From: Acidithiobacillus marinus
GTDB taxonomy: Bacteria > Pseudomonadota > Gammaproteobacteria > Acidithiobacillales > Acidithiobacillaceae
DNA: 64,000 nt
NCBI RefSeq assembly: GCF_002847505.1
Contig: NZ_MXAV01000007.1
Location: 1 to 64,000 of the forward strand
Reading direction: 5' to 3'
In this document: piece by piece, positions 1-64,000 of the stretch
Layout: every line of letters begins with the position of its first letter
How positions within the stretch are numbered: position 1 is the stretch's first letter
The notes under the pieces: model-generated
Databases searched by the model: none
The model's input: the letters and a program-made list of their open reading frames with translations, nothing else
What the model was told of the DNA's origin: nothing
Program-made: the position numbers and the translations under genes

Positions 1-1
1 C

Positions 2-289
2 TTCCGTCTGCCTTCGACCAGAGGTGTTGCACTTCATTTTAGAGCGCGCCGCCAACTGTCCGTGGTGCGCTTTGCGGTGCTGGTGAACATGACGTTCAAT
101 TTGGGGATTCAGGGATTGCTGGGTTTTCACGAGATGCTCCAGGCCTTGCAGCAGGGTGACTACGCCGGCGCTGCGGATGCCATGGTTCAGAGTCTTTGGT
201 ACCAGCAGACCGGGGAACGGGCGCGCACCTTGGTGGAACAGATGCGTAGCAATCGATGGCCGGCATTGCCAAGGACCACGGCGTTGTGA
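2..289 (+). CDS. Lysozyme-like (T4/GH24 type) protein, 3' part only
   Basis: The frame is open from the window edge, so the gene starts to the left. The visible 95 residues look like the C-terminal half of a phage-type lysozyme: NMTFNLGIQGLLGF, then a small helical stretch with LQQGDYAGAADAM, then SLWYQQTGERARTLVEQMRS, which follows the usual order of that fold. The catalytic N-terminal Glu/Asp region is not in view. Such muramidases in conjugative elements open the peptidoglycan for the secretion channel, but a prophage origin is equally possible. It overlaps the patatin gene by 34 bp. The family call is by pattern recognition only. Confidence 0.6.
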   Translation, partial: FRLPSTRGVALHFRARRQLSVVRFAVLVNMTFNLGIQGLLGFHEMLQALQQGDYAGAADAMVQSLWYQQTGERARTLVEQMRSNRWPALPRTTAL

Positions 290-1125
290 ACCATCCGGTT
301 GCGGGGTCCAAAAAGCCGATCCAAGTAGCGCTGAGCGGCTCCGGTTTTCTGCTGCCCGTGCATTTGGGGGCATTGCAGGCCATCGAAGCCGCCGGGTACC
401 GTGTCTCTGCTTTGAGTGGTACGTCGGGTGGCGCTATCGTGGCCGTCCTTTACGCGGTGCATCGAGACATTCCGTCTTTGGTGAACCTCGTCCTGGATAC
501 CGACTGGCAACCGTTCATGAATTTCGACTCCTGGACCAACGGCTGGCGTCTCCTGACCCGGCGGGGTATCTGCGCGACCGCAGCCCTCGATGCTTTTCTG
601 ACCCGGCACACACAAGGACAATCCTTTGCCGACCTTGACCTGGAGCTTTTCGTCTGCGCTACGGACTTGCTGCGTGGGCAACGCACCGTTTTCTGTCGAG
701 CGGAAACGCCGGAACTGCCTGTCGCAAAGGCAGCCAGAGCGTCGTCCTCGTTGCCTTTTGTCTATCCACCCAAGCGGGTCGATGGGAGGCTCTATGTGGA
801 TGGCGGTCTGACCGACGACATACCGGGCGACGTGCTTCCCAAAGATAGCGAGGTTCCTTCTGTCGGCGTCTACTTGACGGGAGAACCACCCAGGCTTCAC
901 GGGAACGAACCGACGCTTTTCGCCCTGGCATCGCTGAGCGTGCGCGATCTGCTGCGTGGGCAGGAATACCTGGACCGGCATGCCGCGCCGTGGGTGCGCT
1001 TTCTTCCGGTGGACACCGGAAACCTGAACATGCTGGACGCCCGGATGCCCAGGACGGACCGGGAACAACTCATGGAGCTTGGACGGGTCGGCATGGAAAA
1101 GCTCTTGCAAAATCTCGCCGCGTAG
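256..1125 (+). CDS. Patatin-like phospholipase
   Basis: This 289-residue protein has the patatin signature: a glycine-rich oxyanion segment (LSGSGFLLPVHLGAL, residues 27-40), the nucleophile elbow G-T-S-G-G with Ser57, and the catalytic Asp182 in a D-G-G motif. Patatins cleave acyl chains from phospholipids through a Ser-Asp dyad. There is no signal peptide, so the enzyme is probably cytoplasmic or exported by a dedicated system. Its start lies inside the end of the lysozyme-like gene, suggesting a joint transcript of two envelope-degrading enzymes. Roles could be T4SS-associated effector, defence effector (patatins occur in CBASS) or lipid turnover; nothing nearby decides this. Confidence 0.85.
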   Translation: MAGIAKDHGVVNHPVAGSKKPIQVALSGSGFLLPVHLGALQAIEAAGYRVSALSGTSGGAIVAVLYAVHRDIPSLVNLVLDTDWQPFMNFDSWTNGWRLLTRRGICATAALDAFLTRHTQGQSFADLDLELFVCATDLLRGQRTVFCRAETPELPVAKAARASSSLPFVYPPKRVDGRLYVDGGLTDDIPGDVLPKDSEVPSVGVYLTGEPPRLHGNEPTLFALASLSVRDLLRGQEYLDRHAAPWVRFLPVDTGNLNMLDARMPRTDREQLMELGRVGMEKLLQNLAA

Positions 1126-1176
1126 AAAAATAGACGGCCACCCCATAAACATCTATCATTGACCTCGTAATCTCCT

Positions 1177-1734
1177 GTGTACGAGAACGAAATGACCGTA
1201 GCCGAACCCATGCAGGTAGAAGCCCTTGCACAGCGGATTTACCGCATACGTGGGCTGCGCGTCATGCTCGATGCTGACCTGGCGGAACTCTACGGGGTCA
1301 CCACCAAACGGCTCAATGAGCAGGTCAAGCGCAATTCGGACCGTTTCCCGTCGGACTTCATGTTCCAACTGGACGATGAGGAGTATGCGGCTTTGAGGTC
1401 GCAATTCGCGACCTCAAACACCGGGCGTGGTGGCCGCCGGTATCTGCCCTACGCCTTTACCGAACATGGGGCTATCATGGCGGCCACAGTGCTCAACTCC
1501 GCCAAGGCCATCGAGATGAGCGTTTTCGTGGTGCGGGCCTTTGTCCAGTTGCGCGAAATACTGGCAACCCACCAGGAACTGGCCGAGAAACTAGACGCGC
1601 TGGAGCGCACCGTATCCACCCACGATCAGGCCATCGCCGGGTTGATCAACGCCATCCGGGAGTTGACCCACACTCCTCCGTCCAGGTCTCGCCCTATCGG
1701 GTTCACGGCTGACATCCATGGTGACGGGCAGTAG
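1177..1734 (+). CDS. ORF6N-domain DNA-binding protein
   Basis: This 185-residue protein matches the ORF6N type of phage and mobile-element regulators: a basic N-terminal domain (IYRIRGLRVMLDADLAELYGV, RLNEQVKRN, FPSDFMFQL) followed by the TEHGAIMAATVLNS motif and a helical, probably coiled-coil C-terminus (about 120-165). Proteins of this kind bind DNA; targets are unknown. The first possible start is GTG 1177; ATG 1192 (five residues later) is equally plausible. An ISL3-type transposase begins just 20 bp downstream of the stop. Confidence 0.75.
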   Translation: MYENEMTVAEPMQVEALAQRIYRIRGLRVMLDADLAELYGVTTKRLNEQVKRNSDRFPSDFMFQLDDEEYAALRSQFATSNTGRGGRRYLPYAFTEHGAIMAATVLNSAKAIEMSVFVVRAFVQLREILATHQELAEKLDALERTVSTHDQAIAGLINAIRELTHTPPSRSRPIGFTADIHGDGQ

Positions 1735-1753
1735 TTCACGGCGAGGGCACCCC

Positions 1754-3169
1754 ATGGGCGAGAACCCAGCCTCATTAGAATCACCCCCCGATGCCTCGGC
1801 CAATATCATTCGGCTACCTGGTTACGCGATACGCACCCTACGGGAAACAGGACACGATTATCATATACAGATCGAAACTCTGGCACCGACGGCGGTCTGC
1901 CCAGCATGTCAGGGTGTCCAGTGCGTAGGTTATGGCCGTTCAGAACTACTGGTCCATGACCTGCCCATGCACGGGAAACGGGTGGGTCTCTATATTGACG
2001 CCCGGCGCTTCAAATGCCGGGGCTGCGGCAAAACCTTTATGGAATCGCTGCCTGCAGTGGACGGAAAGCGCCGCATGACGGAGCGACTGGCCCATTGGAT
2101 CGGCCCTCGTTCGCTCAACTATACGTTTACCAGTGTCGCCGAAGAAATCGGCGTTACGGAAGGCACCATTCGCAACATCGCCCACGATTATATTGAGGCG
2201 CTGGAGCAGACTCACCACTTCGAGACGCCGGAATGGATGGGTATCGACGAAATCCATCTGCTGCGTCGCCCCCGCGCCGTGATTACCAATCTGCGGGAAA
2301 ATACCGCCATTGATCTACTACCAGATCGCGGCAAGCGGAGCATTCTGCGGTATCTCGCTGCCCTGAAGCAAAGGGATCGCATCCGCACAGTCGCCATGGA
2401 TATGTGGCGGCCCTACCGAGATGCAGTTCATGAAGTGCTGCCTGATGCGTCTGTCGTGGTGGACAAGTTCCATGTTCTACGCATGGCCAACCAGTCTATG
2501 GATGAACTTCGCCGCTCGTTGTCTCGCTCCAAAGATGCTGATCGTTTACGTCGGAGGGCCGCAGGGGTCAAGAAAGATGCCTATCTCTTCCGCAAGCGCG
2601 AAAAAGATCTGGACGACAGTGAGCGCCTGATACTCGATGGCTGGCTGCGGAGCATACCGGAGTTGGGCGAGGCATGGCGACTCAAAGAGGGTTTTTACGG
2701 TGTCTACGATGCTGACAACAAAAAGGACGCCCACCAACGATACATCGTCTGGGCGGCATCCGTCCCACCCGAGTGCCAGAGCGCCTTTCAACCCATTCTC
2801 ACGGCTTGGCAGAACTGGGAGCCTTACATCCTGGCCTACTTCGACCAGCAGGTCACCAACGCCTTTACTGAGAGCCTGAACAGCCTGATCCGCGTCACCA
2901 ACCGCATGGGCCGGGGCTACAGCTTTGAGGTACTGCGGGCGAAGATTCTGTTCACCCGGGGCACCCACAAGAAAACCCTGCAGCGACCGAAATTTCGACG
3001 AGAGTCGCTGGGCACCACCGCTTTCTACCACATGGGGATGGCTCTGCCCTTGGAGTCTGATGAAGACCAAACAGAAATCAACTATGGGGTGGATCTTCGG
3101 CTGCTCGCAGAGGCGCTGGATACCGGCGGGAATGATACCATACACAAATCGCCTCGCGATCTGGGCTAG
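1754..3169 (+). CDS. ISL3-family transposase
   Basis: This DDE transposase of about 471 residues has the ISL3 layout: an N-terminal zinc-finger pair (CPAC..., CRGCGKTF), a helix-turn-helix region (SVAEEIGVTEGTIRNIA), then the catalytic core with Asp in WMGIDEIH, Asp in AMDMWRPY plus VDKFHVLR, and Glu in NAFTESLN. I place the start at ATG 1754; the frame is open from 1718. I searched the flanks by eye for terminal inverted repeats and target duplications and found none convincing, so mobility is unproven. The gene looks intact. Confidence 0.85.
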   Translation: MGENPASLESPPDASANIIRLPGYAIRTLRETGHDYHIQIETLAPTAVCPACQGVQCVGYGRSELLVHDLPMHGKRVGLYIDARRFKCRGCGKTFMESLPAVDGKRRMTERLAHWIGPRSLNYTFTSVAEEIGVTEGTIRNIAHDYIEALEQTHHFETPEWMGIDEIHLLRRPRAVITNLRENTAIDLLPDRGKRSILRYLAALKQRDRIRTVAMDMWRPYRDAVHEVLPDASVVVDKFHVLRMANQSMDELRRSLSRSKDADRLRRRAAGVKKDAYLFRKREKDLDDSERLILDGWLRSIPELGEAWRLKEGFYGVYDADNKKDAHQRYIVWAASVPPECQSAFQPILTAWQNWEPYILAYFDQQVTNAFTESLNSLIRVTNRMGRGYSFEVLRAKILFTRGTHKKTLQRPKFRRESLGTTAFYHMGMALPLESDEDQTEINYGVDLRLLAEALDTGGNDTIHKSPRDLG

Positions 3170-3198
3170 TCCGGTTTTGGACAAATACACAAACGTGG

Positions 3199-3432
3199 TC
3201 AGAGAAGCCTGTGGCCAGGTTGATGCCTCGTAAACACCAAATTACGAATACCCAATTTTCGCAATGCCATTTGTGCGCGAAGACCCTGCACCACGGGATA
3301 CCGCATTAGTACATCGGCATCCAGAGTATGTGCCCATGCATCCACTTCCGCCCATGTTGCGGCCAGGAATTTAATGAGATGCACCATATCTGCTGGTTCG
3401 GCTGTAATGAGCGGGGCATTCTCCTCGATCAT
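3199..3432 (-). CDS. Small hypothetical protein, end of methylase operon
   Basis: The start ATG (3430-3432) overlaps the stop of the next upstream gene in an ATGA arrangement, which indicates translational coupling. The product is about 77 residues (MIEENAPLITAEPADMVHL...), soluble, with no motif I recognise. It is the last gene of the leftward operon and ends close to the end of the convergent transposase gene. The longer frame (to 3507) contains the end of the preceding gene in another frame and is less likely. Confidence 0.55.
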   Translation of the reverse strand: MIEENAPLITAEPADMVHLIKFLAATWAEVDAWAHTLDADVLMRYPVVQGLRAQMALRKLGIRNLVFTRHQPGHRLL

Positions 3433-3635
3433 TTTCTGACCCACCAATCCTTGCCAAAAACCTGCTCCATGACCCGATCCCACACCGCTTCCGGCAGAGC
3501 GGTCCATCCCTCTGCCACGTCTGGTTCGCCCTGCATTTTCAGGGTTTCCAGCGCATCGAGCAGACGCAGCACCGTCGCTACCGCCTCATCACGGGGCATA
3601 GCTTTAATGCGTTCAATTTGAACGTCAGTAATCAC
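3429..3635 (-). CDS. Small hypothetical protein (68 aa)
   Basis: It starts with GTG 3635, which overlaps the stop of the HAD-like gene (GTGA), and overlaps the next gene by ATGA. The predicted product is acidic and helical (MITDVQIERIKAMPRDEA...), with a tryptophan-rich end (GKDWWVRK). I do not recognise a family. The double overlap with neighbours is the main evidence that it is translated. Confidence 0.6.
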   Translation of the reverse strand: MITDVQIERIKAMPRDEAVATVLRLLDALETLKMQGEPDVAEGWTALPEAVWDRVMEQVFGKDWWVRK

Positions 3636-4189
3636 AACCCGATCTCCTCAATGCCCCGTACAACCTTCACCCCAGGCACCGGATCCCCGCCACCATCATG
3701 CCCTCCGGAAACCCTCACGACCTGCGGTACACCCGCATCGACTGCTTCGCCGCAATGCTTCCAGAGATCGTCTGCAAACAGATCCGGCTTCAGGATTTTC
3801 AGTGTCTGGTACTTGCTGCCTTTGGAGCCGACACCGACCAGACAAACCCTTTGCAGCCCCAGGGCATCCAGCGCCTGCTGGCGGAGCTTTCGGGCTTCCA
3901 CATCCACAGCGGAAACCACAAAGACTTCATGCCCGGCATCCAGCCAGCTCCGCACCGTGGCCAGGGCTTTCGGGAAAACAGGGCAGTCACGCCAGATTTT
4001 CCGGCGATGAAACTCGGCCCAGCAGCGATGGTACTCGGACATCGAAAGTTGATATCGGGCCATGAGGTGATAGCTATGACCGCATTGCTGCAAACGCCTT
4101 TCCAGCAGATCTTCTGCCGTCGAGCGCCAGGCGGTATCAAAATCGAAAAGCACCTGATCGGCATCTACGGCCATTCGCATCCGGCTCAC
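3632..4189 (-). CDS. HAD-superfamily phosphatase-like protein
   Basis: This 185-residue protein begins with a HAD motif I (AVDADQVLFDFD, two Asp spaced by one residue), has a cap-like helical insert, and then a motif II-like stretch (HEVFVVSAVDVEARK) and the acidic motif around KPDLFADDLWKH. Phage and plasmid relatives are small nucleotidases or polynucleotide phosphatases; the substrate is not evident. The start GTG 4189 overlaps the upstream membrane-protein stop (GTGA). An ATG three codons further in is an alternative. Confidence 0.6.
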   Translation of the reverse strand: MSRMRMAVDADQVLFDFDTAWRSTAEDLLERRLQQCGHSYHLMARYQLSMSEYHRCWAEFHRRKIWRDCPVFPKALATVRSWLDAGHEVFVVSAVDVEARKLRQQALDALGLQRVCLVGVGSKGSKYQTLKILKPDLFADDLWKHCGEAVDAGVPQVVRVSGGHDGGGDPVPGVKVVRGIEEIGL

Positions 4190-4467
4190 CGCGTTCTCCT
4201 TTTGGTGTCCAGAAAATAGAGCATTTCCAAATACAACGTCCTGACCAGATCAAAGACGGACCATCCGACGAAGACCACAAAAGGCGATACCAGCACGGTC
4301 ATCAGCAAGGCCGTAATGCTTTGCTGTAACCCCATCCCCATCCCCAAAAAGTGAATCAGCGCCCAGACCACTGCTGCCACACATCCTGCAATCACGATGA
4401 TGACAAGCGCAAATGCCGCAAGAACAGCCATAGTTAGCAGCCCCGCTTTCAGTTGGATGCGTTGCAT
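4186..4467 (-). CDS. Small membrane protein
   Basis: The ATG at 4467 is chosen because AGGA lies at the right distance upstream; the frame continues further but without a ribosome-binding site. The product is about 93 residues with two strongly hydrophobic segments (roughly 9-40 and 52-75) and a basic tail (DTKRRTR). There is no recognisable family. It lies 14 bp downstream of the adenine methylase stop and overlaps the HAD-like gene by 4 bp. Confidence 0.6.
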   Translation of the reverse strand: MQRIQLKAGLLTMAVLAAFALVIIVIAGCVAAVVWALIHFLGMGMGLQQSITALLMTVLVSPFVVFVGWSVFDLVRTLYLEMLYFLDTKRRTR

Positions 4468-4481
4468 GTAAATTGGTCCTT

Positions 4482-5387
4482 CTATATCCGCAAAATCTGC
4501 TGTTGGCCGCGATTGCAACAGGCATGGTTGATCCAGATGGATTCCTTTCTTTGCACGGATCCACTGTTACCATTGGCCTGCGTGTGCTTGTCGAACCGTA
4601 ACCAACCGCAACTCAGGAGCTTTTTGTTGTAAACATCCGTGGCATAGCCCGACAATATGACCATGCCTTTAATTTCCAGGAGCGTATCCAACAAAGCAAC
4701 GTGATCATCGGTATCCATTTCATGCCGATAATAACGGCCACCACGGATAGATCGCGTATCGTGCATGTAGGGCGGGTCCACATAATACAGGGTGTTTTCC
4801 GCATCATAATGGCGGATAACCTCTAATGCGGGGCGTGATTCTATGATCACTCCCTGTAATCGGTCACAGAAATACGCAATATGCCGGGGATAATTGGCCC
4901 AATCCATAACGGGAGGACTGGAACGCTTGTCCCCCGCATAAGACCGGAATCCGGTTCTGCCTTTCGTCGCTCCGGCGCTGCCATATCCCGCAAAAGCACG
5001 AAACAGCGTGCGCCTGGCGCGTTCAACAGGGGGAAGCGCCGCATCATTTTGGCTGTACGCTTTTTCAAATTCCCGCCGGGAATAAGGCGTTAATACGCAA
5101 GCAGTCTGGAGCGCCTGACTGTCTTTTTTATCGCGCAACACCTCAAAGACATTGACGATTTCATCGTCCAAATCATTATAGACTTCGGCAGGACTACGCG
5201 GTTTTTGCATGAGAATGCCCGCAGCCCCGCCAAATGGCTCCACATAGGCGAAATGGGGCGGAAAGAATCCTATGATCCAATCCGCCAGACGCCATTTCCC
5301 GCCGTGATAGCGCATCACCGGGCGGACTGGACGATGTGCGAGCGTTTCTGTTGTGTCGGCGCTATTCACGCACCACTCCAGCCACAC
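4482..5387 (-). CDS. D12-class N6-adenine DNA methyltransferase (Dam-like)
   Basis: The order of motifs is that of class alpha adenine methylases: N-terminal RYHGGKWRLADWI, SAM-binding EPFGGAAGILMQK (FGGAAG), and catalytic YYVDPPYMHDTR (DPPY). The length, 301 residues, is close to Dam. The enzyme transfers a methyl group from S-adenosylmethionine to adenine in a short DNA site. No restriction partner is seen, so it is probably an orphan methylase that protects or marks the element. Its start overlaps the C5 methylase end by 26 bp. Confidence 0.88.
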   Translation of the reverse strand: MWLEWCVNSADTTETLAHRPVRPVMRYHGGKWRLADWIIGFFPPHFAYVEPFGGAAGILMQKPRSPAEVYNDLDDEIVNVFEVLRDKKDSQALQTACVLTPYSRREFEKAYSQNDAALPPVERARRTLFRAFAGYGSAGATKGRTGFRSYAGDKRSSPPVMDWANYPRHIAYFCDRLQGVIIESRPALEVIRHYDAENTLYYVDPPYMHDTRSIRGGRYYRHEMDTDDHVALLDTLLEIKGMVILSGYATDVYNKKLLSCGWLRFDKHTQANGNSGSVQRKESIWINHACCNRGQQQILRI

Positions 5388-7059
5388 TCAAGGCCACCGC
5401 CACAGGCTTCACCCAAATGGGCATGGCGTTCAGCAGGAAAGTTTCTCCCGACCAGGCCAGCAAGAGTGCTTGACCCATGACGCCGGCGATGGCTTGCGCT
5501 GCCGGCGGCGGTACTGCGTTACCAATTCGCTCCCGCCAGGCCGAATCGTTGAGTCCTTCCAGCTCCAGATGCGCTTCTGGATCCACCAATCCTTGCAGGG
5601 ATGCGAGTTCCAGAGTGGTAAAAGGCCGGTGCCAGGTACCATCCAGCGCCTCGATGATGACGGTCGCGGGCGTGTTCGGGTGTGGTAAGGATTCCGCCGC
5701 AGAAGCAGTACGCGGATCCGCCACACTCCAACGGCCATTATCATGGGCCGCCGCCGCAGAAACCGCTCCCGCAGTTGCCGACCAGGGCATGACACCATAA
5801 TGTGCGGCAGTCAGGTAATCGTCCCCACGGCCACGGTTGAGACCGGTGCGTGGATCAGCGACCGCAAATGCGCCCTGACCGGTCGTGCTGCCCGATATGA
5901 CCGTACCCGACGGATCATTCCAGGGGGTGACAGCATATTTGCCAAACACCTTGCCAGAGGGGTTTCTCGGATCAGCAACCGCATAGCGACCGCCACCAGG
6001 AGCCGATTGGCCGCTTACCGCGCCAGAAGTGTCGCTCCAGTCGCGCACACCATATTGCCCATATTCAGCAGATCCCTGAAAACGGGGATCCGCGACCGAA
6101 TAACGGCCATTGGTAGGAAGACCTCTTCCAGAGACGGCCCCGGTGTGTTCATCCCAGGGGATGACGCCCAAATAGTCATTTCTACGATGATCTGCAGGCA
6201 CAATTAGATAATCCCGCAAAAACCCATCCTGTACCGCCAGCTTGTTGAGGGATCGCCAATCGGATCCCGCCTCCACAAAAGCCAGGCGTACCCAGGTCTT
6301 CCATTGCAGACTCGGTACCCGGTGCATGGGGCCTGCCACCGCATCTCCCGGCAAGGGCATCCGTCCCAGAATATCGCCAATGTGCAGTAGCGGGCTTTTC
6401 TTGGGCTCGTACAGAAAAGGCGGCACTTTCTCCATGTGCCGGGCAACCAGCAGAAACCGTTTTCTGGACTGCGCGAGTCCGCCCAGTTCGCCGCAATCAT
6501 GGGTGGTTTCGGCCACGGCATATCCATACTTCTGCAACAAGGGTACGATCTGGTCCAGCAGGTGCCGGCCACGGTTCTGGATGCGCGGGACATTTTCCAG
6601 CAGCACAAACTCTGGGGGATCATCGTGCCAGGCCTCCAGGGTCAGCCAGATGCCGCGCAGCGTGAGTTGATTCAGCGCCTGATATTTGGCGGTTTTGCTT
6701 TTGCTCTCAGAGAGCAGGCCGGAAAACGCCTTACAAGGTGGCGACGTGAAGACAATGTGGGGTCGCTCATTTCCTGCCGCCTGCCGAATATCCGCAGGTG
6801 TCGCTTCGCGCCAGTCAGCCGGGGGTTCTTTGCCGTGAAAGGCCCGGTACTGGGCACGGTCAAACAGGTCCATGACCGTTCCATGTACCCCCGCCAGTCG
6901 GCTGAAATCGGCAATGGCCAAGGGACTGGAATCCACCCCACCCAGACAGCGAAAACGGGCCTGCAGGTTGCCGATGCGGGCTTCACCCCGATTGAACCCC
7001 GCAGCGCCGCCACCCAGACCGCAGAACAGGTGAAAATGCCGGATTTCTTTTTCTGTCAT
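5362..7059 (-). CDS. C5-cytosine DNA methyltransferase with repeated central domain
   Basis: C5-methylase motifs are in order: motif I FCGLGGGAAGF (12-22), motif IV SPPCKAFSG with catalytic Cys109, motif VI ENV (155-157), motif VIII QSRKR (197-201) and motif X GNAVPP (about 513-518). Between motifs VIII and X, where the target-recognition domain belongs, lie four related units of 30-40 residues (about 296-326, 336-365, 375-404, 420-450), each with a Y-x-V-x-x-W start and ending in VADPR. The enzyme methylates cytosine; no endonuclease is adjacent. The start overlaps the stop of the upstream gene (ATGA). It probably acts with the D12 methylase in self-modification. Confidence 0.9.
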   Translation of the reverse strand: MTEKEIRHFHLFCGLGGGAAGFNRGEARIGNLQARFRCLGGVDSSPLAIADFSRLAGVHGTVMDLFDRAQYRAFHGKEPPADWREATPADIRQAAGNERPHIVFTSPPCKAFSGLLSESKSKTAKYQALNQLTLRGIWLTLEAWHDDPPEFVLLENVPRIQNRGRHLLDQIVPLLQKYGYAVAETTHDCGELGGLAQSRKRFLLVARHMEKVPPFLYEPKKSPLLHIGDILGRMPLPGDAVAGPMHRVPSLQWKTWVRLAFVEAGSDWRSLNKLAVQDGFLRDYLIVPADHRRNDYLGVIPWDEHTGAVSGRGLPTNGRYSVADPRFQGSAEYGQYGVRDWSDTSGAVSGQSAPGGGRYAVADPRNPSGKVFGKYAVTPWNDPSGTVISGSTTGQGAFAVADPRTGLNRGRGDDYLTAAHYGVMPWSATAGAVSAAAAHDNGRWSVADPRTASAAESLPHPNTPATVIIEALDGTWHRPFTTLELASLQGLVDPEAHLELEGLNDSAWRERIGNAVPPPAAQAIAGVMGQALLLAWSGETFLLNAMPIWVKPVAVALSVAGVVRE

Positions 7060-7550
7060 TCCATATCCTCCTGGATGGTTTCCCAGACATCGCTTTCCAT
7101 CTCGGATGCGTTTTTCCAGTCCTGCTCCGTAGGGCCATCAGCGGGGCAGTCCACGGTGGCCCAGAGCGCGGCGGCAACGGCCTTATCCACGGAATACCGT
7201 CGAATATGACCGGCGATGGCCTGCATCATCCGGGGATGCCAGAGTTCGTAATACAGCCCGCAGCTCCCCACGTCCCGATTGAGGGTGTCGATGATCAGAT
7301 CAAGGTCTGTTGCCAGGCGTCTGCGCTGCGCCCGGTATTGCTCGTGTGCTTCACGATGGGCTTCCGGCATCGCCAGCTCCGCGCCCATATCCCGATCCGG
7401 AAACGCTTCTGCCAATCGGTTGATGGCCATAACCATTGTGGCGCTGAGGTCCATGCGATCCCGATCAAAAATAAACATTTTCAGTTTGTCGCGGGCAATC
7501 AGGCAGGCGGCATCCGTGTAAATCTCGATGCTATTCCGGGTGTTGTTCAT
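7056..7550 (-). CDS. Hypothetical protein (164 aa) in methylase operon
   Basis: The ATG at 7550 overlaps the upstream stop (ATGA), and its own stop overlaps the C5-methylase start in the same way. The product (MNNTRNSIEIYTDAAC...) is soluble and largely helical, with a short region DGPTEQDWKNASEMESDVWETIQ. A very similar arrangement (DGPTDQAWHPD...) occurs in the product of 8791-9123, hinting at a shared domain. No family recognised. Confidence 0.6.
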   Translation of the reverse strand: MNNTRNSIEIYTDAACLIARDKLKMFIFDRDRMDLSATMVMAINRLAEAFPDRDMGAELAMPEAHREAHEQYRAQRRRLATDLDLIIDTLNRDVGSCGLYYELWHPRMMQAIAGHIRRYSVDKAVAAALWATVDCPADGPTEQDWKNASEMESDVWETIQEDME

Positions 7551-8788
7551 GCCACACCCTCCACTAACGCCTGCCAAACCTCCGGAAAACGGCCCGGAAA
7601 GCGCCGCAGGGCTTCCAGACTGAGCCACGCCTCATCGCAGGCACCAGATCGAATATCTTCAAGTGTCACGCCGACGGTCTGGGCGACTGTCCCGTTAACC
7701 AGGAATACGTCCAGCCCATGACCATGAGGGCGGACATCCGCTTCCGTCACTTGCCGCATGAACTCAATAAGAATGGCATCCCCAACGCGGGCGTTTGCAG
7801 ACTTGTACTGCGCAAAATAAGCGAACGGCTCATTGGGCGTCTCGTAATACCCACACCAGTATTCCTCGGCATCCTCTTCCACTCGCACCCAGGGCATAGC
7901 GAAAGACGCGCAGCGATGCTCCGGTGCGCGTGCATTCCACCAGTCAGAGAGGATTTTCATGGCTGGATGCTCTGTACAACGTCCGTTGGGATATTCCGTG
8001 TCCTTACCGAAAGGCACATCCATCGCGGCGCGAACAGCCGCGACGAAAATCTCCCGTGGCATTTCGATGACGGCGTTTTCCCGGTGTGCCTCGTTATTTT
8101 TGGTGAATACCGTCTGTCGATGAATCTCATGCAGTTGTTTCTCTTGAAACCCCTCGACATAGGCCATATCCGAAAAAGGAATAGCAGGAACATCCAGCGA
8201 TTCGATATACACGAACGCATCCCAATCATCGGAGAGATCTATCACCTCGACATTGCGCCCAGCGGCGAATCCCACACCCCACAGCGGGGTGGTCGGCTGA
8301 TACACCAGGGGCGGTTTGCCCGGCTCGAAACGATGCACGCGATGCCAGGCAGAAACGTCCATGGACCAGGTGTGATAGGCACCAGGTAATAGGTTTAGCT
8401 GAATCTCGTGCTCAATACGCTGACAAAAATGGCCGGATTCAATTTCCCAGTGAAAAACCAGATCGACGACTGCTATATCGTCTGGCAGCGGCACAAACCA
8501 GCCATAGCGCGTGTCCTGGCATCCTCCAATAAAATATCCCTTATTGGGCACGCATTGCGTGACCTGAATATCACCGGACGGTTGCAGATGCTTCAGATCT
8601 GCTTGGTCGGCAATGACGGAAAGCCGCACATGCTCAGGGCGCAGAGAGCGAAGCAGGACCGGATCATCGACATACAATTTCGGCAAAACATGCAGAACTC
8701 TGCGATCCACGTCCGACTTCTGGATAATCTTCCCCTGTGAATCAACCAGCCTTGGCCCATTATCGGTTTCAGCAATGGCATATTGCAT
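7547..8788 (-). CDS. Hypothetical protein (413 aa)
   Basis: The ATG at 8788 has GGAGGGCG upstream and follows the previous gene directly. The product (MQYAIAETDNGPRLVD...) has no membrane segment or signal peptide. The N-terminal half is beta-rich, and there is an acidic C-terminal half with many Trp/Tyr residues. I see no catalytic motif. It is placed in a modification and accessory operon and is translationally coupled to the next gene. Confidence 0.6.
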   Translation of the reverse strand: MQYAIAETDNGPRLVDSQGKIIQKSDVDRRVLHVLPKLYVDDPVLLRSLRPEHVRLSVIADQADLKHLQPSGDIQVTQCVPNKGYFIGGCQDTRYGWFVPLPDDIAVVDLVFHWEIESGHFCQRIEHEIQLNLLPGAYHTWSMDVSAWHRVHRFEPGKPPLVYQPTTPLWGVGFAAGRNVEVIDLSDDWDAFVYIESLDVPAIPFSDMAYVEGFQEKQLHEIHRQTVFTKNNEAHRENAVIEMPREIFVAAVRAAMDVPFGKDTEYPNGRCTEHPAMKILSDWWNARAPEHRCASFAMPWVRVEEDAEEYWCGYYETPNEPFAYFAQYKSANARVGDAILIEFMRQVTEADVRPHGHGLDVFLVNGTVAQTVGVTLEDIRSGACDEAWLSLEALRRFPGRFPEVWQALVEGVA

Positions 8789-8790
8789 AT

Positions 8791-9123
8791 TTATTCGCCC
8801 TCCGTATCTCTGCCCGCTTTCACCCATGCTTCCGGCACCGACGCATTATCGGCCATGCCATATTCTTCGGGATGTTTGCTCCAATGTTCCGCCCAAACAT
8901 CAGTGGAGGACTCATGGATAACACAATCCGGATGCCAGGCCTGGTCAGTCGGCCCATCAGCGCGGTATTTGCCTAACTCAGCACGGAGATTCCCAATCGT
9001 GTCGGTGAAGTGCCCACATGAGTAGTACATCGCGCCAAGCATAGGCTTTCTTTCCAGCACCGCATCAAGCGCCGTCCGACACCGCATCAGCAGGGCGTCT
9101 TTTTCTTCGATGGTATGTTGCAT
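8791..9123 (-). CDS. Hypothetical protein (110 aa)
   Basis: The product (MQHTIEEKDALLMRC...) is soluble and helical with a Cys/His-containing middle (YYSCGHFTD). The segment ADGPTDQAWHPDCVIHESSTDVW resembles the end of the 7056-7550 product. It is tightly packed between neighbours (2-3 bp gaps), consistent with an operon. Function unknown. Confidence 0.55.
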   Translation of the reverse strand: MQHTIEEKDALLMRCRTALDAVLERKPMLGAMYYSCGHFTDTIGNLRAELGKYRADGPTDQAWHPDCVIHESSTDVWAEHWSKHPEEYGMADNASVPEAWVKAGRDTEGE

Positions 9124-9125
9124 AT

Positions 9126-9401
9126 TTATCCCCCGCTATTCCAACTCACTTTGAACTGGGCCAGATAAGTCGGCGACATGAATCCGCTGACGATAAAATG
9201 AAAGACCACATCGCTCCCTTCGGCTTGTATACAGACTTCCGGTTGTGCTCTTTTGCCGGCAATCGCATAATCCGCCGCATGAGAGGCATCCTGCCACGCC
9301 GCCCATCGTTTGGCGGCCTCAGCGGGAGAATCCGCCTGGATAACCCGACCATCCTCTCGATCTTGGCCCATTTCAGGCCGCCATATATGATATTTCGGCA
9401 T
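9126..9401 (-). CDS. Small hypothetical protein, paralogue A
   Basis: About 91 residues starting MPKYHIWRPEMGQ. It is clearly related to the next gene upstream: both have M-P-x-x-H-x-W, an EDG motif, an AA-x-x-W helix, a D-Y-x-I-A motif, P-x-V-C-x-Q and an S-D-x-V strand. This indicates a tandem duplication. The ATG at 9401 is preferred over 9416 because GGGAG lies upstream. Function unknown. Confidence 0.6.
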   Translation of the reverse strand: MPKYHIWRPEMGQDREDGRVIQADSPAEAAKRWAAWQDASHAADYAIAGKRAQPEVCIQAEGSDVVFHFIVSGFMSPTYLAQFKVSWNSGG

Positions 9402-9443
9402 ATTTAGTGCTCCCATTGCATTTTCACCACATAGGTATGCGAA

Positions 9444-9701
9444 TTATTTGTCTACCAACCTTGTGGTGTAGGTCGTGGAAATAAAGGCGGATACGATGTA
9501 TTTGTAAACCTCATCACTGCCCACTTCCTGCACACATACAGTCGGGGTCTGTGTTTCGCTTGCAATGGGGTAGTCTCCGGCGGCATATACGTCATACCAA
9601 TCGCCCCATTTTTGGGCTGCGTCTTCCGAGTCGCACGCCTCAAACAACTGTCCATCTTCGCGTTCTTCATCGTCTGGGCACCACACATGAAATTGCGGCA
9701 T
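9444..9701 (-). CDS. Small hypothetical protein, paralogue B
   Basis: 85 residues (MPQFHVWCPDDEERED...). It is the second member of the duplicated pair, with the same motif order as 9126-9401 and a divergent C-terminus. GGAG sits 7 bp before the ATG. It is probably a small alpha/beta protein. No known family recognised. Confidence 0.62.
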   Translation of the reverse strand: MPQFHVWCPDDEEREDGQLFEACDSEDAAQKWGDWYDVYAAGDYPIASETQTPTVCVQEVGSDEVYKYIVSAFISTTYTTRLVDK

Positions 9702-9711
9702 AATTATTCTC

Positions 9712-9828
9712 CTAATCCTGTGGCACTTTCAGATGAAAACCGGGAATCGGCGCATAGAGCGCGTTGAACTCTGCCAGGTCTTTCCGGAGATCGCTGTCCA
9801 GATCCACACAACTACACGAAATGCTCAT
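9712..9828 (-). CDS. Very small ORF (38 aa)
   Basis: ATG 9828 is preceded by a GGGGG run and the frame ends with TAG 11 bp before the next gene's ATG. The peptide begins MSISCSCVDLDSD and ends HLKVPQD. The C-x-C near the start could bind metal or form a disulfide, but the peptide has no known relatives that I recognise. Support comes from its fit in the operon. Confidence 0.4.
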   Translation of the reverse strand: MSISCSCVDLDSDLRKDLAEFNALYAPIPGFHLKVPQD

Positions 9829-9837
9829 GACAACCCC

Positions 9838-10047
9838 CTAAAGAACCGTTGTCACCAACTGATACAGAAAAAACAGCTCTGCCAGTATTCCCAAACCCAG
9901 AATAATCAGCACATGGATCAAATCGCCGAACAACCGGGAAAAGTCGATCTTCAGCGTGATGATCTGCCAGAAATCATCCATCGCGGAAAAAAACAGCAAC
10001 AAAACCACCAGAACGGGTATGCCAATGACGCCGAGTAGCCAGATCAT
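9838..10047 (-). CDS. Small membrane protein (69 aa)
   Basis: ATG 10047 follows GGAGG by 5 nt. Two hydrophobic segments (about 2-22 and 42-65) flank a short loop, so this is a two-pass inner-membrane protein. No family recognised. The terminator-like hairpin at 10067-10096 lies just upstream, so it may start a transcript or depend on readthrough. Confidence 0.55.
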   Translation of the reverse strand: MIWLLGVIGIPVLVVLLLFFSAMDDFWQIITLKIDFSRLFGDLIHVLIILGLGILAELFFLYQLVTTVL

Positions 10048-10066
10048 GAACACCTCCTGAAAACCT

Positions 10067-10096
10067 TAAAAAAGCCCGCCCATGAGAGCGGGCAAT
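10067..10096 (-). terminator. Rho-independent terminator
   Basis: GCCCGC and GCGGGC form a 6-bp GC stem around an 8-nt loop; on the minus strand it is followed by a T run. It lies downstream of the 10136-10441 gene. Confidence 0.7.
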
Positions 10097-10135
10097 AATC
10101 ACCACCAGAGAGAGGGTGTGGTGAAAGAGTGCTCA

Positions 10136-10441
10136 TTACCGCTCGCCGTCGTCCGCTGCGTGCGGCCATGTGATCTTATGCGTGACCACCGCTGTGCCGT
10201 AACCGTACATGCAGCGCACACCGTAGAAGTTCTGCGTCGGCAGAAAGCGCACAGCCACAAGCCCGGTGGCCCCTAATTCCCGCGCTTTGCGGGTCAATTC
10301 GCGCAAGGTATCTTCCGCCTGACGGTGTAACGTATCCGGCGAATACACGGCTTCGTTAAAGGCGGATATGACCCCCAGATTTTTCTGGATGGCTTCCCCT
10401 GGTATGGAATCCGTTGTGGATGTGTGAAAAACCTCTTGCAT
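10136..10441 (-). CDS. YbjQ/UPF0145-like small protein
   Basis: About 101 residues. The middle and end (QAEDTLRELTRKARELGATGLVAVRF, then YGYGTAVV) have the pattern of the YbjQ/UPF0145 pentamer-forming family (helix, then LGAxxxVxxRF, then YGTAVV). No function is firmly established for that family; a metal-binding role has been suggested. ATG 10441 is chosen for its AAAGAGGG at 8 nt spacing. A clearer member of the family lies at 38608-38934 in the same element. Confidence 0.5.
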   Translation of the reverse strand: MQEVFHTSTTDSIPGEAIQKNLGVISAFNEAVYSPDTLHRQAEDTLRELTRKARELGATGLVAVRFLPTQNFYGVRCMYGYGTAVVTHKITWPHAADDGER

Positions 10442-10537
10442 GGCGAAAACCCTCTTTTTATCCAAAACATTCCAAAAAACGGCCTGCTTCAGCGCAAATT
10501 TCGGAAATACACAAGAAATTACGAAGAAAGTGGCACA

Positions 10538-10822
10538 CTACTGCAGCGTTACTGGCATCCGTTGTGGATGAGGTATCGCCTGGCACATGACCGGGCTCCA
10601 AAGATCCCAGATCGCGGGCTTGGCACAAAGCAAGCGGTATCCCCGCATATACAGATCTTCGGGCGTCGCCCAGAAATCCACTACAGATCCTTTGCCTCCC
10701 GCAGGGACTTGGATATGCAGCTTTACCCGACCATCCACCGCTTCTGTTTTCAGAATGGGCAGGAGGGTGCCGTCGTATCGCCGGACCAGTCCTGCCAAAT
10801 GTTTCAGCCTGGAAATGTGCAT
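10538..10822 (-). CDS. Hypothetical protein (94 aa)
   Basis: ATG 10822 with GGAGGGG upstream. The product (MHISRLKHLAGLVRRY...) is a small beta-rich protein with IQVPAGGKGSVVDFW; there is no membrane segment and no known family. It is bounded upstream by the terminator at 10846-10870 and may be an independent unit. Confidence 0.5.
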   Translation of the reverse strand: MHISRLKHLAGLVRRYDGTLLPILKTEAVDGRVKLHIQVPAGGKGSVVDFWATPEDLYMRGYRLLCAKPAIWDLWSPVMCQAIPHPQRMPVTLQ

Positions 10823-10845
10823 ATTCAAAACCCCTCCAAAAAGGC

Positions 10846-10870
10846 CCGCCCAGAGGATAAAGGCGGGCAA
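10846..10870 (-). terminator. Rho-independent terminator
   Basis: The inverted repeat CCCGCC / GGCGGG with an 11-nt loop is followed by T residues on the minus strand. It lies downstream of the 10888-11121 gene. Confidence 0.65.
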
Positions 10871-10887
10871 TAGCCGCAAAACAACCG

Positions 10888-11121
10888 CTATGAAGAAGCC
10901 GCCCCGTTATGCACCGTCTGGGATACTGACGGCGCAGGTGCGGAAGCGACAGGATGTGAATGCTCGGCAGAATGTCCTCCCATGAATTTGCCGATGATAA
11001 AAAACACGATAGTAAACACTACAAAAGCCGTGACCAGAATCAACGTCAAACGCTTGCCAGATTCCCTGGGCTTCGTGTGCAGATCCAGATGATGAGATGG
11101 CTTCTGTTCCTGGTCAGACAT
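10888..11121 (-). CDS. Single-pass membrane protein
   Basis: About 77 residues from ATG 11121: a polar, His-rich N-terminus, one transmembrane segment (roughly 19-40, LTLILVTAFVVFTIVFFIIG) and an alanine/serine/proline-rich outside tail. It overlaps the end of the HU gene by 8 bp, so it is co-transcribed with it. Unknown function. Confidence 0.55.
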   Translation of the reverse strand: MSDQEQKPSHHLDLHTKPRESGKRLTLILVTAFVVFTIVFFIIGKFMGGHSAEHSHPVASAPAPSVSQTVHNGAASS

Positions 11122-11389
11122 GAATGGCATCCTTCAGCGGTTTCGCTGCTTTGAAGCGGATAGCACGACGGGCAGGGATCTGTATTTCCGCACCCGTTTG
11201 CGGGTTACGCCCCAAACGAGCGGGGACTTCTACAACGGAAAACGTCCCTAATCCTGACAGCTTTACTTCTTCCCCTGCTGTGAGGGCGTCGGTAATGGAA
11301 TGAATGGTGATGGCCAGGGTTGCTTCAGCCTTGGACCGGGTGAGGTCGCCGTTGCGGGCGAGAAGATCGACAAATTGCGCCTTGTTCAA
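11114..11389 (-). CDS. HU/IHF-type DNA-binding protein
   Basis: 91 residues with the complete HU fold: N-terminal NKAQFVDLLARNGDLTRSKAEATL helices, GLGTFSVVEVPARLGRNPQTG, the arm region EIQIPARRAIRFKAAKPLKDAI. The start is a TTG at 11389, supported by AGGAGG 7 nt upstream and by the typical M-N-K beginning; the ATG at 11410 would overlap that site. It bends DNA and may support recombination, transfer initiation or nucleoid packing of the element. Confidence 0.88.
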   Translation of the reverse strand: MNKAQFVDLLARNGDLTRSKAEATLAITIHSITDALTAGEEVKLSGLGTFSVVEVPARLGRNPQTGAEIQIPARRAIRFKAAKPLKDAIHV

Positions 11390-11478
11390 GATGTTCCCTC
11401 CTGAGTGCATGAACTCGAACAGAATTGACTGAACGAAAATTCTATCAGCAATGAATAAAGCTGATAGCTCATTTTTAA

Positions 11479-11487
11479 TACACTACA
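11479..11487 (-). promoter_or_regulatory. TATAGTGTA-like motif before HU gene
   Basis: The minus strand reads TGTAGTGTA, a variant of a motif found upstream of several leftward operons in this element. It lies about 90 bp before the HU start within an AT-rich stretch. Confidence 0.35.
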
Positions 11488-11556
11488 AATAAAAAAGCAA
11501 GTGGAAAGCGGGTTTTTCTAGTGTTTTCGTCTCGGCCAACCCGACTCTGGGTCTAG

Positions 11557-12132
11557 CTAACGATAGAACCCGTGGATCGCTACAAACCCGAAGCTCACTA
11601 TCATGATGAATACCATGCCCCACTTGTTCATCTGGGCGCGGGACTCTTTGCTAAGACGGATTCCGAACAGTGGCAGCCAGCTTTCGACGATCTTCCATCC
11701 ATCAAGCGGGGGAATCGGAATGAGATTAAAGCCCGCCAGGGCAAAGTTGGCCATCGCCATGATGTCGAAAACCTGGTGCCAGTTCTCCGGAAAGCCCAGC
11801 AAGGATGAGAAGTGGTGCAGGACCAGAAACAGGTAAGCCGTGAAAAGCGATGCGGCAGGGCCGGCCACAAAAATAAGCCGCCAGTCGGATGGTGGTACTC
11901 CTTCTTCGGCAAAACGCACATAGCCCCAGATGGGCAGGATGCCCACCCGCAAGACCCGGCCTCGATAGAACGTCAGGGATCCTGCGCGGATTTCCTGCAC
12001 AGCCGCTTTCCCGCGCAAGAGCGCCACGACCAGCGCGTGCCCCAGCTCGTGCAGCAGGAATGAAATAACGAACAACCCCAGCGTGACCAGGATGGCCAGC
12101 AGGAAATTGAGGATATGGAGTAGGGTGGTCAT
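11557..12132 (-). CDS. Site-2 protease-like M50 metallopeptidase
   Basis: 191 residues, mostly hydrophobic, with the zinc-binding HELGH motif at about 28-32 in the first transmembrane helix and the third-ligand motif NLIPIPPLDGW (about 140-150). These intramembrane proteases cut membrane-anchored regulators or small membrane proteins. The element encodes many tiny membrane proteins, which are possible substrates (inference). No PDZ domain is present, so it is the minimal form. The start at 12132 is close behind a possible leader peptide ORF. Confidence 0.8.
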   Translation of the reverse strand: MTTLLHILNFLLAILVTLGLFVISFLLHELGHALVVALLRGKAAVQEIRAGSLTFYRGRVLRVGILPIWGYVRFAEEGVPPSDWRLIFVAGPAASLFTAYLFLVLHHFSSLLGFPENWHQVFDIMAMANFALAGFNLIPIPPLDGWKIVESWLPLFGIRLSKESRAQMNKWGMVFIMIVSFGFVAIHGFYR

Positions 12133-12138
12133 GACGGC

Positions 12139-12216
12139 TCAAGCCGCATGTCGCGGGGTAACTTCCTTGGTAATGGATTCGCCGGGGTGAATCTGACCCA
12201 TCCCGTATCTGGTCAT
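12139..12216 (-). CDS. Possible leader peptide (25 aa)
   Basis: ATG 12216 is preceded by GGAGG at 7 nt spacing, and the frame ends 7 bp before the M50 peptidase start. The peptide (MTRYGMGQIHPGESITK...) has no known relatives. It is listed because the ribosome-binding site is strong. Confidence 0.35.
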   Translation of the reverse strand: MTRYGMGQIHPGESITKEVTPRHAA

Positions 12217-12249
12217 GGCAGTGCCTCCTCAAATATCGGCTGTCGCCGA

Positions 12250-12639
12250 TTACAAAAAATCCCGTTTAATGTATCGCGGGATCCGCTTCGATTTGAAAAG
12301 CGATTCGGTGATGCGGTTCAGAACTGCTGCGGAAACATCTTCGCCGGCACGCCAAAGGGATTTAGCCACATATTCACATAGATCGGATTTGTTTCTGATT
12401 TGTGCATTGGAAAAATCCGCATAGCTATCATGCCGCAGAAAGGGGTGGCAAGATGGGTCCAGTGGGCATTCGTGCTCAATGTTGGGGATGGCAGAACAAA
12501 TAGGAACGATCACATATAGTTCTTGTTGTCCGTAGGACGACAACAGCTTGGGTCCAAGAATCACCACAAAAAGATGCTCGCCTTTGGGTCCGCTGGGGAT
12601 ATACAAAGTCTTCCCCAGTTGCGGTATCCAGGCAGGCAT
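12250..12639 (-). CDS. Putative toxin partner of Panacea antitoxin
   Basis: 129 residues from ATG 12639, which overlaps the stop of the Panacea-domain gene (TAATG). The N-terminal half looks like a small beta-barrel (GKTLYIPSGPKGEHLFVVILGP...YVIVPICSAIPN) followed by a conserved-looking HPFLRHDSYADFSNAQI and a helical C-terminus with basic end. The gene order (antitoxin first, coupled) is that of PanAT toxin-antitoxin pairs, in which Panacea domains neutralise very different toxins. The toxin type is not evident; an SH3-like PemK/MazF-type fold is one guess. Confidence 0.55.
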   Translation of the reverse strand: MPAWIPQLGKTLYIPSGPKGEHLFVVILGPKLLSSYGQQELYVIVPICSAIPNIEHECPLDPSCHPFLRHDSYADFSNAQIRNKSDLCEYVAKSLWRAGEDVSAAVLNRITESLFKSKRIPRYIKRDFL

Positions 12640-13268
12640 TAGAATCGGACTTGAGGTTTCAGGCTGGCATTGGTTGCGGCCATTTGCGCGATGTTGTTGC
12701 AAATGATTTCAATGGCATCCGGCGAATAACCCATGCTGGTCAGCATGGTGTCCAATGAAATAGGCCTGCTGGAACCGTTGGGATCTTCCCATTCCGGGCA
12801 GTTATCCGGATCATGGGTGTATGCCCTGAGTTTTATGGCGCTGAGGCCTCCAAAATCCGACCAGACTTTTTCGAGAATTTCACAATCCGCTTCGCTGAGA
12901 TAGAGAAGATCTTCGGTGCTTTTGATCTTTCCTTCCCGTAGGCACATATATTTCCCATCTGTGCGTTCTGCAATCAGGGAGTCCCAATAATCCCCGCCTT
13001 CACGCTCTTCAGCTACGGAATTGATCAGGCTGAGAGTGGTGGACATGACCGGGCCGTGTGGCAGGGAGTACAGACTGTCCCCTACTAATGGCGCACCAAA
13101 CTGCTGGTAAGACGCTCTTTCGGCCAGGTACATCAGCTTCATCAGTTTAAGAATGCTGATATTGGATCCCCTTGCCTGCGCTTTCAGAAGAAAGAAAGCA
13201 GCAACTTCAGCAGCCTTTCGCTCATCGAAAGGGAACCGTAGCGATTTTGCGGATGTGATAGCGTTCAT
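12639..13268 (-). CDS. Panacea-domain (DUF4065, SocA-like) antitoxin
   Basis: About 209 residues from ATG 13268. The Panacea signature is clear: AAFFLLKAQARGSNISILKLMKLMYLAERASYQQFGAPLVGDSL, then LPHGPVMSTTLSLI, and later LSAIKLRAYTHD. This domain is a widespread antitoxin module of type II-like systems. It is coupled to the following gene, so the pair probably stabilises the ICE. The reading frame is open to 13289, but no ribosome-binding site supports the longer form. Confidence 0.8.
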   Translation of the reverse strand: MNAITSAKSLRFPFDERKAAEVAAFFLLKAQARGSNISILKLMKLMYLAERASYQQFGAPLVGDSLYSLPHGPVMSTTLSLINSVAEEREGGDYWDSLIAERTDGKYMCLREGKIKSTEDLLYLSEADCEILEKVWSDFGGLSAIKLRAYTHDPDNCPEWEDPNGSSRPISLDTMLTSMGYSPDAIEIICNNIAQMAATNASLKPQVRF

Positions 13269-13419
13269 GTGAATGATTTTATATCCCAACTGTTGGTTCT
13301 GTCGATGGTCCCCTCATTAGTTTTCTGCGACAGGGAACTGCTGGCACCTATTCCGCAAAACATTCCCAAGCTGCCAGGTCACAACGCGCCTGGCGGAGAT
13401 TTCCTTGTATTACGGTTCG

Positions 13420-13959
13420 TTAATACCTCCGCCCCGAATTACGCCCGGCCACATACCCGGTTGCCACTCCCCGGCGGTAAGCCTGATCCCTGGCGTCTTC
13501 GTCCAGCAGATAGCGAGCGCGTTCCTTTTCATCCAGCCTTGCCAGCAATTCCGCACGGCGTTCCGCGTGTAGCTCCCACTGGGGCACCCGGCGATAACCC
13601 ATCAGCCGAGGGATGAGGCGGTGAAGAATAAAGGTAGAGACCATATAAACCCAAAAGAAGACTACCGCATTGAATACACCGAAAGCACCGTCATTGAACG
13701 TCACACCGACACCAGAAGGGGGTGCCGTTACGGTAACGATGGAATACCCGTAAAAAGGCAACTGATACGCCATCACGACGATAATCGGGAGCCCCAGGAA
13801 TATACAGACATCCAGGTGGTCCAGAATCATTTTCACGATGGGATGTGGATACCGGGCACGCGATTCCGTATTGGAAGTTTTCCGGACACAGCGAAAGACT
13901 TCCAAGCCAAACTCGAAAGGCCAGATTTTGATGTATTTGCTCACATAATCATTCTGCAC
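13420..13959 (-). CDS. Membrane protein at end of tra operon region
   Basis: The frame is open to TTG 13971; GTG 13959 is preferred because GAGG lies 7 nt upstream. About 179 residues with two hydrophobic segments (DHLDVCIFLGLPIIVVMAYQL and VFNAVVFFWVYMVSTFILH) and a charged C-terminal half rich in Arg/Glu (ERRAELLARLDEKERARY). No family recognised. A TATAGTGTA promoter-like motif lies about 35 bp upstream. Confidence 0.55.
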   Translation of the reverse strand: MQNDYVSKYIKIWPFEFGLEVFRCVRKTSNTESRARYPHPIVKMILDHLDVCIFLGLPIIVVMAYQLPFYGYSIVTVTAPPSGVGVTFNDGAFGVFNAVVFFWVYMVSTFILHRLIPRLMGYRRVPQWELHAERRAELLARLDEKERARYLLDEDARDQAYRRGVATGYVAGRNSGRRY

Positions 13960-13991
13960 AGCGCACCTCAATGCCCGTCCCTGCGGGCGTT

Positions 13992-14000
13992 ACACTATAA
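13992..14000 (-). promoter_or_regulatory. TATAGTGTA promoter-like motif
   Basis: The minus strand reads ATTATAGTGTAA, followed by a short GCCCG hairpin before the start of the 13420-13959 gene. It is one of at least six copies of the motif in the element. Confidence 0.5.
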
Positions 14001-14106
14001 TGTCCTTTTCAGATATAGCGCAGATCTGGACACTTTGCAAATACCCCAATAATTCAGCCCTTTGGCGCATCCTTGGCAGATTCTGGAAAGGGCGCTGGCA
14101 GGACCT

Positions 14107-17100
14107 TTATTCATCTACTACTGGTGGTGTAGCCCCTGGATCTTCTCCAAATTTTTCAGGATTTTTGAGCGGCTCGCTCATTTGCCGCTCATCGCCTTCC
14201 AGGTTTGTTTTGAGTGCTCGTTCGGCCCCTTTCCAGTTCCCATCTGCGACATCCTTGATAAGATTTTCATCATTCTGAATAGTTTTTCCCAGATCTCCAT
14301 CACTATCAGACGATGTTTTCGGTGCTGGCTGATTATGGGCAGAATCACTAGGATCATCAGGCTGTGTTTTCTGATCATCGTTCGCGGCCTTCGCTTTTTT
14401 CGCCCATTTATTAGCCAGATGTGCTCCGCCCATCCCTACACCCGCACCTAACGCCGCCGTACCACTTACCCCAATCGCCGCAGCCAAGGCCGGATCTTTT
14501 GCCATCCATTGCACCACCTTCATCGCATCACTGCCATCCCATCCGCCCTTGGCCTTGGCGATGGCTGCATTGAATTTGGCAATTTCCTTCTGCGGCAATC
14601 CGGCTTCTGCGGCCTTCCAGTCGGCGTAAGCCTGGTTAACCACCCCCGGCTGATCTTCACCCATGGCATTGATGCTGTCTCTCCGGGCTATGGTAGCACC
14701 CCGGATAGCTGCAGCCTGCGCCGCATTCCCGGAAGCATTGGGTGGTGGGACAGCGTTATCTACCTGCGAAGTAAGGCCAGCACCGCCTGCGGGCATGGCC
14801 GCACCTTTGGCCATTCTTCCTGCCACAGTGCTTCCCACATTACCATTCCCCGGCGTTCCGAAACTGCCAAATTTATTGAGGGTGTCGTTCCAGAAGTTCC
14901 CCGCCGCCGCATAACGGCCCTGATTCACAGCGGCATTGGCAGTCATGATGCTGGCCCAGGCAGCCGCTGCATTGCTCTGCATACCAGATTTCATCGCCGC
15001 GCTATGATAATGGTCCCAGGTTTTTCCCAGACCATTATGATCCGCATACGCTTGCGCCGTGAGCGTGGCATCCGGACCATGAGGGTTCTTCGAGTCGAAC
15101 TCTGCCATCATCGAACTCATGGCGGCCATATTGACAGCCTCTCCGCCGTTCATGCTGTTAGACGCGCTCGCCAGATGGCTGAGAGAATTGGCGCGTTTTC
15201 TCGCAGCAGTCGCGTTTCGTGAATCCTGGCCGGATCTGCTGGCGTCTTTACTCATGTCTTCCGATGCTTTTTCCGCATCCGTGTCTTTGGATCCGGAGGC
15301 AATGGTGTGTAACAAGCTGGCAGACGATGCTGATGTGACCGAATCCATGTTTTTTTGCGTAGTGGCATTGGATAACCCGTTTTTGATGGTATCCATTTCG
15401 GAGGCGTTAATGGAAGCACCCGCGTTGACGGCGCTAAAGGCGTTGGAAATGGCCTTCTCGCCTTTGGCACTATTCCAAAAACCACTACCGAGCTTGTTGA
15501 AGTCGCTCCCCACTTCCGCTTTCAGTGCGCCGGCGAAGCTGACACCCTGATCATGCGTGAGCCCTAAACTATGGTTGATTTCTGCAGCCTGAGCACGCAT
15601 ATTTTTCAATTCGTGACCAGCCTGAGTATTGTTTTGCAGGTAACTTTCCACCCCGGAAGACCGGCTGTTCATGATCTTGTAGCCCTGTTTCCAGGCGTCT
15701 GCGGCGCTGGCCGCTGCGCTCTGGGTATATGAGGCTTCCTGTTGTTGTGCCGCGCTGATCCCTGCACTCATGGAGCTTCCCATGGAAAAAGATGCTGCTG
15801 CGAATGCTGGCGAAGTCCCCATCATTTCCGGGCCAGACCCTCCTCCCACATAAGAGTTTCCGGTCGAGTTCACCTGGACACCTGATGCGCCCTGGCTCAA
15901 GGTATCCGTGCCCGGCATAGGTGTTGTCTCACCTATCGCTTTGCTGGCGGAGTTCTCCTCACTCTGATCCTGGGCCAGCCGGGTGGCTGCATACGCGCCG
16001 CCCAGACCCAGCAGGACCATGGTGACTACCGGTGTGAGAGCCAGCATCTTGTCGGCCATCGCCTGCGTGCGCATGGCATGTTCCAGCAGGTTGGGAATGT
16101 TGATCGCGGCGGTGGCAGGGCCATTGTTCAGATTGGCCACAAAATGTCGCATTATTTCGTGCATGTGGCTCTGGGCGTAGTTGGATATGATCGCCGAGAT
16201 AGGCATCCAGGCGAGCGTGGTCGCACCGAATGCCATGAATGCGCCAATCTTGCCGAATCCGTTCGGCCCCATGGCCAATGCCACCACGATGATAATCGGG
16301 AACCCGGCAAAAAATAGAAACTGCAGGATCGCCATCATCGGAATCATGTTCATATCGAACATGGACGCATTGGCGGCATTGACGGTCACACTTCGCCCGA
16401 AAGCCGTGGCCTTGGTCGCACAGTAACTCGACATCATGCCGGGTGTGTTGGAATCCCAGTCATAGTTTTCATTGGCCCCAGCCTCGACCGCGCAGTTCAG
16501 AATCATGTTGTTCATGAAGTCGTAGCCGGCATTTCCGGAGTTGAGAAAAACATCATCGAGCAAGGTGTTGGCTTGTGAAGCACTCACGCTCGCCACCGAT
16601 CCTGTATCCAGATGGGTGCCCAGTAATTGATCCAGATTTTTGCTGCCAGAAGGCATGGATCCTGTCTCGAAATCTTTCCAGGCGCTGTTCAGTGTGGCTT
16701 CCGCATTGGAACAGGTTGTCGCTTGCGGTGTGGTAAGTGCATCGCCTGAAGAGTTCACATAGAGCGTATCTGTGGCATTGGGGTAGGGCGGCGTTGTTTG
16801 AAAAAGTGCCGCAGAAAGATCCTTTTGTTTCCCCATGGAATCCAAAACAGGAGTATCCGAAGAGATACAAAAGTCCACATAATTGGCGATGGATCGGGAA
16901 AGTGCGGGATCTGTCATGGAAAAGCTGGCATAGAGTCCGCGCAGCCGATACATCAGGGACAGTGGCCCATCGAATCCGTAAACCTGATTCGATGATGTCG
17001 GGCCACTGAACATATTAGTGTTGTCCGTCGTGACCAAATCATCGGCAGTGCCCACTTCTTTCGTCATCGACCAGAACGCATCCGAGAAGATGGAAGCGGG

Positions 17101-17433
17101 TACCGCAATCCCGATTGGAATACCACTGACGATTTGCGATTGCCCGTTATAAATGTTCTGGATGTTGACAGTTGTTGTTACCCCAAACAAAGCGGCATAG
17201 GCAATGGCCATGATCATGATGTGATGAATCAAGAACCGGCTCTGCATCAAGGACATGATCACCAGAATAAAGAGGCTGACAATCAGCATCAATCCGATTA
17301 AAGGACCGCCCCAGGCACTCGAACTGCTTGCCCATGCGGTATTATTCGCCGGGTTGAACAGCATCTGGAGCATGGTGAAAACGGAAAAAAACGGCTTAAT
17401 GTTGCCGATGACGTAGATGTTCCAAGTCATCAA
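14107..17433 (-). CDS. traG: Conjugal transfer protein TraG (F-type T4SS)
   Basis: 1108 residues. The N-terminal 480 residues carry several membrane segments (around 12-30, 45-75 and the 365-460 region with MIPMMAILQFLFFAGFPIIIVVALAMGP), as in TraG-N. The long C-terminal part is soluble, Ala/Ser/Asn-rich and probably periplasmic, with repeated small-residue helices. In F-type systems TraG helps pilus assembly and mating-pair stabilisation and contributes to entry exclusion. The ATG overlaps the end of traH by 4 bp. It is the last core tra gene of the leftward operon. Confidence 0.82.
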   Translation of the reverse strand: MMTWNIYVIGNIKPFFSVFTMLQMLFNPANNTAWASSSSAWGGPLIGLMLIVSLFILVIMSLMQSRFLIHHIMIMAIAYAALFGVTTTVNIQNIYNGQSQIVSGIPIGIAVPASIFSDAFWSMTKEVGTADDLVTTDNTNMFSGPTSSNQVYGFDGPLSLMYRLRGLYASFSMTDPALSRSIANYVDFCISSDTPVLDSMGKQKDLSAALFQTTPPYPNATDTLYVNSSGDALTTPQATTCSNAEATLNSAWKDFETGSMPSGSKNLDQLLGTHLDTGSVASVSASQANTLLDDVFLNSGNAGYDFMNNMILNCAVEAGANENYDWDSNTPGMMSSYCATKATAFGRSVTVNAANASMFDMNMIPMMAILQFLFFAGFPIIIVVALAMGPNGFGKIGAFMAFGATTLAWMPISAIISNYAQSHMHEIMRHFVANLNNGPATAAINIPNLLEHAMRTQAMADKMLALTPVVTMVLLGLGGAYAATRLAQDQSEENSASKAIGETTPMPGTDTLSQGASGVQVNSTGNSYVGGGSGPEMMGTSPAFAAASFSMGSSMSAGISAAQQQEASYTQSAAASAADAWKQGYKIMNSRSSGVESYLQNNTQAGHELKNMRAQAAEINHSLGLTHDQGVSFAGALKAEVGSDFNKLGSGFWNSAKGEKAISNAFSAVNAGASINASEMDTIKNGLSNATTQKNMDSVTSASSASLLHTIASGSKDTDAEKASEDMSKDASRSGQDSRNATAARKRANSLSHLASASNSMNGGEAVNMAAMSSMMAEFDSKNPHGPDATLTAQAYADHNGLGKTWDHYHSAAMKSGMQSNAAAAWASIMTANAAVNQGRYAAAGNFWNDTLNKFGSFGTPGNGNVGSTVAGRMAKGAAMPAGGAGLTSQVDNAVPPPNASGNAAQAAAIRGATIARRDSINAMGEDQPGVVNQAYADWKAAEAGLPQKEIAKFNAAIAKAKGGWDGSDAMKVVQWMAKDPALAAAIGVSGTAALGAGVGMGGAHLANKWAKKAKAANDDQKTQPDDPSDSAHNQPAPKTSSDSDGDLGKTIQNDENLIKDVADGNWKGAERALKTNLEGDERQMSEPLKNPEKFGEDPGATPPVVDE

Positions 17434-19082
17434 ATTCCCCCGTGCGTCGCGTCCTGCATGGTCTGGTGATATTCCTTGACGAGCTTGATCGCCTTGAGTA
17501 CCCGTGTGCTATCGGTGTTGACGTTCCGCATATAGACGTTTTCGCTTTGAGAAAGACGCATAATGGAATCTTTATAGAAAGTCGGGATGACGACGTGTGC
17601 GTTCCCGCTATACACGCTTTGTTCGGTCGCCATGAGTGACGCCCCCAGCTTTACGGCATAGTCGTTGACCGCAACCGGCTCCATCAACCCCAGCACCTCC
17701 ACTACCAGAGCCGGAGATCCCTGCGATTCACGCAACATGGTATCGAGATCACCCGGCATGGTTTGCAAAAACTGTTGCTGCGCGGCGCTTAGGGGGGTTC
17801 CGTCAATAATGTCGTCCTCCAGTCCTACATGATCACCGGGACCGCCCCCAAAGAGCATGTGTTTGATGTGTGCTTTGATGCCTTCATACCCCAACGCACC
17901 CAATGTGGTACCCCCCTGATCGACATATTCACAGCCCATGTGTGGCGAAAACGGGGAATATGTTTGCGTCGTGGATGACCATGGCTCGCAGGTCATGACG
18001 GTAGCAGATTTGGTGCCGTTGACGAGATCCTGCAAGGATAAAGTCGGCGGCGCGGTTTCCGTATCCTGAGCGTTGGCTGCGTTAGGTGTGGCTTGTGTCG
18101 AATTTTCCTGTTCAGCCTCTTGATCGCTGTTCGCCGTTGAGCTGGCTCCTGGACGCAGGACTTCCGTGCCCACCAGAGACATCAGGATTTCCTTGGTGCA
18201 GGCATGGTCATGATTTTTGCAGGGGGCGCTGACATTGCTGACACTGTTATCAATGCCGGTCAGCATCTGGAAAGCCTCACTGTTGTTGATGGCCTTCCAG
18301 AACATATTGCCTTCGGGAATCAGATCGGACGCCGAAACATTTTCCGTTTTGGTTTGTGTCGTGGTTGATCCGCTGGATGTAAGGGTATCCCACGACTTCG
18401 TGATATTCGTTTTGAATGTGTCGAGGACGTTTTGTAGGACGCCTTCATGGTTGGCGGAGTTGTAAGCAGAGGACACGTCCGTGGACGCGCCCGATCCGAA
18501 CCCGAAAACCTTTTCAGCATTCTTCCCGACTGCTTTGAAGTCACCCATCACATCGCTGGCGTTGAATATGCCGTGCGCCAGTTGGCAGGTGTTGTGCAGA
18601 GCGTTATTCATGTTCTGAATGGTTTTTTCTATGGAGGCTAGCAAGGCACCGCACTGATGGCACATGGCGTCGATAGCCAACTGAAAAGCATAGCCCAGAG
18701 CTTCCTGACCAATCGTGCGGAGTAGCGCCAGAAACTCCTGTCCATTGATAAAGTGAAACGACCCCATATACAGGTTGATGCCACCGCATCCGGCGCTGAT
18801 GTCTGGCGGGCTGAAGCTGATGATATTGGCCCCCGAAAGCGGGGTCCGGACTTCGGCGTATCCACCGGAAAGGGTGACACCATTACCCATGCTCGCGGCC
18901 TGCGGCACTGAGGTGGCCGCGAACATCCCGCTGAGAAATCCCTGCATCCCGGCATAGGCATGTTCGGACTGCAACACACTGGTTGTGACCAGCGAGGCAG
19001 TAACGGCCAGTAACACCCCGGTCGAGAATTGCTTCTTGAGCGGTTTTTTAAGTTTTTTTAGCGGTTGCGATTTGTTTTGCAT
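17430..19082 (-). CDS. traH: Conjugal transfer protein TraH (F-type T4SS)
   Basis: The start is ATG 19082: it opens a typical signal peptide (MQNKSQPLKKLKK..., hydrophobic core TGVLLAVTASLVTT, then HAYAG). The upstream-extended frame (to 19313) merely runs antiparallel through iscB coding sequence in another frame. About 550 residues; TraH features include GNGVTLSGGYAEVRTP, SFSPPDISAGCGGINLYMGSF, paired cysteines (CHQCGALL) and coiled-coil regions. TraH is a periplasmic/outer-membrane pilus assembly factor. The ATG overlaps the iscB stop (TGATG). Confidence 0.88.
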   Translation of the reverse strand: MQNKSQPLKKLKKPLKKQFSTGVLLAVTASLVTTSVLQSEHAYAGMQGFLSGMFAATSVPQAASMGNGVTLSGGYAEVRTPLSGANIISFSPPDISAGCGGINLYMGSFHFINGQEFLALLRTIGQEALGYAFQLAIDAMCHQCGALLASIEKTIQNMNNALHNTCQLAHGIFNASDVMGDFKAVGKNAEKVFGFGSGASTDVSSAYNSANHEGVLQNVLDTFKTNITKSWDTLTSSGSTTTQTKTENVSASDLIPEGNMFWKAINNSEAFQMLTGIDNSVSNVSAPCKNHDHACTKEILMSLVGTEVLRPGASSTANSDQEAEQENSTQATPNAANAQDTETAPPTLSLQDLVNGTKSATVMTCEPWSSTTQTYSPFSPHMGCEYVDQGGTTLGALGYEGIKAHIKHMLFGGGPGDHVGLEDDIIDGTPLSAAQQQFLQTMPGDLDTMLRESQGSPALVVEVLGLMEPVAVNDYAVKLGASLMATEQSVYSGNAHVVIPTFYKDSIMRLSQSENVYMRNVNTDSTRVLKAIKLVKEYHQTMQDATHGGI

Positions 19083-20497
19083 CAACCCGTTGCGCGAGAG
19101 TCCCCGGCATTCATGCCGGGGAGGGATAGCACGGCGGCGCAAGCCGCCCCTGTTCCCGCATCTCCTTTGTCTGATGCTATCTTGGTCCACGCATACCCAT
19201 ATCCATCTGCCCGCTGGATCAGCGTGCAGAAACGGTGATGGATGCCTTGTACTGCTTCTTTTCCTGCCCCGACATTGAAACTGCCGCTGGTACGAATGAC
19301 GATGCGACCCCAATAGGTGCCGACTTTCTTGCCCTTGGTGACGACGGCCTTGACCATATCCCCGGTCTGAAAGCCGAACGCGCTCTTGCTCCGGGTCAGG
19401 TAGCTACGCGGAAAGCCATATTTCGTGAGATGCGTGCGCTGGTACCTGCCCCGCCCTGTCGCCTTGATGGTCAACACGGGCTGCTGCCAGTGCTGCACGG
19501 CATCCACCCGGCCCGTGCAGGCAGCATCCAGACAATGCGCCTTGGGGATACCAAGACGCTTGCGGTTCCACTTCGTCCGGCCACCGGTGCCGACTTCCAC
19601 ATCCAGCCCGGTTTCTTTCAGCCGTTCCCAGAGCGCCCAGCGGGTGCTGTTCACGGCGGCGGCATCCCGAAGCGGTGCCTTGCGTACCGCCTCGATGCGG
19701 GCCAGACGCTTCGGGTCTTTCACCAGAAAGTCCTGCACGTCCTGATTATTCTTGCGCTGATTGCAAGGGAAGCAGGCCAGGGTTAGGTTCGATACCCGGT
19801 CACTGCCGCCTTTGCTTTTGGGGTGAATATGGTCGATGGTGAGGGCCGTATGCTCCGCGTCGCAGTAGGCGCATTTCCGGCCCCACTTCTCCAGCAGATA
19901 CTCCCGGACCTCATAGCCCAGGAGTTCACCCTGCTGGTACTCCGCGCCACTGATCTCCGGCTTCTGCAATGCTTGCGTATCGAAGCGGTGCAGCATCGTC
20001 GAGAGGCTGGCAATCGGTGCCCAGCGTTGGAGCCGTGTCACCCATGCCATCGTTGTATCCACCCGATGTTGCAGGCTTGGTGCCAGCCATCCTTGCGGCT
20101 TGGTGCGGTTCAGGAATCGCGGAGCCCGGTAGCGGAGCTGATTGCGCCGACGACGGCGAAAAGCCCGGCGACTGGTCAGCTTGTCCCGAATAGCATGACC
20201 CCGGTGCTGCAATTCCAGCAGCATCAGGACCACGCGGGCTTTAATCACTTCGCCCGTACTTTGGTCCACGATTTCCTTCTCCCGCACCAAAGCTAATCCA
20301 GAAGTCTTACTGCCCGGCGTGATGGATAAGCGCAGATCTTGCAGGACGGAATCTTTCTGCAAGCGGTCCACCAGGCGGATGGTAAAAGGCACCATGCGAT
20401 GCACTCTTGCCCGCCCGCGCTCCAGCAGGATGCGTGCCCGTTTCTCCGAGCACGGCATCAGCGGTTTGTGGCGTTTGTCCAAAACAAATACAGCCAT
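19082..20497 (-). CDS. iscB: IscB RNA-guided nuclease, RuvC-I aspartate missing
   Basis: 471 residues with full IscB order: PLMP domain (KPLMPCSEKRARILLERGRARV, 11-32), RuvC-I (SITPGSKTSGLAL, 58-70), arginine-rich bridge helix (ELQHRG then RRAFRRRRRNQ, 95-120), RuvC-II (SGAEYQQGELLGYEVREYLL, Glu186), HNH (CAYC...TIDHIHPKS...CFPCN, His223, zinc Cys209/212/242/245) and RuvC-III (HCLDAACTG, Asp324). IscB uses an omega-RNA to cut DNA and is the ancestor-like relative of Cas9. Residue 60, normally the RuvC-I catalytic Asp of DPGSK, is Thr (codon ACG at 20318-20320). The HNH site looks intact, so the protein may be a natural nickase or a binder. It is inserted between traF and traH. Confidence 0.93.
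   Translation of the reverse strand: MAVFVLDKRHKPLMPCSEKRARILLERGRARVHRMVPFTIRLVDRLQKDSVLQDLRLSITPGSKTSGLALVREKEIVDQSTGEVIKARVVLMLLELQHRGHAIRDKLTSRRAFRRRRRNQLRYRAPRFLNRTKPQGWLAPSLQHRVDTTMAWVTRLQRWAPIASLSTMLHRFDTQALQKPEISGAEYQQGELLGYEVREYLLEKWGRKCAYCDAEHTALTIDHIHPKSKGGSDRVSNLTLACFPCNQRKNNQDVQDFLVKDPKRLARIEAVRKAPLRDAAAVNSTRWALWERLKETGLDVEVGTGGRTKWNRKRLGIPKAHCLDAACTGRVDAVQHWQQPVLTIKATGRGRYQRTHLTKYGFPRSYLTRSKSAFGFQTGDMVKAVVTKGKKVGTYWGRIVIRTSGSFNVGAGKEAVQGIHHRFCTLIQRADGYGYAWTKIASDKGDAGTGAACAAVLSLPGMNAGDSRATG
19102..19121 (-). repeat. Right-end palindrome of IscB element
   Basis: A perfect 9-bp palindrome (CCCCGGCAT / ATGCCGGGG, 2-nt loop) lies inside the last codons of iscB. Such hairpins mark the end of IS200/IS605-like elements and suggest the element border is within about 20 bp of the traH start. 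Confidence 0.65.
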
Positions 20498-20799
20498 TTG
20501 CTTCTCCTATGCCCTTACGGGCGACAAGTCCTTACGGACGCTTGTGACTCAGGCTTTCGCCTATATCCCCTCGGGGCTGTGTGATACCGGCTCCGTGCTG
20601 TTACACACGCGGCGGACACCTTCGGGCCTTTACCTTTGCCCAGCATGATGCCTGCCTTGCAGAGCCTGGAACTGAGGAAGCATTCCAGGGTGCGTCTTAC
20701 CGACCTGTATCCCACGTCTGCCGGATTACTCCGGCCCCCTGGTCAACCCAGCCTGCGTACCGCCTTGCAAGCTCCGCCCTTCAGGGCGGGGTAGTTGAC
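20498..20799 (-). ncRNA. Putative omega-RNA of IscB
   Basis: A 302-bp stretch between the traF stop and iscB start contains no gene but at least six hairpins, read on the minus strand: 20772-20789 (GCCCTGAAGGGC type, the classic left-end palindrome), 20720-20735, 20666-20688, 20553-20564, 20525-20546 and 20512-20523. Omega-RNAs are encoded directly upstream of iscB and are about 200-300 nt, with a guide at the 5' end taken from flanking DNA. Here the guide would be read from the last codons of traF. AGGAG for iscB lies at the 3' end of this segment. Confidence 0.75.
20772..20789 (-). repeat. Left-end palindrome of IscB element
   Basis: The minus strand reads CCCGCCCTGAAGGGCGG, the stem-loop commonly found at the left end of IS605-like IscB/TnpB elements. 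It starts about 10 bp after the traF stop codon. Confidence 0.65.
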
Positions 20800-21744
20800 T
20801 TACCAGTTTTTAGCCCGCGCTGCGGTCTGTATCTCAATATAACGACTAATCGCCTGGGGTGATGTGATACCAGCCTTTGACGCTGCATGGATCTCATGAG
20901 TGGTCAGTACGCCGCGCTCATAGGCGTTTTCTGACCACTCCGACATTTTCTTCGGCAGCAGGTGGAGATAGCTGGCATCGGCCAGCAGGTTCTGCTCCAG
21001 GCTGGCCATCACCTGATACCCCTGGGAAATGATGGCGAAATTATCCGGAGGATAGACCATCACGATGGATGGGGTTTCCACCAGATGCAAGAGCTTGGCT
21101 TGTCCGTGATCTTTCACAAAAACCGCATTTTTAGGAACGCCAGAAACAGATCCGCCATTCACATCAATATAAATCGTCTTGAAATGCGCCTGCTGCAGCA
21201 GGTGCCGGTACTGGCGGAGCTGCAGGTTACAAAAGGGACAGTCGTGCTTGACGAACACCCACATCCCCACATGATGCGTGAGATATTGCAGGGCGTGCTG
21301 CTTGTTCCAGGCGATATAGGTGTTGAACTCGCTGTTGGCATCGTTTGAGCGTGGTACGAAGTTGGAATAATTCAATACCGGATTGGTATTGGCCACCTGA
21401 ACGAATTTCTCGGCGAAGTTTTGTGCTTTGTCGAACATCACCTTTTGGACAGAGAGGTACTGGGTGACGTTTTTCGTGCTGGGATTATTGATGGCCGCAT
21501 CCCGGAGTTTGGGCAACTCGACACGAATCCACTGCACGGACAATGGCGGCGGGGATTTCTTTCGTGGCACGGGCGGCTTGGGTTTTGCGACAACCGGCTT
21601 GGGTACCGGCTTCGGCAGAATTCTTGGCTTCGGCGGTGGAGGAGGGGGGATCTGATACCAGAACCATCCTGGTTCAGCCGCAGCTTGGCTGGCCCACAGT
21701 AAGCAAGCCAGAGTTGCGATTCCCTGTAAGAAACGGGCTTTAAT
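20800..21744 (-). CDS. traF: TraF-like thioredoxin-fold T4SS protein, non-standard start
   Basis: The C-terminal domain has a thioredoxin fold with a CPFC redox motif (WVFVKHDCPFCNLQLRQY) and the cis-Pro segment VETPSIVMVYP, as in F-type TraF. The first usual start codon (GTG 21570) would skip an obvious export signal encoded upstream in the same frame: KARFLQGIATLACLLWASQAAA, then EPGWFWYQIPPPPP and a Pro/Lys-rich linker. The only candidate that includes it is ATT at 21744, which overlaps the upstream TAA. TraF is periplasmic and assists pilus assembly and disulfide chemistry. The coordinates given assume the ATT start; the stop at 20800 is certain. Confidence 0.78.
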   Translation of the reverse strand: MKARFLQGIATLACLLWASQAAAEPGWFWYQIPPPPPPKPRILPKPVPKPVVAKPKPPVPRKKSPPPLSVQWIRVELPKLRDAAINNPSTKNVTQYLSVQKVMFDKAQNFAEKFVQVANTNPVLNYSNFVPRSNDANSEFNTYIAWNKQHALQYLTHHVGMWVFVKHDCPFCNLQLRQYRHLLQQAHFKTIYIDVNGGSVSGVPKNAVFVKDHGQAKLLHLVETPSIVMVYPPDNFAIISQGYQVMASLEQNLLADASYLHLLPKKMSEWSENAYERGVLTTHEIHAASKAGITSPQAISRYIEIQTAARAKNW

Positions 21745-22192
21745 GACCTCCCCCTTCTACCACCAGTCCGGCGGATAAATAATGCTGCTGAGGGCTGCCA
21801 GCGATACGCAAACCCAGGTGCGCGGAAAACCGCTGCACATAACCATCCGCCCATGCTGCCTGCATATCACCAGCCCCTGCGTTGTAGCAGGCGCTTGCGG
21901 CGATCAGGTTGCCCGTCGCGGCCAGACATCGGGCGAACACCCAAGTGCCCGCCATGACGTTTGCACAGGGGTTATATTTTAGTAGTTTATAACTATAACC
22001 AAATCCTCTTAACATGGGCAGATGGCAGGTGTTCACCTGCATCGGCCCTAAATCCTGCGTTCCGTTCGCATCCTGAACTGCAACACCAGGCCGTCCGCCC
22101 TCGTTTTTGAGCAAAGCTACAATATCCCGGCGCGGGACGCCGTAGGTGGCAGAGGCCTGCTGAATACAAATTTCGGGTACACCGTGAAACAT
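21740..22192 (-). CDS. Lytic transglycosylase (SLT family, T4SS-associated)
   Basis: About 150 residues: catalytic Glu in IVALLKNEGGRPG, then DLGPMQVNTCHLP (GPMQVN motif), and SACYNAGAGDMQAAW (YNAG motif). These are the hallmark motifs of soluble transglycosylase-like enzymes that cleave the glycan strand with 1,6-anhydro product. It opens the tra operon, so it probably drills the wall for the secretion channel. No signal peptide is visible. ATG 22192 and ATG 22198 are both possible; spacing to CAGGAAA favours 22192. Confidence 0.85.
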   Translation of the reverse strand: MFHGVPEICIQQASATYGVPRRDIVALLKNEGGRPGVAVQDANGTQDLGPMQVNTCHLPMLRGFGYSYKLLKYNPCANVMAGTWVFARCLAATGNLIAASACYNAGAGDMQAAWADGYVQRFSAHLGLRIAGSPQQHYLSAGLVVEGGGH

Positions 22193-22224
22193 GCGCATTT
22201 TCCTGTGAAATCATATTAACAATA

Positions 22225-22233
22225 ATACACTAG
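22225..22233 (-). promoter_or_regulatory. TATAGTGTA-like motif before tra operon
   Basis: The minus strand reads CTAGTGTATTATTG about 30 bp before the transglycosylase start, oriented towards the tra operon. Confidence 0.45.
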
Positions 22234-22261
22234 AACAAAAATGGAGCAAGGCGCGACCATC

Positions 22262-22320
22262 CCATACTTTCTGTCACTCCCCTTGTGTTTGGAATTTAAC
22301 CCCAACACAAGGAGATTGTT
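22262..22320 (+). promoter_or_regulatory. Cassette leader A: core plus RBS hairpin
   Basis: The core CCATACTTTCTGTC (22262-22275) is followed by stem CCTTGTGTTTGG / CCCAACACAAGG. The right arm carries the AAGGAG of the next gene, so the ribosome-binding site is in the stem. Loop GGAATTT. Confidence 0.75.
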
Positions 22321-22773
22321 ATGAAGGCACAAGTCAACACGGCCTCCGGGAAGGCCACCATCTATCAGGATGAGCAGGGCGTGCATCTGCGTGTTCTGGA
22401 GGAGAATGTTATGGAAACCACAATCAGTGCAGGTGACATTGTAAAAGTGCCGTTCCCGACGAACGATGGCCGAACACTCCCGCATTATGGTGTGGTGGTG
22501 TTGGTAGAAAGCACATTCGGCGGCGAAGTGGTTACAGTATGTTACGGATCGTCAAAAAAGGTATCTATTTCTGGGCATCTACCGCACGAGATGGTCTTAT
22601 GGAAGAAAGAGGATCTGCAAGCTGCAGGACTAAGCCTGCCGACTCGGTTCGACTTCAAGGTTACAGCGCGATTTCGTCCGGAGGAGTGCGCTCAGGTGGG
22701 AGTTCTCCGTCTGAAGGATCCCGCGATCATGGGACAACTGAGAAAGGCGCTTGGGGCTGTGCATGGTTTCTGA
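22321..22773 (+). CDS. PemK/MazF-like toxin
   Basis: 150 residues. After a 30-residue N-terminal extension the PemK-type start is evident (ISAGDIVKVPFPTNDGRTLPHYGVVVLVE), followed by strands VVTVCYGSS and a late PTRFDFKVTARF segment. Family members are ribosome-independent endoribonucleases. An internal ATG (22411) with GGAGG upstream could give the minimal 120-residue form. It is preceded by a cassette leader whose hairpin hides the ribosome-binding site. The 22848 RHH gene may be its antitoxin. Confidence 0.6.
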   Translation: MKAQVNTASGKATIYQDEQGVHLRVLEENVMETTISAGDIVKVPFPTNDGRTLPHYGVVVLVESTFGGEVVTVCYGSSKKVSISGHLPHEMVLWKKEDLQAAGLSLPTRFDFKVTARFRPEECAQVGVLRLKDPAIMGQLRKALGAVHGF

Positions 22774-22847
22774 GCAGCGCCGAACGATTGCAGAACGGTA
22801 TCATTATGGTATCATCATTCCAATCTAGTTAGACAGGAGAAATTGAT

Positions 22848-23162
22848 ATGGCTCATGCCATCACCATTCGTTTTGATAACGAAAAAACGGTTACAGGAGC
22901 AACACATTTCGCATTGAAGCGGATTGCAGAGCATCTAGGCGTTTCACAAAACAAGGCCGTTCATATTGCGATTAACCGACTCTACGACCAGTTTTTCCCG
23001 GAGGATGTGTCCCACGATATGCCCACTCCAGAGGAGTTGGCAGTTGTTCGTGGTAGGATTCCAGACGAAACATCCGCGAAAGTCCTGGATAGTCTCAGCA
23101 AGGTATTTACAGACTCGAATCACGATCACCTGGACGCTGGCATAGCTAGACTCAGCCGGTAA
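22848..23162 (+). CDS. RHH-like small protein, possible antitoxin
   Basis: 104 residues (MAHAITIRFDNEKTVTGATHFALKRIAEHLGVSQNKAVHIAINRLYDQFF). A short N-terminal strand and two helices with GVSQNKAVHIAINRL suggest a ribbon-helix-helix DNA-binding fold. It has its own AT-rich upstream region with AGACAGGAG before the start and no cassette leader. A role as antitoxin to the PemK-like gene is inferred from position only. Confidence 0.5.
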   Translation: MAHAITIRFDNEKTVTGATHFALKRIAEHLGVSQNKAVHIAINRLYDQFFPEDVSHDMPTPEELAVVRGRIPDETSAKVLDSLSKVFTDSNHDHLDAGIARLSR

Positions 23163-23180
23163 GAATCTATCCATCCCTAC

Positions 23181-23210
23181 CCTCACGCTTCGGCTTGAGG
23201 GTTTTTCTTC
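23181..23210 (+). terminator. Cassette terminator
   Basis: CCCTCACGCTTCGGC-type stem with GCTTCGGC loop and TTTTTCTT tail; one of 15 near-identical copies. Confidence 0.88.
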
Positions 23211-23220
23211 GGGTGCCATT

Positions 23221-23278
23221 CCATACTTTCTGTCACCCCGCTCCCTTGCGGTATTCATACAAACACAAGGGAGCGAAT
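23221..23278 (+). promoter_or_regulatory. Cassette leader B: core plus RBS hairpin
   Basis: Core CCATACTTTCTGTC (23221-23234). A perfect 10-bp stem CGCTCCCTTG / CAAGGGAGCG encloses the loop beginning CGGTATTCATAC; the Shine-Dalgarno AAGGGAG is wholly inside the stem. The ATG follows 4 nt after it. Confidence 0.85.
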
Positions 23279-23485
23279 ATGAACTTTACTTTTAATCACC
23301 GTCTTCGTAACGACATCATCCGCACATTCAACGTACTGGCTTATGCCGGCGGTACCACCCAGCTCGGTGCAGTGGCCTATAACCTTTGGGTCCATGACAA
23401 GGGCATGGCTGGATTTTTGGCTGCCATTGGCTATATTCTTGTATGTAAGAGCGTTGTATGGCTCATCATGGCCTGCGAAGACTAA
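23279..23485 (+). CDS. Small membrane protein (68 aa)
   Basis: The ATG directly follows leader B. A basic N-terminus (MNFTFNHRLRNDIIRTF) is followed by two hydrophobic helices (LAYAGGTTQLGAVAYNLW and GFLAAIGYILVCKSVVWLIMA). No family recognised. Together with the next 42-residue gene it forms one cassette closed by the terminator at 23648. Confidence 0.6.
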   Translation: MNFTFNHRLRNDIIRTFNVLAYAGGTTQLGAVAYNLWVHDKGMAGFLAAIGYILVCKSVVWLIMACED

Positions 23486-23505
23486 TTTCTACAAGGAGAA
23501 AAATC

Positions 23506-23634
23506 ATGGGTACGGACATCGTTTTCTGGCAATGGATGGCCACCGCATTAGTGGCTGTGGTCGGTTATCCGCTGGCATATCTGGCCATAAGATCCGCCAA
23601 AAAAGAAAAACGGCACCACACCAGGCACGCCTGA
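23506..23634 (+). CDS. Tiny membrane protein (42 aa)
   Basis: AAGGAG lies 9 nt before the ATG. The peptide has one hydrophobic helix (MATALVAVVGYPLAYLAIR) and a strongly basic, His-rich tail (KKEKRHHTRHA). It follows the 68-residue membrane protein by 20 bp in the same cassette. Confidence 0.5.
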   Translation: MGTDIVFWQWMATALVAVVGYPLAYLAIRSAKKEKRHHTRHA

Positions 23635-23647
23635 TCTATCCCACCCA

Positions 23648-23677
23648 CCCTCACGCTTCGGCTTGAGGGTTTTTCTT
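23648..23677 (+). terminator. Cassette terminator
   Basis: The same hairpin (CCCTCA / TGAGGG, loop CGCTTCGGCT) with T-rich tail; it lies between convergent genes. Confidence 0.88.
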
Positions 23678-23680
23678 TGC

Positions 23681-24505
23681 CTAACGCCTCCACCCGCGAC
23701 GGCGTACATCGAGTGCCAGTTGCAGATTTCTTCTGGACCCAAAGCCGCCTTGTGACCACCGCAGGATTGTGCGGGGATGCACGCCCATGATGCCTGCCAG
23801 ATGCTTACGAAAATTTGCCTCACTCTTGCCTGTGCTGCGACAACCATCCTTGATAAGCATAGGCCAATCCCATTCACGGGATTCATTTTGCATCTGAATA
23901 AGATCCTGCATTCTTTTGATACTTGATTCCGGAAGATCTGCGCTTCTATAAAGCACCTCTCTCAGCAGACTTTGAGAAATATGCAGGTGATCGCATAACT
24001 GCGCATGAGTCCAACCGGTCGCTTCAATAGCCTGTCGTGCAAGCAGCGCCGACGGAGAATCTGAATCAGCAGAGGAAGGCCTGGTTCCGTGTCTGTTCGG
24101 CTCAGAACCGCCTTCGGTGGTCATTTTCGCCGACCAAACGGAAACGGCACCCCGTAGCCTGGCGATAGCTGCATCCCTGGCAGATGTCGTTGCCGTAACC
24201 GCTTCCTTTTCTTCGGCCATATCCAGCGGGTTAGTTGCGGCAATTCCCGTGGCTTCAAACTCAGGAACGGATTCTTGTGGAACCGTCTGTCCGTACCATC
24301 GCACTGTGGCCCGCTGTACCTTTTCTACTTTTTGACGGACCAGCAGATTCAGGGTTTCGTCATCCATGACAGTCGGATTCTGAACCAGGGAAAGCCAGAC
24401 TTCCTGAACCGCTTCAGCCTGTAGTTCTTCATCGACCGGCATTCCATACTTGCGGCGACGAAAAAAGAAATGTCGGTTGACGCGGCGCTGTATGAAGCGC
24501 AGCAC
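23681..24505 (-). CDS. Hypothetical DNA-binding-like protein (274 aa)
   Basis: The N-terminal 75 residues (VNRHFFFRRRKYGMPVDEELQAEAVQEVWLSLVQN) recall the first helices of sigma-type region 2. The middle holds LTH-like HAQLCDHLHISQSLLREVLY and the end GVHPRTILRWSQGGFGSRRNLQLALDVRRR, two helix-turn-helix-like segments. A regulatory role is inferred. The frame is open further upstream (LDSHIPQWFADPRG...) without a usual start, so GTG 24505 may be too short. It lies 50 bp behind the TraI-like gene. Confidence 0.5.
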   Translation of the reverse strand: MLRFIQRRVNRHFFFRRRKYGMPVDEELQAEAVQEVWLSLVQNPTVMDDETLNLLVRQKVEKVQRATVRWYGQTVPQESVPEFEATGIAATNPLDMAEEKEAVTATTSARDAAIARLRGAVSVWSAKMTTEGGSEPNRHGTRPSSADSDSPSALLARQAIEATGWTHAQLCDHLHISQSLLREVLYRSADLPESSIKRMQDLIQMQNESREWDWPMLIKDGCRSTGKSEANFRKHLAGIMGVHPRTILRWSQGGFGSRRNLQLALDVRRRGWRR

Positions 24506-24554
24506 ATCCTGCCCAGGGCTACCCCTGGGGTCCGCAAACCATTGGGGGATGTGG

Positions 24555-26993
24555 CTATCCAGAGTTGGTTTCCTGGGCGGATGCCGTAATTAACGGATCG
24601 CCCGGCGGTAATGGCGCGGTAAAACCACTCGAAACCATATCCAGGCATCCATCCGAGTCTTTCACGATCTGAAGCATCATCCGGGCCTCCAGAACAGGTA
24701 TCAGCCCCGCATCCAAAGCGGATAGGGTATCGACAACCAAGGTCTTGGCCTCCCCCGGCGGTTCCTGATCCAGCAGCTCAGCGATATTGCCACGATACAT
24801 GGCGGATTTGGGGATGTTTCTTGCCCGTAAATCCCGTTGAATTTCGTCCAGCCAAACCATCGAAAAAAGCACTCTTTTCCGGGTTTTTTCTGGAAAATCC
24901 TCAAGAATACCCGGATAAGTATTCATCATTTCACGAAGACGCTGGCTGACAGCGTTCGCCCGTTGTGCAGGTGTTTGCATATTCCCCTTGATCATCTGTG
25001 TTACGTTGTGGTTTTGTTCAGCTCTTTTCCTGGCGGCTTCCATGGCCTGCTGCCGCTCTGCGCGGGGCAACCGCTCTGCACGGGGCACCTGCTCTGCACG
25101 GTCCTGATCCGCCTGGACGCTTTGCCCGGACTCCGCTGGTTCTGGTTCTGGCTCAGGTTCTGGATCCGATGCAGATTCAGGATCCACGGATGGTTTTGCC
25201 GGTGGTTCAGAAGCTGCCTCAGAATCCGCCGGGGATGCGGTTTCTACGCTTCCCCAAAGATCCCCGCTTTCATCCGGGGGGGCATCTCGGTCATCATCAT
25301 CTTCCGCCGTTTCTTCTGCCTCATTTCCCGGCGCTGCATCTTGGGCAACATCCCGATTCATGGCTTCCTGGGGAGCATCAGTGTCCGCATCAGGACGATC
25401 CTCTGAAACAGGCTCAGGAACAGCGATAGAGGAATGATCTTCTGCCGCTGGCTGTTCTTTATCTTCTTTACCTATGGCCTTGAAGTATTGCGGCCAGGTA
25501 GGGGCTAAAACAGCCAGCCTGGAACGGTAGTCTTCCAGTTCTGTGAAACGTGAAAAAAGAGGGCTTCCCTCTATGCGGGCCAGATAATACGGGATTTTTT
25601 CCTCAACCTCCTTGGCCTCTCCATCCCTTGTCGTTCCCTCAATCTGCAAATAAAAGCCCGCCCCTTCGGGCTTCTTGCAGGACTTCTGCTGAAAGTCTTT
25701 TTTCAGTATGCCCAGCTCATCCAGGTGTGCGGTAATGATCTTGATAATGGGACCGGGGTTGCCGTTATTGTCGGATACATAATCGGAACGGGTTAATCCC
25801 AGATGGGCACAGATTTGTGCCCGGATCTTTTTTTCCGCCAGAAAAATCAGGTTGCCTTGCTTGTAGCCCAGCCTTTGTTCGGGGCTTTTGTGATTGATCA
25901 GATTGGTGCGGGAAATCAGGTATTGGAAAGACTCCCAGACCTGATCTTCGAGCTTCTGTTCAGGAAGGTCATTGCTGTCTTGATAATCATTGGCAATCTC
26001 GTCTTCTCGCCCCTCGATGCTGCCGGCAACCAGATCGGCTTTGCGAATGGCCTGCATCAGATCGACAACCGCCTCATCCGTCTGGATGTAATTGCGCTTG
26101 AAGCCGGACCCCGGATAAGCATAGGCGTGGTGATAATAGCGGATGGATTGGGTCAACATGCGCTGGGTGAAATCGTCATGCTGGCCCTGGGGATCCAACA
26201 AGGCCCAAAACGCCTCCAGCCTGGCCAACATACGACTACCTTCGATGTCATGCAGCCCGATGACCTCGATGTTCTCACCATTTTTACCTACGCGCCGAAA
26301 ACACAAGACTTTACCCAGGTCGTGCGCGAACCCGGCCAGAATTGCCGTTTCCAGATCAAAAGAGCGGCTGGAAGCCTTCTCGCTGGCACGCACAGCGGTG
26401 ATACCGGACGATTCCATGTCCGCCCACACGCGAGCCATTGCTGCTGCCACACGCAAGCTGTGTTCGAGTAATGAGGCATCGCCGTGAGATCCGTGAAAAG
26501 GAGAAGCTGGAAGGCCGGATTCTTCGATGATTCCGTAGATAGACCAGAAAAGCTCTGACCTTGGAGATGGAGTGAGTGCGAAATGTTTCAGCGCATGTTT
26601 ATCCAGCAATGATTCCGCCTTCTCTCTTTCCAGGCGGGCAATGGCTGCTTCCAGCTTGGAAGCGCGTTGCTTGATCGGTATCGGCTGGCGCGGTCCTGTA
26701 ATCCCATGCGATTGCGGTAACATGCCCAACGTGGTCGTACTTAGTCCACGCCTGGACTGTGGGCGAAGCCCCTGGGTGATCGTAAATGTTTCCGCAGCTT
26801 CCCAGAACAGGATGAAGGCCGTAGCCGCCAGGGTGCAGGCGATTACCCAGACTATTCGATCTCCCATAAACAGAAAGGACTGCGAAAAGACCTTGCTGAA
26901 GAAAAAGAATGTCACCACTGTCGCCACCAGCGCCCAGAAACCCAGTACGGTCGCTGTGGCCGATAGCAGGCGTCGATGAACAGGAACAGCCAC
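24555..26993 (-). CDS. HD-domain TraI-like protein, membrane-anchored
   Basis: 812 residues. Two N-terminal transmembrane helices (about 9-33 and 43-62) are followed by an HD-type domain with DASLLEHSLRVAAAMARV and LAGFAHDLGKVL (His plus His-Asp metal ligands), a central region, then an acidic Glu/Pro-rich linker (EPEPEPEPAES) and a helical C-terminus. MOBH relaxases (TraI_2 family) carry exactly this HD signature, so this is the best relaxase candidate of the window. The membrane anchor is unusual for a relaxase and an HD phosphohydrolase remains possible. GTG start with AAGGA upstream. Confidence 0.5.
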   Translation of the reverse strand: MAVPVHRRLLSATATVLGFWALVATVVTFFFFSKVFSQSFLFMGDRIVWVIACTLAATAFILFWEAAETFTITQGLRPQSRRGLSTTTLGMLPQSHGITGPRQPIPIKQRASKLEAAIARLEREKAESLLDKHALKHFALTPSPRSELFWSIYGIIEESGLPASPFHGSHGDASLLEHSLRVAAAMARVWADMESSGITAVRASEKASSRSFDLETAILAGFAHDLGKVLCFRRVGKNGENIEVIGLHDIEGSRMLARLEAFWALLDPQGQHDDFTQRMLTQSIRYYHHAYAYPGSGFKRNYIQTDEAVVDLMQAIRKADLVAGSIEGREDEIANDYQDSNDLPEQKLEDQVWESFQYLISRTNLINHKSPEQRLGYKQGNLIFLAEKKIRAQICAHLGLTRSDYVSDNNGNPGPIIKIITAHLDELGILKKDFQQKSCKKPEGAGFYLQIEGTTRDGEAKEVEEKIPYYLARIEGSPLFSRFTELEDYRSRLAVLAPTWPQYFKAIGKEDKEQPAAEDHSSIAVPEPVSEDRPDADTDAPQEAMNRDVAQDAAPGNEAEETAEDDDDRDAPPDESGDLWGSVETASPADSEAASEPPAKPSVDPESASDPEPEPEPEPAESGQSVQADQDRAEQVPRAERLPRAERQQAMEAARKRAEQNHNVTQMIKGNMQTPAQRANAVSQRLREMMNTYPGILEDFPEKTRKRVLFSMVWLDEIQRDLRARNIPKSAMYRGNIAELLDQEPPGEAKTLVVDTLSALDAGLIPVLEARMMLQIVKDSDGCLDMVSSGFTAPLPPGDPLITASAQETNSG

Positions 26994-27005
26994 CTAAAAA
27001 ATTCC

Positions 27006-27413
27006 TTAGAACGCGATGGAAGACCAATCGAAATGGGGCTTCCGAATGGGCGGCTGTAGGTATCCGGCAGCCCGGTTCAAACGGTCATCGAGATCGCTTT
27101 CCAAAGCCCATTGCTGCATTTGATGCCGCCACTGGGCATCCTGGAGAGCCACCCGCATCCGCTGCGGATTGGCCAACAACGTGTCGGGGTCTGATCCTGT
27201 ATTCCGAAAGCTCCCAATATTCAGCAGACTCCGGCATTCCGAGCAGAACTGATCGACGGCAAAGACCTTTTTCAGCCCGGATGCAAAATGGACGGATACC
27301 AGCGTGCCGGCACGGGCCGCGACAACGCGCATGACAATGCCACCGCCTAGATGCGGATGCGACACGGGCAAACCTAGCCAAGCATCCTGATACTCTTCAG
27401 TTTTGTATAACAT
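27006..27413 (-). CDS. Hypothetical protein (135 aa)
   Basis: Starts with the ATG directly adjacent to the upstream stop (TGAATG). The product has a beta-rich first half (SHPHLGGGIVMRVVAARAGTLVSVHFASGLKKVFAVD) ending in C-x-x-C (CSECRSL), and a helical second half. The first half resembles small SH3-like or CarD-like barrels, but I do not assign a family. It lies in an operon with the TraI-like gene. Confidence 0.5.
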   Translation of the reverse strand: MLYKTEEYQDAWLGLPVSHPHLGGGIVMRVVAARAGTLVSVHFASGLKKVFAVDQFCSECRSLLNIGSFRNTGSDPDTLLANPQRMRVALQDAQWRHQMQQWALESDLDDRLNRAAGYLQPPIRKPHFDWSSIAF

Positions 27414-27941
27414 TCAGCTTTTCCTCCAAAAACTGGCCCAGCTTTGGGAGCGCGGCAACCCGGCACGATTCAGGGGGCTGCGCCCGACGCAGTACCAAAA
27501 ACGACGATATGAGGCAATCAGAATGCCGGACTCATCCAGCAGCTCCAATGCTTTTTGATCTTCCCTGTCCCGGCATAATTTTTCTTGCGAGATGCCAGGA
27601 TATTCCCAAACGCGATGCAACAGCCAGGAACCCTGGGATCCTGCCAGCGCATAAGATTCTTCCAGCAGTCTTTCTGGAACCGGCACGATTAGCCCTTTGA
27701 TCCTTTCTGTGAGCTGAACATCCTTCCGCCACAGCTCCAGATGAATTCTTAACCGCATCACCCATGGACGGCATTCCAGTGCCGAGCAGCAATCATCGAA
27801 GCTCGCATGGTCCATGACAGTGCCGGCGGAAAATATCCAGGTCAGTATCTCGGCTTTCTTCCTCATGCTGCAGCGCACCTGAAACAACATCCGGATCTGC
27901 GTGGACAAATGACGAAAGATGATAATTTGTTCCGGTAACAA
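27414..27941 (-). CDS. Hypothetical protein, start uncertain
   Basis: The stop at 27414 is clear; the frame is open to 28328, but its upstream part overlaps the better-supported membrane-protein gene 27959-28297 in another frame. I place the start provisionally at TTG 27941, just after GGAGG, although the spacing is short. The product is basic and helical (QIIIFRHLSTQIRMLFQVRCSMRKKAEILTW...), with several cysteines and tryptophans. No family recognised. Confidence 0.4.
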   Translation of the reverse strand: MLPEQIIIFRHLSTQIRMLFQVRCSMRKKAEILTWIFSAGTVMDHASFDDCCSALECRPWVMRLRIHLELWRKDVQLTERIKGLIVPVPERLLEESYALAGSQGSWLLHRVWEYPGISQEKLCRDREDQKALELLDESGILIASYRRFWYCVGRSPLNRAGLPRSQSWASFWRKS

Positions 27942-27958
27942 GTCCTCCAGCAGTGAAG

Positions 27959-28297
27959 CTACTGCTTTCGTTTCTTTAATGTGGGATGAATGTTGTGATA
28001 GGAAGACAAGAGATTCCTCCCCAGAACGTAGTGGGCTTGGGCTATCCACTTCATCTTCTTCACCAGCCAGCGCAGAGTAATCTGGAAGATCGCCGAAAAT
28101 CCCGGAATCAACAGCTTCCCAATAACTTCCTTCAATATCTCCCTGGTAATCGGCATCCACAGGAGTAACAGAAAGATCAGTATCCCTATCCCGATCAGAA
28201 AGGCCGCATGAGGATCCGCCAGTATGGGATGATGGATGGTCGGCCCCTTGGGGGGTGAGGGCGCTTTCGCCGAAGCGGTAATCGCTGTGACCGTCAT
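27959..28297 (-). CDS. Membrane protein (112 aa)
   Basis: GGAG sits 8 nt before ATG 28297. A Pro-rich N-terminus is followed by two hydrophobic segments (FLIGIGILIFLLLLWMP and a longer amphipathic region KLLIPGFSAIFQITLRWLV) and a basic tail ending HPTLKKRKQ. The regular hydrophobic pattern and the ribosome-binding site make this frame more credible than the overlapping one. Probably an inner-membrane component of the transfer apparatus (inference from position). Confidence 0.55.
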   Translation of the reverse strand: MTVTAITASAKAPSPPKGPTIHHPILADPHAAFLIGIGILIFLLLLWMPITREILKEVIGKLLIPGFSAIFQITLRWLVKKMKWIAQAHYVLGRNLLSSYHNIHPTLKKRKQ

Positions 28298-28320
28298 TGG
28301 GGACTCCTTTTGCGATAAGG

Positions 28321-28533
28321 TTAAGCATCGAAGCGGTGTCTCATTTCTGCCAGCGCCGCCTCAACAACACGCCGCTTAGTCCAGCCCGTTTTCCGACGCA
28401 GGGTGGCTATATTCGCTGCAGCATCTTCAGAGATATAAAGCTGCAAGCGCGTGCGCCGAAGCCCGTCCGGGTCCACCAGGGCTCGGTGCAACCAGGCTTT
28501 CTGGCGTTCTTTGGGCGTAACAGGTTCAGACAA
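28321..28533 (-). CDS. Ribbon-helix-helix regulator-like protein
   Basis: About 70 residues. The C-terminal half (RTRLQLYISEDAAANIATLRRKTGWTKRRVVEAALAEM) has the strand-helix-helix pattern of RHH repressors. TTG 28533 is preferred (AGGGG upstream); the frame is open to TTG 28554. It is the first gene downstream of a TATAGTGTA motif and so may regulate its own operon, which leads into the TraI-like gene; TraY/ArtA-like relaxosome accessory proteins have this fold. Confidence 0.6.
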   Translation of the reverse strand: MSEPVTPKERQKAWLHRALVDPDGLRRTRLQLYISEDAAANIATLRRKTGWTKRRVVEAALAEMRHRFDA

Positions 28534-28561
28534 CAGGGATCCCCTATAAAACAAGAATAAT

Positions 28562-28571
28562 TACACTATAA
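28562..28571 (-). promoter_or_regulatory. TATAGTGTA promoter-like motif
   Basis: The minus strand reads GTTATAGTGTAATTATT about 30 bp before the RHH gene. TATAGT fits a -10 box. Confidence 0.5.
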
Positions 28572-28606
28572 CGAAGATTATCCCCGAATACCCAACCAGC
28601 GCAAGG

Positions 28607-30523
28607 TTATGTGTTGCTGTTGCCCGTCCTGCGCCTGCCGCCAGAAGGCGTTCTGCCGGAAGGCTTCTGGTCAGACTCCGGTTCTTCCGATGTTTGTTTT
28701 TTCTGGTTGAAATTGCCGCCTTTGGGAAACTGCGCTTTCACATACTCCTCATCGGCCTTGATGACGGCATCCATGCGCTCCATCAGGCCGTAGTCGCTGC
28801 GGTAGGGGCGTGGACGCTTGGGATCATCGGGTGCCCACACCCGGAATGGTCCCGCCCATTTTTTGAAATCGGCAGAAAAACTCAGTAACGGTACCCGGAT
28901 ATGGTAGTAGTGCTGCCCGTTCCGGGTGAACAGGCATTCGCCCTTATCGAGAGCTTTCAGATCATCGGCGGATACGCGATACATCTCTTGCTCGCGTTCG
29001 CCGTACGAAGTTCCAGCACCTCCCGATGCCGCACCACTCCCGGCAAGGTCCGTCGAGGCTTCGCTGGCAGAATCCGACATGGTTTCACTCAATGTGCGCA
29101 GCACCGAAACCTGCTGGCCAATAAAATCCGCCCCATATTCCGCTGTATCCTGATCCCCCAGACCAAAGAACATTTTATTCGCGCAGTTGCCCACCACCTT
29201 GTTGAACAGGTTTTCGGAGATCGTATCCAGATTCCCTTTGGTTTGCGGAGAAAGCACGATTCTCTGCCGGGCAGATCGAGCCTGCTCAAAGATGCGGTCC
29301 CAGTTCTCGGCAATATACGATCCCGGTTCATCCAGAAACACCAGGGTGCTGGGCCGGGGTCGGCGCTCTTCAGGCATCACCTGAATCCAGGAAAGCGCCG
29401 TCCGATAGTCACCGATAAACAGTTTGGCAAAGTCGGAAGCCGTTTCTTCCTTACCCATCGTCGGTAAGGGTACATAGACCACCTTGTTTTGCGTCAGGCA
29501 ATCAAAGATGTTGATGTCCGGCTTGGTCGTATTGACCACTTCGCCGAATTTGCCGGAGCCCATCATGCCCAGACGCCCGCCGATGCCGCCAAACAGGTCT
29601 TTTACTTTCTCGACGTTGATCATGGTCCCGCCGGCCTTGTTGGGCACACGGAAGCGATTGATGAACAGTGCTGCAGTGCGACCTTCGGCGGTATTTCGTA
29701 TCCCCGGAAGATTTGGTAGCTTGTCGAGTTCCGTGGGGCTACTGAGCAACAGGGACAAATCGGCTGCTGTGTACGCATATCCGCCGCGCTGCAGGGCGGC
29801 AATCACGGCCATGAGCGCCTGGGTAGCGGATTTGCGGTAGTAGTCCGCGCCGGCCTTGCCCGTGGTCAGCGGGACCGTCGCCATGATGCGCGAGGCCACT
29901 TCATCCGCGTCCCCAAAGAGCAGCGGGTTGTAACGATTACTGATCGCCGGATCTCCCGGATGGATGATGACCAGATCATCTTCGCGCCCGGTATAACGCA
30001 GCAGTTGCCAGAGGTTGTCGATGTTTTTGTTGTCGATTTTGCCATCGACAAAAAATATCCCGCCACCATCCATGAGCTGCTGATACATCAGAAAGTTTGC
30101 GGCAACCGTCTTCCCCATACCGGACATACCCAGGATGGCCATGTGGTCGTTGGAGGGATCTTCCTCCCGAAAACCGGCAGAGGATACCAAAGGCATCCAG
30201 AACGGTTTGCCAGAATTGGTAATGTATCCCAACAGGGCCGAATCTGGTGGCTGTTCTCCATCAGAAGCCGGGAATATGGGATCTGCAGAATCTATTTCCA
30301 GATTGGATTCGATAGCGTGCCGTCCATTGTGGTACCAGTTGATGATGCGCTTGCCAATATGCAGGGTGCCCACGGCGGCGAGGCCTCCGGTGGCTATCTT
30401 CCAGTCCATACTGAAAGCGCCGGGTGTATAAGGCCCGCAGGCCCAGAATGCCGATCCCAGGGCCAACAGGGAGAGAGCGTCCGTGGATCCACCAAATTTC
30501 AGAAGATCGCGCTGATCTGGCAT
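28607..30523 (-). CDS. traD: TraD/VirD4-type coupling protein
   Basis: 638 residues from ATG 30523 (AAGGAT upstream). Two membrane-proximal hydrophobic stretches lie in the first 65 residues, then Walker A GMSGMGKT (about 130-137), Walker B TLVFLDEP (about 387-394), a QAR-x-x-RQRIVLSPQT sensor region and a Gly/Ser-rich plus basic C-terminus. Coupling proteins are hexameric ATPases that bring the relaxosome to the secretion channel. The gene starts 30 bp after a cassette terminator, so it must rely on readthrough or a promoter inside the ssb cassette. Confidence 0.85.
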   Translation of the reverse strand: MPDQRDLLKFGGSTDALSLLALGSAFWACGPYTPGAFSMDWKIATGGLAAVGTLHIGKRIINWYHNGRHAIESNLEIDSADPIFPASDGEQPPDSALLGYITNSGKPFWMPLVSSAGFREEDPSNDHMAILGMSGMGKTVAANFLMYQQLMDGGGIFFVDGKIDNKNIDNLWQLLRYTGREDDLVIIHPGDPAISNRYNPLLFGDADEVASRIMATVPLTTGKAGADYYRKSATQALMAVIAALQRGGYAYTAADLSLLLSSPTELDKLPNLPGIRNTAEGRTAALFINRFRVPNKAGGTMINVEKVKDLFGGIGGRLGMMGSGKFGEVVNTTKPDINIFDCLTQNKVVYVPLPTMGKEETASDFAKLFIGDYRTALSWIQVMPEERRPRPSTLVFLDEPGSYIAENWDRIFEQARSARQRIVLSPQTKGNLDTISENLFNKVVGNCANKMFFGLGDQDTAEYGADFIGQQVSVLRTLSETMSDSASEASTDLAGSGAASGGAGTSYGEREQEMYRVSADDLKALDKGECLFTRNGQHYYHIRVPLLSFSADFKKWAGPFRVWAPDDPKRPRPYRSDYGLMERMDAVIKADEEYVKAQFPKGGNFNQKKQTSEEPESDQKPSGRTPSGGRRRTGNSNT

Positions 30524-30551
30524 CCGCACATCCTTTTCAGATACAAGGCAC

Positions 30552-30582
30552 AAAGAAAAACCCCAAAGCCGAAGCTGTGGGG
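30552..30582 (-). terminator. Cassette terminator
   Basis: Minus-strand copy of the CCCCA...GCTTCGGC...TGGGG hairpin with TTTTTCTTTG tail; closes the ssb cassette. Confidence 0.88.
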
Positions 30583-30591
30583 TGGGGTGGG

Positions 30592-30720
30592 TTAGAAACG
30601 TGAACGTGAACGACGTGCAGCATTACGGCGATATTGCACGGCATCGTAGAACATCATGCCTGCAACACCCAAAAGTCCACATTCCACTATAAGCAAAAGG
30701 ATTTTTACGAAGATAATCAT
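30592..30720 (-). CDS. Tiny membrane protein (42 aa)
   Basis: ATG 30720 follows the ssb stop by 10 bp with GAGG upstream. It has one hydrophobic helix (MIIFVKILLLIVECGLLGVAGMM) and an Arg/Ser-rich tail (RRNAARRSRSRF). It is the second gene of the ssb cassette; unknown role. Confidence 0.5.
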   Translation of the reverse strand: MIIFVKILLLIVECGLLGVAGMMFYDAVQYRRNAARRSRSRF

Positions 30721-30730
30721 TGCATTATCC

Positions 30731-31126
30731 TCAGAACGGAATGTCCGAATCGTCAAAGTTTTCAGCAGGATGCTGATCTTCAGAAGATGCGGATTTTCCG
30801 TCAGCCTTGGACAGCATCTTCATCTCGTTAGCCACAATCTCGGTCGTGTAACGATCCTGACCTTCCTTATCCGTCCACTTGCGTGTGCGAATCTTGCCAG
30901 CCACATAGATGAGCTGACCTTTCTTGCAATACTCACTGATGATTTCAGCGAGCTTGCCAAAGGCGGCGATTCGATGCCATTCGGTGATTTCCTTTTTATT
31001 GCCATCTTTGTCCTTGTAGGACTCAGAGGTGGCAACAGACAAATTGACGATGCACTTGCCGTCCTGGGTGTAACGAGTTTCCACATCCTGACCAAGACGA
31101 CCGATGATTTCAGCGCGATTCAACAT
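30731..31126 (-). CDS. ssb: Single-stranded DNA-binding protein
   Basis: 131 residues: OB-fold start MLNRAEIIGRLGQDVETRYTQDGK, SVATSESYKDKDG, TEWHRIAAFGKLAEIISEYCKKGQLIYVAGKI, and the acidic tip DDSDIPF that binds partner proteins. Plasmid-type SSB protects transferred single strands. ATG 31126 directly follows a cassette leader; the frame extends further upstream (31312) but includes the leader and is rejected. Confidence 0.93.
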   Translation of the reverse strand: MLNRAEIIGRLGQDVETRYTQDGKCIVNLSVATSESYKDKDGNKKEITEWHRIAAFGKLAEIISEYCKKGQLIYVAGKIRTRKWTDKEGQDRYTTEIVANEMKMLSKADGKSASSEDQHPAENFDDSDIPF

Positions 31127-31215
31127 GACATATCTCCTTTTGAGAAAGAAAAAACAAAACCGAACCCCATGTTTCGGATGAATACCGAAAAAAAGAGGGG
31201 TGACAGAAAGTATGG
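31127..31215 (-). promoter_or_regulatory. Cassette leader H (ssb): core plus RBS hairpins
   Basis: The core is at 31202-31215. It is followed by stem TTTTCGG / CCGAAA with a TATTCAT loop, a second CCGAA..TTCGG pairing, and AAAGGAGA before ATG. The leader is about 76 nt, longer than most copies. Confidence 0.72.
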
Positions 31216-31350
31216 GAGCGCAGTCGGGATTGTTTTCGAGGAGATTTGGGGCGGATCGGACGCAAGATTGCCTCCGATCCTTTATACACGTCACCGGCAA
31301 AAGGCCGGGCACCCGAAGATTCTAGCACGACCGCGCTTTCCCGCAAAAAC

Positions 31351-32355
31351 CTAGAGATTGTCCACCAAGTCAGCGAGACTTCCAGCGGGCGGGTTTTCCT
31401 CATCCTCTTCCTCTTGCTCGACATCCTGGGACGTATTCCGGGTTGCGGGTGCTGGCGGTTGTTCTGCTGCCGAAGTGCTCGCACTCCCATCAGAGGCTTC
31501 TCCCGCTTCCTGCCCCCCCTGTTCTGGCTGGCGATACCGATCCATGATTTCGTGAATCCACGGCGGAATCGAGAGAATATCTACACCACGACGGGCATTG
31601 AGGATGGTCCGGCACCAGATATACCCGACCTGCTGACCAGTGGGAACTTCCAGGCCGTCTTCGTCGAACGCCTTGAGATCTCGTGCGCGTAACTTGCCAT
31701 CAATCAGAATGGGCCGCCCCATTCTCAGCTCGCGGCGAACCGATTGCGCAATCGCGGCATTCACCATCCGAACCGGGATCAAGGCTTCCGGATTGGCGGT
31801 CAGCCTTACCCAGACTTCCACCCCGACCAAAGAATTTGAGTTTTCGTGAATAATGGATTGCACCCGGTCCACGATCCCGGCGATTTTGACCCGGTTCGCG
31901 GCTTCCCGAAGCGTGGTTTCACGATGGCTTCCCTCTACGACCGCAAAAGGATTGAAACCATCTGTTTTAGTTTCCTTGCGGTTCTGAATGGCATCTGACC
32001 AGGCCAAAGAGCTTGGCATTTCAATGATAGATGGCGAGGATACTTCCAGGGGGTCCAGATAGGCATGGTAGTCCGTGATGTCTCTCTTGCCGTTATTCCA
32101 GACGATTTTTCGACTGCGAATGCGCCCGATGATTTTTGTGGGTTGTTCGTTTTCTACATGCAGTGCTCTTTTTTTGCGCGAGGCAGGCTGCTCAACAGGC
32201 ACCATTCTGGAAACATCCCGTGTCTGCTGGACAAAACCGACAAGTCCGCCAGAGTCGGTTCTCCGGAAATCCCGTGCATATCCACTGGCGAACGCGATGT
32301 TCAAAAAACCTTTTTCGTGCCCATACTGGGACAGGCTGCTGTTTACGAGCGACAT
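31351..32355 (-). CDS. Hypothetical protein, possible OB-fold nucleic-acid binder
   Basis: 334 residues. The middle (GRPILIDGKLRARDLKAFDEDGLEVPTGQQVGYIWCRTILNARRGVDIL) resembles an SSB-like OB domain (compare the SSB pattern G-x-L...W...V-A), followed by a disordered Glu/Gln-rich tail ending in GSLADLVDNL. It starts just after the stop of the topoisomerase-like gene (5-bp overlap region), so they form a pair. Function inferred only. Confidence 0.45.
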   Translation of the reverse strand: MSLVNSSLSQYGHEKGFLNIAFASGYARDFRRTDSGGLVGFVQQTRDVSRMVPVEQPASRKKRALHVENEQPTKIIGRIRSRKIVWNNGKRDITDYHAYLDPLEVSSPSIIEMPSSLAWSDAIQNRKETKTDGFNPFAVVEGSHRETTLREAANRVKIAGIVDRVQSIIHENSNSLVGVEVWVRLTANPEALIPVRMVNAAIAQSVRRELRMGRPILIDGKLRARDLKAFDEDGLEVPTGQQVGYIWCRTILNARRGVDILSIPPWIHEIMDRYRQPEQGGQEAGEASDGSASTSAAEQPPAPATRNTSQDVEQEEEDEENPPAGSLADLVDNL

Positions 32356-32359
32356 TTTT

Positions 32360-33556
32360 CTATCCTTTTCCCATTTGGGAAATCAAATCTACGACATATT
32401 TATCGGACCAAGCCCGGAATTTCTGCAGCACATCGCTGCCTTCTCCGATCTTTCCTATAGAAACACGCGGGTCCAGCGCGTGTGACCACAAAACCGTCAA
32501 GCCTAAATCGGTGAGGGATGCCGGTAATTGCGCGTGAACGCGCCGCCCCGCGTCCGTCAGTCGCATTTCATGGGGATCCAGCCATCCCTGATCAACGAGG
32601 TGTTGAAAATGATTGACGCGCCCTCTGACGGATCCTAATGGGATGTTGCTCCCCTGAGATTTTAGGGCGGGATCTTGGACCCACGGGCTGACATCTCGCA
32701 GCGATTCCAACCAGTCGGCCAACAGGCATGGCGGATGATTTTCTCTCCTGCCAGCGCCTTGAAAAAGAGCGTATAGAGGATCACTGGGAGGCGCTGAAAG
32801 TTTTTCGAGAAAGCGAACAGGCTCATTACTGAAGGGGTAGGAGATCCGACCCATCTCCCAGGCCCGCTGCCAGGCTACGAGCGTATCCTTGGGAGCATCT
32901 CCGAAAGCTCTCAGCGTTCTCGCTTGTAGCGTGGACGCATCCAGCGATGAATTTTGATCTTCCGTGGATGGTGACAATGGCACTACAGGGAAAGTCGAGA
33001 GCATGGCGCTCAGTACGCGGCCTACGGGAATAGCCTTGGATACGCGACCATATAGGGTCATTGCGCGAGATCCGTTCAATCCGATCAGCCAGTCCGCATG
33101 AACACGCAGCTTTTCGGCTTGCACCCAATAATCAGCATCTTCCACTGGGGAAGATATAGTGCGGATCATGTCTTGATCCCGCAGAGAATGTGTACTCCAA
33201 ACGGTTACAGGACCAACATAGCCCACATAATCCAAGAGTATTTGCAAGTCCATCATCCCCGGAGGATCCGGAGGAGGGGCCAGGATGATCCGGTCTGCCT
33301 GGGCAATCGCTGACTTACATTCCTGTATCTTCGCGGCACATCCGGTTCTGGGCCGGAAGCGCGGTTCCGGTAGCATGGGCAAGTCTTCGATGCGCCAACT
33401 CTTCCAGCGCGGGTGGTACTCCTGGGGGCTGGCGTGACGAAACATCGCGCCACCCGTTGCAATCACTTTAGGGCGGTTATCGCAGCCCTGACTTAACACA
33501 CGCCGAAGAGCGTTGGCCATTCCTGGCGTGGCCGTAAGCACCAAGATATTTTTCAT
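32360..33556 (-). CDS. Degenerate topoisomerase III (TopB)-like protein
   Basis: 398 residues. The N-terminal half follows TopB closely in layout: TOPRIM start (MKNILVLTATPGMANALRRVL), HPRWKSWRIEDLPMLP, ADRIILAPPPDPPGMMDLQILLDYV, ADWLIGLNGSRAMTL and VGRVLSAML. In active enzymes the segments are FIAEKPS and DPDREG; here the Glu and both Asp/Glu positions are lost (PPPDPPGM). The end of the strand-passage region keeps WEMGRISYPFSNEP, with the Tyr but not the following Arg. About 250 residues of TopB are absent. Probably a structural or DNA-binding derivative rather than a topoisomerase. Confidence 0.65.
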   Translation of the reverse strand: MKNILVLTATPGMANALRRVLSQGCDNRPKVIATGGAMFRHASPQEYHPRWKSWRIEDLPMLPEPRFRPRTGCAAKIQECKSAIAQADRIILAPPPDPPGMMDLQILLDYVGYVGPVTVWSTHSLRDQDMIRTISSPVEDADYWVQAEKLRVHADWLIGLNGSRAMTLYGRVSKAIPVGRVLSAMLSTFPVVPLSPSTEDQNSSLDASTLQARTLRAFGDAPKDTLVAWQRAWEMGRISYPFSNEPVRFLEKLSAPPSDPLYALFQGAGRRENHPPCLLADWLESLRDVSPWVQDPALKSQGSNIPLGSVRGRVNHFQHLVDQGWLDPHEMRLTDAGRRVHAQLPASLTDLGLTVLWSHALDPRVSIGKIGEGSDVLQKFRAWSDKYVVDLISQMGKG

Positions 33557-33567
33557 GGATAAAAATA

Positions 33568-33577
33568 ATAGTGTAAT
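33568..33577 (+). promoter_or_regulatory. ATAGTGTAAT motif between divergent genes
   Basis: A plus-strand copy of the TATAGTGTA motif lies 12 bp from the topoisomerase-like start and 46 bp before the erf leader, so it could act on either gene. Confidence 0.35.
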
Positions 33578-33613
33578 AAAAGATGTTAGACAAGCAAGGC
33601 CAGCCCCTCGTTC

Positions 33614-33690
33614 CCATACTTTCTGTCCGGACTCTTCCTTGCGGCAATCAAGCTGAAAATGGTTTCAGCGATTTTTACAAGGAGAGTGTC
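33614..33690 (+). promoter_or_regulatory. Cassette leader C (erf): core plus RBS hairpin
   Basis: Core CCATACTTTCTGTC (33614-33627). The outer stem CCTTG / CAAGG holds AAGGAG; an inner 7-bp stem GCTGAAA / TTTCAGC lies in the loop. Confidence 0.78.
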
Positions 33691-34353
33691 ATGGAAGCAC
33701 AAAAGCTGTACGCTGCCTTGCTCAAGGCGCAAAAGTCATTTAACCCTATCACCAGGGACGGAGAAAATCTCACGTTCAATTCGCAGTATGCGACTTTGGA
33801 TTCCTTATTGAATGCTGTTCGCGGGCCTTTGCTGGAATCGGGCATCTTACTCATGCAACCGCCGGTTGATACCGGTGAGCGGACAGAGAACCCCTCTGCA
33901 ACGGTAAAGACTCAACTCATCCATGCGGAAAGTGGCGAATCTTTGGAAATTCTCACCACTATTCCTTTGACAGAACAAAACCCTCAAGGTTACGGATCCG
34001 CCGTGACCTATGCACGGCGTTACGCCCTCATGGGTCTGCTGGGCATTGCCCCTGAAGACGACGATGGTAATGCGGCCTCCGGTGGATCTTCCACCAGTAG
34101 GCCAGCCGCTGCACGGCAACAGCAACGTCCTGCTCCTGCATCTGCGTCTGCACCTGCCTCATCCAGTGGAAACGGCGAAAAACCTGCCGCAAAAGCAGGT
34201 CCGTCGTTGGAGTCAGCTCTTGAGAAGATCAAGAAATCCAGTATTGAGAAGCTGGATTTTGCTGAACAGTGGTGCCGGATCAATTTTGCCGGAGATGACT
34301 TAAAGGCTTTGGAAAAGGCCATTTCTGAACGTCGCAGTTCTGCTGCGGCCTGA
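33691..34353 (+). CDS. ERF-family single-strand annealing protein
   Basis: 220 residues from ATG 33691. ERF core: LYAALLKAQKSFNPITRDGENLTFNSQYATLDSLLNAVRGPLLESGI, then TTIPLTEQNPQGYGSAVTYARRYALMGLLGIAPEDDDGN (the conserved Q-x-x-G-S-x-x-T-Y-x-x-R-Y motif). A Ser/Ala/Pro-rich linker leads to a short helical tail. P22 Erf-type proteins anneal complementary strands; together with the YqaJ exonuclease downstream this forms a recombination module like lambda Red. Confidence 0.88.
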   Translation: MEAQKLYAALLKAQKSFNPITRDGENLTFNSQYATLDSLLNAVRGPLLESGILLMQPPVDTGERTENPSATVKTQLIHAESGESLEILTTIPLTEQNPQGYGSAVTYARRYALMGLLGIAPEDDDGNAASGGSSTSRPAAARQQQRPAPASASAPASSSGNGEKPAAKAGPSLESALEKIKKSSIEKLDFAEQWCRINFAGDDLKALEKAISERRSSAAA

Positions 34354-34368
34354 TCTATCCCATCCCTA

Positions 34369-34398
34369 CCCCACAGCTTCGGCTTTGGGGTTTTTCTT
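34369..34398 (+). terminator. Cassette terminator
   Basis: CCCCACAGCTTCGGCTTTGGGG hairpin type with TTTTTCTT tail after the erf gene. Confidence 0.88.
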
Positions 34399-34416
34399 CG
34401 GTTGCCGTCTGCCATT

Positions 34417-34493
34417 CCATACTTTCTGTCCAATCTCTCCTTTCCGGTATTCGTCGCTGAACACGTTTCAGCTTTCTACACAAGGAGATAAAA
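34417..34493 (+). promoter_or_regulatory. Cassette leader D: core plus RBS hairpin
   Basis: Core at 34417-34430; ATCTC..CCTT pairs with AAGGAGAT; the loop contains CCGGTATTC and an inner stem GCTGAA / TTCAGC. Confidence 0.78.
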
Positions 34494-36218
34494 ATGGATA
34501 ATCTGCAGTATTACCCAACCCCGGACACCCTAATTCAGAAAATGTGGTTCACGTTCAAGGACCGGGATTTTGCCCGTATCCTGGAACCATCTGCAGGCGA
34601 TGGCCGGCTTCTGAAGTTTCATGGAAAATTTCATGATACTGATGCCTGTGAGATCAACATGGACCTACACCCCACGCTAAAGGATAAGGGCATCCAAGTG
34701 GTTTCTCTGGATTTCATGGATCTGCAAGAAGGATCCATGTACTCCCATATCATCATGAACCCGCCTTTCAAGGATGGGGCGGAACACCTCTTGCACGCAT
34801 GGGATATTCTGTATTCGGGCGAGATTGTTTGCCTGTTGAATGCGGAAACTCTCAAAAACCCGTTTTCTCAGAAGCGTAGTCTGCTGAATAGTCTCATTGA
34901 GAAACACGGAAGTGTTGAGTTTCTAACAGATGCTTTCATGACGGAAGATACAGAGCGCAAAACAGAAGTGGAAGTCGCCCTGGTGCATCTGACAAAAGTG
35001 CCTGAACAGCGGCATGACTTTCTCGACACGATCATTGACGGGTTGGACAGAAACGAACGGGAAGATGTCGATTATGACCCGTTGCAGGAGCTGTCTATCC
35101 CCACAAATGTCATACAGAATGCGGTTAAGGCATTTGATTGTGCATGGGCCGCACAGAAGGAAGCAATTATCATGGAAGCCCGTGTCAGCCATTATCGCCG
35201 CATGTTGGGCAAGAGCTTGAGGGAAATGCAAAGGGAAACATCACATCCTGATGACATTAACCCGGCACCCAAAAGCAAGAGAGGTATTCATGGAGCGTTG
35301 AATACCGCATACGAAGATCTAAAGGACCGTGGCTGGTCTTACGTTATCCGCTCCACAGAAGTGAATAAAATGACTTCAACAAAGGTGCAGCAGGATCTGG
35401 AAAGTCGCTTTGAATCCGTAAAAAAGATGGACTTCACCGTTGGAAATATTTACGGATTCCTGCAGGGATTGGCCATGAGTAAGGGCGATATTCAGCTCGA
35501 CATGGCCTGCGAGATCTTCGACCAGATCACCAAGTATCATAGCGATAACACAGTTTATTATATGGGGTGGAAGTCGAACGACAAACACCGCATGGCGGGG
35601 ATGCGAATTAGAGCCAATCGCTTCATATTACCCGGTTTTTCTATGGATTCATGGCAACGTAGTCTTGGATATTATGCCCGGAAAATCCTGGAAGACATAG
35701 ACAAGGTTTTTGCCATGCTCGACGGCAAGGACTGTCCCCGCTATGGGCTAATTGATGCTTTTGAGGGTCAACTGTCGGATCTAAGGGGTGGCCAGCGCGT
35801 CAAAACCGACTATTTTGATATTCGGTTCTATCCCGGCATTGGCACGATTCATTTTTTCCCGAACAATGAGAAAATCATGGATCGTTTGAATGTTATGGTT
35901 GGTCTGCGGCGACAATGGATACCGGAGAACGCCACCCCTGAACAGGAGAATCCTTTTTGGAAACAGTATCGGGAAGCCGAGAAGTTTAATAAGGGATTGC
36001 GCCTTACCAGACAAGAAAGCTGGGCTTTATCTAACCGGGAAACAGCCTATCGGGATGACAGTTACGAAGAAACTATGGCATCGTTTCATAACAATCTGGT
36101 TTCATCTATGGAAAAACTCGGCTACCAAAGCAATTTTGCTTTGGTTGACTGTTCTTCAGGTTCAGCCTGTCATACGGCGACCATGAGCCTGCCTAAACCA
36201 GTCGATCTGGCATCCTGA
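34494..36218 (+). CDS. Adenine methylase-like protein with DUF4942-type C-terminus
   Basis: 574 residues. The N-terminal domain has the SAM-binding EPSAGDGRLL (31-40) and the catalytic NPPF (89-92) of N6-adenine methylases. The C-terminal half includes TDYFDIRFYPGIGTIHFFPN, the pattern of DUF4942 domains often fused to such methylases in plasmids and ICEs. The target recognition part is not evident. It may modify the element's DNA or act with the recombination genes beside it. A single-gene cassette with leader and terminator. Confidence 0.75.
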   Translation: MDNLQYYPTPDTLIQKMWFTFKDRDFARILEPSAGDGRLLKFHGKFHDTDACEINMDLHPTLKDKGIQVVSLDFMDLQEGSMYSHIIMNPPFKDGAEHLLHAWDILYSGEIVCLLNAETLKNPFSQKRSLLNSLIEKHGSVEFLTDAFMTEDTERKTEVEVALVHLTKVPEQRHDFLDTIIDGLDRNEREDVDYDPLQELSIPTNVIQNAVKAFDCAWAAQKEAIIMEARVSHYRRMLGKSLREMQRETSHPDDINPAPKSKRGIHGALNTAYEDLKDRGWSYVIRSTEVNKMTSTKVQQDLESRFESVKKMDFTVGNIYGFLQGLAMSKGDIQLDMACEIFDQITKYHSDNTVYYMGWKSNDKHRMAGMRIRANRFILPGFSMDSWQRSLGYYARKILEDIDKVFAMLDGKDCPRYGLIDAFEGQLSDLRGGQRVKTDYFDIRFYPGIGTIHFFPNNEKIMDRLNVMVGLRRQWIPENATPEQENPFWKQYREAEKFNKGLRLTRQESWALSNRETAYRDDSYEETMASFHNNLVSSMEKLGYQSNFALVDCSSGSACHTATMSLPKPVDLAS

Positions 36219-36229
36219 TTCTCACCCCA

Positions 36230-36260
36230 CCCTCACGCTTCGGCTTGAGGGTTTTTCTTT
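36230..36260 (+). terminator. Cassette terminator
   Basis: CCCTCACG..GCTTGAGGG hairpin and TTTTTCTTT tail. Confidence 0.88.
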
Positions 36261-36276
36261 GCCTGCTGTGCGCTTC

Positions 36277-36332
36277 CCATACTTTCTGTCACCGCTCTTT
36301 TTTTCGGTATTCATCCGAAAAGGAGCAGCCGT
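36277..36332 (+). promoter_or_regulatory. Cassette leader E: core plus RBS hairpin
   Basis: Core at 36277-36290. Stem GCTC..TTTTCGG / CCGAAAAGGAGC closes a TATTCAT loop; GGAG lies within the stem. Confidence 0.8.
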
Positions 36333-36422
36333 ATGGCTATCGTCGTGTGCGCGTGCGTGATCACGGGCTTCAGCATTTATGCTGGGGTTCGTGGCTCACT
36401 CATCCGCTCCGGTATCATCTGA
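36333..36422 (+). CDS. Tiny membrane peptide (29 aa)
   Basis: The ATG follows leader E directly. The peptide (MAIVVCACVITGFSIYAGV...) is a single hydrophobic helix with two cysteines. About 100 bp without a clear gene separate it from the cassette terminator at 36525. Its reality rests on the leader in front. Confidence 0.45.
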   Translation: MAIVVCACVITGFSIYAGVRGSLIRSGII

Positions 36423-36524
36423 TACTGGATCCTCTGCTTGCTTTTGCAAGCCGGGGAGCACGTCGCCCCTGGGAACAGAAGGTAGTCAGATGGAACTCAT
36501 CTCGCTATCACGACGCATCTCCCA

Positions 36525-36555
36525 CCCCACAGCTTCGGCTTTGGGGTTTTTCTTT
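36525..36555 (+). terminator. Cassette terminator
   Basis: CCCCACAGCTTCGGCTTTGGGG type hairpin plus TTTTTCTTTG. Confidence 0.88.
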
Positions 36556-36565
36556 GTGTGCTAGT

Positions 36566-36622
36566 CCATAGTTCCTGTCCGGCCTCTCCTTTCCGGTATT
36601 CAATCATCGTAAGGAGAGTGTC
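36566..36622 (+). promoter_or_regulatory. Cassette leader F (variant core)
   Basis: The core reads CCATAGTTCCTGTC (two changes). Stem CTCTCCTT / AAGGAGAG, loop with CGGTATTCAATC; the Shine-Dalgarno is in the stem. Confidence 0.75.
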
Positions 36623-37120
36623 ATGGGTATTCGTGTACGGATAGGAAGCAAACAGGATGACTGCCGCAGTGTGTACGGCATTCTGTATGATGATTCCGCC
36701 CCGGATTCATCGAATGCCGCATCGTTCTGGTGCGGCATTCTCAATGGCCCCGCTAACATTAAGGCGCACACCAAAAATGAGGTGTTTGCTCGTTATCAGT
36801 CGCGGGTTCTGTACCCAGGGGCTGAATACAAGGAAGTTCAGCATCTTCGGCTGACACCCAAAGATGCTTTCACCCATGGTTGTCTCACGTTGGCTAAGGC
36901 AATAACCAAGAAATTACTGAAAGCCAGAACGAGCATGTCCGGCCCTGACGAACCGATAAAAGACATGCCCAATTATATGTTAAATTTGGGGAAAGTGGTG
37001 GTACTCCCTTTAGGAATCGGATTCTGGGAGGGCGACCGGTCAGGACTTCAGCCAGAACCCACTGAGGTTGTGCAAACGCAGATCCAAAAAATACCGGCAT
37101 CACAGCCCTGGATGTTCTAA
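36623..37120 (+). CDS. Hypothetical protein (165 aa)
   Basis: Single gene between leader F and the terminator at 37131. The product (MGIRVRIGSKQDDCRSVYGILYDD...) is soluble, with a mixed alpha/beta pattern and a conserved-looking FWCGILNGPANIKAHTKNEVF. No family recognised. Confidence 0.6.
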   Translation: MGIRVRIGSKQDDCRSVYGILYDDSAPDSSNAASFWCGILNGPANIKAHTKNEVFARYQSRVLYPGAEYKEVQHLRLTPKDAFTHGCLTLAKAITKKLLKARTSMSGPDEPIKDMPNYMLNLGKVVVLPLGIGFWEGDRSGLQPEPTEVVQTQIQKIPASQPWMF

Positions 37121-37130
37121 TCCACCCTTA

Positions 37131-37160
37131 CCCCATAGCTTCGGCTCTGGGGTTTTTCTT
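37131..37160 (+). terminator. Cassette terminator
   Basis: CCCCATAGCTTCGGCTCTGGGG hairpin type with TTTTTCTT tail. Confidence 0.88.
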
Positions 37161-37171
37161 CGGGCGTCATT

Positions 37172-37231
37172 CCATACTTTCTGTCCGGCCTCTGATGTTT
37201 GGAATTCACCCCCAACACAAGGAGAGATTTA
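37172..37231 (+). promoter_or_regulatory. Cassette leader G: core plus hairpin
   Basis: Core at 37172-37185. GTTTGG pairs with CCCAACAC around a GGAATTC loop; CTCT can pair with AGAG around AAGGAG. Confidence 0.72.
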
Positions 37232-38122
37232 ATGAAAATCATCGAGATGGAACAAAATACCGCCGAATGGCTGTCATGGCGGACGGGCGGTATCGGCGGA
37301 TCCGACGCCCCGATCATCATGGGCATGAGCCCGTTCAAAGACCCATATACGCTTTACAGTGAAAAAGTGGGCATCACTAAGCCCGCTATCCCGCACCCTG
37401 CGGCGGCCAAGGCCATGCAGCGCGGTCATGACTTGGAGCCAGTGGCGCGTGATCTGGTCAACGGCATTACCGGAGAGTTTTTTTCTCCGATCTGTGGCGA
37501 ACACCCGCATCACCCTTGGATGAGGCTATCTGCAGACGGTATTTCCATGGATGGTGACACCCTCCTGGAGATCAAGTGCCCAGGAATAAAAGACTGGGAA
37601 ACCGCCGTGTCCGGCAAAGTGCCGGAGTAGTATCTCGGCCAGGTCCAGCACGCCTTGGCCGTTTCCGGAGCCAACAAACTCCTCTACGCCACTTACCGGC
37701 CAGAGGCAGCGGAGATCCCGATCATTCTGGATGTATTGCCGGATCCGGAATTTCAGAAACGGCTTATCCAGCGCGAGTCGGCTTTCTGGAAAGCAGTCAC
37801 AGATGAAGACTGGTCGGTTTTTGACCATTCTGTATCAGATTCCCTGCCCGACGGCTTTGCCGACCTCGCAGCGGAATGGCTGGATTTTCAGTCCATGGTG
37901 GAAACGGTAAAGAGCGAAGAAAAGCGTCTTCGGGAAGCCCTGCTGTCTTTCCTGCCGGAAGGCGAGGGGATGATCAAGGGTGCGGGTCTGGAAGTCTCCC
38001 GGAAGTATGCCAAGGGCAGCGTGGATTATTCGCGTCTGCTGCAGGAGATCGGTTTTGACACTTCCACATTGGATACATACCGCAAGGCCGACACCTTGCG
38101 CGAAACCATTCGCAAATCGTAA
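37232..38122 (+). pseudogene. YqaJ-type exonuclease interrupted by in-frame TAG
   Basis: Two halves in the same frame are separated only by TAG at 37628-37630. The first 132 residues have the YqaJ start (EQNTAEWLSWRTGGIGGSDAPIIMGMSPF), LSADGI and LLEIKCP (catalytic Asp and Glu-x-Lys). After the stop the fold continues with YLGQVQHALAVSG, which supplies the conserved Gln residues, and ends at 38122. A Tyr codon at the amber position would restore a normal 296-residue protein. YqaJ enzymes degrade one strand so that Erf can anneal; with the stop read literally the nuclease is broken. Readthrough or sequencing error are alternatives. Confidence 0.82.
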
Positions 38123-38133
38123 GGAGGAACGTC

Positions 38134-38553
38134 ATGAATGTCAGAATCACGATTGTCAGGGCATCCAATAGCCCGACGCAAAAGGTTTGGGGTTGTATTA
38201 TTCCCGATGGAGTGTCTGATGCGGCGATTTTCTACGGCCCAGGGACTAAGCTCGGTGGATCTGTTTACAGGAAACCGGGACATACCGCCATTACCATGCT
38301 GAACAAGAAAACTCGTGGAGAGTATTCCCCGCTTTATGATCTCGATGGTGAACTGGCTGACGGTGTTTCCACAAAAGAAGCTGGTGAAAAATTGCTGAGG
38401 GCTATTCAAACGGGCAATTTCGAGCAATTATTGCGCACCATCTTTACAAAAAGCACCCACAAGCCAGAATCTCCCTCCAAATCTCCGAGCATAACCGCCG
38501 AACGGATTCAATCGGCTGTCCGTGCGATCCAGTCTCCGGACTGGGCTTTCTGA
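38134..38553 (+). CDS. Hypothetical protein (139 aa)
   Basis: It follows the exonuclease gene by 11 bp with AAGGAGG and shares its cassette. The product starts MNVRITIVRASNSPTQKVWGCIIPDGVSD and is beta-rich, then helical and Ser/Pro-rich. No family recognised; perhaps a partner of the recombinase genes. Confidence 0.55.
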   Translation: MNVRITIVRASNSPTQKVWGCIIPDGVSDAAIFYGPGTKLGGSVYRKPGHTAITMLNKKTRGEYSPLYDLDGELADGVSTKEAGEKLLRAIQTGNFEQLLRTIFTKSTHKPESPSKSPSITAERIQSAVRAIQSPDWAF

Positions 38554-38565
38554 TTAACCCCCTCA

Positions 38566-38594
38566 CCCCATGCTTCGGCCTGGGGTTTTTCTTT
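38566..38594 (+). terminator. Cassette terminator
   Basis: CCCCATGCTTCGGCCTGGGG hairpin type with TTTTTCTTTG; between convergent genes. Confidence 0.88.
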
Positions 38595-38607
38595 GTCTGG
38601 TCCGGTT

Positions 38608-38934
38608 CTACCGAATGACTACCGCAGTCCCGTAGGCCGTGACTTGTATAAACTCTTCTTCTTCGCCGCCGCCCATGGAAGATGTATTAAACCGGAATCC
38701 CACGATAGCATTGGCTCCGGCCTGTTCCGCTTGACTGACCATAGCTTCCACCGCACTCTGATTAGCGGTCATGACCAATTTTTCGTAACCCGCCATTTTC
38801 CCGCCAGTAATGGCCCGTATTTTTCCCAGGACGTTACCCAACTCGTTCCGAGAGCGTACTGCCACGCCATACACGGCTCCGAGCGTTTGTTCGACGGACT
38901 TCCCGGCTATTTCTTGATCGGTAACAACGAGCAT
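38608..38934 (-). CDS. YbjQ/UPF0145 family protein
   Basis: 108 residues with the full family pattern: LVVTDQEIAGKSVEQTLGAVYGVAVRSRN, then a helical middle, AMVSQAEQAGANAIVGFRFNTSSMG and AYGTAVVI. The family forms pentamers and has no settled function. Its ATG overlaps the stop of the parM-partner gene region (adjacent codons), so it is the last gene of the segregation operon. Confidence 0.8.
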   Translation of the reverse strand: MLVVTDQEIAGKSVEQTLGAVYGVAVRSRNELGNVLGKIRAITGGKMAGYEKLVMTANQSAVEAMVSQAEQAGANAIVGFRFNTSSMGGGEEEEFIQVTAYGTAVVIR

Positions 38935-39422
38935 TAGCCATTCCCCCCTTGCTCAGTACAAGTGACCAACTCTTTCAGAGTGAGCAGATCATCCATAGAG
39001 TAGGGCTGCTCCCTGGGGAATCGAGTCGCCAGTTCGCGCAAATCTTCCGAGACACCCTCTGGTAGATGGGCCAGAGTAAAGGCCACCAACTCTTCTTCAC
39101 CCTTGGCCTCTGTATCCGTTACCGCATCTCTGGTTGATTCATCCCGACCTTTGGGTTTGGGCTGGTTCATCACCTTGGGTTCCGTCTGATAGGCTTCCAT
39201 CTTAGACGTTCCGGGCTGCGATTTCACGGGCTTTTTATTGGGTCCTGATGTTGTTCGGGAAAAGTATTTCTCAGGATCCGCTCCGCCGTTCCCGTTCCGT
39301 ATAGCATCCAGCAGCGCCATCCTCAACATGAGGTTGCGATACCGCGCAGGAATATTGTCAAACCAATCATACAGATCGGCATCTGTTTCTTTGACGGTAA
39401 AAATCACTCGTATTTTTCGCAT
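38934..39422 (-). CDS. StbB/ParR-like partner of the actin
   Basis: 162 residues from ATG 39422 (MRKIRVIFTVKETDADLYDWFDNIPARYRNLMLRMALLDAI). The N-terminus looks like a ribbon-helix-helix DNA-binding unit with an R-x-x-x-L-M-L-R-M-A-L helix; the rest is charged and disordered. Position directly after the ParM gene is that of StbB/ParR adaptors, which bind centromere repeats and cap the filament. The assignment is by context and fold pattern. Confidence 0.6.
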   Translation of the reverse strand: MRKIRVIFTVKETDADLYDWFDNIPARYRNLMLRMALLDAIRNGNGGADPEKYFSRTTSGPNKKPVKSQPGTSKMEAYQTEPKVMNQPKPKGRDESTRDAVTDTEAKGEEELVAFTLAHLPEGVSEDLRELATRFPREQPYSMDDLLTLKELVTCTEQGGNG

Positions 39423-39438
39423 CTGCCCGCCCTCTTGT

Positions 39439-40398
39439 TTATTTGTTCCGGATGTTCCATATCCCGGCGCTGATCCGGCGGAATCCCTCTGCAACAGCAA
39501 ATCGGGGGTCTTCCACCAGCTCTGCCTGGGGCCAGTAGGCTTTAAGCCCATCGAACATCAGCGCAGCGCCACCGCCAGCCACGAGTATTCTTTCGAGCTT
39601 CCTGCCGGTATCCCCGAATTTGTTGGATGCGGCATCGAAGATTTCCGAAGCCAGCACATGCAGTGCCATATCTACTATAGGCCTGACATCGTTCGTTTGG
39701 CCGTTATATTTGATCGTTTTCTTCCAGAGAGCGTCGTCGGCATCCAGGTAATCAATTTTGTATCCCTGTTCATTGAGTTTTCGCATCACCAGATTTGCGG
39801 CTCTGCTCATGCCTCTGGCCGATCCTGCCGCCCCCTGCACCCATCGACCATCCAGCATGGCCATAAAGTCGGTCGTGTACCGCCCTATGGCCACCACCCC
39901 TAGATCGCCTGTGGCGTCCGGCTTCATGCTGCCGTTTTCGTCCACTCGATACCGCAAGGCGACCCCTGCGGGTTCCTGGTGGACCCGTACTTCGGCATCC
40001 GTACACACCGAGACAATGTTCCGCATCCGGAGATTCTGTTCTGCATAAATGGATGGTGGCAGTCCGGTGGCAATGCTGTGGATGCCCCCGGTATCCCGCA
40101 TCACGATGTTGACCGCTCCTTGTACCAGCGCCTGAAACTCCGGCATTTCCAGCCATCGGTCATGCAGACCGGTCACAGCAATACTCCCCACTTCATGCAC
40201 GGCGGTTTCGCCAAAGAAATAATCCATGCCATTCACGTCTGCCGTTTCGGTCTTGGCCTGTTCTGATGCTTCCTTGTCCGTGATGGTCATGGCGGGGACC
40301 GCCACGGACGGAAACATGGCCCGCTTGATGGTTCCATCCTTGCCCTGCCATGTCAGTTTTACAGCGGAATGCCCTACATCCAATCCTACACACGTCAT
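39439..40398 (-). CDS. parM: ParM/StbA-type plasmid segregation actin
   Basis: 319 residues from ATG 40398 (AAAGGAG upstream). Actin-fold motifs: phosphate-1 GLDVGHSAVKLTW, phosphate-2 DLGVVAIGRYTTDFMAM, adenosine motif ILVAGGGAALMFDGLK. ParM polymerises with ATP and pushes DNA copies apart. An ICE with its own segregation system probably passes through a replicating extrachromosomal state. The upstream 455 bp contain phased repeats suited to be the centromere. Confidence 0.88.
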   Translation of the reverse strand: MTCVGLDVGHSAVKLTWQGKDGTIKRAMFPSVAVPAMTITDKEASEQAKTETADVNGMDYFFGETAVHEVGSIAVTGLHDRWLEMPEFQALVQGAVNIVMRDTGGIHSIATGLPPSIYAEQNLRMRNIVSVCTDAEVRVHQEPAGVALRYRVDENGSMKPDATGDLGVVAIGRYTTDFMAMLDGRWVQGAAGSARGMSRAANLVMRKLNEQGYKIDYLDADDALWKKTIKYNGQTNDVRPIVDMALHVLASEIFDAASNKFGDTGRKLERILVAGGGAALMFDGLKAYWPQAELVEDPRFAVAEGFRRISAGIWNIRNK

Positions 40399-40438
40399 AT
40401 CAAAATCTCCTTTTTGGTTCCCAATATGGAAGAGTTTA

Positions 40439-40447
40439 TACACTATA
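40439..40447 (-). promoter_or_regulatory. TATAGTGTA promoter-like motif before parM
   Basis: Minus strand TTATAGTGTATAAAC about 45 bp before the parM start; a second copy lies at 40658-40666. Confidence 0.5.
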
Positions 40448-40499
40448 ATATCATTCCAGGAGACACAAGAGCACTTCTGTGGACCTGAGAAGCACGAAT

Positions 40500-40780
40500 A
40501 CGACCACAGGATACCTGTAAGCACTCGCAAGCACTCAACAGAACTTGCGACAACCACACAATACCTAGAGAGGCTGCTTTATTCTCATCCTTTGAAGTCT
40601 TGTGTGGTCTTGTAGAGTCTTGTTCGGTCTATCTGAGTGCTTACAGATGCTCAAAAATACACTATAGTCATTGCGGGTTGTTATTCTGATTGTCTTTGGT
40701 GGTCCTCAAGAGTCCCTTTTAGTCCGAACAGGTTGTTACCTGTCCTTAAAGGGGCTCAAGAGTACCCTCAAGCACTCAAA
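40500..40780. repeat. Putative parC centromere: phased short repeats
   Basis: No gene lies between 40399 and 40853. The stretch holds 10-bp phased repeats: GTCTTGTxxx three times plus GTCTATCTGA (40597-40636), GTAAGCACTC and GCAAGCACTC (40517-40536), further AAGCACTC at 40770, its inverse GAGTGCTTAC near 40634, and CTCAAGAGT twice (about 40704 and 40755). ParR/StbB-type centromeres are built of such helically phased iterons next to the parM promoter. Confidence 0.6.
40658..40666 (-). promoter_or_regulatory. TATAGTGTA motif within parC-like region
   Basis: Minus strand ACTATAGTGTATTTTTG; second copy upstream of parM, 220 bp from the first. Confidence 0.45.
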
Positions 40781-40853
40781 AAAATGCAGCTTTGTGCTTT
40801 TCATAACCTTATAATATCATTGTCGGCGATATTTCTCGTCCACGGACCAAAAA

Positions 40854-41462
40854 ATGTCTCCTGACCGAAAAATCCTGACCATCGAAGAATTTGCCGATGA
40901 CCGCCAGATTCAAAAAACATCGAGCCGCGCCCCTGTTCCTGCCGGAAGCGACCCCAATATGACGGAATACCTCCGGACTCAACTCGACCGCACGATTGCC
41001 GCCCTGGGCGAGATAGACGAGACTCTTGAGCTTCATGGTCGGATTCTGGACACCTACCAGCCCAAGAGTAACGAAAAGATAGGATTGTTCTGGGAACGAA
41101 GCGAGCGACGGCTTAATAACGCACTGCAACCCAGAATGGTGCGTTGGCTCATGCGGCAGTTTTCTGGCCAGTACCGTTGGTTCTACACATTCCTCCCGCT
41201 GAAAGCCCTTTCCCGCAAAGCGAAGAGCAAGGGTGGCTGGGGGCTGGGTGTGGAGCAGACGCGGGAATCTTTGAACCGGATACAGGATTTGATCGAACAT
41301 CGCAGATTGATCTTGCATCAGTGGGTGGGTTTATCGAGATCGCTATCCCATGCTGAAAATTACATATCCGACCTGGAGAGAGAACGCGCATCCTTGCGGG
41401 AAGCGATACCCAAGGGTCCGTTCTATGAGCAGTCCCTGAAATACAACCGCCCCCTGGAATAG
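40854..41462 (+). CDS. Hypothetical protein (202 aa), divergent from parM
   Basis: Starts ATG 40854 about 40 bp after a good TATAAT (40809-40814). The product (MSPDRKILTIEEFADDRQIQ...) has an N-terminal disordered segment, a helical coiled-coil part (LRTQLDRTIAALGEIDETLELH), a hydrophobic/aromatic middle (RWLMRQFSGQYRWFYTFLPLKAL) and a helical end. No family recognised. Divergence across the centromere suggests a role in maintenance. Confidence 0.5.
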   Translation: MSPDRKILTIEEFADDRQIQKTSSRAPVPAGSDPNMTEYLRTQLDRTIAALGEIDETLELHGRILDTYQPKSNEKIGLFWERSERRLNNALQPRMVRWLMRQFSGQYRWFYTFLPLKALSRKAKSKGGWGLGVEQTRESLNRIQDLIEHRRLILHQWVGLSRSLSHAENYISDLERERASLREAIPKGPFYEQSLKYNRPLE

Positions 41463-41472
41463 CGCATCAGGC

Positions 41473-41503
41473 AAAGAAAAACCCCAAAGCCGAAGCGATG
41501 GGG
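41473..41503 (-). terminator. Cassette terminator
   Basis: Minus-strand CCCCA..GCTTCGGC..TGGGG hairpin with T-rich tail after the three tiny membrane ORFs. Confidence 0.88.
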
Positions 41504-41519
41504 TTGGGGAAGATCGTAA

Positions 41520-41609
41520 TTAGTGCCGGGTCAGCAAATAAATGGCGACACACCCAATAACAAACCTGCTTCCAGACACAATAGTGTCATACCAATCGAG
41601 CGCAGACAT
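41520..41609 (-). CDS. Tiny membrane peptide (29 aa)
   Basis: The ATG lies 1 nt after the stop of the previous peptide. MSALDWYDTIVSGSRFVIG then CVAIYLLTRH: one hydrophobic helix. Third member of a tandem trio in cassette I. Confidence 0.42.
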   Translation of the reverse strand: MSALDWYDTIVSGSRFVIGCVAIYLLTRH

Positions 41610-41610
41610 T

Positions 41611-41697
41611 TCAGTGCTTCCTAAGCGCCACAATGAAATATACGATGACGAAAAATCCTCCGAACACCAAAACAGACTCAAAGATAGTGAAAAACAT
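41611..41697 (-). CDS. Tiny membrane peptide (28 aa)
   Basis: AAAGGAG lies before the ATG, which overlaps the stop of the 41-residue ORF (TGATG). MFFTIFESVLVFGGFFVIV then YFIVALRKH: almost entirely a transmembrane helix. Confidence 0.45.
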   Translation of the reverse strand: MFFTIFESVLVFGGFFVIVYFIVALRKH

Positions 41698-41822
41698 CAG
41701 CAATCTCCTTTCCCGACAATCAGGTACCCGATAAACTCAAACCCAAACCAATCTAAGACAACCAAGGCTAAGAGAATCCTCTGAAATATTTTCAGCTTTT
41801 GCATCCAAACTTTCAAACACAT
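41697..41822 (-). CDS. Tiny membrane peptide (41 aa)
   Basis: GAGGAGG precedes ATG 41822, 2 nt behind the upstream gene's stop. Basic start (MCLKVWMQKLKIFQR) followed by a hydrophobic helix (ILLALVVLDWFGFEFIGYLIV). First of three coupled membrane peptides. Confidence 0.48.
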   Translation of the reverse strand: MCLKVWMQKLKIFQRILLALVVLDWFGFEFIGYLIVGKGDC

Positions 41823-41824
41823 AT

Positions 41825-42352
41825 TCACACCTCCTCAAGCCCGGCAATCTGCCGTAACCGCGCTTCAATCTCCCACAACACAGCATCCGCAATGGATTTC
41901 TGTTGCCTCTCTGGAAACGAGACAAAAGCCCCGATCCGGGTAATGCCCCCAATCCGGAAAATCCGCATCACTTCCCGGAAGTCCCGTTCAGCGGCATCCA
42001 GCGCATCATCGGTGACGATTCGCCCACAAGCCACGTTCTGATAGACCCAGATGCCGGGTATCCCGTCGAGATGGCCCTTGGTTTCTTCGGTGAGCCGGTA
42101 CATATCACCGATCTTATCCCGCGCTCCTGACTTCAGACGCTGAAGATTGTCGCGGAAGACACGGGCCTTGTACTGATTCACCCAGCGCAGGTACTCGTCT
42201 TCGGTCTTGTACTCGTAATACTCGGCGGATTCTCGGTCATAGGGGATACCCAGGGTTTCAAGCTCGTACAGACGAACATCATCGTCCAGGCCGGGAACAT
42301 GCTGGACGGCCCAAAGGGGAAAACGCACTTCACCAAAAAAATGATCAGACAT
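41825..42352 (-). CDS. Hypothetical protein (175 aa)
   Basis: ATG 42352 directly behind leader I. The product (MSDHFFGEVRFPLWAVQHVPGLDDDVRLYELETLGIPYDRESAEYYEY...) is soluble, helical and charged. No family recognised. First gene of a four-gene cassette ending at the terminator 41473. Confidence 0.58.
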   Translation of the reverse strand: MSDHFFGEVRFPLWAVQHVPGLDDDVRLYELETLGIPYDRESAEYYEYKTEDEYLRWVNQYKARVFRDNLQRLKSGARDKIGDMYRLTEETKGHLDGIPGIWVYQNVACGRIVTDDALDAAERDFREVMRIFRIGGITRIGAFVSFPERQQKSIADAVLWEIEARLRQIAGLEEV

Positions 42353-42430
42353 AACACTCTCCTTGAGAAAAAAAACCGAACCCCATGTTCGGATGAATAC
42401 CGAAAGAGAGAGTCCGGACAGGAAATATGG
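42353..42430 (-). promoter_or_regulatory. Cassette leader I: core plus RBS hairpin
   Basis: Core variant CCATATTTCCTGTC (42417-42430). ACTCTC pairs with GAGAGT around a loop holding TTCGGTATTCATCCGAA and a second TTCGG; AAGGAG is at the stem base. Confidence 0.75.
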
Positions 42431-42441
42431 GATCAGCACCC

Positions 42442-42472
42442 AAAGAAAAACCCCAAAGCCGAAGCAGTGGGG
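42442..42472 (-). terminator. Cassette terminator
   Basis: Minus-strand copy of the GCTTCGGC-loop hairpin with T-rich tail. Confidence 0.88.
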
Positions 42473-42499
42473 TGAGGGTGAAATATCAGGAAGTTAGCC

Positions 42500-42742
42500 T
42501 TAAACTTCGCTCGGTTTCTTGGGATTTTCCGCAGATCTTATGCCATCCAAGGCGGCGATAATATCGTCGGTGTATCCGATAATTCCTTGCCATGACAAAT
42601 ACTTATTGAATGCTGTACGGACATCCATCTTACCTATTTCATCCAGATAGGCTTGAATATCGCTTTCCCCATCCGGCTCATAACCCATGTTCCGCATAAT
42701 GTCAGTCAACACTTCGTCAGGTATTTCATTTACATCCATCAT
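42500..42742 (-). CDS. Small acidic protein (80 aa)
   Basis: GAGGAGG before the ATG, which overlaps the upstream stop (ATGATG). Acidic and helical (MMDVNEIPDEVLTDIMRNMGY...). Second gene of cassette J. Unknown function. Confidence 0.5.
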   Translation of the reverse strand: MMDVNEIPDEVLTDIMRNMGYEPDGESDIQAYLDEIGKMDVRTAFNKYLSWQGIIGYTDDIIAALDGIRSAENPKKPSEV

Positions 42743-42969
42743 CGTAACACCTCCTCGATCTGGAACATCTGTTGGGCAAACGAAGATTCTACAATGGGCG
42801 TTTCTCGCCACAGCAACACATCATCCCCATCGGGATCCTGAACGGGTATGACATCCGAACCTTCACAGTCGTAATCAGCGATGACTGCCTGTAGCCCCGC
42901 TTTCTGGGCCTCATCATCGAGATAGACCGCGTTGACCAAACCGCCGGAAAGGCTAACCAATACTTTCAT
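42739..42969 (-). CDS. Small hypothetical protein (76 aa)
   Basis: ATG 42969 lies behind leader J. MKVLVSLSGGLVNAVYLDDEAQKAGLQAVIADYDCEGSD is a small alpha/beta protein; acidic C-terminus. No family recognised; coupled to the following acidic protein. Confidence 0.52.
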   Translation of the reverse strand: MKVLVSLSGGLVNAVYLDDEAQKAGLQAVIADYDCEGSDVIPVQDPDGDDVLLWRETPIVESSFAQQMFQIEEVLR

Positions 42970-43024
42970 AAGAACCTCCATTTTGAGTGAATACCAAACC
43001 TCAAAGGCCAGACAGAAAGTATGG
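42970..43024 (-). promoter_or_regulatory. Cassette leader J: core plus hairpin
   Basis: Core CCATACTTTCTGTC (43011-43024). Stem TTTGAG / CTCAAA with loop GTTTGGTATTCA; GGAGG follows just after the stem. Confidence 0.72.
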
Positions 43025-43045
43025 GAAGCACGCGGCAGGCAAGGG

Positions 43046-43072
43046 AAAACCCTCAAGCCGAAGCGTGAGGGT
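43046..43072 (-). terminator. Cassette terminator
   Basis: CCCTCACGCTTCGGCTTGAGGG type hairpin on the minus strand. Confidence 0.86.
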
Positions 43073-43086
43073 GGGGGCGGATAGAT

Positions 43087-43884
43087 CTATGCCGCAATGG
43101 AGCAGCGATTTTGAATGGCCTCGGTTAAGAGGACCAACTCTTCCCCAAAAAAGTGGGCCGATACCCATTCTTGAGCGGCATCCAATCTGGAAATGTCCGC
43201 CTTTTGTATCCGATCCAGCGCCTTGATGAACAAAGGGCTTGGTTCTGGATCATGCTGGTCAGCGCAAATCCTGCCGAGCTTCTCCGCCAATTCCCAGAAA
43301 TACTGGTTCTTCGCGGATTGCCGGGCAGCCTTGAGTGCCTTGGCATCCTTGATACCGGCAGACTTCATGGCTTCGCCGGCAGCTTTGGCTGCTTCCTGGG
43401 CCTTTTTGAAGTGGGAAGCGCCTTTCACCTCCGTGCCCTGGACCTTCACAGAGGCCGTGTGGTTTATAAACTTCCGACCATTCCGTTCTTCTTCAGTGGG
43501 GAAAGCGGAGATGACGATCTCGGTACCTAATCCCATATCAGCAATAACGGTTTCCAGCTTGGGCAAGAGCCTTTGGCAAAACTCCGTATCCACTTCCAGG
43601 GAAATAATATCTTTCCCCAGAACGATGCGTGCTTTCTGGTAGGTATTACCAGAGCCGTCCACATTTTCCTTTGTGGAAAATCCCATCAGAGGGCCGGACA
43701 GCTTTGTTACGAAACCAGCCCCGTGCTTTTTGAAGATGGCACGGGTGGCCTTGCACTTTTCTTCGGAATACCCCTGTTTCCAGGCGGACTCTCCGATCTC
43801 ATGGCGAGCCTCGAATAGCGCCGCCTCGACGTTGGCGTCTTTGAGGGTGATAAAACCACTAACAACAGTATTGTGCGTTTTCAT
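43087..43884 (-). CDS. Hypothetical protein (265 aa)
   Basis: ATG 43884 behind leader K. MKTHNTVVSGFITLKDANVEAALFEARHEIGESAWKQGYSEEKCKATRAIF, then a beta-rich middle and a lysine/alanine-rich helix (FKKAQEAAKAAGEAMKSAGIKDAKALKAARQSAKN). Its C-terminal segment (AAQEWVSAHFFGEELVLLTEAIQ) resembles the end of the Erf protein of the same element (FAEQWCRINFAGDDLKALEKAI), hinting at a shared C-terminal domain. Possible nucleic-acid binding partner; unproven. Confidence 0.5.
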   Translation of the reverse strand: MKTHNTVVSGFITLKDANVEAALFEARHEIGESAWKQGYSEEKCKATRAIFKKHGAGFVTKLSGPLMGFSTKENVDGSGNTYQKARIVLGKDIISLEVDTEFCQRLLPKLETVIADMGLGTEIVISAFPTEEERNGRKFINHTASVKVQGTEVKGASHFKKAQEAAKAAGEAMKSAGIKDAKALKAARQSAKNQYFWELAEKLGRICADQHDPEPSPLFIKALDRIQKADISRLDAAQEWVSAHFFGEELVLLTEAIQNRCSIAA

Positions 43885-43945
43885 AAATAAATCTCCTTGT
43901 GTTGGGATGAAATTCCAAACACAAGGGGGGTGACAGAAAGTATGG
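43885..43945 (-). promoter_or_regulatory. Cassette leader K: core plus RBS hairpin
   Basis: Core at 43932-43945. The 12-nt arms CCTTGTGTTTGG / CCCAACACAAGG enclose a GGAATTTCAT-type loop; nearly identical to leader A although the genes are unrelated. Confidence 0.82.
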
Positions 43946-44197
43946 GAGCTCATTATCCACTTGCATTCTATCGCTGCATTGCGTACTTTGAAACGGAGAC
44001 CAAAGGGCATCCCCACACGAGGATGTGATCTCCTTCCCTGCCTTGGGGTTTTTTCTCAAATCTTTGGTCGGTGCAAGGCCGGCAATGTTCCGGGTTCTGT
44101 TGCAAGGAAGTTGCTGTAATTGAATACCCCTTACTGTTTGAGGGCAGCAGACGCCAGCCCAGGTGTGAACAGAGGGCATTTTCTTTGTCTGCAGGGC
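43946..44197. other. Gene-poor stretch with decayed leader
   Basis: About 250 bp without a credible gene. On the minus strand, 44103-44142 reads GGGGTATTCAATTACAGC...CCTTGC, resembling the hairpin of leader N without its core. This suggests a cassette that has been lost or has decayed. Confidence 0.35.
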
Positions 44198-44229
44198 AAA
44201 GAAAAACCCCAGAGCCGAAGCTATGGGGT
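44198..44229 (-). terminator. Cassette terminator
   Basis: CCCCATAGCTTCGGCTCTGGGG type hairpin on the minus strand after hicB. Confidence 0.87.
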
Positions 44230-44237
44230 GGGGATGG

Positions 44238-44447
44238 TCAGGCTGCAGAAACTGCTACTTCGGAGACAGGCTTTTTCTCACCCGAATAACACAAATCCCA
44301 GGCTATTCTCAGTTCTGTTATAGCTTCTTCTGGAGAGTGTCCGCCAGCAGAGATGAAAGCATCGGGAACATCAACAAGCATAGCTTCCCACTGTTGAGTA
44401 TCATGATCGAACCACAGCCGCACGGCGAATCCGTTAAATTCATCCAT
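44238..44447 (-). CDS. hicB: HicB-like antitoxin
   Basis: 69 residues from ATG 44447, overlapping the hicA stop (TAATG). FAVRLWFDHDTQQWEAMLVDVPDAFISAGGHSPEEAITELRIAWDLC has the strand-strand-helix HicB fold (degenerate RNase H). There is no separate DNA-binding domain at the C-terminus, so it is a short form. It neutralises HicA and helps keep the element. Confidence 0.75.
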   Translation of the reverse strand: MDEFNGFAVRLWFDHDTQQWEAMLVDVPDAFISAGGHSPEEAITELRIAWDLCYSGEKKPVSEVAVSAA

Positions 44448-44680
44448 TACAACACCTCCTTGTCCAACGATTTCAGGAACAGACGAACCTGGTATCTTTT
44501 CGCTTTTCCCTTCGAGTCCTGAATCATCAAGCGCGTTCCAGCAGGCGATACCCATTTTGCATGGCTACCTTCATGGCCAGAGTAGCGCCATCCTTGCTGA
44601 GTGAGCAAGGTTTGGAACTCGCTATAGGAAAGTTCTGCCCCCATCTGGGCTTTTGCCAACAACTTTTCACGTTTATTCAT
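44447..44680 (-). CDS. hicA: HicA-like toxin
   Basis: 77 residues. LSYSEFQTLLTQQGWRYSGHEGSHAKWVSPAGTRLMI is the HicA double-stranded-RNA-binding-like fold, with the active-site His in G-S-H. HicA is an mRNA interferase. It is unusual in being placed in a cassette with a controlled leader. Confidence 0.78.
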   Translation of the reverse strand: MNKREKLLAKAQMGAELSYSEFQTLLTQQGWRYSGHEGSHAKWVSPAGTRLMIQDSKGKAKRYQVRLFLKSLDKEVL

Positions 44681-44736
44681 GGTGTTCCCTTATTGCGATC
44701 TATTACCGGCAGGGTTAGGCAGGACAGAAAATATGG
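44681..44736 (-). promoter_or_regulatory. Cassette leader L (weak hairpin)
   Basis: Core variant CCATATTTTCTGTC (44723-44736). The loop-like CCGGTAATAG is present, but the stem (CCCT / AGGG) is short; AAGGGA precedes hicA. Confidence 0.62.
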
Positions 44737-44749
44737 GAACGCACACGAA

Positions 44750-44778
44750 GAAAAACCCCAGAGCCGAAGCAATGGGGT
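44750..44778 (-). terminator. Cassette terminator
   Basis: CCCCATTGCTTCGGCTCTGGGG type hairpin with TTTTTCTT on the minus strand. Confidence 0.87.
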
Positions 44779-44786
44779 GGGGGTGG

Positions 44787-44972
44787 TTAATGCTTCTTAT
44801 GAAGCTTGAATTTTTCAGGATGGCGCAGGTATAAAGAGAATACCCACGCGATAATTAACCCTGATCCGCCTGCTGCCACATAGCCTATGTCGGCTGTGGT
44901 CCCAAAAAACACGGCAACGATCATAAAGATCAAAATGCCGTTTCCAATGAGATTGCTGATAAAGTCTTCCAT
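44787..44972 (-). CDS. Small membrane protein (61 aa)
   Basis: AAGGAG before ATG 44972. Two hydrophobic helices (GILIFMIVAVFFGTTA and GLIIAWVFSLYL) and a basic His/Lys-rich tail (EKFKLHKKH). Second gene of cassette M. Confidence 0.55.
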   Translation of the reverse strand: MEDFISNLIGNGILIFMIVAVFFGTTADIGYVAAGGSGLIIAWVFSLYLRHPEKFKLHKKH

Positions 44973-44983
44973 AACGATCTCCT

Positions 44984-45145
44984 TTAGCTGCTGAGGCGGT
45001 CGAGAATTGCCAATGCAATGGCAATAACGGTCAGAACAGCGGTCGCAGTGATGGAAACTGGATCGGCGGAACCGGTCAGTGCCATTTTAGCAAGACCGGC
45101 AATAGAAGCATAGGCGGAACGCTCCGCCATTTTTTTGAAATTCAT
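44984..45145 (-). CDS. Small membrane protein (53 aa)
   Basis: ATG 45145 follows leader M. Basic N-terminus (MNFKKMAERSAYASIAGLAK) and a hydrophobic second half (SITATAVLTVIAIALAILDRL). No family recognised. Confidence 0.55.
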   Translation of the reverse strand: MNFKKMAERSAYASIAGLAKMALTGSADPVSITATAVLTVIAIALAILDRLSS

Positions 45146-45213
45146 GGCCTGTCTCCTTTTTTGCCGATTGATTTCCTGATTACCGGAAAGGAGAGATTGG
45201 ACAGAAAGTATGG
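45146..45213 (-). promoter_or_regulatory. Cassette leader M: core plus RBS hairpin
   Basis: Core CCATACTTTCTGTC (45200-45213). Stem TCTCCTTT / AAAGGAGA with CCGGTAATC in the loop; the Shine-Dalgarno is in the stem. Confidence 0.8.
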
Positions 45214-45230
45214 AATGGCAGACGGCACCC

Positions 45231-45262
45231 GAAGAAAAACCCTCAAGCCTGAGCGTGAGGGT
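45231..45262 (-). terminator. Cassette terminator
   Basis: CCCTCACGCTCAGGCTTGAGGG hairpin (loop GCTCAGGC, a variant of GCTTCGGC) with TTTTTCTT. Confidence 0.85.
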
Positions 45263-45272
45263 GGGTATTAGT

Positions 45273-45875
45273 TTACATGACTCCCATTTCCTGAAGGGAT
45301 GTAGCGGTGTTACCACCAACGACCAGATGATCCAGCAGGCGAATCTCCACCAACGACAAAGCCTCTTTTATATGCTTTGTTATTTGAATATCGGCCCGAC
45401 TAGGTTCTGGTAAACCGCTAGGATGATTATGGCAAATCAGTGCGGCCCCAGCATTGATGGCCAAACCAGATTTGACAATCTCTCTTGTGTAAACAGATGA
45501 CTGGTTTATTGTTCCGTGGAATAGCTCCTCGAATGCCAGCACCCTATGCCGATTATCCAGCCAAAGAATGGCGAAAACCTCTCGTTCCAAATGGGCAAGA
45601 CGGGTACACAAAAACCCTCTCACGGCCTCCGGGGAATTCATAACCAGATCTTCCTCAGTAGATAACCTCTCAGCGAAGCAACGAGCCATTAGCTCCTTGC
45701 TTGCGGCCAACTGTTCAATAACATTGTAAGGTGCGATCTCCTCAGCCAGATCATTGTGTCGCGGCCTGGAATAGCCAAAGACTTCGCTCAACGGTCTATT
45801 TGCGAGGCTTTTCGCCATTCTTTTCCCGACAACGCAGCTTAACAACACCTCATTGCTTACATTTTCCACGTCCAT
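45273..45875 (-). CDS. radC: RadC-family JAMM/MPN domain protein
   Basis: 200 residues. The C-terminal JAB1/MPN+ motif is complete: EELFHGTINQSSVYTREIVKSGLAINAGAALICHNHPSGLPEPSRADIQIT (upstream Glu, H-N-H-P-S-G, then Asp). RadC-like proteins of mobile elements are putative metal-dependent proteases or hydrolases of unclear role. Single-gene cassette with leader N and terminator. Confidence 0.9.
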   Translation of the reverse strand: MDVENVSNEVLLSCVVGKRMAKSLANRPLSEVFGYSRPRHNDLAEEIAPYNVIEQLAASKELMARCFAERLSTEEDLVMNSPEAVRGFLCTRLAHLEREVFAILWLDNRHRVLAFEELFHGTINQSSVYTREIVKSGLAINAGAALICHNHPSGLPEPSRADIQITKHIKEALSLVEIRLLDHLVVGGNTATSLQEMGVM

Positions 45876-45932
45876 GACACTCTCCTTGCGATGATTGAAT
45901 ACCGCAAGGGAAAGGCAGGACAGAAAATATGG
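45876..45932 (-). promoter_or_regulatory. Cassette leader N: core plus RBS hairpin
   Basis: Core variant CCATATTTTCTGTC (45919-45932). Perfect 7-bp stem CCTTGCG / CGCAAGG with loop GTATTCAATCAT; AAGGAG is in the right arm. Confidence 0.82.
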
Positions 45933-45942
45933 GAACGCACAC

Positions 45943-45973
45943 GAAAAAAACCCCAGAGCCGAAGCTGTGGGGT
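45943..45973 (-). terminator. Cassette terminator
   Basis: CCCCACAGCTTCGGCTCTGGGG type hairpin on the minus strand. Confidence 0.87.
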
Positions 45974-46000
45974 AGGGGAAAAATAGAAGCCTGCTACAGA

Positions 46001-47602
46001 TCAGACAAAAGACCGGAAAGCTCCGATCATGGCTTTCGCCGTATCCGCCAGTTCGCCGTGAGAAACACGGTCCTTGGCAAAATAAAAACCCGCCAAAGCT
46101 CCGATCAGAACATACCGAACTTCGATACCCTGACGCATCAACTCGGCATCCAGCGCGGATGTGTCTGACTCGTTCGCACCGCCGTCCGTCAGAACCAGCA
46201 AGAGCTTGCGGTCTGTTTCTGTTTCACAGACAAGCTGCTTACCCGCTTCGGACATCCCCAAAGGGAGATCCGTATAGCCGCCGGGAAACAGTTCCCAGGG
46301 ATCCCTGGGTGACATAGGGGCTGAAGAATATCCCCGTCCCTGGTAGTAAACATCATCGAACCACGATGCAGACCAGTCGATGCCCAGCGATGCAAACAAG
46401 CGGACCAGTGCCAATGCGCCGGCAGCCGCCCAGTAGCTGCTATGTTCGACATTCATAACATCCCCCATGCTGCCACTGTTATCCAGCAGCAGATGCACGG
46501 TCATGGACCGCGAATCGCCTTCCACACGGGTTCGGAAAACCCTCCCGGTGGTATGTGCCGCGTACAGACTGCTGGAAACCACTCCAGACGTGCCCGTGCG
46601 CGTGACCCATTCCTCTTCCTGCGCTCTGGCCCAGAGTTTGGCTTCCAGAGGACCACAGATCTTCCGGTAGATCCGCTGGGACTCCACCTGGGCAGGGTTC
46701 AGACGGTCAGCATCATTCCCATGCTCCTTCAGAGGCTGACTGAGGGCTGGTTCGGGGGGCATATCTGAAACCTGTTTCCGCTTTACCGGCACCATCTCCG
46801 CCAGATCTACCTGATCCAGATCATCCTCTCCGGAAGCGGCAGCCTCTTTCGCGGCTTTCTGGCGGGAGTCCAGTTCGGAATCATCGGAATCAGACGAGTC
46901 ATCCGAACCTGCATCCTCTCCGGAATCCGAAGAAGAACCAGATTCCTGATCCGGATCCTCTTCCTGATCCTCACCAGCCAGCAGCGCACAGATTTGATCT
47001 GCCGCGAGCCAGCAGGCTTCCGGACCAGAAGCCACGACCGCGTTATCGGCGATACCCAACATCTGCCACCACAAACGCTTGCCAAAGGTCTTGATCGCCT
47101 TTTTCTCCCAGGTCTGGGCAATGTTGTCCAGATCGTGTTGCTCCAGAAAGCCCGCCCGGTAGTGGAACAGCAGGCCGAACAGAACCAGGTTGCCAGGCTT
47201 AGTGTTCCGCCGGGGGTTTCTGAACCAGCCCTCACGAATGGCAAAGGCCACCAGAGTGTCCAGAAACTTCCGGGAACCGGGGTACTGCCTGAATCCCCGA
47301 TGTTCAATCCGGGCGTCTTCCAGGGCGTTCTGGATGCGCTTTTTGAGGGGGGTGTAGTCGATTCCTGCGGGGGGTCTCCCATCGAGCCGACCGCCGAGAT
47401 AGGTATGGCGAATGTGGAAGCTCTCATGACAGACGAGCCCCAGGGTGACATCCGCTCGCTCTTCATCTGCCAGAATCGGCAGGACAGGCAGGACCACTTT
47501 CTTGCCGTTGGTGTATGCCGTGGATGCCTTGGGATCCACGGTAACTGATATACCGCCCAGGCTCTTGCCCAGAGCGGCGGCGACTATTTGCAATGCTTTC
47601 AT
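46001..47602 (-). CDS. CobT-like von Willebrand A protein with HExxH-like motif
   Basis: 533 residues from ATG 47602. The N-terminal half has a zinc-peptidase-like CHESFHIRHT (H-E-x-x-H) and a DARIEHRGFRQYPGSRKF motif. A very acidic Ser/Asp/Glu linker (about 215-255) leads to a C-terminal VWA domain with MIDAS VHLLLDNSGSMG and LVLTDGGANES. The layout matches CobT/vWA proteins that usually partner a MoxR-type AAA ATPase, which is not seen here. Probably a chaperone or remodelling factor. Single-gene cassette with leader O. Confidence 0.75.
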   Translation of the reverse strand: MKALQIVAAALGKSLGGISVTVDPKASTAYTNGKKVVLPVLPILADEERADVTLGLVCHESFHIRHTYLGGRLDGRPPAGIDYTPLKKRIQNALEDARIEHRGFRQYPGSRKFLDTLVAFAIREGWFRNPRRNTKPGNLVLFGLLFHYRAGFLEQHDLDNIAQTWEKKAIKTFGKRLWWQMLGIADNAVVASGPEACWLAADQICALLAGEDQEEDPDQESGSSSDSGEDAGSDDSSDSDDSELDSRQKAAKEAAASGEDDLDQVDLAEMVPVKRKQVSDMPPEPALSQPLKEHGNDADRLNPAQVESQRIYRKICGPLEAKLWARAQEEEWVTRTGTSGVVSSSLYAAHTTGRVFRTRVEGDSRSMTVHLLLDNSGSMGDVMNVEHSSYWAAAGALALVRLFASLGIDWSASWFDDVYYQGRGYSSAPMSPRDPWELFPGGYTDLPLGMSEAGKQLVCETETDRKLLLVLTDGGANESDTSALDAELMRQGIEVRYVLIGALAGFYFAKDRVSHGELADTAKAMIGAFRSFV

Positions 47603-47658
47603 GTAAATCTCCATGTTTGAGCGAATACCAAAACTCAAAGGCCGGACAGAAAGTGTGG
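47603..47658 (-). promoter_or_regulatory. Cassette leader O: core plus hairpin
   Basis: Core variant CCACACTTTCTGTC (47645-47658). Stem TTTGAG / CTCAAA with loop TTTTGGTATTCG; GGAG follows the stem. Right-most copy. Confidence 0.72.
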
Positions 47659-47885
47659 GTTGGCAGGACATGGGCTTTTGGAGAAACCCAAAAGAGCAGG
47701 GAAGCCGACAGGACAAGAGGGGATAGGGCACGAAAGGTATCCGGCTTCCTTTGCAGTCTTTGTTATATTTGCTATTAAATGAGTTCCTTTTTGGGGTGGC
47801 ATTTATTTTTGCAATGAAAACAGGTGATTACAATCAAAAAATGGGCTTCTCTACCGGAAGTTGGTTGCGCTTTGGTTTCTGGCGA

Positions 47886-48065
47886 GTAAGGAGAAGGTGG
47901 GCGCAGCGTGCGCACGGTCAGCAAAGCTATCAAAAATCTCGAAGCTGCCGGATACATCGTCCGGCAAGTGCGGCGCAAGGCGCATGGCCGCTATCGTGGT
48001 GTCACCCACACCTATTTCACCCCGCTGGTGGCCGAACTGGTACAGATGCCGTACTACCCCGATTA
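47886..48065 (+). pseudogene. Remnant of a winged-helix replication/regulatory protein
   Basis: One frame reads GRSVRTVSKAIKNLEAAGYIV and QVRRKAHGRYRGVTHTYFTPL, a typical recognition-helix and wing of plasmid or phage replication regulators. The preceding residues of that domain (WFLASKEKVG) are in a different frame, so the gene is frameshifted and truncated. It lies just inside the ICE border. Confidence 0.5.
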
Positions 48066-48312
48066 ATTGACGTTCCTCTCGCGCTTCTGGGTAAAGAATC
48101 CGGATTTGTTTTATGTAGTATTCGATGCAGAAAAGTTCAGCGACAGATAAGGGGGCGGAACGGGCGCTTTCCAGGCAGGAGGTGTGCATATTATCTGGAA
48201 ACAGATTTGTATCTTATTGATATTAAATGACGCGATTTGTGTTTTACTGTTGTATCCGGAAGTAAAATAGTTTTTTATAAAGAAAGCGTTAGGATGTTAG
48301 GGCGCAAATAAA
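48066..48312. other. AT-rich ICE border segment
   Basis: About 250 bp without a convincing gene, markedly AT-rich (e.g. around 48230-48290), between the regulator remnant and the att repeat. It could contain integrase arm sites, but no repeats were identified. Confidence 0.3.
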
Positions 48313-48357
<45 letters not shown>

Positions 48358-48465
48358 TTTATCTATATTTTTCATTGTGTTGCATATTTTATGCAGGCAT
48401 CAAAAAAGTTGTTTGGTAAACTTTTGGCAAGCCATTAGTGATGGCCCGACAGTATCGGTCACAAT

Positions 48466-48582
48466 TCACGGTTCTTGGTGTTTGTCCAGATAGTGCCTAG
48501 TCATCTTCCCGGTAGAATGCCCCAAGAGCTTCAGGCTGCCCCACCACTTTCGTCCGAAGAACGCATCACAGCCAAAGCGTTC
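48466..48582 (-). pseudogene. Tyrosine recombinase C-terminal remnant
   Basis: About 38 codons ending in TGA: FGRKWWGSLKLLGHSTGKM and TRHYLDKHQEP. LGHSTGKMT-x-x-Y is the last conserved block of phage/ICE integrases. The remainder of the gene is missing, so this is a relic of an earlier element integrated at the same tRNA. Confidence 0.65.
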
Positions 48583-48805
48583 TAATGGGATACTTTCCAA
48601 TGGCCGGATCAGGGGTGACCAATGTAAGTCCACGTTCGATGGCCTGGCAAATCAGCATGCGATCGAAAGGATCCCGATGAATCGGCGGTAGTTGCGGAAG
48701 ATGACGAAGGTCGGTATCGGACAGTGCTATGCGCCGAAAGTCCGATGCGTCGATCTGGAAGAGCAGATAGTCAAAAACCGAATCGGATCCGCTCTCAATG
48801 ATCAA
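48566..48805 (-). pseudogene. vapC: N-terminally truncated VapC (PIN) toxin
   Basis: Only the last part of a PIN domain is present: FRRIALSDTDLRHLPQLPPIH, RDPFDRMLICQAIERG, LTLVTPDPAIGKYPI. A normal VapC is about 125-130 residues with a catalytic Asp near residue 5; this ORF has 79 codons and starts MIIESGSDSVFDY, lacking that part. The start still overlaps the antitoxin stop (ATGA), so an internal deletion removed the first half. Probably inactive. Confidence 0.7.
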
Positions 48806-49026
48806 CTATCAGACAGGGGGGCAAAGGCATCCTCGACCCAATGTATTTTACCTTTTGCCAAGCCCATGGGCCGACTTTTCTTGGTCAGGATGGATGCCGA
48901 AATCGGCCGCAACTCGGCAATCGGTTTGTTACGACGGGCAATGATCACCGTCTCGCCTCGCTCTACCTTGCTGAGATACTCGGATAGCTGGGCTTTCGCT
49001 GCATGAATATTCACTATTTCCATCAT
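48802..49026 (-). CDS. Phd/YefM-type antitoxin (VapB position)
   Basis: 74 residues, complete: VNIHAAKAQLSEYLSKVERGETVIIARRNKPIAELRPI is the Phd/YefM DNA-binding fold, followed by a toxin-binding tail. It is coupled to the truncated VapC, so it may now be a solitary regulator. Confidence 0.8.
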   Translation of the reverse strand: MMEIVNIHAAKAQLSEYLSKVERGETVIIARRNKPIAELRPISASILTKKSRPMGLAKGKIHWVEDAFAPLSDS

Positions 49027-49093
49027 TATGGACCTTATATCTGACCAACTCTCAAGGATTTTAGACCATGTTCGAGAAAAAAGCTGCTGTTTT

Positions 49094-49306
49094 CTGAGGT
49101 ACCTTGAATCTCGTGGACACCCCCTATTGGATATAGTGGGTCGAGGAGGATTTTATGGGAAAGAAAGTGCAGAGCTATACGGCTGAGTTTCGGGCGGAAG
49201 CGGTCAAGTTGGTTTTGAGTCAGGGGCTCGGCTTACAGGAGGCGTCACAGCGCATATCCATACCGAAAGGCACTCTGAGGTGTCCTGACAATAGTGGATA
49301 CCTCAG
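49094..49306 (+). mobile_element. Internally deleted IS3-type element
   Basis: Imperfect inverted ends CTGAGGTACC...GGACACC (49094-49121) and GGTGTCC...GATACCTCAG (49279-49306) bracket 213 bp. Inside, 49155-49280 starts an IS3-family OrfA (MGKKVQSYTAEFRAEAVKL, VLSQGLGLQEASQRIS), which breaks off after about 40 codons. Most of orfA and all of orfB are deleted. No clear target duplication. Confidence 0.6.
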
Positions 49307-49379
49307 ATGCAAATGCCGCCGTTTTCGCGGACTACGGCAAGCTGCGCGCGGGCCGGCGAAAAGCTGACCCAGTTACTGA

Positions 49380-49760
49380 CATGAAAATCCGGTGCTTCTG
49401 ACAGGGGCGCTGTAAAGCGGACGCAGGTCCGCGTCGGAAACTGGTTGGTATCCGGGGTATAATACTCTGGATTTTGAAACCAGAGGTCAGGACGGCTTTT
49501 TTGAGGTCAACGGCGACCTGGGGGTCATGGGGATAAGCGCGGTACATGGCTACCAGAAGATGAATTTCACCGAGCTGATCACCCTCCGCAGCCAGGGCTT
49601 TCTGCAGGAGCTGTAGAGTCGGCAGCAGGAGGGCGATATCTGGCTTCTGACTGTAAATGTTGCGCTCATAGACCAGATAAGCGGCATATTTGGCTTCTTT
49701 CGCAGCGACAGCTCCCTGTTTGTGCAGAGCATTGGCCAAATGCCACCAGATCGCATGAAA
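49380..49760 (-). pseudogene. Remnant of a helical (TPR-like) protein gene
   Basis: The frame FHAIWWHLANALHKQG, EAKYAAYLVYERNIYSQ, LQLLQKALAAEGDQLGEIH has the look of tetratricopeptide-type helices. It is preceded in frame by a stop and has no proper start (only TTG within the helix), so the 5' end is lost. Possibly a chromosomal gene broken by the nearby mobile events. Low certainty about its family. Confidence 0.4.
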
Positions 49761-49875
49761 TTTTCAGTCAGTGAAATGTGCGGTTTTCTGGAAGCTGTTA
49801 TACTGATTTTGCTTGTATGTCCCCGGCCATTTTTTGAATAGAAAACGCGATGCCACTGCCGCACAGGAGTGTTTT

Positions 49876-50148
49876 ATGTTTGCCCTGAAAGTATTGTTTG
49901 ATGATGAAAAAGCGGCTCAGGAAGCCCTTTCCAGTATCCGCACGGCCTGGACGGAGAAGCACGGGGATCATCCCGATTACTATGCCGCCTTGCAGAAATT
50001 ATTGGAGCAGCCGCTGCGCTACCGCCCGGCCATATTTGCCGAAAAAGATGTGCTTGCCTGTGAGTTTTACGGTTTTGACGAGAAGGAATCGGCAATGGTG
50101 GAAGCCGCTTTTCTGGACGTAGGGGCGCTGGAAGTGGTGGTCGAATAG
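49876..50148 (+). CDS. Hypothetical protein (90 aa)
   Basis: CAGGAG lies 8 nt before ATG 49876. MFALKVLFDDEKAAQEALSSIRTAWTEKHGDHPDYYAALQKLLEQPLRYRPAIF... is a small, acidic, helical protein. Its last 82 bp overlap the convergent umuC 3' end. No family recognised. Confidence 0.6.
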   Translation: MFALKVLFDDEKAAQEALSSIRTAWTEKHGDHPDYYAALQKLLEQPLRYRPAIFAEKDVLACEFYGFDEKESAMVEAAFLDVGALEVVVE

Positions 50149-51437
50149 TCGGCCTGGACCACGGGAATGTCAGACCAGTCGCTCAGATAGTGGGGCGAGC
50201 GCTTGCCAGTACGCATGGACCAGATCCGTGGCGCGCGCAGACCGGCTACCCCGAATCCGGGAGCGGCTTTTCCGTAACGCTTTTGCAGCAGCGACAAGGC
50301 TTCCGCCAGTGCCGCCTGTTTTTGATTCCGGCCTTCAGCGGGAGCGGTTTCCGGGGCAAAAAGACTCCGGGTTTCTGGCGTATTCACGTCCTGCAAGTCG
50401 CTCAGCAAAATACCGGATTTGACGTAGCGCACGCCTGGCCGGTACGCCTCTGCCAGCGCCGCTTTCACCGCAGACCACAACTCCCGGTAGTCATTACTCG
50501 GCCGGGGTAAGCGCCGAAAAGCAACACCGGAATAATAGTGTCCGCGATGGGGTGAACTGCGAATCTGGATTTGAATGCCCTGAGCCACCTGACCATCCTG
50601 ACGCAACTTGGCCGCACAACGTTGCGCGTGCACGGATAAACTTTCTTCCAGATCAGCGCGCTTTTCCGTGGCGCGGCCAAACGAACGGCTGCACTGGATA
50701 TGCTGATGTTTCGGCGGTATCTGCTCCAGCGGCAGGCAGGAAACACCTTGCAGTTCCCTGTGAATGCGGGCCAGAACGACGCCATAGCGCTGCCGGAGAG
50801 CGACGGGATCCGCACGCAATAAATCCATGACCCGATGGATATGCTGCTGCGCCAGGCTTTTGCCCCATTGTCTGCCTATTCCCCAGACGGCATCTACCGG
50901 TGTTTCCTGGAGCCACTGCGCCTTCTGATCGGCGGGTATGCTGTCCCAGTCACATACGCCCCCGGCGACCCGCCCTTTTTTGGCCCAGTGGTTACAGAGT
51001 TTGGCCAGGGTTTTGGAAGGTCCCATCCCGACACAAACCGGCAAGCCCAACTCCTTGTGCACCCGCCGCCGGGTGGCTTGGCCCCAGCGCATGGCTGCAT
51101 CCCCCTGGACGGGAATATGCAGAAAGGACTCGTCAATACTGTAAATTTCCTGTGCTGCGCTCAAGCTCCCCAGCAGGCGCATCATCCGTGCCGACAATTC
51201 TCCATACAGCGCATAGTTGGAAGACAGCACGACAATACCCTGTTGTTCCGCCAGTTTCCGCCACTGAAAATACGGTTTGCCCATCCCGATACCCAGAGCC
51301 TTGGCTTCGGCGGATCGGGATACGGCACATCCATCATTGTTGCTGAGGATTACCACCGGGCACCCTTCCAGTTGTGGTGCAAACAAGCGTTCGCAAGAGA
51401 CATAAAAATTATTGGCGTCCACCAGGGCAAAGGTCAT
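50067..51437 (-). CDS. umuC: UmuC-type translesion DNA polymerase (Pol V subunit)
   Basis: 456 residues. Y-family motifs: FALVDANNFYVSCERLF (metal Asp), LSNNDGCAVSRS, IYSIDESFLHI (catalytic Asp-Glu), VCVGMGPSKTLAKLCNHWAK, and the C-terminal little-finger region to SPHYLSDWSDIPVVQA. UmuC with processed UmuD copies damaged DNA. About 30 extra residues follow the usual end and run into the convergent gene; the tail may result from loss of the normal stop. Three-bp gap to umuD. Confidence 0.93.
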   Translation of the reverse strand: MTFALVDANNFYVSCERLFAPQLEGCPVVILSNNDGCAVSRSAEAKALGIGMGKPYFQWRKLAEQQGIVVLSSNYALYGELSARMMRLLGSLSAAQEIYSIDESFLHIPVQGDAAMRWGQATRRRVHKELGLPVCVGMGPSKTLAKLCNHWAKKGRVAGGVCDWDSIPADQKAQWLQETPVDAVWGIGRQWGKSLAQQHIHRVMDLLRADPVALRQRYGVVLARIHRELQGVSCLPLEQIPPKHQHIQCSRSFGRATEKRADLEESLSVHAQRCAAKLRQDGQVAQGIQIQIRSSPHRGHYYSGVAFRRLPRPSNDYRELWSAVKAALAEAYRPGVRYVKSGILLSDLQDVNTPETRSLFAPETAPAEGRNQKQAALAEALSLLQKRYGKAAPGFGVAGLRAPRIWSMRTGKRSPHYLSDWSDIPVVQADYSTTTSSAPTSRKAASTIADSFSSKP

Positions 51438-51439
51438 GT

Positions 51440-51934
51440 TTACTGGCCCAGGCTGTGAATGACATGACGCACCACGCCCCAGATCACCAATTCTTGTTCG
51501 GGATCCAGCAAGAGCGGGGGGTACGCGCTGTTACCTGGTAGCAGAGCCAGTTGTCCGGCGTGTTTGCCAAGCTTTTTGACGGTGAGCTCGCCATCCACGG
51601 CGGCAATGACAATATGGCCTTCCCTGGCATCAATGGCGCGATCGACAATCAGCAGATCGCCATCATGAATGCCATAGTCCAGCATGGAATCGCCCGAAAC
51701 CCGCAGAAAAAAGCTGGCATCGGGATGGGGGAGCAAATGTTCATGCAGATCCAGCGAGCGCTCGACATGATCATCGGCCGGAGAAGGGAAGCCGGCTGGA
51801 ATACGTGATAAATACAATGGCCTTTTTAAGGGCGCGGGGTGGCTGGGCGGACGAAAAAATATCGGCTTCTGCGCCGCAGCCAGTTTGCGGACGTTACTGG
51901 ATGCTGTCTTCCCCATGATGCTCATCACTCCACT
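51440..51934 (-). CDS. umuD: UmuD-type SOS mutagenesis protein
   Basis: I use a start near 51934 (ATGGGGAAGACAGC...); the frame is open to 51994. The LexA-like peptidase domain is complete: cleavage region RIPAGFPSPADDHVE (Ala-Gly bond), catalytic Ser in RVSGDSMLDYGI and Lys in GELTVKKLGKHAG. RecA-stimulated self-cleavage gives the active form. It forms an operon with umuC. No clear LexA box was found upstream by eye. Confidence 0.9.
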   Translation of the reverse strand, partial: SGVMSIMGKTASSNVRKLAAAQKPIFFRPPSHPAPLKRPLYLSRIPAGFPSPADDHVERSLDLHEHLLPHPDASFFLRVSGDSMLDYGIHDGDLLIVDRAIDAREGHIVIAAVDGELTVKKLGKHAGQLALLPGNSAYPPLLLDPEQELVIWGVVRHVIHSLGQ

Positions 51935-51965
51935 GTCGGAACGCCAGGTAATCTCCATCATAGCA

Positions 51966-51990
51966 AAAAGCCCCCTGAAAAGGGGGCTGA
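51966..51990 (-). terminator. Rho-independent terminator of permease gene
   Basis: A 7-bp GC stem AGCCCCC / GGGGGCT with a TTTTCA loop and a T run on the minus strand, 25 bp after the permease stop. Confidence 0.85.
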
Positions 51991-52015
51991 CCATAGACTG
52001 CAGGATGATCGGTGT

Positions 52016-53602
52016 TTACAGATCGATACCCTCCTGCTCCATGGTCGAAAAATAATCGCTGACACGACCGTCCGGCACCGTGACTTTCAGTGCCCAGATC
52101 ATGCAGATGATGGCGAGAATGGCCACCAGAACCATGGACAGATAAAACGGGATATCTCCGGTTCCGCCCAGGATCTTGGGACCAAACCAGGAAAGCACCC
52201 AGAGTCCGATGAAATAAGGAAATATCCAGGTGATGTGCTTGAAGCCGAGGGGCTTGTCATCGGCTTTTCCCCGGATCAAGTGCACGATCCCGTAGATGAT
52301 CAGTACGCCAAACAGCACGCCAAAAATGTAAGAAAGCGCCTGCAAACCGCCCCAATAGGCGACCAGTGAGGATAAAATAAAAGCAATCGGCGCAATGACA
52401 TGGGCGCCCCACAAGCGGAAAGGTCGTTGCAAATCCGGAACCGAGCGCCGCAACTGCAGCAGGACGATGGGGCCGATGCCATAGGTAATGACCGAAATGG
52501 TAGTAATGAACCCGACCAGTTTCTGCCAGGAAGGGAAGGGCAGGAAATACAGGCAACCAATCACATAAGCGACAATCACCCCGACCCAGGGCACGCCCCC
52601 TTCACTGATCTTGGTGAAAAAACTCGGGCCGGCCTTGACCTCACCATTGGCCACCACCGCCCGCGCCGCCGAGGTGGCATAGACGAGTGCCGTGCCTCCG
52701 GGAGAAATGAGGGCATCGGCATAAATCAATACCGCCAGCCAGGTAATTCCCAACAGCCCGGCCACCGCCGCAAATGGGCCAAAAACTCCACTGAAGCTGA
52801 GCTTGGTCCAGCCATGGGTGAGCTGATCCGGGGGCATGCTGACCAGGAAGGCCCATTGCAGGGCAACGTACAGGCAACCACCAATAACAATGGAGCCGAT
52901 GACGGCCAATGGAATATGTTTGCCAGGATTTTTACTTTCCCCACCTAACTCAATGGCTTGTCTGAATCCCAAATAACTGAAGACGATACCAGAGGAAGCT
53001 ACGGCCGCAAACATGCCATGCACATTATCTTTCATGTGCAAGACATGAAGATTTTCAGGGTGGTAGGAAAAAGCCACCAGGACAATAATGGTCAAGATGG
53101 GTACCGCCAGCTTCCACCATCCTAAACCAGTAAAAATCTGGGTGACCCGTTTGATACCCATAAAATTCAGGAGAAACATGGCTCCCAGAAGCCCGACAGC
53201 CGAAACAAGGCCAAACCCGCTGAGTAGGGCGGTATTTCCCTGCAACAGACCGGGAATATAGTTATTGGCATAGGTCAGCACCGCAATGACCTCCACCGGA
53301 GCAATGGCGATATAGAACATGAAGAGCAGCCAGGCCCAGATTTTTCCCAGCAGATTACCGTGCACGACATTGGCGATATGAGCAGCAGCACCGGCGCGAG
53401 GAAACAAAGGACCAACTTCAGCATAAGTCAGTCCCAGAAAAAGGATGGTTATCGCACCAATTAACCAGGAAAAAATACTGAGTGGTCCGGCAATACGGGC
53501 TGCATTCAAAGGACCAAACAACCAGCCTGACCCGATGATGCCTCCCAAACTTGCGAAAATCAGGCCGGAAAAGCCGACTTCTCTTTTTAGTTTTCTGACC
53601 AT
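52016..53602 (-). CDS. APC-family amino acid permease
   Basis: 528 residues with 12-13 hydrophobic helices. The first helix has the APC signature FASLGGIIGSGWLFGP; later conserved pieces are PRAGAAAHIANVVHG and GFRQAIELGGESKNPGKHIPLA. These are proton-coupled amino acid importers or antiporters; the substrate cannot be told. It stands alone, with a terminator behind it. Confidence 0.88.
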   Translation of the reverse strand: MVRKLKREVGFSGLIFASLGGIIGSGWLFGPLNAARIAGPLSIFSWLIGAITILFLGLTYAEVGPLFPRAGAAAHIANVVHGNLLGKIWAWLLFMFYIAIAPVEVIAVLTYANNYIPGLLQGNTALLSGFGLVSAVGLLGAMFLLNFMGIKRVTQIFTGLGWWKLAVPILTIIVLVAFSYHPENLHVLHMKDNVHGMFAAVASSGIVFSYLGFRQAIELGGESKNPGKHIPLAVIGSIVIGGCLYVALQWAFLVSMPPDQLTHGWTKLSFSGVFGPFAAVAGLLGITWLAVLIYADALISPGGTALVYATSAARAVVANGEVKAGPSFFTKISEGGVPWVGVIVAYVIGCLYFLPFPSWQKLVGFITTISVITYGIGPIVLLQLRRSVPDLQRPFRLWGAHVIAPIAFILSSLVAYWGGLQALSYIFGVLFGVLIIYGIVHLIRGKADDKPLGFKHITWIFPYFIGLWVLSWFGPKILGGTGDIPFYLSMVLVAILAIICMIWALKVTVPDGRVSDYFSTMEQEGIDL

Positions 53603-53770
53603 GTTAAGTGCCTCTTATCTTTGGTAGAAATACGCAGATCATGTATCTGAAGATACGCATACTTTATTTTGCGGAGGGCCGTGCGCAAGCGGGATGCCCC
53701 AGTCTTTTATGGTATGCAAAATGACGCAGTAAAGAATTGCAATCTCGTATCGGACTGAGTGCTTCGCAAT

Positions 53771-53846
53771 TGGTGCCCCGAGCGCGAATCGAACGCGCGA
53801 CCTACCGCTTAGGAGGCGGTTGCTCTATCCACTGAGCTACCGAGGC
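53771..53846 (-). tRNA. tRNA-Arg (anticodon CCU)
   Basis: A 76-nt cloverleaf on the minus strand: acceptor GCCTCGG / TCGGGGC, D-arm with AGCTCAGTGGATAGAGC, anticodon stem-loop ACCGC CTCCTAA GCGGT (anticodon CCT), T-arm CGCGCGTTCGATTCGCGC and encoded CCA. It reads AGG codons. Confidence 0.96.
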
Positions 53847-53906
53847 ATGGTTACTAGTCTAGCAAAGGCCAGGCTTTGGGTGCGAGCCCTATTATTGATC
53901 CTTTTT

Positions 53907-54914
53907 TCAAGTCAAAGTCAGAAAATACGTGGCATAGCACAGGCCATTCAGCACGAAATGAAATGGACGCAGGGTCACTCCCCGCATCACCAGCAAGAAG
54001 GTATAGCCGCCTGCCAGCAAAGTCAGTCCGGCCCCCAGCAGCACGGCAAAAGAGGGATTCCAAGGGGTCAACAAGACGCCAATGGCGGGCAGAAGGCTAC
54101 CCTGAAACACCAGGGCGCCGGTAATGTTGCCAAAGGCCAGGGTGTCCTTACCACGGCGTATCCAGAGAATGCTGTTGATTTTTTCCGGCAGCTCGGTGGC
54201 AATGGGGACCACCAGCAGCGACAGAATCAAGGCGGAAATACCGAGCCAACTGGAAAGCCCCTCAATACCATCCACAAACAGGCTGGCACCGAAAACAATC
54301 ATGCCCAAACCGATCAATAACTGCAGTAAAATGACCGGCATCTGTACGGGTAATCCGGTTTTGCTCAGGTACAGGGCATGTCCGGCCTCAGTGCCATGAC
54401 CTTCGGCAACCAGTGCTGCGGATGCGCGCAGGGTACTCAACACATACAGAAAATAGAGGACGATCAAAATCAGGGCGATACCGACCCGGGCCAGGGTAAT
54501 CTGGTGAGGCACAAAAAGGGCGATGCAGGATATTCCGAAGGCAGCCAGAAACCAGCCCAGATCACGCCGTAATCCGCTGGGCTCCGGCTGCAGGGCACCA
54601 CGCCAGCCTCTTTGCGGGGAAACAAATACTGCCATCAAAAACAGGGTCAGAGTGGATAACATCATGGGCGCCCCGAGAATGGCTCCTACACCCACTTCTT
54701 CACCGAGATGGGCGGGTTTGCCGGACGCGGCAGCAAATACGGCGACAATGGGGACCATGGCTTCGGGGAGGGCGGTGCCGACGGCGGCAAATATCGAGCC
54801 GGTGACGCCTTCGGAAATGCCCATACGATCACCGAGGTGTTCCAAGGCATTGGTAAAGGCCTCGGCGCCGGCGAGGATAATGATCAGGGCCGCAATCAGC
54901 ATGAGTATATTCAT
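53907..54914 (-). CDS. Na+/Ca2+ exchanger-type cation antiporter
   Basis: 335 residues from ATG 54914; the frame extends upstream but the ATG opens the first helix (MNILMLIAALIIILAGAEAF). The two CaCA repeats are clear: TGSIFAAVGTALPEAMVPIVAVF and VVPIATELPEKINSILW..ITGALVFQG, each with the acidic residue that binds the ion. About 10 transmembrane helices. Predicted to export Ca2+ or a similar ion. Confidence 0.85.
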   Translation of the reverse strand: MNILMLIAALIIILAGAEAFTNALEHLGDRMGISEGVTGSIFAAVGTALPEAMVPIVAVFAAASGKPAHLGEEVGVGAILGAPMMLSTLTLFLMAVFVSPQRGWRGALQPEPSGLRRDLGWFLAAFGISCIALFVPHQITLARVGIALILIVLYFLYVLSTLRASAALVAEGHGTEAGHALYLSKTGLPVQMPVILLQLLIGLGMIVFGASLFVDGIEGLSSWLGISALILSLLVVPIATELPEKINSILWIRRGKDTLAFGNITGALVFQGSLLPAIGVLLTPWNPSFAVLLGAGLTLLAGGYTFLLVMRGVTLRPFHFVLNGLCYATYFLTLT

Positions 54915-55011
54915 AAACAGAGTATGCCACAGTCGGAATGAAGCACAACGGCGGCTGGGATAATGATATACTGCCGCCATCGTGGGGAATGGCGGATGAC
55001 AGGAGTAGCGT

Positions 55012-55635
55012 ATGCAAAAAATTTGCAGTTTCTTCGACCGGGATATTTATCATGTGGAGGGTGGAGAAACCCGGCCCGCCGTATTTTTTATTGCGGACAA
55101 GGACGCCGGAGGCATTCTGGTCAATGCCCCGGCGTACAGCACCACCTTGCAGGCGGAACTGGCGGCTTTGGCCCCCCTGCAAGTCTTGTTTTTGCCGAGT
55201 CATTTCGGTGCACAGGATGTTCCCCTTTGGCAGCAGGCGGGTTGCAAGCTGGTCGCCCAGCCGGCGGAAGGCCATTATCTGCAAGCTTCCATCGATATAC
55301 CCTTGGACAGCAAGCTGCGGCTGACCCGAACCATCGATTTTCTGCCGATGTCCGGTCGTACCCCCGGAAGTTGTGCCATGCGTTTGAAAAACAAACCGGG
55401 AGCCATTTTTTTCGGGCCTATTCTCGAATGTCCCGAGCCGGATCAGTGGCCTACCCTGATTGCCCATGCCGACGATCATTCCTGGGAAACCCGTATTTTT
55501 GGCAGCCTGGGTCTGCAGGACGTGCATTATGAATATGCCTTTACCGATTCCTTCGTTGTGGACCGGACGCCCTTTGGTCCCGGAGCCGATCAGGCTATTC
55601 AGTCGGCCTTGAACGCCGTGCTGGAAGCCGACTGA
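55012..55635 (+). CDS. Metallo-beta-lactamase-fold-like protein, ligands degenerate
   Basis: 207 residues. The order GILVNAPAYS, LFLPSHFGAQDVPLW, GRTPGSCAMRLKNKPGAIFFGPIL follows the MBL fold (strand after motif H-x-H-x-D-H, then P-G-H-T region and late D), but the H-x-H-x-D-H is reduced to S-H-F-G-A-Q-D and the second His is Ser (T-P-G-S). Likely a non-metal or non-catalytic family member. It stands alone between the antiporter and helicase genes. Confidence 0.6.
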   Translation: MQKICSFFDRDIYHVEGGETRPAVFFIADKDAGGILVNAPAYSTTLQAELAALAPLQVLFLPSHFGAQDVPLWQQAGCKLVAQPAEGHYLQASIDIPLDSKLRLTRTIDFLPMSGRTPGSCAMRLKNKPGAIFFGPILECPEPDQWPTLIAHADDHSWETRIFGSLGLQDVHYEYAFTDSFVVDRTPFGPGADQAIQSALNAVLEAD

Positions 55636-55730
55636 TTTGTCGGACAGGTCATGAATGGACAATAAAACACTGCAAGTTCCCGATAATTGGCGTATAGTTC
55701 TGACCCTGAATTCTTAGTCTAGGTGTGTCC

Positions 55731-57599
55731 ATGTCTCAACAGTCTGATCTCCGTTTTATTGATTTTGCGCTCGCCGAACCCCTGCAAAAAGCAGTGGCGG
55801 AGATCGGCTACGAACAGCCTTCCCCGATCCAGGCACAAAGCATTCCTCCCTTGCTGGAAGGAAGGGATGTCATTGGCCTGGCCCAGACGGGTACGGGCAA
55901 GACCGCCGCTTTTGCCTTACCCTTGCTCAGTCGGGTAGATATCAGTTTGCGCGTGCCGCAATTGCTGGTACTGGCGCCTACCCGTGAACTGGCCATTCAG
56001 GTAGCCGAAGCCATGCAAGGTTATGCCAAATTTCTGCCCGGCTTTCATGTGCTCCCTATTTATGGCGGCCAATCCATGGGTCTGCAGCTGAAGCAATTAC
56101 AGCGTGGTGTCCATGTAGTGGTGGGGACCCCCGGACGTATTCAGGACCATCTGCGTCGCAAGACCCTGCAATTAGCCCAGTTGCAGGCGGTAGTACTGGA
56201 TGAAGCCGACGAAATGCTACGGATGGGTTTCATTGATGCGGTGGAAGATATTCTCCAGCATACCCCCGATGGCCGTCAGGTGGCGCTGTTTTCCGCGACC
56301 ATGCCCGAGGCTATCCGACGCATTGCCAAGACCTATCTCAAGAATCCTCTGGAAATCCGCATCAAGTCTGCCACCACGACGGTAGCGACCATTCGCCAGC
56401 GCTACTGGCAAGTCAGCGGCACCCACAAGCTCGATGCCCTGACCCGGATTCTGGAAGTGGAAGACAGTAATGCCTGGATTGTGTTTGTGCGCACCAAAAC
56501 CGCCACGGTGGAATTGGCTGAACGTCTGGAAGCCCGGGGATATGCCTGCGGTGCGCTGAACGGTGATTTGAGCCAGGCCTTGCGTGAGCAAACCATCGAA
56601 AGGCTGAAATCCGGGGCGCTGGATATTGTCATCGCCACCGATGTGGCCGCCCGCGGACTGGATGTGGAGCGCATCACCCACGTCATCAATTATGACATAC
56701 CCAACGATACTGAAGCCTATGTGCACCGTATTGGACGCACCGGTCGGGCCGGTCGGACTGGCGATGCGATTTTGTTTGTCGCCCCCCGCGAAAGGCATTT
56801 GCTGCGCGCCATCGAAAGAGCGACGGGCCAGACCATTACCGCCATGCATTTGCCCAGTATCGCCGATGTGGCGGATCGGCGCATGACCCAGTTCAAGGAA
56901 CAGTTATCCGAAGTCCTCAATGCTGAAGACCTGTCGGTTTTTGAATCGCTCATCGCGGATTTCCAGCAGGAACATGATGTGGGACTCAGTGAAATTGCGG
57001 CGGCGTTGGCCTACATGGTCCAAAAGGAGCGGCCACTGATTCCGGTGGAAGAACCGACTCGTCCCATGCGTACGGAATCCAGCGGCAGCGGACGGCCTGC
57101 ATCCGGACGGCGGCAGGGCGACAATGAAAGGCCGCTTCGCAATGATCGCGGTGCCAATCGTACCCCCCGCAAGCCCCTGGGTGATGATCTCCCCATGCGC
57201 CGCTTTCGTCTGGATGTGGGCGAAGACCACGGTGCCCAGATCAAGAATATTGTCGGCGCCATTGCCAATGAGGCGGGTATTCCCAGCCGTCATATCCGCA
57301 AGGTCGAAATCCATGGGGATTACAGCACCCTGGAGTTGCCAGCAGATACCCCTGCGGCAGCCTTGCAGCATTTGCAAAAAGTCTGGGTGGCCGGCAGACC
57401 TTTACAAATTGCGCCCCAGGAGGGAGGCAGAGAGAGATCAGCAGCGCCCAAACGCTCCGCAGCAGCACGGACCCGTACCGAAGAAGCGGCTAAGCCCCCG
57501 CGAAAAATATTGTCGGTGACGGCGAAATCGAGCAAAACTGAAGGCAAAGCACGGAGCAGCACTGCAGGCAAGCGCAAGAAACCTGCTAGGGAACGTTAA
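55731..57599 (+). CDS. deaD: DEAD-box RNA helicase (CsdA/DeaD-like)
   Basis: About 622 residues from ATG 55731. Helicase motifs in order: Q-motif PSPIQAQSIP, I AQTGTGKT, Ia PTRELA, II DEAD, III SAT, V ARGLDV, VI HRIGRTGRAG. After the core come a CsdA-type helical region and an RNA-binding domain (PMRRFRLDVGEDHGAQIKNIVGAIANEAGI), then a basic disordered tail (KPRER-like end). It unwinds structured RNA, often in cold adaptation and ribosome assembly. The nearby cold-shock gene fits this. Confidence 0.93.
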   Translation: MSQQSDLRFIDFALAEPLQKAVAEIGYEQPSPIQAQSIPPLLEGRDVIGLAQTGTGKTAAFALPLLSRVDISLRVPQLLVLAPTRELAIQVAEAMQGYAKFLPGFHVLPIYGGQSMGLQLKQLQRGVHVVVGTPGRIQDHLRRKTLQLAQLQAVVLDEADEMLRMGFIDAVEDILQHTPDGRQVALFSATMPEAIRRIAKTYLKNPLEIRIKSATTTVATIRQRYWQVSGTHKLDALTRILEVEDSNAWIVFVRTKTATVELAERLEARGYACGALNGDLSQALREQTIERLKSGALDIVIATDVAARGLDVERITHVINYDIPNDTEAYVHRIGRTGRAGRTGDAILFVAPRERHLLRAIERATGQTITAMHLPSIADVADRRMTQFKEQLSEVLNAEDLSVFESLIADFQQEHDVGLSEIAAALAYMVQKERPLIPVEEPTRPMRTESSGSGRPASGRRQGDNERPLRNDRGANRTPRKPLGDDLPMRRFRLDVGEDHGAQIKNIVGAIANEAGIPSRHIRKVEIHGDYSTLELPADTPAAALQHLQKVWVAGRPLQIAPQEGGRERSAAPKRSAAARTRTEEAAKPPRKILSVTAKSSKTEGKARSSTAGKRKKPARER

Positions 57600-57702
57600 C
57601 CATCCAGCGAGCGGTGATGGGTAAGAAACATTCTAAAATCGGGAGATATTGTGGGCGAGGAATGAAAGGAGAAGCGGGTGGCTGGCCCACCCGCTGAAAC
57701 TA

Positions 57703-57906
57703 TCAGGCCCGACGAACCTTCTCAGCTTGCAGACCTTTAGGGCCACGTGTTACTTCAAAGTTGACCCGTTCACCTTCGGCCAGGGTTTTGAAACCCGTGC
57801 CTTCGATGGCGGAGTGATGCACAAATACATCTTCCTTGCCATCTTCCGGCGTAATGAACCCAAATCCCTTGCTGTCATTGAACCACTTTACTGTACCAAC
57901 CGCCAT
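57703..57906 (-). CDS. Cold-shock protein (CspA family)
   Basis: 67 residues from ATG 57906. [32 protein letters not shown] contains both RNP motifs (KGFGFI, VFVHH). It binds single-stranded RNA/DNA and keeps mRNA unfolded. Convergent with the DEAD-box helicase gene. The leader before it (about 57910-57960) is AT-rich. Confidence 0.95.
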
Positions 57907-58008
57907 TTCACACCCCAAAATAATCAAAAATAGCCCAACTGGCTATTTTCAAGCATAGCATATACTTAGCCCCTTGCAAGTTCGTTGGCTGATCTGTTGG
58001 TTAAGAGC

Positions 58009-59397
58009 TTAGTTTTTGGAAATGCCGTGCTTTTCCATGAGGCGATACAGTGATACGCGGGAGATTCCCAGCTGACGGGCAGCGTTACTGACGCTGCCCC
58101 GGCTCTGGGCCAGAGCGCCACGAATGGTGCTGGCCTCGGCAGTATCGCGGGCTTCATTCAGGGTAACCTGCATGCGCGAGTTGGTGCGCCGTTCCAAGCC
58201 CAGATCAACGGGTGAAATCAGGAACTTTTCACACATCACCATGGCGCGACGGACGCGATTGATGAGCTCACGAATATTGCCCGGCCAGTCATAATGGTTC
58301 ATGGCATGCAGGGCTTCTTCGCTGAAGCCCTTGACGCGTTGCGCTTTTTCGTCAGAAAAGCGGGTGAAAATGTATTGCGCCAGCAAAGGAATATCGCCCA
58401 CGCGATCGCGCAGGGGCGGCATTTTTATCTGTAGCACATTGAGGCGATAGTAGAGATCCTGGCGGAAGCGCCCTTCCTTGATGGCTGCCTCCAGATTGAT
58501 ATGGGTAGCAGCCAGTACCCGAACATTCACTTCAATATCCTGGCGAGCACCCACCCGATGAATGGTTTTTTCCTGGAGAAAACGCAGCAGGTTGGTTTGC
58601 AGGTCCATGGGCAGGTCGCCGATTTCATCCAGGAAAAGAGTGCCGTTGGCAGCAGATTCAATTCGGCCAATTTTACGTTCATGGGCGCCCGTAAAAGATC
58701 CTTTTTCGTGTCCGAATAATTCGGACTGGATCAGATTGGCGGGCAGGGCACCACAGTTGACGGCCACAAAAGGACCATCCTTGCGGGCGGAGCGTTCATG
58801 AATGGCCTGGGCGGTGAGTTCCTTGCCGGTACCACTTTCACCAGTAATGAGGACGGGCGCTTCCACTCCCGCCACCTTGCGAATTTCCTGATAGATTTTC
58901 TGCATCTGATCACTGGCCCCGACCATTTCACTTTCGGGGTGGTGATGGATGTCCCAGTAATCCTTGGTAAAAGTGTCGGCACTGATTTCGGCCATGCCGT
59001 GGGCATGACCGAGAGTGATGGCAAGACGACGCGCATCCACCGGCAGGGTGTGGTAGTCATAAAAGGCACTGCCAATCAACTGGCGAAAGGTCGGGAGCTC
59101 CGCTGCATTGGGGGGAATCAAGGCAATCCATTTCAACATCTGGGATTGTGCCAGCATCAGCTCAACCCGATGGGCATGGTCCACAAACTCTTTCTCGCCA
59201 AAGCCGACTACGCCGACCAACGCCCCGGTTTTTACCGCATATTGGGGAAGCTCGGTTAGCGTCGGTACACAGAGAATATCCCAACCCTCTTCTTTGAGGG
59301 TGCCTACTGCATTAGCGATGATCGCCTTCTCTCCAACGTAGAGGGCACAGCGTTCTCCAACTTGATCGGCATAATTGAGCGCAGCTTTTTTGGGCAT
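58009..59397 (-). CDS. Sigma-54-dependent regulator, VpsR-like
   Basis: 462 residues from ATG 59397 (GAAGGAG upstream). The N-terminal 140 residues form a receiver-like domain with atypical residues. The AAA+ core has GESGTGKE (Walker A), SFTGAHERKIGRI (GAFTGA loop, here S in place of A), LFLDEIGDLP (Walker B) and the sensor regions. A Fis-type helix-turn-helix closes it (GSVSNAARQLGISRVSLYRLM). The unusual loop residue and N-domain resemble VpsR-type regulators of exopolysaccharide and biofilm genes. Targets unknown. Confidence 0.88.
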   Translation of the reverse strand: MPKKAALNYADQVGERCALYVGEKAIIANAVGTLKEEGWDILCVPTLTELPQYAVKTGALVGVVGFGEKEFVDHAHRVELMLAQSQMLKWIALIPPNAAELPTFRQLIGSAFYDYHTLPVDARRLAITLGHAHGMAEISADTFTKDYWDIHHHPESEMVGASDQMQKIYQEIRKVAGVEAPVLITGESGTGKELTAQAIHERSARKDGPFVAVNCGALPANLIQSELFGHEKGSFTGAHERKIGRIESAANGTLFLDEIGDLPMDLQTNLLRFLQEKTIHRVGARQDIEVNVRVLAATHINLEAAIKEGRFRQDLYYRLNVLQIKMPPLRDRVGDIPLLAQYIFTRFSDEKAQRVKGFSEEALHAMNHYDWPGNIRELINRVRRAMVMCEKFLISPVDLGLERRTNSRMQVTLNEARDTAEASTIRGALAQSRGSVSNAARQLGISRVSLYRLMEKHGISKN

Positions 59398-59480
59398 GTC
59401 CACTCCTTCGAATTTGTTACAAGTGTCGCATAGATTGCACAATTTCCCAATATATCCATTTCGGCACCAGTTTGTTCCCC

Positions 59481-61631
59481 TTAACGCAGGGATTGCGGAT
59501 CGACATCCACCGACCAGCGCACCTTGCGCGCTTCCGGCAGTTGTTGGCAGCGCGGTAACCAGATTCTCAGGGCTTTCTGCATCTCCTGACGCGTGGGTGC
59601 TTCTATCCATAGTTCTGCGCGTTCAAATCCGGCTCTCCGTTCCAGCAGGGCCGGCTGGGGACCGCTGACTTGTAGGGATGCCGGCGCGCAATGGCGAGCA
59701 GCCTGGAGGAAACGCTGGATGGGCGCCCGTTGATGAGCTTCCGCGCTCAGCAGGGTCAGCGCGGTGTAAGGCGGTAGCCCCGCCTGGATGCGCTCCTGCA
59801 AGAGCCATTGCGCGGCTTCCTGATAGTCTCCTGTCGCTAGTTTTTGGATCAAAGGATGTTGAGGCAGATGGGTTTGTAATAATACTTTGCCCGGGCGTTC
59901 TTCGCGGCCAGCCCGCCCCCCAACCTGGAGCACCGTCTGTAGCAGCCGTTCAGGAGCCCGGAAATCGGCGCTGAACAGGCCCTGGTCGGTATTGACGATG
60001 CCTACCAGGGTGACTGCCGGAAAATGATGGCCTTTGGTCAGCATCTGGGTACCCACGAGGATAGCCGCTTGGTTCAGATGAATTTGCTCCAGTACATTCG
60101 CAAAGGCTTCTCGTCCCGGGAGGGCATCCCGGTCAATCCTCCACACCGGAATGTGGGGAAAGTGCTGGCGGAGTACTTCCTCCAGTTGTTCGGTACCCTG
60201 CCCGGCAGTAATCAACGCTGTACTGTGACATTCCGGACAATCTGCGGGCCAGCGCGTTTCGTTTCCGCAATGGTGACAGCGCAAACGTTCCTGTTGGCGA
60301 TGCCAGGTGAAAGCTGCGCTGCAACGTGGGCACTGTAACAAATGACCGCAATCATGGCAGAGGACGGCAGGCGCATAACCCCGGCGATTCAAAAAGAGCA
60401 GCACCTGATTATCTGCCGCAAGGGTATCCCGGCAAGCGGTGAGTAGAGTGTTGGATAACCCGCCCTGCAGATATTGGCGGCGCAGGGGAATAACCGTAAT
60501 GCCCGGCAGTGATGCTTTGGTCGCGCGCTCGCGGAGTTGAAGTAACTGATAGCGACCTTGCTGGACATTGTACAGGCTTTCCAGAGAGGGCGTGGCCGAG
60601 CCGAGGATGACGGGGATGTTTTCCAGTCGGGCACGCTGAATGGCCATATCCCGGGCGGAATAATGCCAGCCTTGGTGTTGCTTGAAAGAAGGATCATGTT
60701 CTTCATCGATGATGATGCAGGCCAGACGTGGCAGGGGTACAAAAAGGGTGGAGCGCGTACCTATCAGGAGTTGCACTTGCCCCGTAGCGGCCTGGGTCCA
60801 AATGCGCAGGCGCTCACTGTCGCCCTGGGCAGAGTGCAGGGTGGCGATTGCTGCGCGGCCAAAGCGGGCCTGGCTGCGGGCGAGGAGCTGGGGAGTCAGA
60901 CCAATTTCCGGGACGAGAATCAGTACCTGTCGTCCAGCTTCCAGATGAGGACGAATGGTTTCGAAATACACTTCGGTTTTGCCACTGCCGGTCACTCCGT
61001 CCAGCAGCCAGCAGCTGAAGCCCTGGGCCTGATGTAATTGTTGAATGGCATGGGACTGCTCGTTGTTCAGAGGATAAGGTAGTGGCTGCGCACAAATCGA
61101 AGGATTGGGTAATGTCCGTGTTTCTACCCAGCCTTTTTTGAGAGCCTGCTGGAGAACGGACCGCAAGGGGGTTGGAATTTCCGTCATGGGTTTGGCGGCG
61201 CTGAGCAGGCTGATCAACGCCATTTGCCGGCTGCCGGGTCGGGGCGGCAGATGTTCAGGTCGGGCGAGCTGATAGGCGCGTATCGCGACTTCGGGCAAGG
61301 GCCGCCCTTGGCGAAGCAGGGTGGGCAAAGCTGTAGACCAGACATCGCCCAGCGGGTGGTGATAATAGTGGGCACCAAAGTGCAGCAGTTGTTGCAGGGC
61401 TTCGGGAAGCAGTGGTTGAGTATCGAGGACGGTCTCAACCGGTTTTAAGCGGATGTCAGTTGGACAGTCGCCATACCCCAGTAATATGCCTATCCGGGTG
61501 GTTTTACCAAAAGGGACACGGAGACGAATTCCCGGAGGAAGTAGGCCGGTGTGGGCGGGCGGGGCGTAAGAAAATATTCTGGGCAGAGGACCCAGAATGG
61601 CCACTTGCAGGCAGGTTGTCTCAGCGGGCAT
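59481..61631 (-). CDS. priA: Primosomal protein N' (PriA helicase)
   Basis: 716 residues. Motifs: LLDGVTGSGKTEVYFE (Walker A), IIIDEEHDPSFKQHQG (DEEH), two zinc sites (CHDCGHLLQCPRCSAAF, CHHCGNETRWPADCPEC), MLTKGHHFPAVTLVGI and GRAGREERPGKVLLQT. PriA restarts collapsed replication forks by loading DnaB. The start at 61631 is the only sensible ATG. Confidence 0.95.
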   Translation of the reverse strand: MPAETTCLQVAILGPLPRIFSYAPPAHTGLLPPGIRLRVPFGKTTRIGILLGYGDCPTDIRLKPVETVLDTQPLLPEALQQLLHFGAHYYHHPLGDVWSTALPTLLRQGRPLPEVAIRAYQLARPEHLPPRPGSRQMALISLLSAAKPMTEIPTPLRSVLQQALKKGWVETRTLPNPSICAQPLPYPLNNEQSHAIQQLHQAQGFSCWLLDGVTGSGKTEVYFETIRPHLEAGRQVLILVPEIGLTPQLLARSQARFGRAAIATLHSAQGDSERLRIWTQAATGQVQLLIGTRSTLFVPLPRLACIIIDEEHDPSFKQHQGWHYSARDMAIQRARLENIPVILGSATPSLESLYNVQQGRYQLLQLRERATKASLPGITVIPLRRQYLQGGLSNTLLTACRDTLAADNQVLLFLNRRGYAPAVLCHDCGHLLQCPRCSAAFTWHRQQERLRCHHCGNETRWPADCPECHSTALITAGQGTEQLEEVLRQHFPHIPVWRIDRDALPGREAFANVLEQIHLNQAAILVGTQMLTKGHHFPAVTLVGIVNTDQGLFSADFRAPERLLQTVLQVGGRAGREERPGKVLLQTHLPQHPLIQKLATGDYQEAAQWLLQERIQAGLPPYTALTLLSAEAHQRAPIQRFLQAARHCAPASLQVSGPQPALLERRAGFERAELWIEAPTRQEMQKALRIWLPRCQQLPEARKVRWSVDVDPQSLR

Positions 61632-61865
61632 TCAAGTTGCCCACAAGTTCTGTGGATAAGTCTGTGTATGGGCCTTCGGAAAACACGCATATGTCCAGTG
61701 CTTCAAGAGCTTAGGGGGCTTGCTCAAAAAAGTGGCAAGACTAAAAATCTTTTAAAATCAACTTGATAATATTTTTCAACAATAACTTAAGCACAGCTGG
61801 TGAAGTTGCAGTAGTTTATTCGTAAACTGTGTATAAGTTTTTCAAAAACGCACAGTCTCTGCCCT
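61632..61865. other. AT-rich intergenic region with DnaA-box-like sites
   Basis: Between ubiA and priA. TGTGGATAA (61651-61659) is the reverse complement of the consensus DnaA box TTATCCACA; TGTGTATAA at 61828-61836 is one change away. An AT-rich stretch (about 61740-61790) lies between. It may hold the priA promoter under DnaA influence; too few boxes for an origin. Confidence 0.35.
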
Positions 61866-62768
61866 TCATCCCCAGATTGCCGGCGCTGAAATGGCCCCGA
61901 GAGGCGCCAGACCGGCTACAATCCCCCAGAAGAGAATAAGGCCGATCCAGTGGTTGTGCAGGAAGGCGCGAAAGGCCTGATCCCGATCACCACCCAATAA
62001 GCCTTGCTCATAAATGCCTAGCAACAGGGCTCCGAGCACGGCTACCCAGTAAGGCCAGTGCATCGCGCTGTGCAGACCAATGCCGCAAAAAATGCCGAGC
62101 ATGACCAATTGCAGTCCGGCAATGACGTAGCGATCCCAACGTCCAAAAAGGATGGCGGTGGACTTGATGCCGGCCTTCAAGTCGTCCGGACGGTCGGCCA
62201 TGGCATAGGCCGTATCGTAGGCAATCACCCAGCAGGCGTTGGCCAGCATCAGCCACCAGGCCATAGCTGGAACGCTGCCCCGGGTGGCGGCAAAAGCCAT
62301 GGGAATCCCGAAGGAAAAAGCAATGCCCAGATAGGCCTGGGGAAGATGAGTAAAGCGCTTGAACAAAGGGTAGGTTATAGTGATGAACACTGCCCCACCG
62401 GCCAGGGCCAGACTGAGCTCATTCAGAAAAGGCAGTAATGCTGCTGCCAGCAGGCAGAGAAATACAAAGAGGCGCAGAGCCGCAGCAGGACGTATTAACC
62501 CTGCTGCCAAAGGTCTTTGCCGGGTGCGCGCCACCTGCTTGTCAAAGTCCCGATCGAAATAATCGTTGATGACGCAGCCTGCCGAACGCATCAGCCAGGT
62601 CCCCAGGGTGAAAATCACAAACAGCCGTAAGGACGGAGTGCCCTTGGCCGCCAGCCAAAGCCCCCAGTAGGTCGGCCAGAGCAACAGGAAAGTGCCGATG
62701 GGGCGATCGACTCGCATCAAGGCCATATAGGCCGACCAGCGCTGCCGTAGGGAGGACTGGTCGGCCAT
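61866..62768 (-). CDS. ubiA: 4-hydroxybenzoate polyprenyltransferase
   Basis: 300 residues with about 8-9 membrane helices. The two Asp-rich prenyl-diphosphate/Mg2+ motifs are present: VINDYFDRDFD and YDTAYAMADRPDD. UbiA attaches the polyprenyl tail to 4-hydroxybenzoate in ubiquinone synthesis. The ATG shares a base with the ubiC stop, so the two are coupled. Confidence 0.95.
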   Translation of the reverse strand: MADQSSLRQRWSAYMALMRVDRPIGTFLLLWPTYWGLWLAAKGTPSLRLFVIFTLGTWLMRSAGCVINDYFDRDFDKQVARTRQRPLAAGLIRPAAALRLFVFLCLLAAALLPFLNELSLALAGGAVFITITYPLFKRFTHLPQAYLGIAFSFGIPMAFAATRGSVPAMAWWLMLANACWVIAYDTAYAMADRPDDLKAGIKSTAILFGRWDRYVIAGLQLVMLGIFCGIGLHSAMHWPYWVAVLGALLLGIYEQGLLGGDRDQAFRAFLHNHWIGLILFWGIVAGLAPLGAISAPAIWG

Positions 62769-63280
62769 TAGCGCCGTCCTCGACCTGCCCAGCGGGGCAA
62801 ATCCGGGAGAAAATGTTCTTCCACCAGGACTTCGGTATGCCCCCGCCGTAAAATGGAGCGCCGCCGCCAGGCGCGCTCGCCATAACGGGGTAAGCTGTCC
62901 AGAGTGATCGGCGAGCGCCGCAAACGCCGATGCCGGAAAAGTGTGTTGCCAATGGGACGGGATCCATGCCGGGCCAGGGGCAATAAGCCATGACGCAGGC
63001 CGCTCAGAGGGATACTGGTCATGGCCCAGATGGCCGGCCGGTGTAGATCACCGGCGTGCAGCAAAACTTCCCTCCAGAAAACTTGCTCACCCCGGTGCAA
63101 GCCCAAGAGCTGTTGTTCAGCGTAGCCCGGCCTCCGTCGTCCGCTGCCAATGACCTGCGCACGCACCTGATGGGTGTTTCCATAAGCCCGCTGGAGCGCG
63201 GCAGTCAGTGATGCCGGAAGGATCAGCCAGGGCCATATATGGCGCGGTGCATGTCGCATGGATGGAGTTTTATAAGCCAT
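62768..63280 (-). CDS. ubiC: Chorismate--pyruvate lyase
   Basis: About 170 residues from ATG 63280 (frame open to 63292). UbiC pattern: WREVLLHAGDLHRPAIWAMTSIP, SRPIGNTLFRHRRLRRSPI, and the late V-E-E-H-F-L-P motif. It removes pyruvate from chorismate to give 4-hydroxybenzoate, the substrate of UbiA next door. Arg-rich composition is notable. Confidence 0.85.
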   Translation of the reverse strand: MAYKTPSMRHAPRHIWPWLILPASLTAALQRAYGNTHQVRAQVIGSGRRRPGYAEQQLLGLHRGEQVFWREVLLHAGDLHRPAIWAMTSIPLSGLRHGLLPLARHGSRPIGNTLFRHRRLRRSPITLDSLPRYGERAWRRRSILRRGHTEVLVEEHFLPDLPRWAGRGRR

Positions 63281-63305
63281 GACCGTGAACAAATCAGAGC
63301 TATCC

Positions 63306-63878
63306 TTAGCCGTGGAAAATGAATTGATCGATACGAGCGGGCGGTAAATTGCGCAAGACTACGGCAGGACGCCCCCGGCGAAATGCCGCCGGCAAACTCT
63401 GGCAGGAGCTGCTGAAGTGGTAGGTAAATTGGATGAATACCGTACCCTTACGGCTTATTCCCGGAAGCTGCTGCAAAATGCGCGTCCCCACTTCTTTGGG
63501 AATGGTTCTCAGCGGCAGGCTGGAGACAATGGCGCGTACCTGCCCCCGGGTCGCCAATATCGTCTGTAATTCGACAGCGTCGCCTTCAATGATTTCCAGT
63601 TGCGGAAACCGATGACGCAGATGCCGGACCATGCTTGGTGCCTGTTCTACCAGCAGCAGATCCTGGGCATCAATACCCCGGGCGAGCAGGGCTTTAGTCA
63701 CCGGGCCCATGCCAGGTCCCAGTTCTACGACCAGACCGGGACCTTCGGGGACCATGGCGGCCATACGTCTGGCAAGGAAAGGCGAGCTGGGAAATAAGGC
63801 ACCAATGGCCTGGGGGTCGCGCAAAAACTCTCGGGTAAAATGCCAAGCCTGGGATACTGGCCCGGAAGATCTGGACAT
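63306..63878 (-). CDS. SAM-dependent methyltransferase (PmtA / RrnA-adenine-dimethylase-like)
   Basis: 190 residues from ATG 63878 (frame open further). FTREFLRDPQAIGALFPSSPFLARRMAAMVPEGPGLVVELGPGMGPVTKALLARG has motif I (VELGPGMGPVT) directly after the F-P-S-S helix; later VRAIVSSLPLRTIP is motif IV. This is the pattern of phospholipid N-methyltransferases and KsgA-like enzymes; the short length suggests the lipid type. Last complete gene of the window. Confidence 0.75.
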   Translation of the reverse strand: MSRSSGPVSQAWHFTREFLRDPQAIGALFPSSPFLARRMAAMVPEGPGLVVELGPGMGPVTKALLARGIDAQDLLLVEQAPSMVRHLRHRFPQLEIIEGDAVELQTILATRGQVRAIVSSLPLRTIPKEVGTRILQQLPGISRKGTVFIQFTYHFSSSCQSLPAAFRRGRPAVVLRNLPPARIDQFIFHG

Positions 63879-64000
63879 AGAGCTTCTCCACCGGATAAAG
63901 AGCTGTGCACGGATTTGCGCGCAGCCCATTTGAATGGGCCATACTCTAGCATGGGCGGCATGTGGAGCGAAACAAGCCCCCTTGTCAATTACAAGGACTG

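What the first reader, a model, noticed from the sequence alone, without database searches (positions are those of the whole stretch)
20318..20320. IscB with the RuvC-I catalytic aspartate replaced by threonine
The motif that is normally DPGSK reads TPGSK (Thr60, codon ACG), while Glu186 (RuvC-II), His223 (HNH) and Asp324 (RuvC-III) are kept. In IscB studied so far, loss of this Asp abolishes RuvC cutting but leaves HNH nicking. This would be a natural IscB nickase or DNA-binding regulator, kept in an otherwise intact reading frame inside a transfer operon.
Basis: partly seen in the sequence, partly recalled or inferred. Interest (0 to 1): 0.85.

Follow-up and report, generated by a model that had tools for sequence, protein, structure and literature searches.

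The report
IscB that lost one cutting half
A small RNA-guided DNA cutter, a cousin of Cas9's ancestor, belongs to a bacterial lineage in which one of its two cutting sites has decayed step by step while the other is kept, so it probably nicks DNA instead of breaking both strands.

Summary
Thr60 is real (codon ACG, 20318-20320) in an intact 471-aa IscB directly behind a HEARO/omegaRNA. The window protein thus lacks two of four RuvC residues but keeps H321, D324 and the HNH triad. This is clade-wide: 7 of 7 full-length members of a supported Acidithiobacillus clade have Met/Leu168, and 5 of 7 have also lost Asp60. Inferred order: RuvC-II first. All 21 pairs in the clade show dN/dS 0.10-0.19; HNH and zinc residues are unchanged in 7 of 7; all 7 loci have an omegaRNA, one just under the Rfam cut-off. 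The window copy is an insertion between traF and traH; four relatives have the junction without it. Over 151 distinct IscBs, 13 lack a RuvC residue and 2 an HNH one. Best reading: a natural RNA-guided target-strand nickase, the mirror of IsrB, probably serving nick-driven retention or homing. Nicking is inferred, not assayed. Ten literature searches listed no such lineage; key papers were not held.

The parts
19082..20497 (-). iscB, 471 aa plus stop; RuvC residues T60, M168, H321, D324; HNH triad H223, N237, N246
   Evidence: ORF; NF040563 guided_IscB 441 bits; residues
20318..20320 (-). codon 60, ACG Thr, in place of the RuvC-I Asp
19994..19996 (-). codon 168, ATG Met, in place of the RuvC-II Glu (OgeuIscB E193)
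19829..19831 (-). HNH His223 (OgeuIscB H247), kept
19787..19789 (-). HNH Asn237, kept
19760..19762 (-). HNH Asn246, kept
19535..19537 (-). RuvC-III His321 (OgeuIscB H340), kept
19526..19528 (-). RuvC-III Asp324 (OgeuIscB D343), kept
20559..20799 (-). HEARO / omegaRNA (RF02033), full-length match; its first bases are the left end of the element
   Evidence: 95.2 bits, gathering 83; left-end comparison
20800..20816 (-). presumed guide: the flank just outside the left end, here the last codons of traF with its stop (inferred from IscB biology)
19102..19121 (-). right-end G+C-rich hairpin of the element; element runs about 19083-20799
17430..19082 (-). traH (550 aa); its ATG overlaps the iscB stop (TGATG)
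   Evidence: PF06122
20800..21570 (-). traF
   Evidence: PF13728

Best explanation
The window holds a mobile IscB element whose protein has an intact HNH site and a RuvC site missing two of its four catalytic residues. It should bind its omegaRNA, recognise target plus TAM, and let HNH nick the target strand while the non-target strand stays whole. Shown here by sequence: the residue losses, their clade-wide pattern, purifying selection after the loss, retention of HNH, zinc-site cysteines and omegaRNA, and an insertion that left traF and traH whole. Inferred: the order of loss (168 first, then 60). Inferred from known IscB/Cas9 biochemistry: nickase activity. Inferred and less certain: the nick serves retention or homing. 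The guide is the traF end, so the target is the traF-traH junction without the element; a nick there, turned into a break by replication, would be repaired from a copy that has the element.
For: T60 and M168 against D61 and E193 of OgeuIscB (catalytic roles PMC9640706 passages). Predicted RuvC-II strand 162-168 ends at residue 168. Clade of 7 rows, 99/86 support with columns 164-171 left out: Met/Leu168 in 7 of 7, Asp60 lost in 5 of 7; D222, H223, N237, N246 and cysteines 209, 212, 242, 245 unchanged in 7 of 7. dN/dS 0.104-0.186 over all 21 pairs of the clade, dS 0.45-1.72; the 28 pairs of 8 intact relatives reach at most 0.187, with some saturated dS. omegaRNA at all 7 loci: 6 at or above Rfam gathering, L010 at 81.5 bits against 83. 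traF-traH junction without the element in the 4 relatives whose junction was read, out of 5 other traF places found; one lies on a syntenic element with traF 93% identical. Different sites: traF|traH, before SLT-traF (L026), near traL (L013/L037), before traG (fragment L078); left flanks differ. A separately RuvC-impaired element (D60H) is present as two identical copies of about 1,700 bp with different flanks in one genome.
Against: No biochemistry. H321 and D324 are kept in 7 of 7 clade members, so the RuvC pocket has not decayed freely; a residual role or recent loss is possible (a related fragment, L078, has Glu324). The window right flank is ATGC, whereas 43 of 48 right flanks found by script in the family are ATGA, so the TAM at its own target may be poor. 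The short spacer between the traF stop and the traH ATG seen in the four relatives is missing here, so the exact empty target is not seen in any relative. Over the whole set RuvC losses (13 of 151) exceed HNH losses (2 of 151), but as roughly 5 against 2 events, counted by eye, this is not a strong asymmetry. Homing itself is unshown.
Confidence: 0.7

Rival explanations
1. Decay: the element is moved or copied by something else, IscB is no longer needed, and RuvC was simply the first part to be lost.
For: A further fragment of this kind has Leu168, Glu324 and a stop in frame (L027/L034/L078); a short in-frame deletion derivative of the ORF sits elsewhere in the same genome (L005); 24 of the related loci had frames under 380 aa, broken or partial; no Y1 transposase match in the window's genome.
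Against: dN/dS 0.104-0.186 in all 21 clade pairs at dS 0.45-1.72; intact frames and unchanged HNH residues and cysteines in 7 of 7; omegaRNA at all 7.
Confidence: 0.17
2. Nuclease-silent, RNA-guided DNA-binding regulator, like TldR from TnpB.
For: RuvC residues are gone; the element lies inside an operon and could affect its expression.
Against: The HNH triad is intact; clade members have different flanks, hence different guides; the guide has no other place in its own held genome with under 2 mismatches, and the element interrupts its own target.
Confidence: 0.06
3. RuvC still cuts, with other side chains (Thr60, His170, His321, Asp324) holding metal.
For: H321 and D324 are unchanged in the 7 clade members; His170 is new in this clade (7 of 7 against 1 of 144 other rows).
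Against: Both the RuvC-I Asp and the RuvC-II Glu are gone; engineered D61A is described as RuvC-inactivated in OrufIscB (PMC13180657 passages) and E193A is used in the cleavage-silent OgeuIscB (PMC9640706 passages).
Confidence: 0.07

Closest known systems
IscB (OMEGA RNA-guided endonuclease; OgeuIscB 7xht/8csz, OrufIscB 9nvu)
   Same: HEARO omegaRNA upstream, RRXRR and HNH domains, HNH triad; NCBIfam guided_IscB 441 bits; best fold match 8csz
   Different: RuvC-I Asp is Thr and RuvC-II Glu is Met; by inference single-strand nicking only
Engineered IscB nickase (RuvC-I D61A)
   Same: RuvC-I residue removed, HNH left; described as RuvC-inactivated in PMC13180657 (passages)
   Different: Natural, two RuvC residues lost, shared by a lineage under purifying selection
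IsrB
   Same: Natural OMEGA nickase with an omegaRNA (PMC9581776 passages)
   Different: IsrB lacks HNH and keeps RuvC; here HNH is kept and RuvC residues are lost: the mirror image
IshB (recalled, no call)
   Same: HNH kept without a working RuvC
   Different: IshB is recalled to lack the RuvC domain; here the RuvC segments are present and only catalytic residues are gone
TldR (recalled; PMC13418256 seen in a search listing only)
   Same: Mobile-element RNA-guided nuclease relative with natural RuvC loss
   Different: TnpB-derived with no HNH, so wholly silent; guides to host genes
HNH nicking homing endonucleases such as I-HmuI (recalled, no call)
   Same: HNH single-strand nick proposed to drive copying into an empty site
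   Different: Protein-guided, not RNA-guided

Membership tests
IscB | Profile match to the family | tested here: met
   NF040563 441.1 bits, cut-off 175; RRXRR PF14239 and HNH PF01844
IscB | HEARO/omegaRNA directly upstream, same strand | tested here: met
   RF02033 95.2 bits, gathering 83
IscB | Intact HNH triad | tested here: met
   H223, N237, N246
IscB | Intact RuvC tetrad (D, E, H, D) | tested here: not met
   T60, M168, H321, D324: a member by descent, not an intact dual nuclease
IscB | RNA-guided double-strand cutting | not testable with these tools
   No assay; predicted not met
IsrB | HNH absent, RuvC active | tested here: not met
   HNH present and its triad intact, RuvC residues lost
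TldR-like silent regulator | No intact nuclease site; guide matching another genomic site | tested here: not met
   HNH intact; no other place with under 2 mismatches to the 17-nt flank in the held genome
IS200/IS605-type mobile element | Defined subterminal hairpin ends and precise insertion | tested here: met
   Left and right ends shared by relatives, sharp flank change between identical copies, junction without the element in relatives
IS200/IS605-type mobile element | Own Y1 transposase | tested here: not met
   No match to PF01797 in the own genome

The most novel reading that the evidence does not exclude
A lineage of IscB elements has turned into RNA-guided nicking homing elements of conjugative DNA: the RuvC half was given up in two steps (RuvC-II Glu, then RuvC-I Asp) and target-strand nicking by HNH alone now keeps and spreads the element inside transfer operons, where a double-strand break in the carrier would be costly.
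Probability: 0.35. Interest if true: 0.8.

Novelty: new variant of a known kind. Interest (0 to 1): 0.62.

Why it matters
IsrB shows that OMEGA nickases with RuvC alone exist; a natural lineage with HNH alone would be the missing mirror and would show which cut the element needs. It makes the retention/homing model of IscB testable with natural enzymes: intact and impaired relatives 74-82% identical to the window protein exist in the same genus, an intact one in the same genome (L002). It also offers compact natural nickase candidates with omegaRNA and a likely ATGA TAM for editing work.

Tried and rejected
E186 as the RuvC-II residue. One search showed this to be wrong: the catalytic Glu is at 168. 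With D60, E168, H321 and D324 the counts are 11 of 83 and 13 of 151. The 19 of 151 proteins with a changed E186 all keep the RuvC tetrad, so the binomial test and an argument from the Pseudomonas plasmid copies L134 and L143 beside traU are withdrawn.

Sequencing error, rejected: see the observation check. A local pseudogene, rejected: open frame and dN/dS.

A single D60 loss shared by the window and the Ala60 rows is only weakly supported (80/12): Thr60 may have come through Ala or separately.

L051 (Leu168) as an independent loss, doubted: residues 321-437 resemble L135 (0.59-0.82 per block) and not this clade (0.29-0.42), while residues 1-120 are nearer to this clade (0.57-0.85) than to L135 (0.50-0.58); in between both are alike, so it looks mosaic but the break is not placed.

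Other genomic targets for the guide: none under 2 mismatches; with 2-3 mismatches there are 10 other matches, and the reversed-pattern control gave 15. More Met/Leu168 members in viral contigs: one DNA match, L251, in which tblastn with the window IscB found nothing. Class and phylum samples brought no further member of the 7-row clade: 9 of 369 and 2 of 398 genomes, the own genome included in each, had any match at 1e-60.

Literature: ten searches. No listed title or start of abstract mentions a natural RuvC-lost IscB lineage; the full texts of the listed papers were not read. I saw passages of PMC9755519, PMC13180657, PMC11870625, PMC9581776, PMC9640706, PMC12991159 and PMC11900391. The 2021 OMEGA paper and the 2022 Science IscB structure paper are not held.

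Biases: the second viral scan used the pattern PK[TA]H[AC]LDA, which favours intact RuvC-III; the genome-contig scan used patterns outside the four RuvC residues. 24 loci with frames under 380 aa were dropped before counting. The plasmid search found 82 records, of which I fetched 12. Trees still held column 168; one search left out 164-171 and was made for the 83 rows only. In one search the script takes the first ATG after the right end, which misplaces at least L009 and L025 by a few bases.

Full report
What is there. On the minus strand, 20497 to 19085 encodes a 471-aa IscB (guided_IscB 441 bits). A full-length HEARO/omegaRNA lies at 20799-20559 just upstream (95.2 bits). The unit sits between traF (20800-21570) and traH (17430-19082) of an F-type transfer cluster with traG, a transglycosylase (SLT) gene and a coupling-protein gene. 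The iscB stop overlaps the traH ATG as TGATG.

Residue 60. It is Thr (ACG, 20318-20320) and aligns with the catalytic Asp of solved IscBs.

Correction. The profile alignment to OgeuIscB places E193, catalytic by PMC9640706 (passages), on position 168; D61, H340, D343 and H247 fall on 60, 321, 324 and 223. In the AlphaFold2 model (mean pLDDT 74.9, pTM 0.66) a strand spans 162-168, as expected for RuvC-II, while 171-190 is poorly predicted; the best PDB match of the model is IscB 8csz (E 5.7e-23, TM-score only 0.50). Position 168 is Glu in 142 of 151 distinct IscBs and Met in the window. So two of four RuvC residues are gone. HNH H223, N237 and N246 are kept.

Clade. From genome, plasmid and viral collections I kept 83 distinct full-length sequences, the window included (24 loci with short, broken or partial frames dropped), and 68 more from a viral scan. 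In a tree of the 83 without columns 164-171 and the other catalytic columns, seven rows form a clade (99/86), all from the window's genus by the genome search: L001 (window), L014, L011, L009, L013, L010, L026. All seven have Met or Leu at 168; L011 and L009 keep Asp60; L013, L010, L026 and L014 have Ala60; the window has Thr60. The named records among them are Acidithiobacillus (L036 = L009, L037 = L013). The simplest order is loss of Glu168 first and Asp60 second. A contig-end fragment of the same kind has Leu168 and Glu324 (L078). The two other full IscBs of the own genome keep Asp60 and Glu168 (L002, L003).

Selection. Nei-Gojobori dN/dS is 0.104-0.186 over all 21 pairs of the clade (dS 0.45-1.72); the 28 pairs of eight intact relatives reach at most 0.187, the low end being spoiled by saturated dS. 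HNH residues and cysteines 209, 212, 242 and 245 are identical in 7 of 7. HEARO reaches gathering at 6 of the 7 loci, and L010 scores 81.5 against 83. The proteins are thus maintained after the RuvC loss.

Element and mobility. Relatives share a left end GTCAACTACCCC (start of HEARO) and a right end with a G+C-rich hairpin. A script found the right end in 48 of 84 rows; the next bases were ATGA in 43, and the ATG opened a frame of at least 50 aa in 38. The family therefore tends to insert in front of start codons, and ATGA is the likely TAM (an ATGA TAM for one characterised IscB is recalled, no call). The window's flank is ATGC. In the four relatives whose traF-traH junction I read there is no IscB in it; in one (L146/L170) traF is 93% identical and the cluster is syntenic. 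Members of the clade sit at other places of such clusters (L026 before SLT-traF, L013/L037 near traL, fragment L078 before traG). For L009, L010 and L014 the short contigs held (5.3-7.7 kb) show no homologue of the window's other proteins, so no tra neighbour can be claimed; L011 lies beside a homologue of an M50 gene of the window. In G017 a D60H element is present as two identical copies of about 1,700 bp with different flanks, so RuvC-impaired elements get copied. Neither that genome nor the window's has a Y1 transposase by PF01797; 6 of the 10 genomes searched do.

Wider frequency. With the correct tetrad, 13 of 151 distinct IscBs lack a RuvC residue: the seven above, L101 and L102 (D60H), L115 (E168K), L051 (E168L, probably mosaic), L231 (D60C with H321K) and L233 (D60A). 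Two of 151 lack an HNH residue: L038 (D222G) and L075 (N246T, a frame of 385 aa at a contig end). On the 83-row tree the RuvC-lost state needs at least 4 changes.

Mechanism. HNH cuts the target strand and RuvC the non-target strand (stated for Cas9 in PMC12991159, passages). With RuvC dead, the protein should be a target-strand nickase. Its presumed guide is the traF end, so it should nick the junction lacking the element. TnpB acts as a retention device and plasmid gene drive (PMC11870625, passages); by analogy a nick could do the same with less damage to a single-copy conjugative element. This last step is inference.

Novelty. No title or start of abstract in the listings of ten searches mentions a natural RuvC-lost IscB lineage, but the central IscB papers are not in the library, so this is not proof of absence. 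I rate it a new variant of a known kind.

Noticed in passing
L101 and L112 (G017:C1, about 13 kb apart), L102 (G025): A D60H IscB element, identical over about 1,700 bp at two sites with different flanks in one genome without a PF01797 match; a related copy at 89% DNA identity in another genus of the family.
   Followed up: partly
L005 (G000:C43:20896-21096): A short ORF of the same kind with an in-frame internal deletion (residues 1-23 joined to 427-471), with the left end and an ATGA right flank, like a non-autonomous derivative.
   Followed up: partly
Family-wide right ends, e.g. L002, L012, L043, L048, L053, L064: IscB elements of this family tend to sit directly before a start codon (ATGA), in part with the iscB stop overlapping it, so the downstream gene may be translationally coupled.
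   Followed up: partly
Position 186 of the family alignment: Glu186 (in EYQQG) is replaced by Q, A, G, K or M in 19 of 151 distinct proteins, all with the RuvC tetrad intact; its role is unknown.
   Followed up: no
L134 and L143 (Pseudomonas plasmids, after traU): Near-identical IscBs with 47 nonsynonymous against 9 synonymous differences (dN/dS 1.8), far above the other pairs: sequencing errors, release or positive selection.
   Followed up: no
L051: IscB that looks mosaic: its N-terminal part is nearer to the window's clade, residues 321-437 nearer to the A. caldus plasmid copy L135.
   Followed up: partly
window 23195-23485, 36245-36571, 42739-43056, 43087-44016: Several small frames share a run around 'HTFC' near their start, as if one leader sequence were repeated upstream of different genes.
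   Followed up: no
window 53774-53846: A tRNA gene, possibly the attachment site of the conjugative element; not tested.
   Followed up: no
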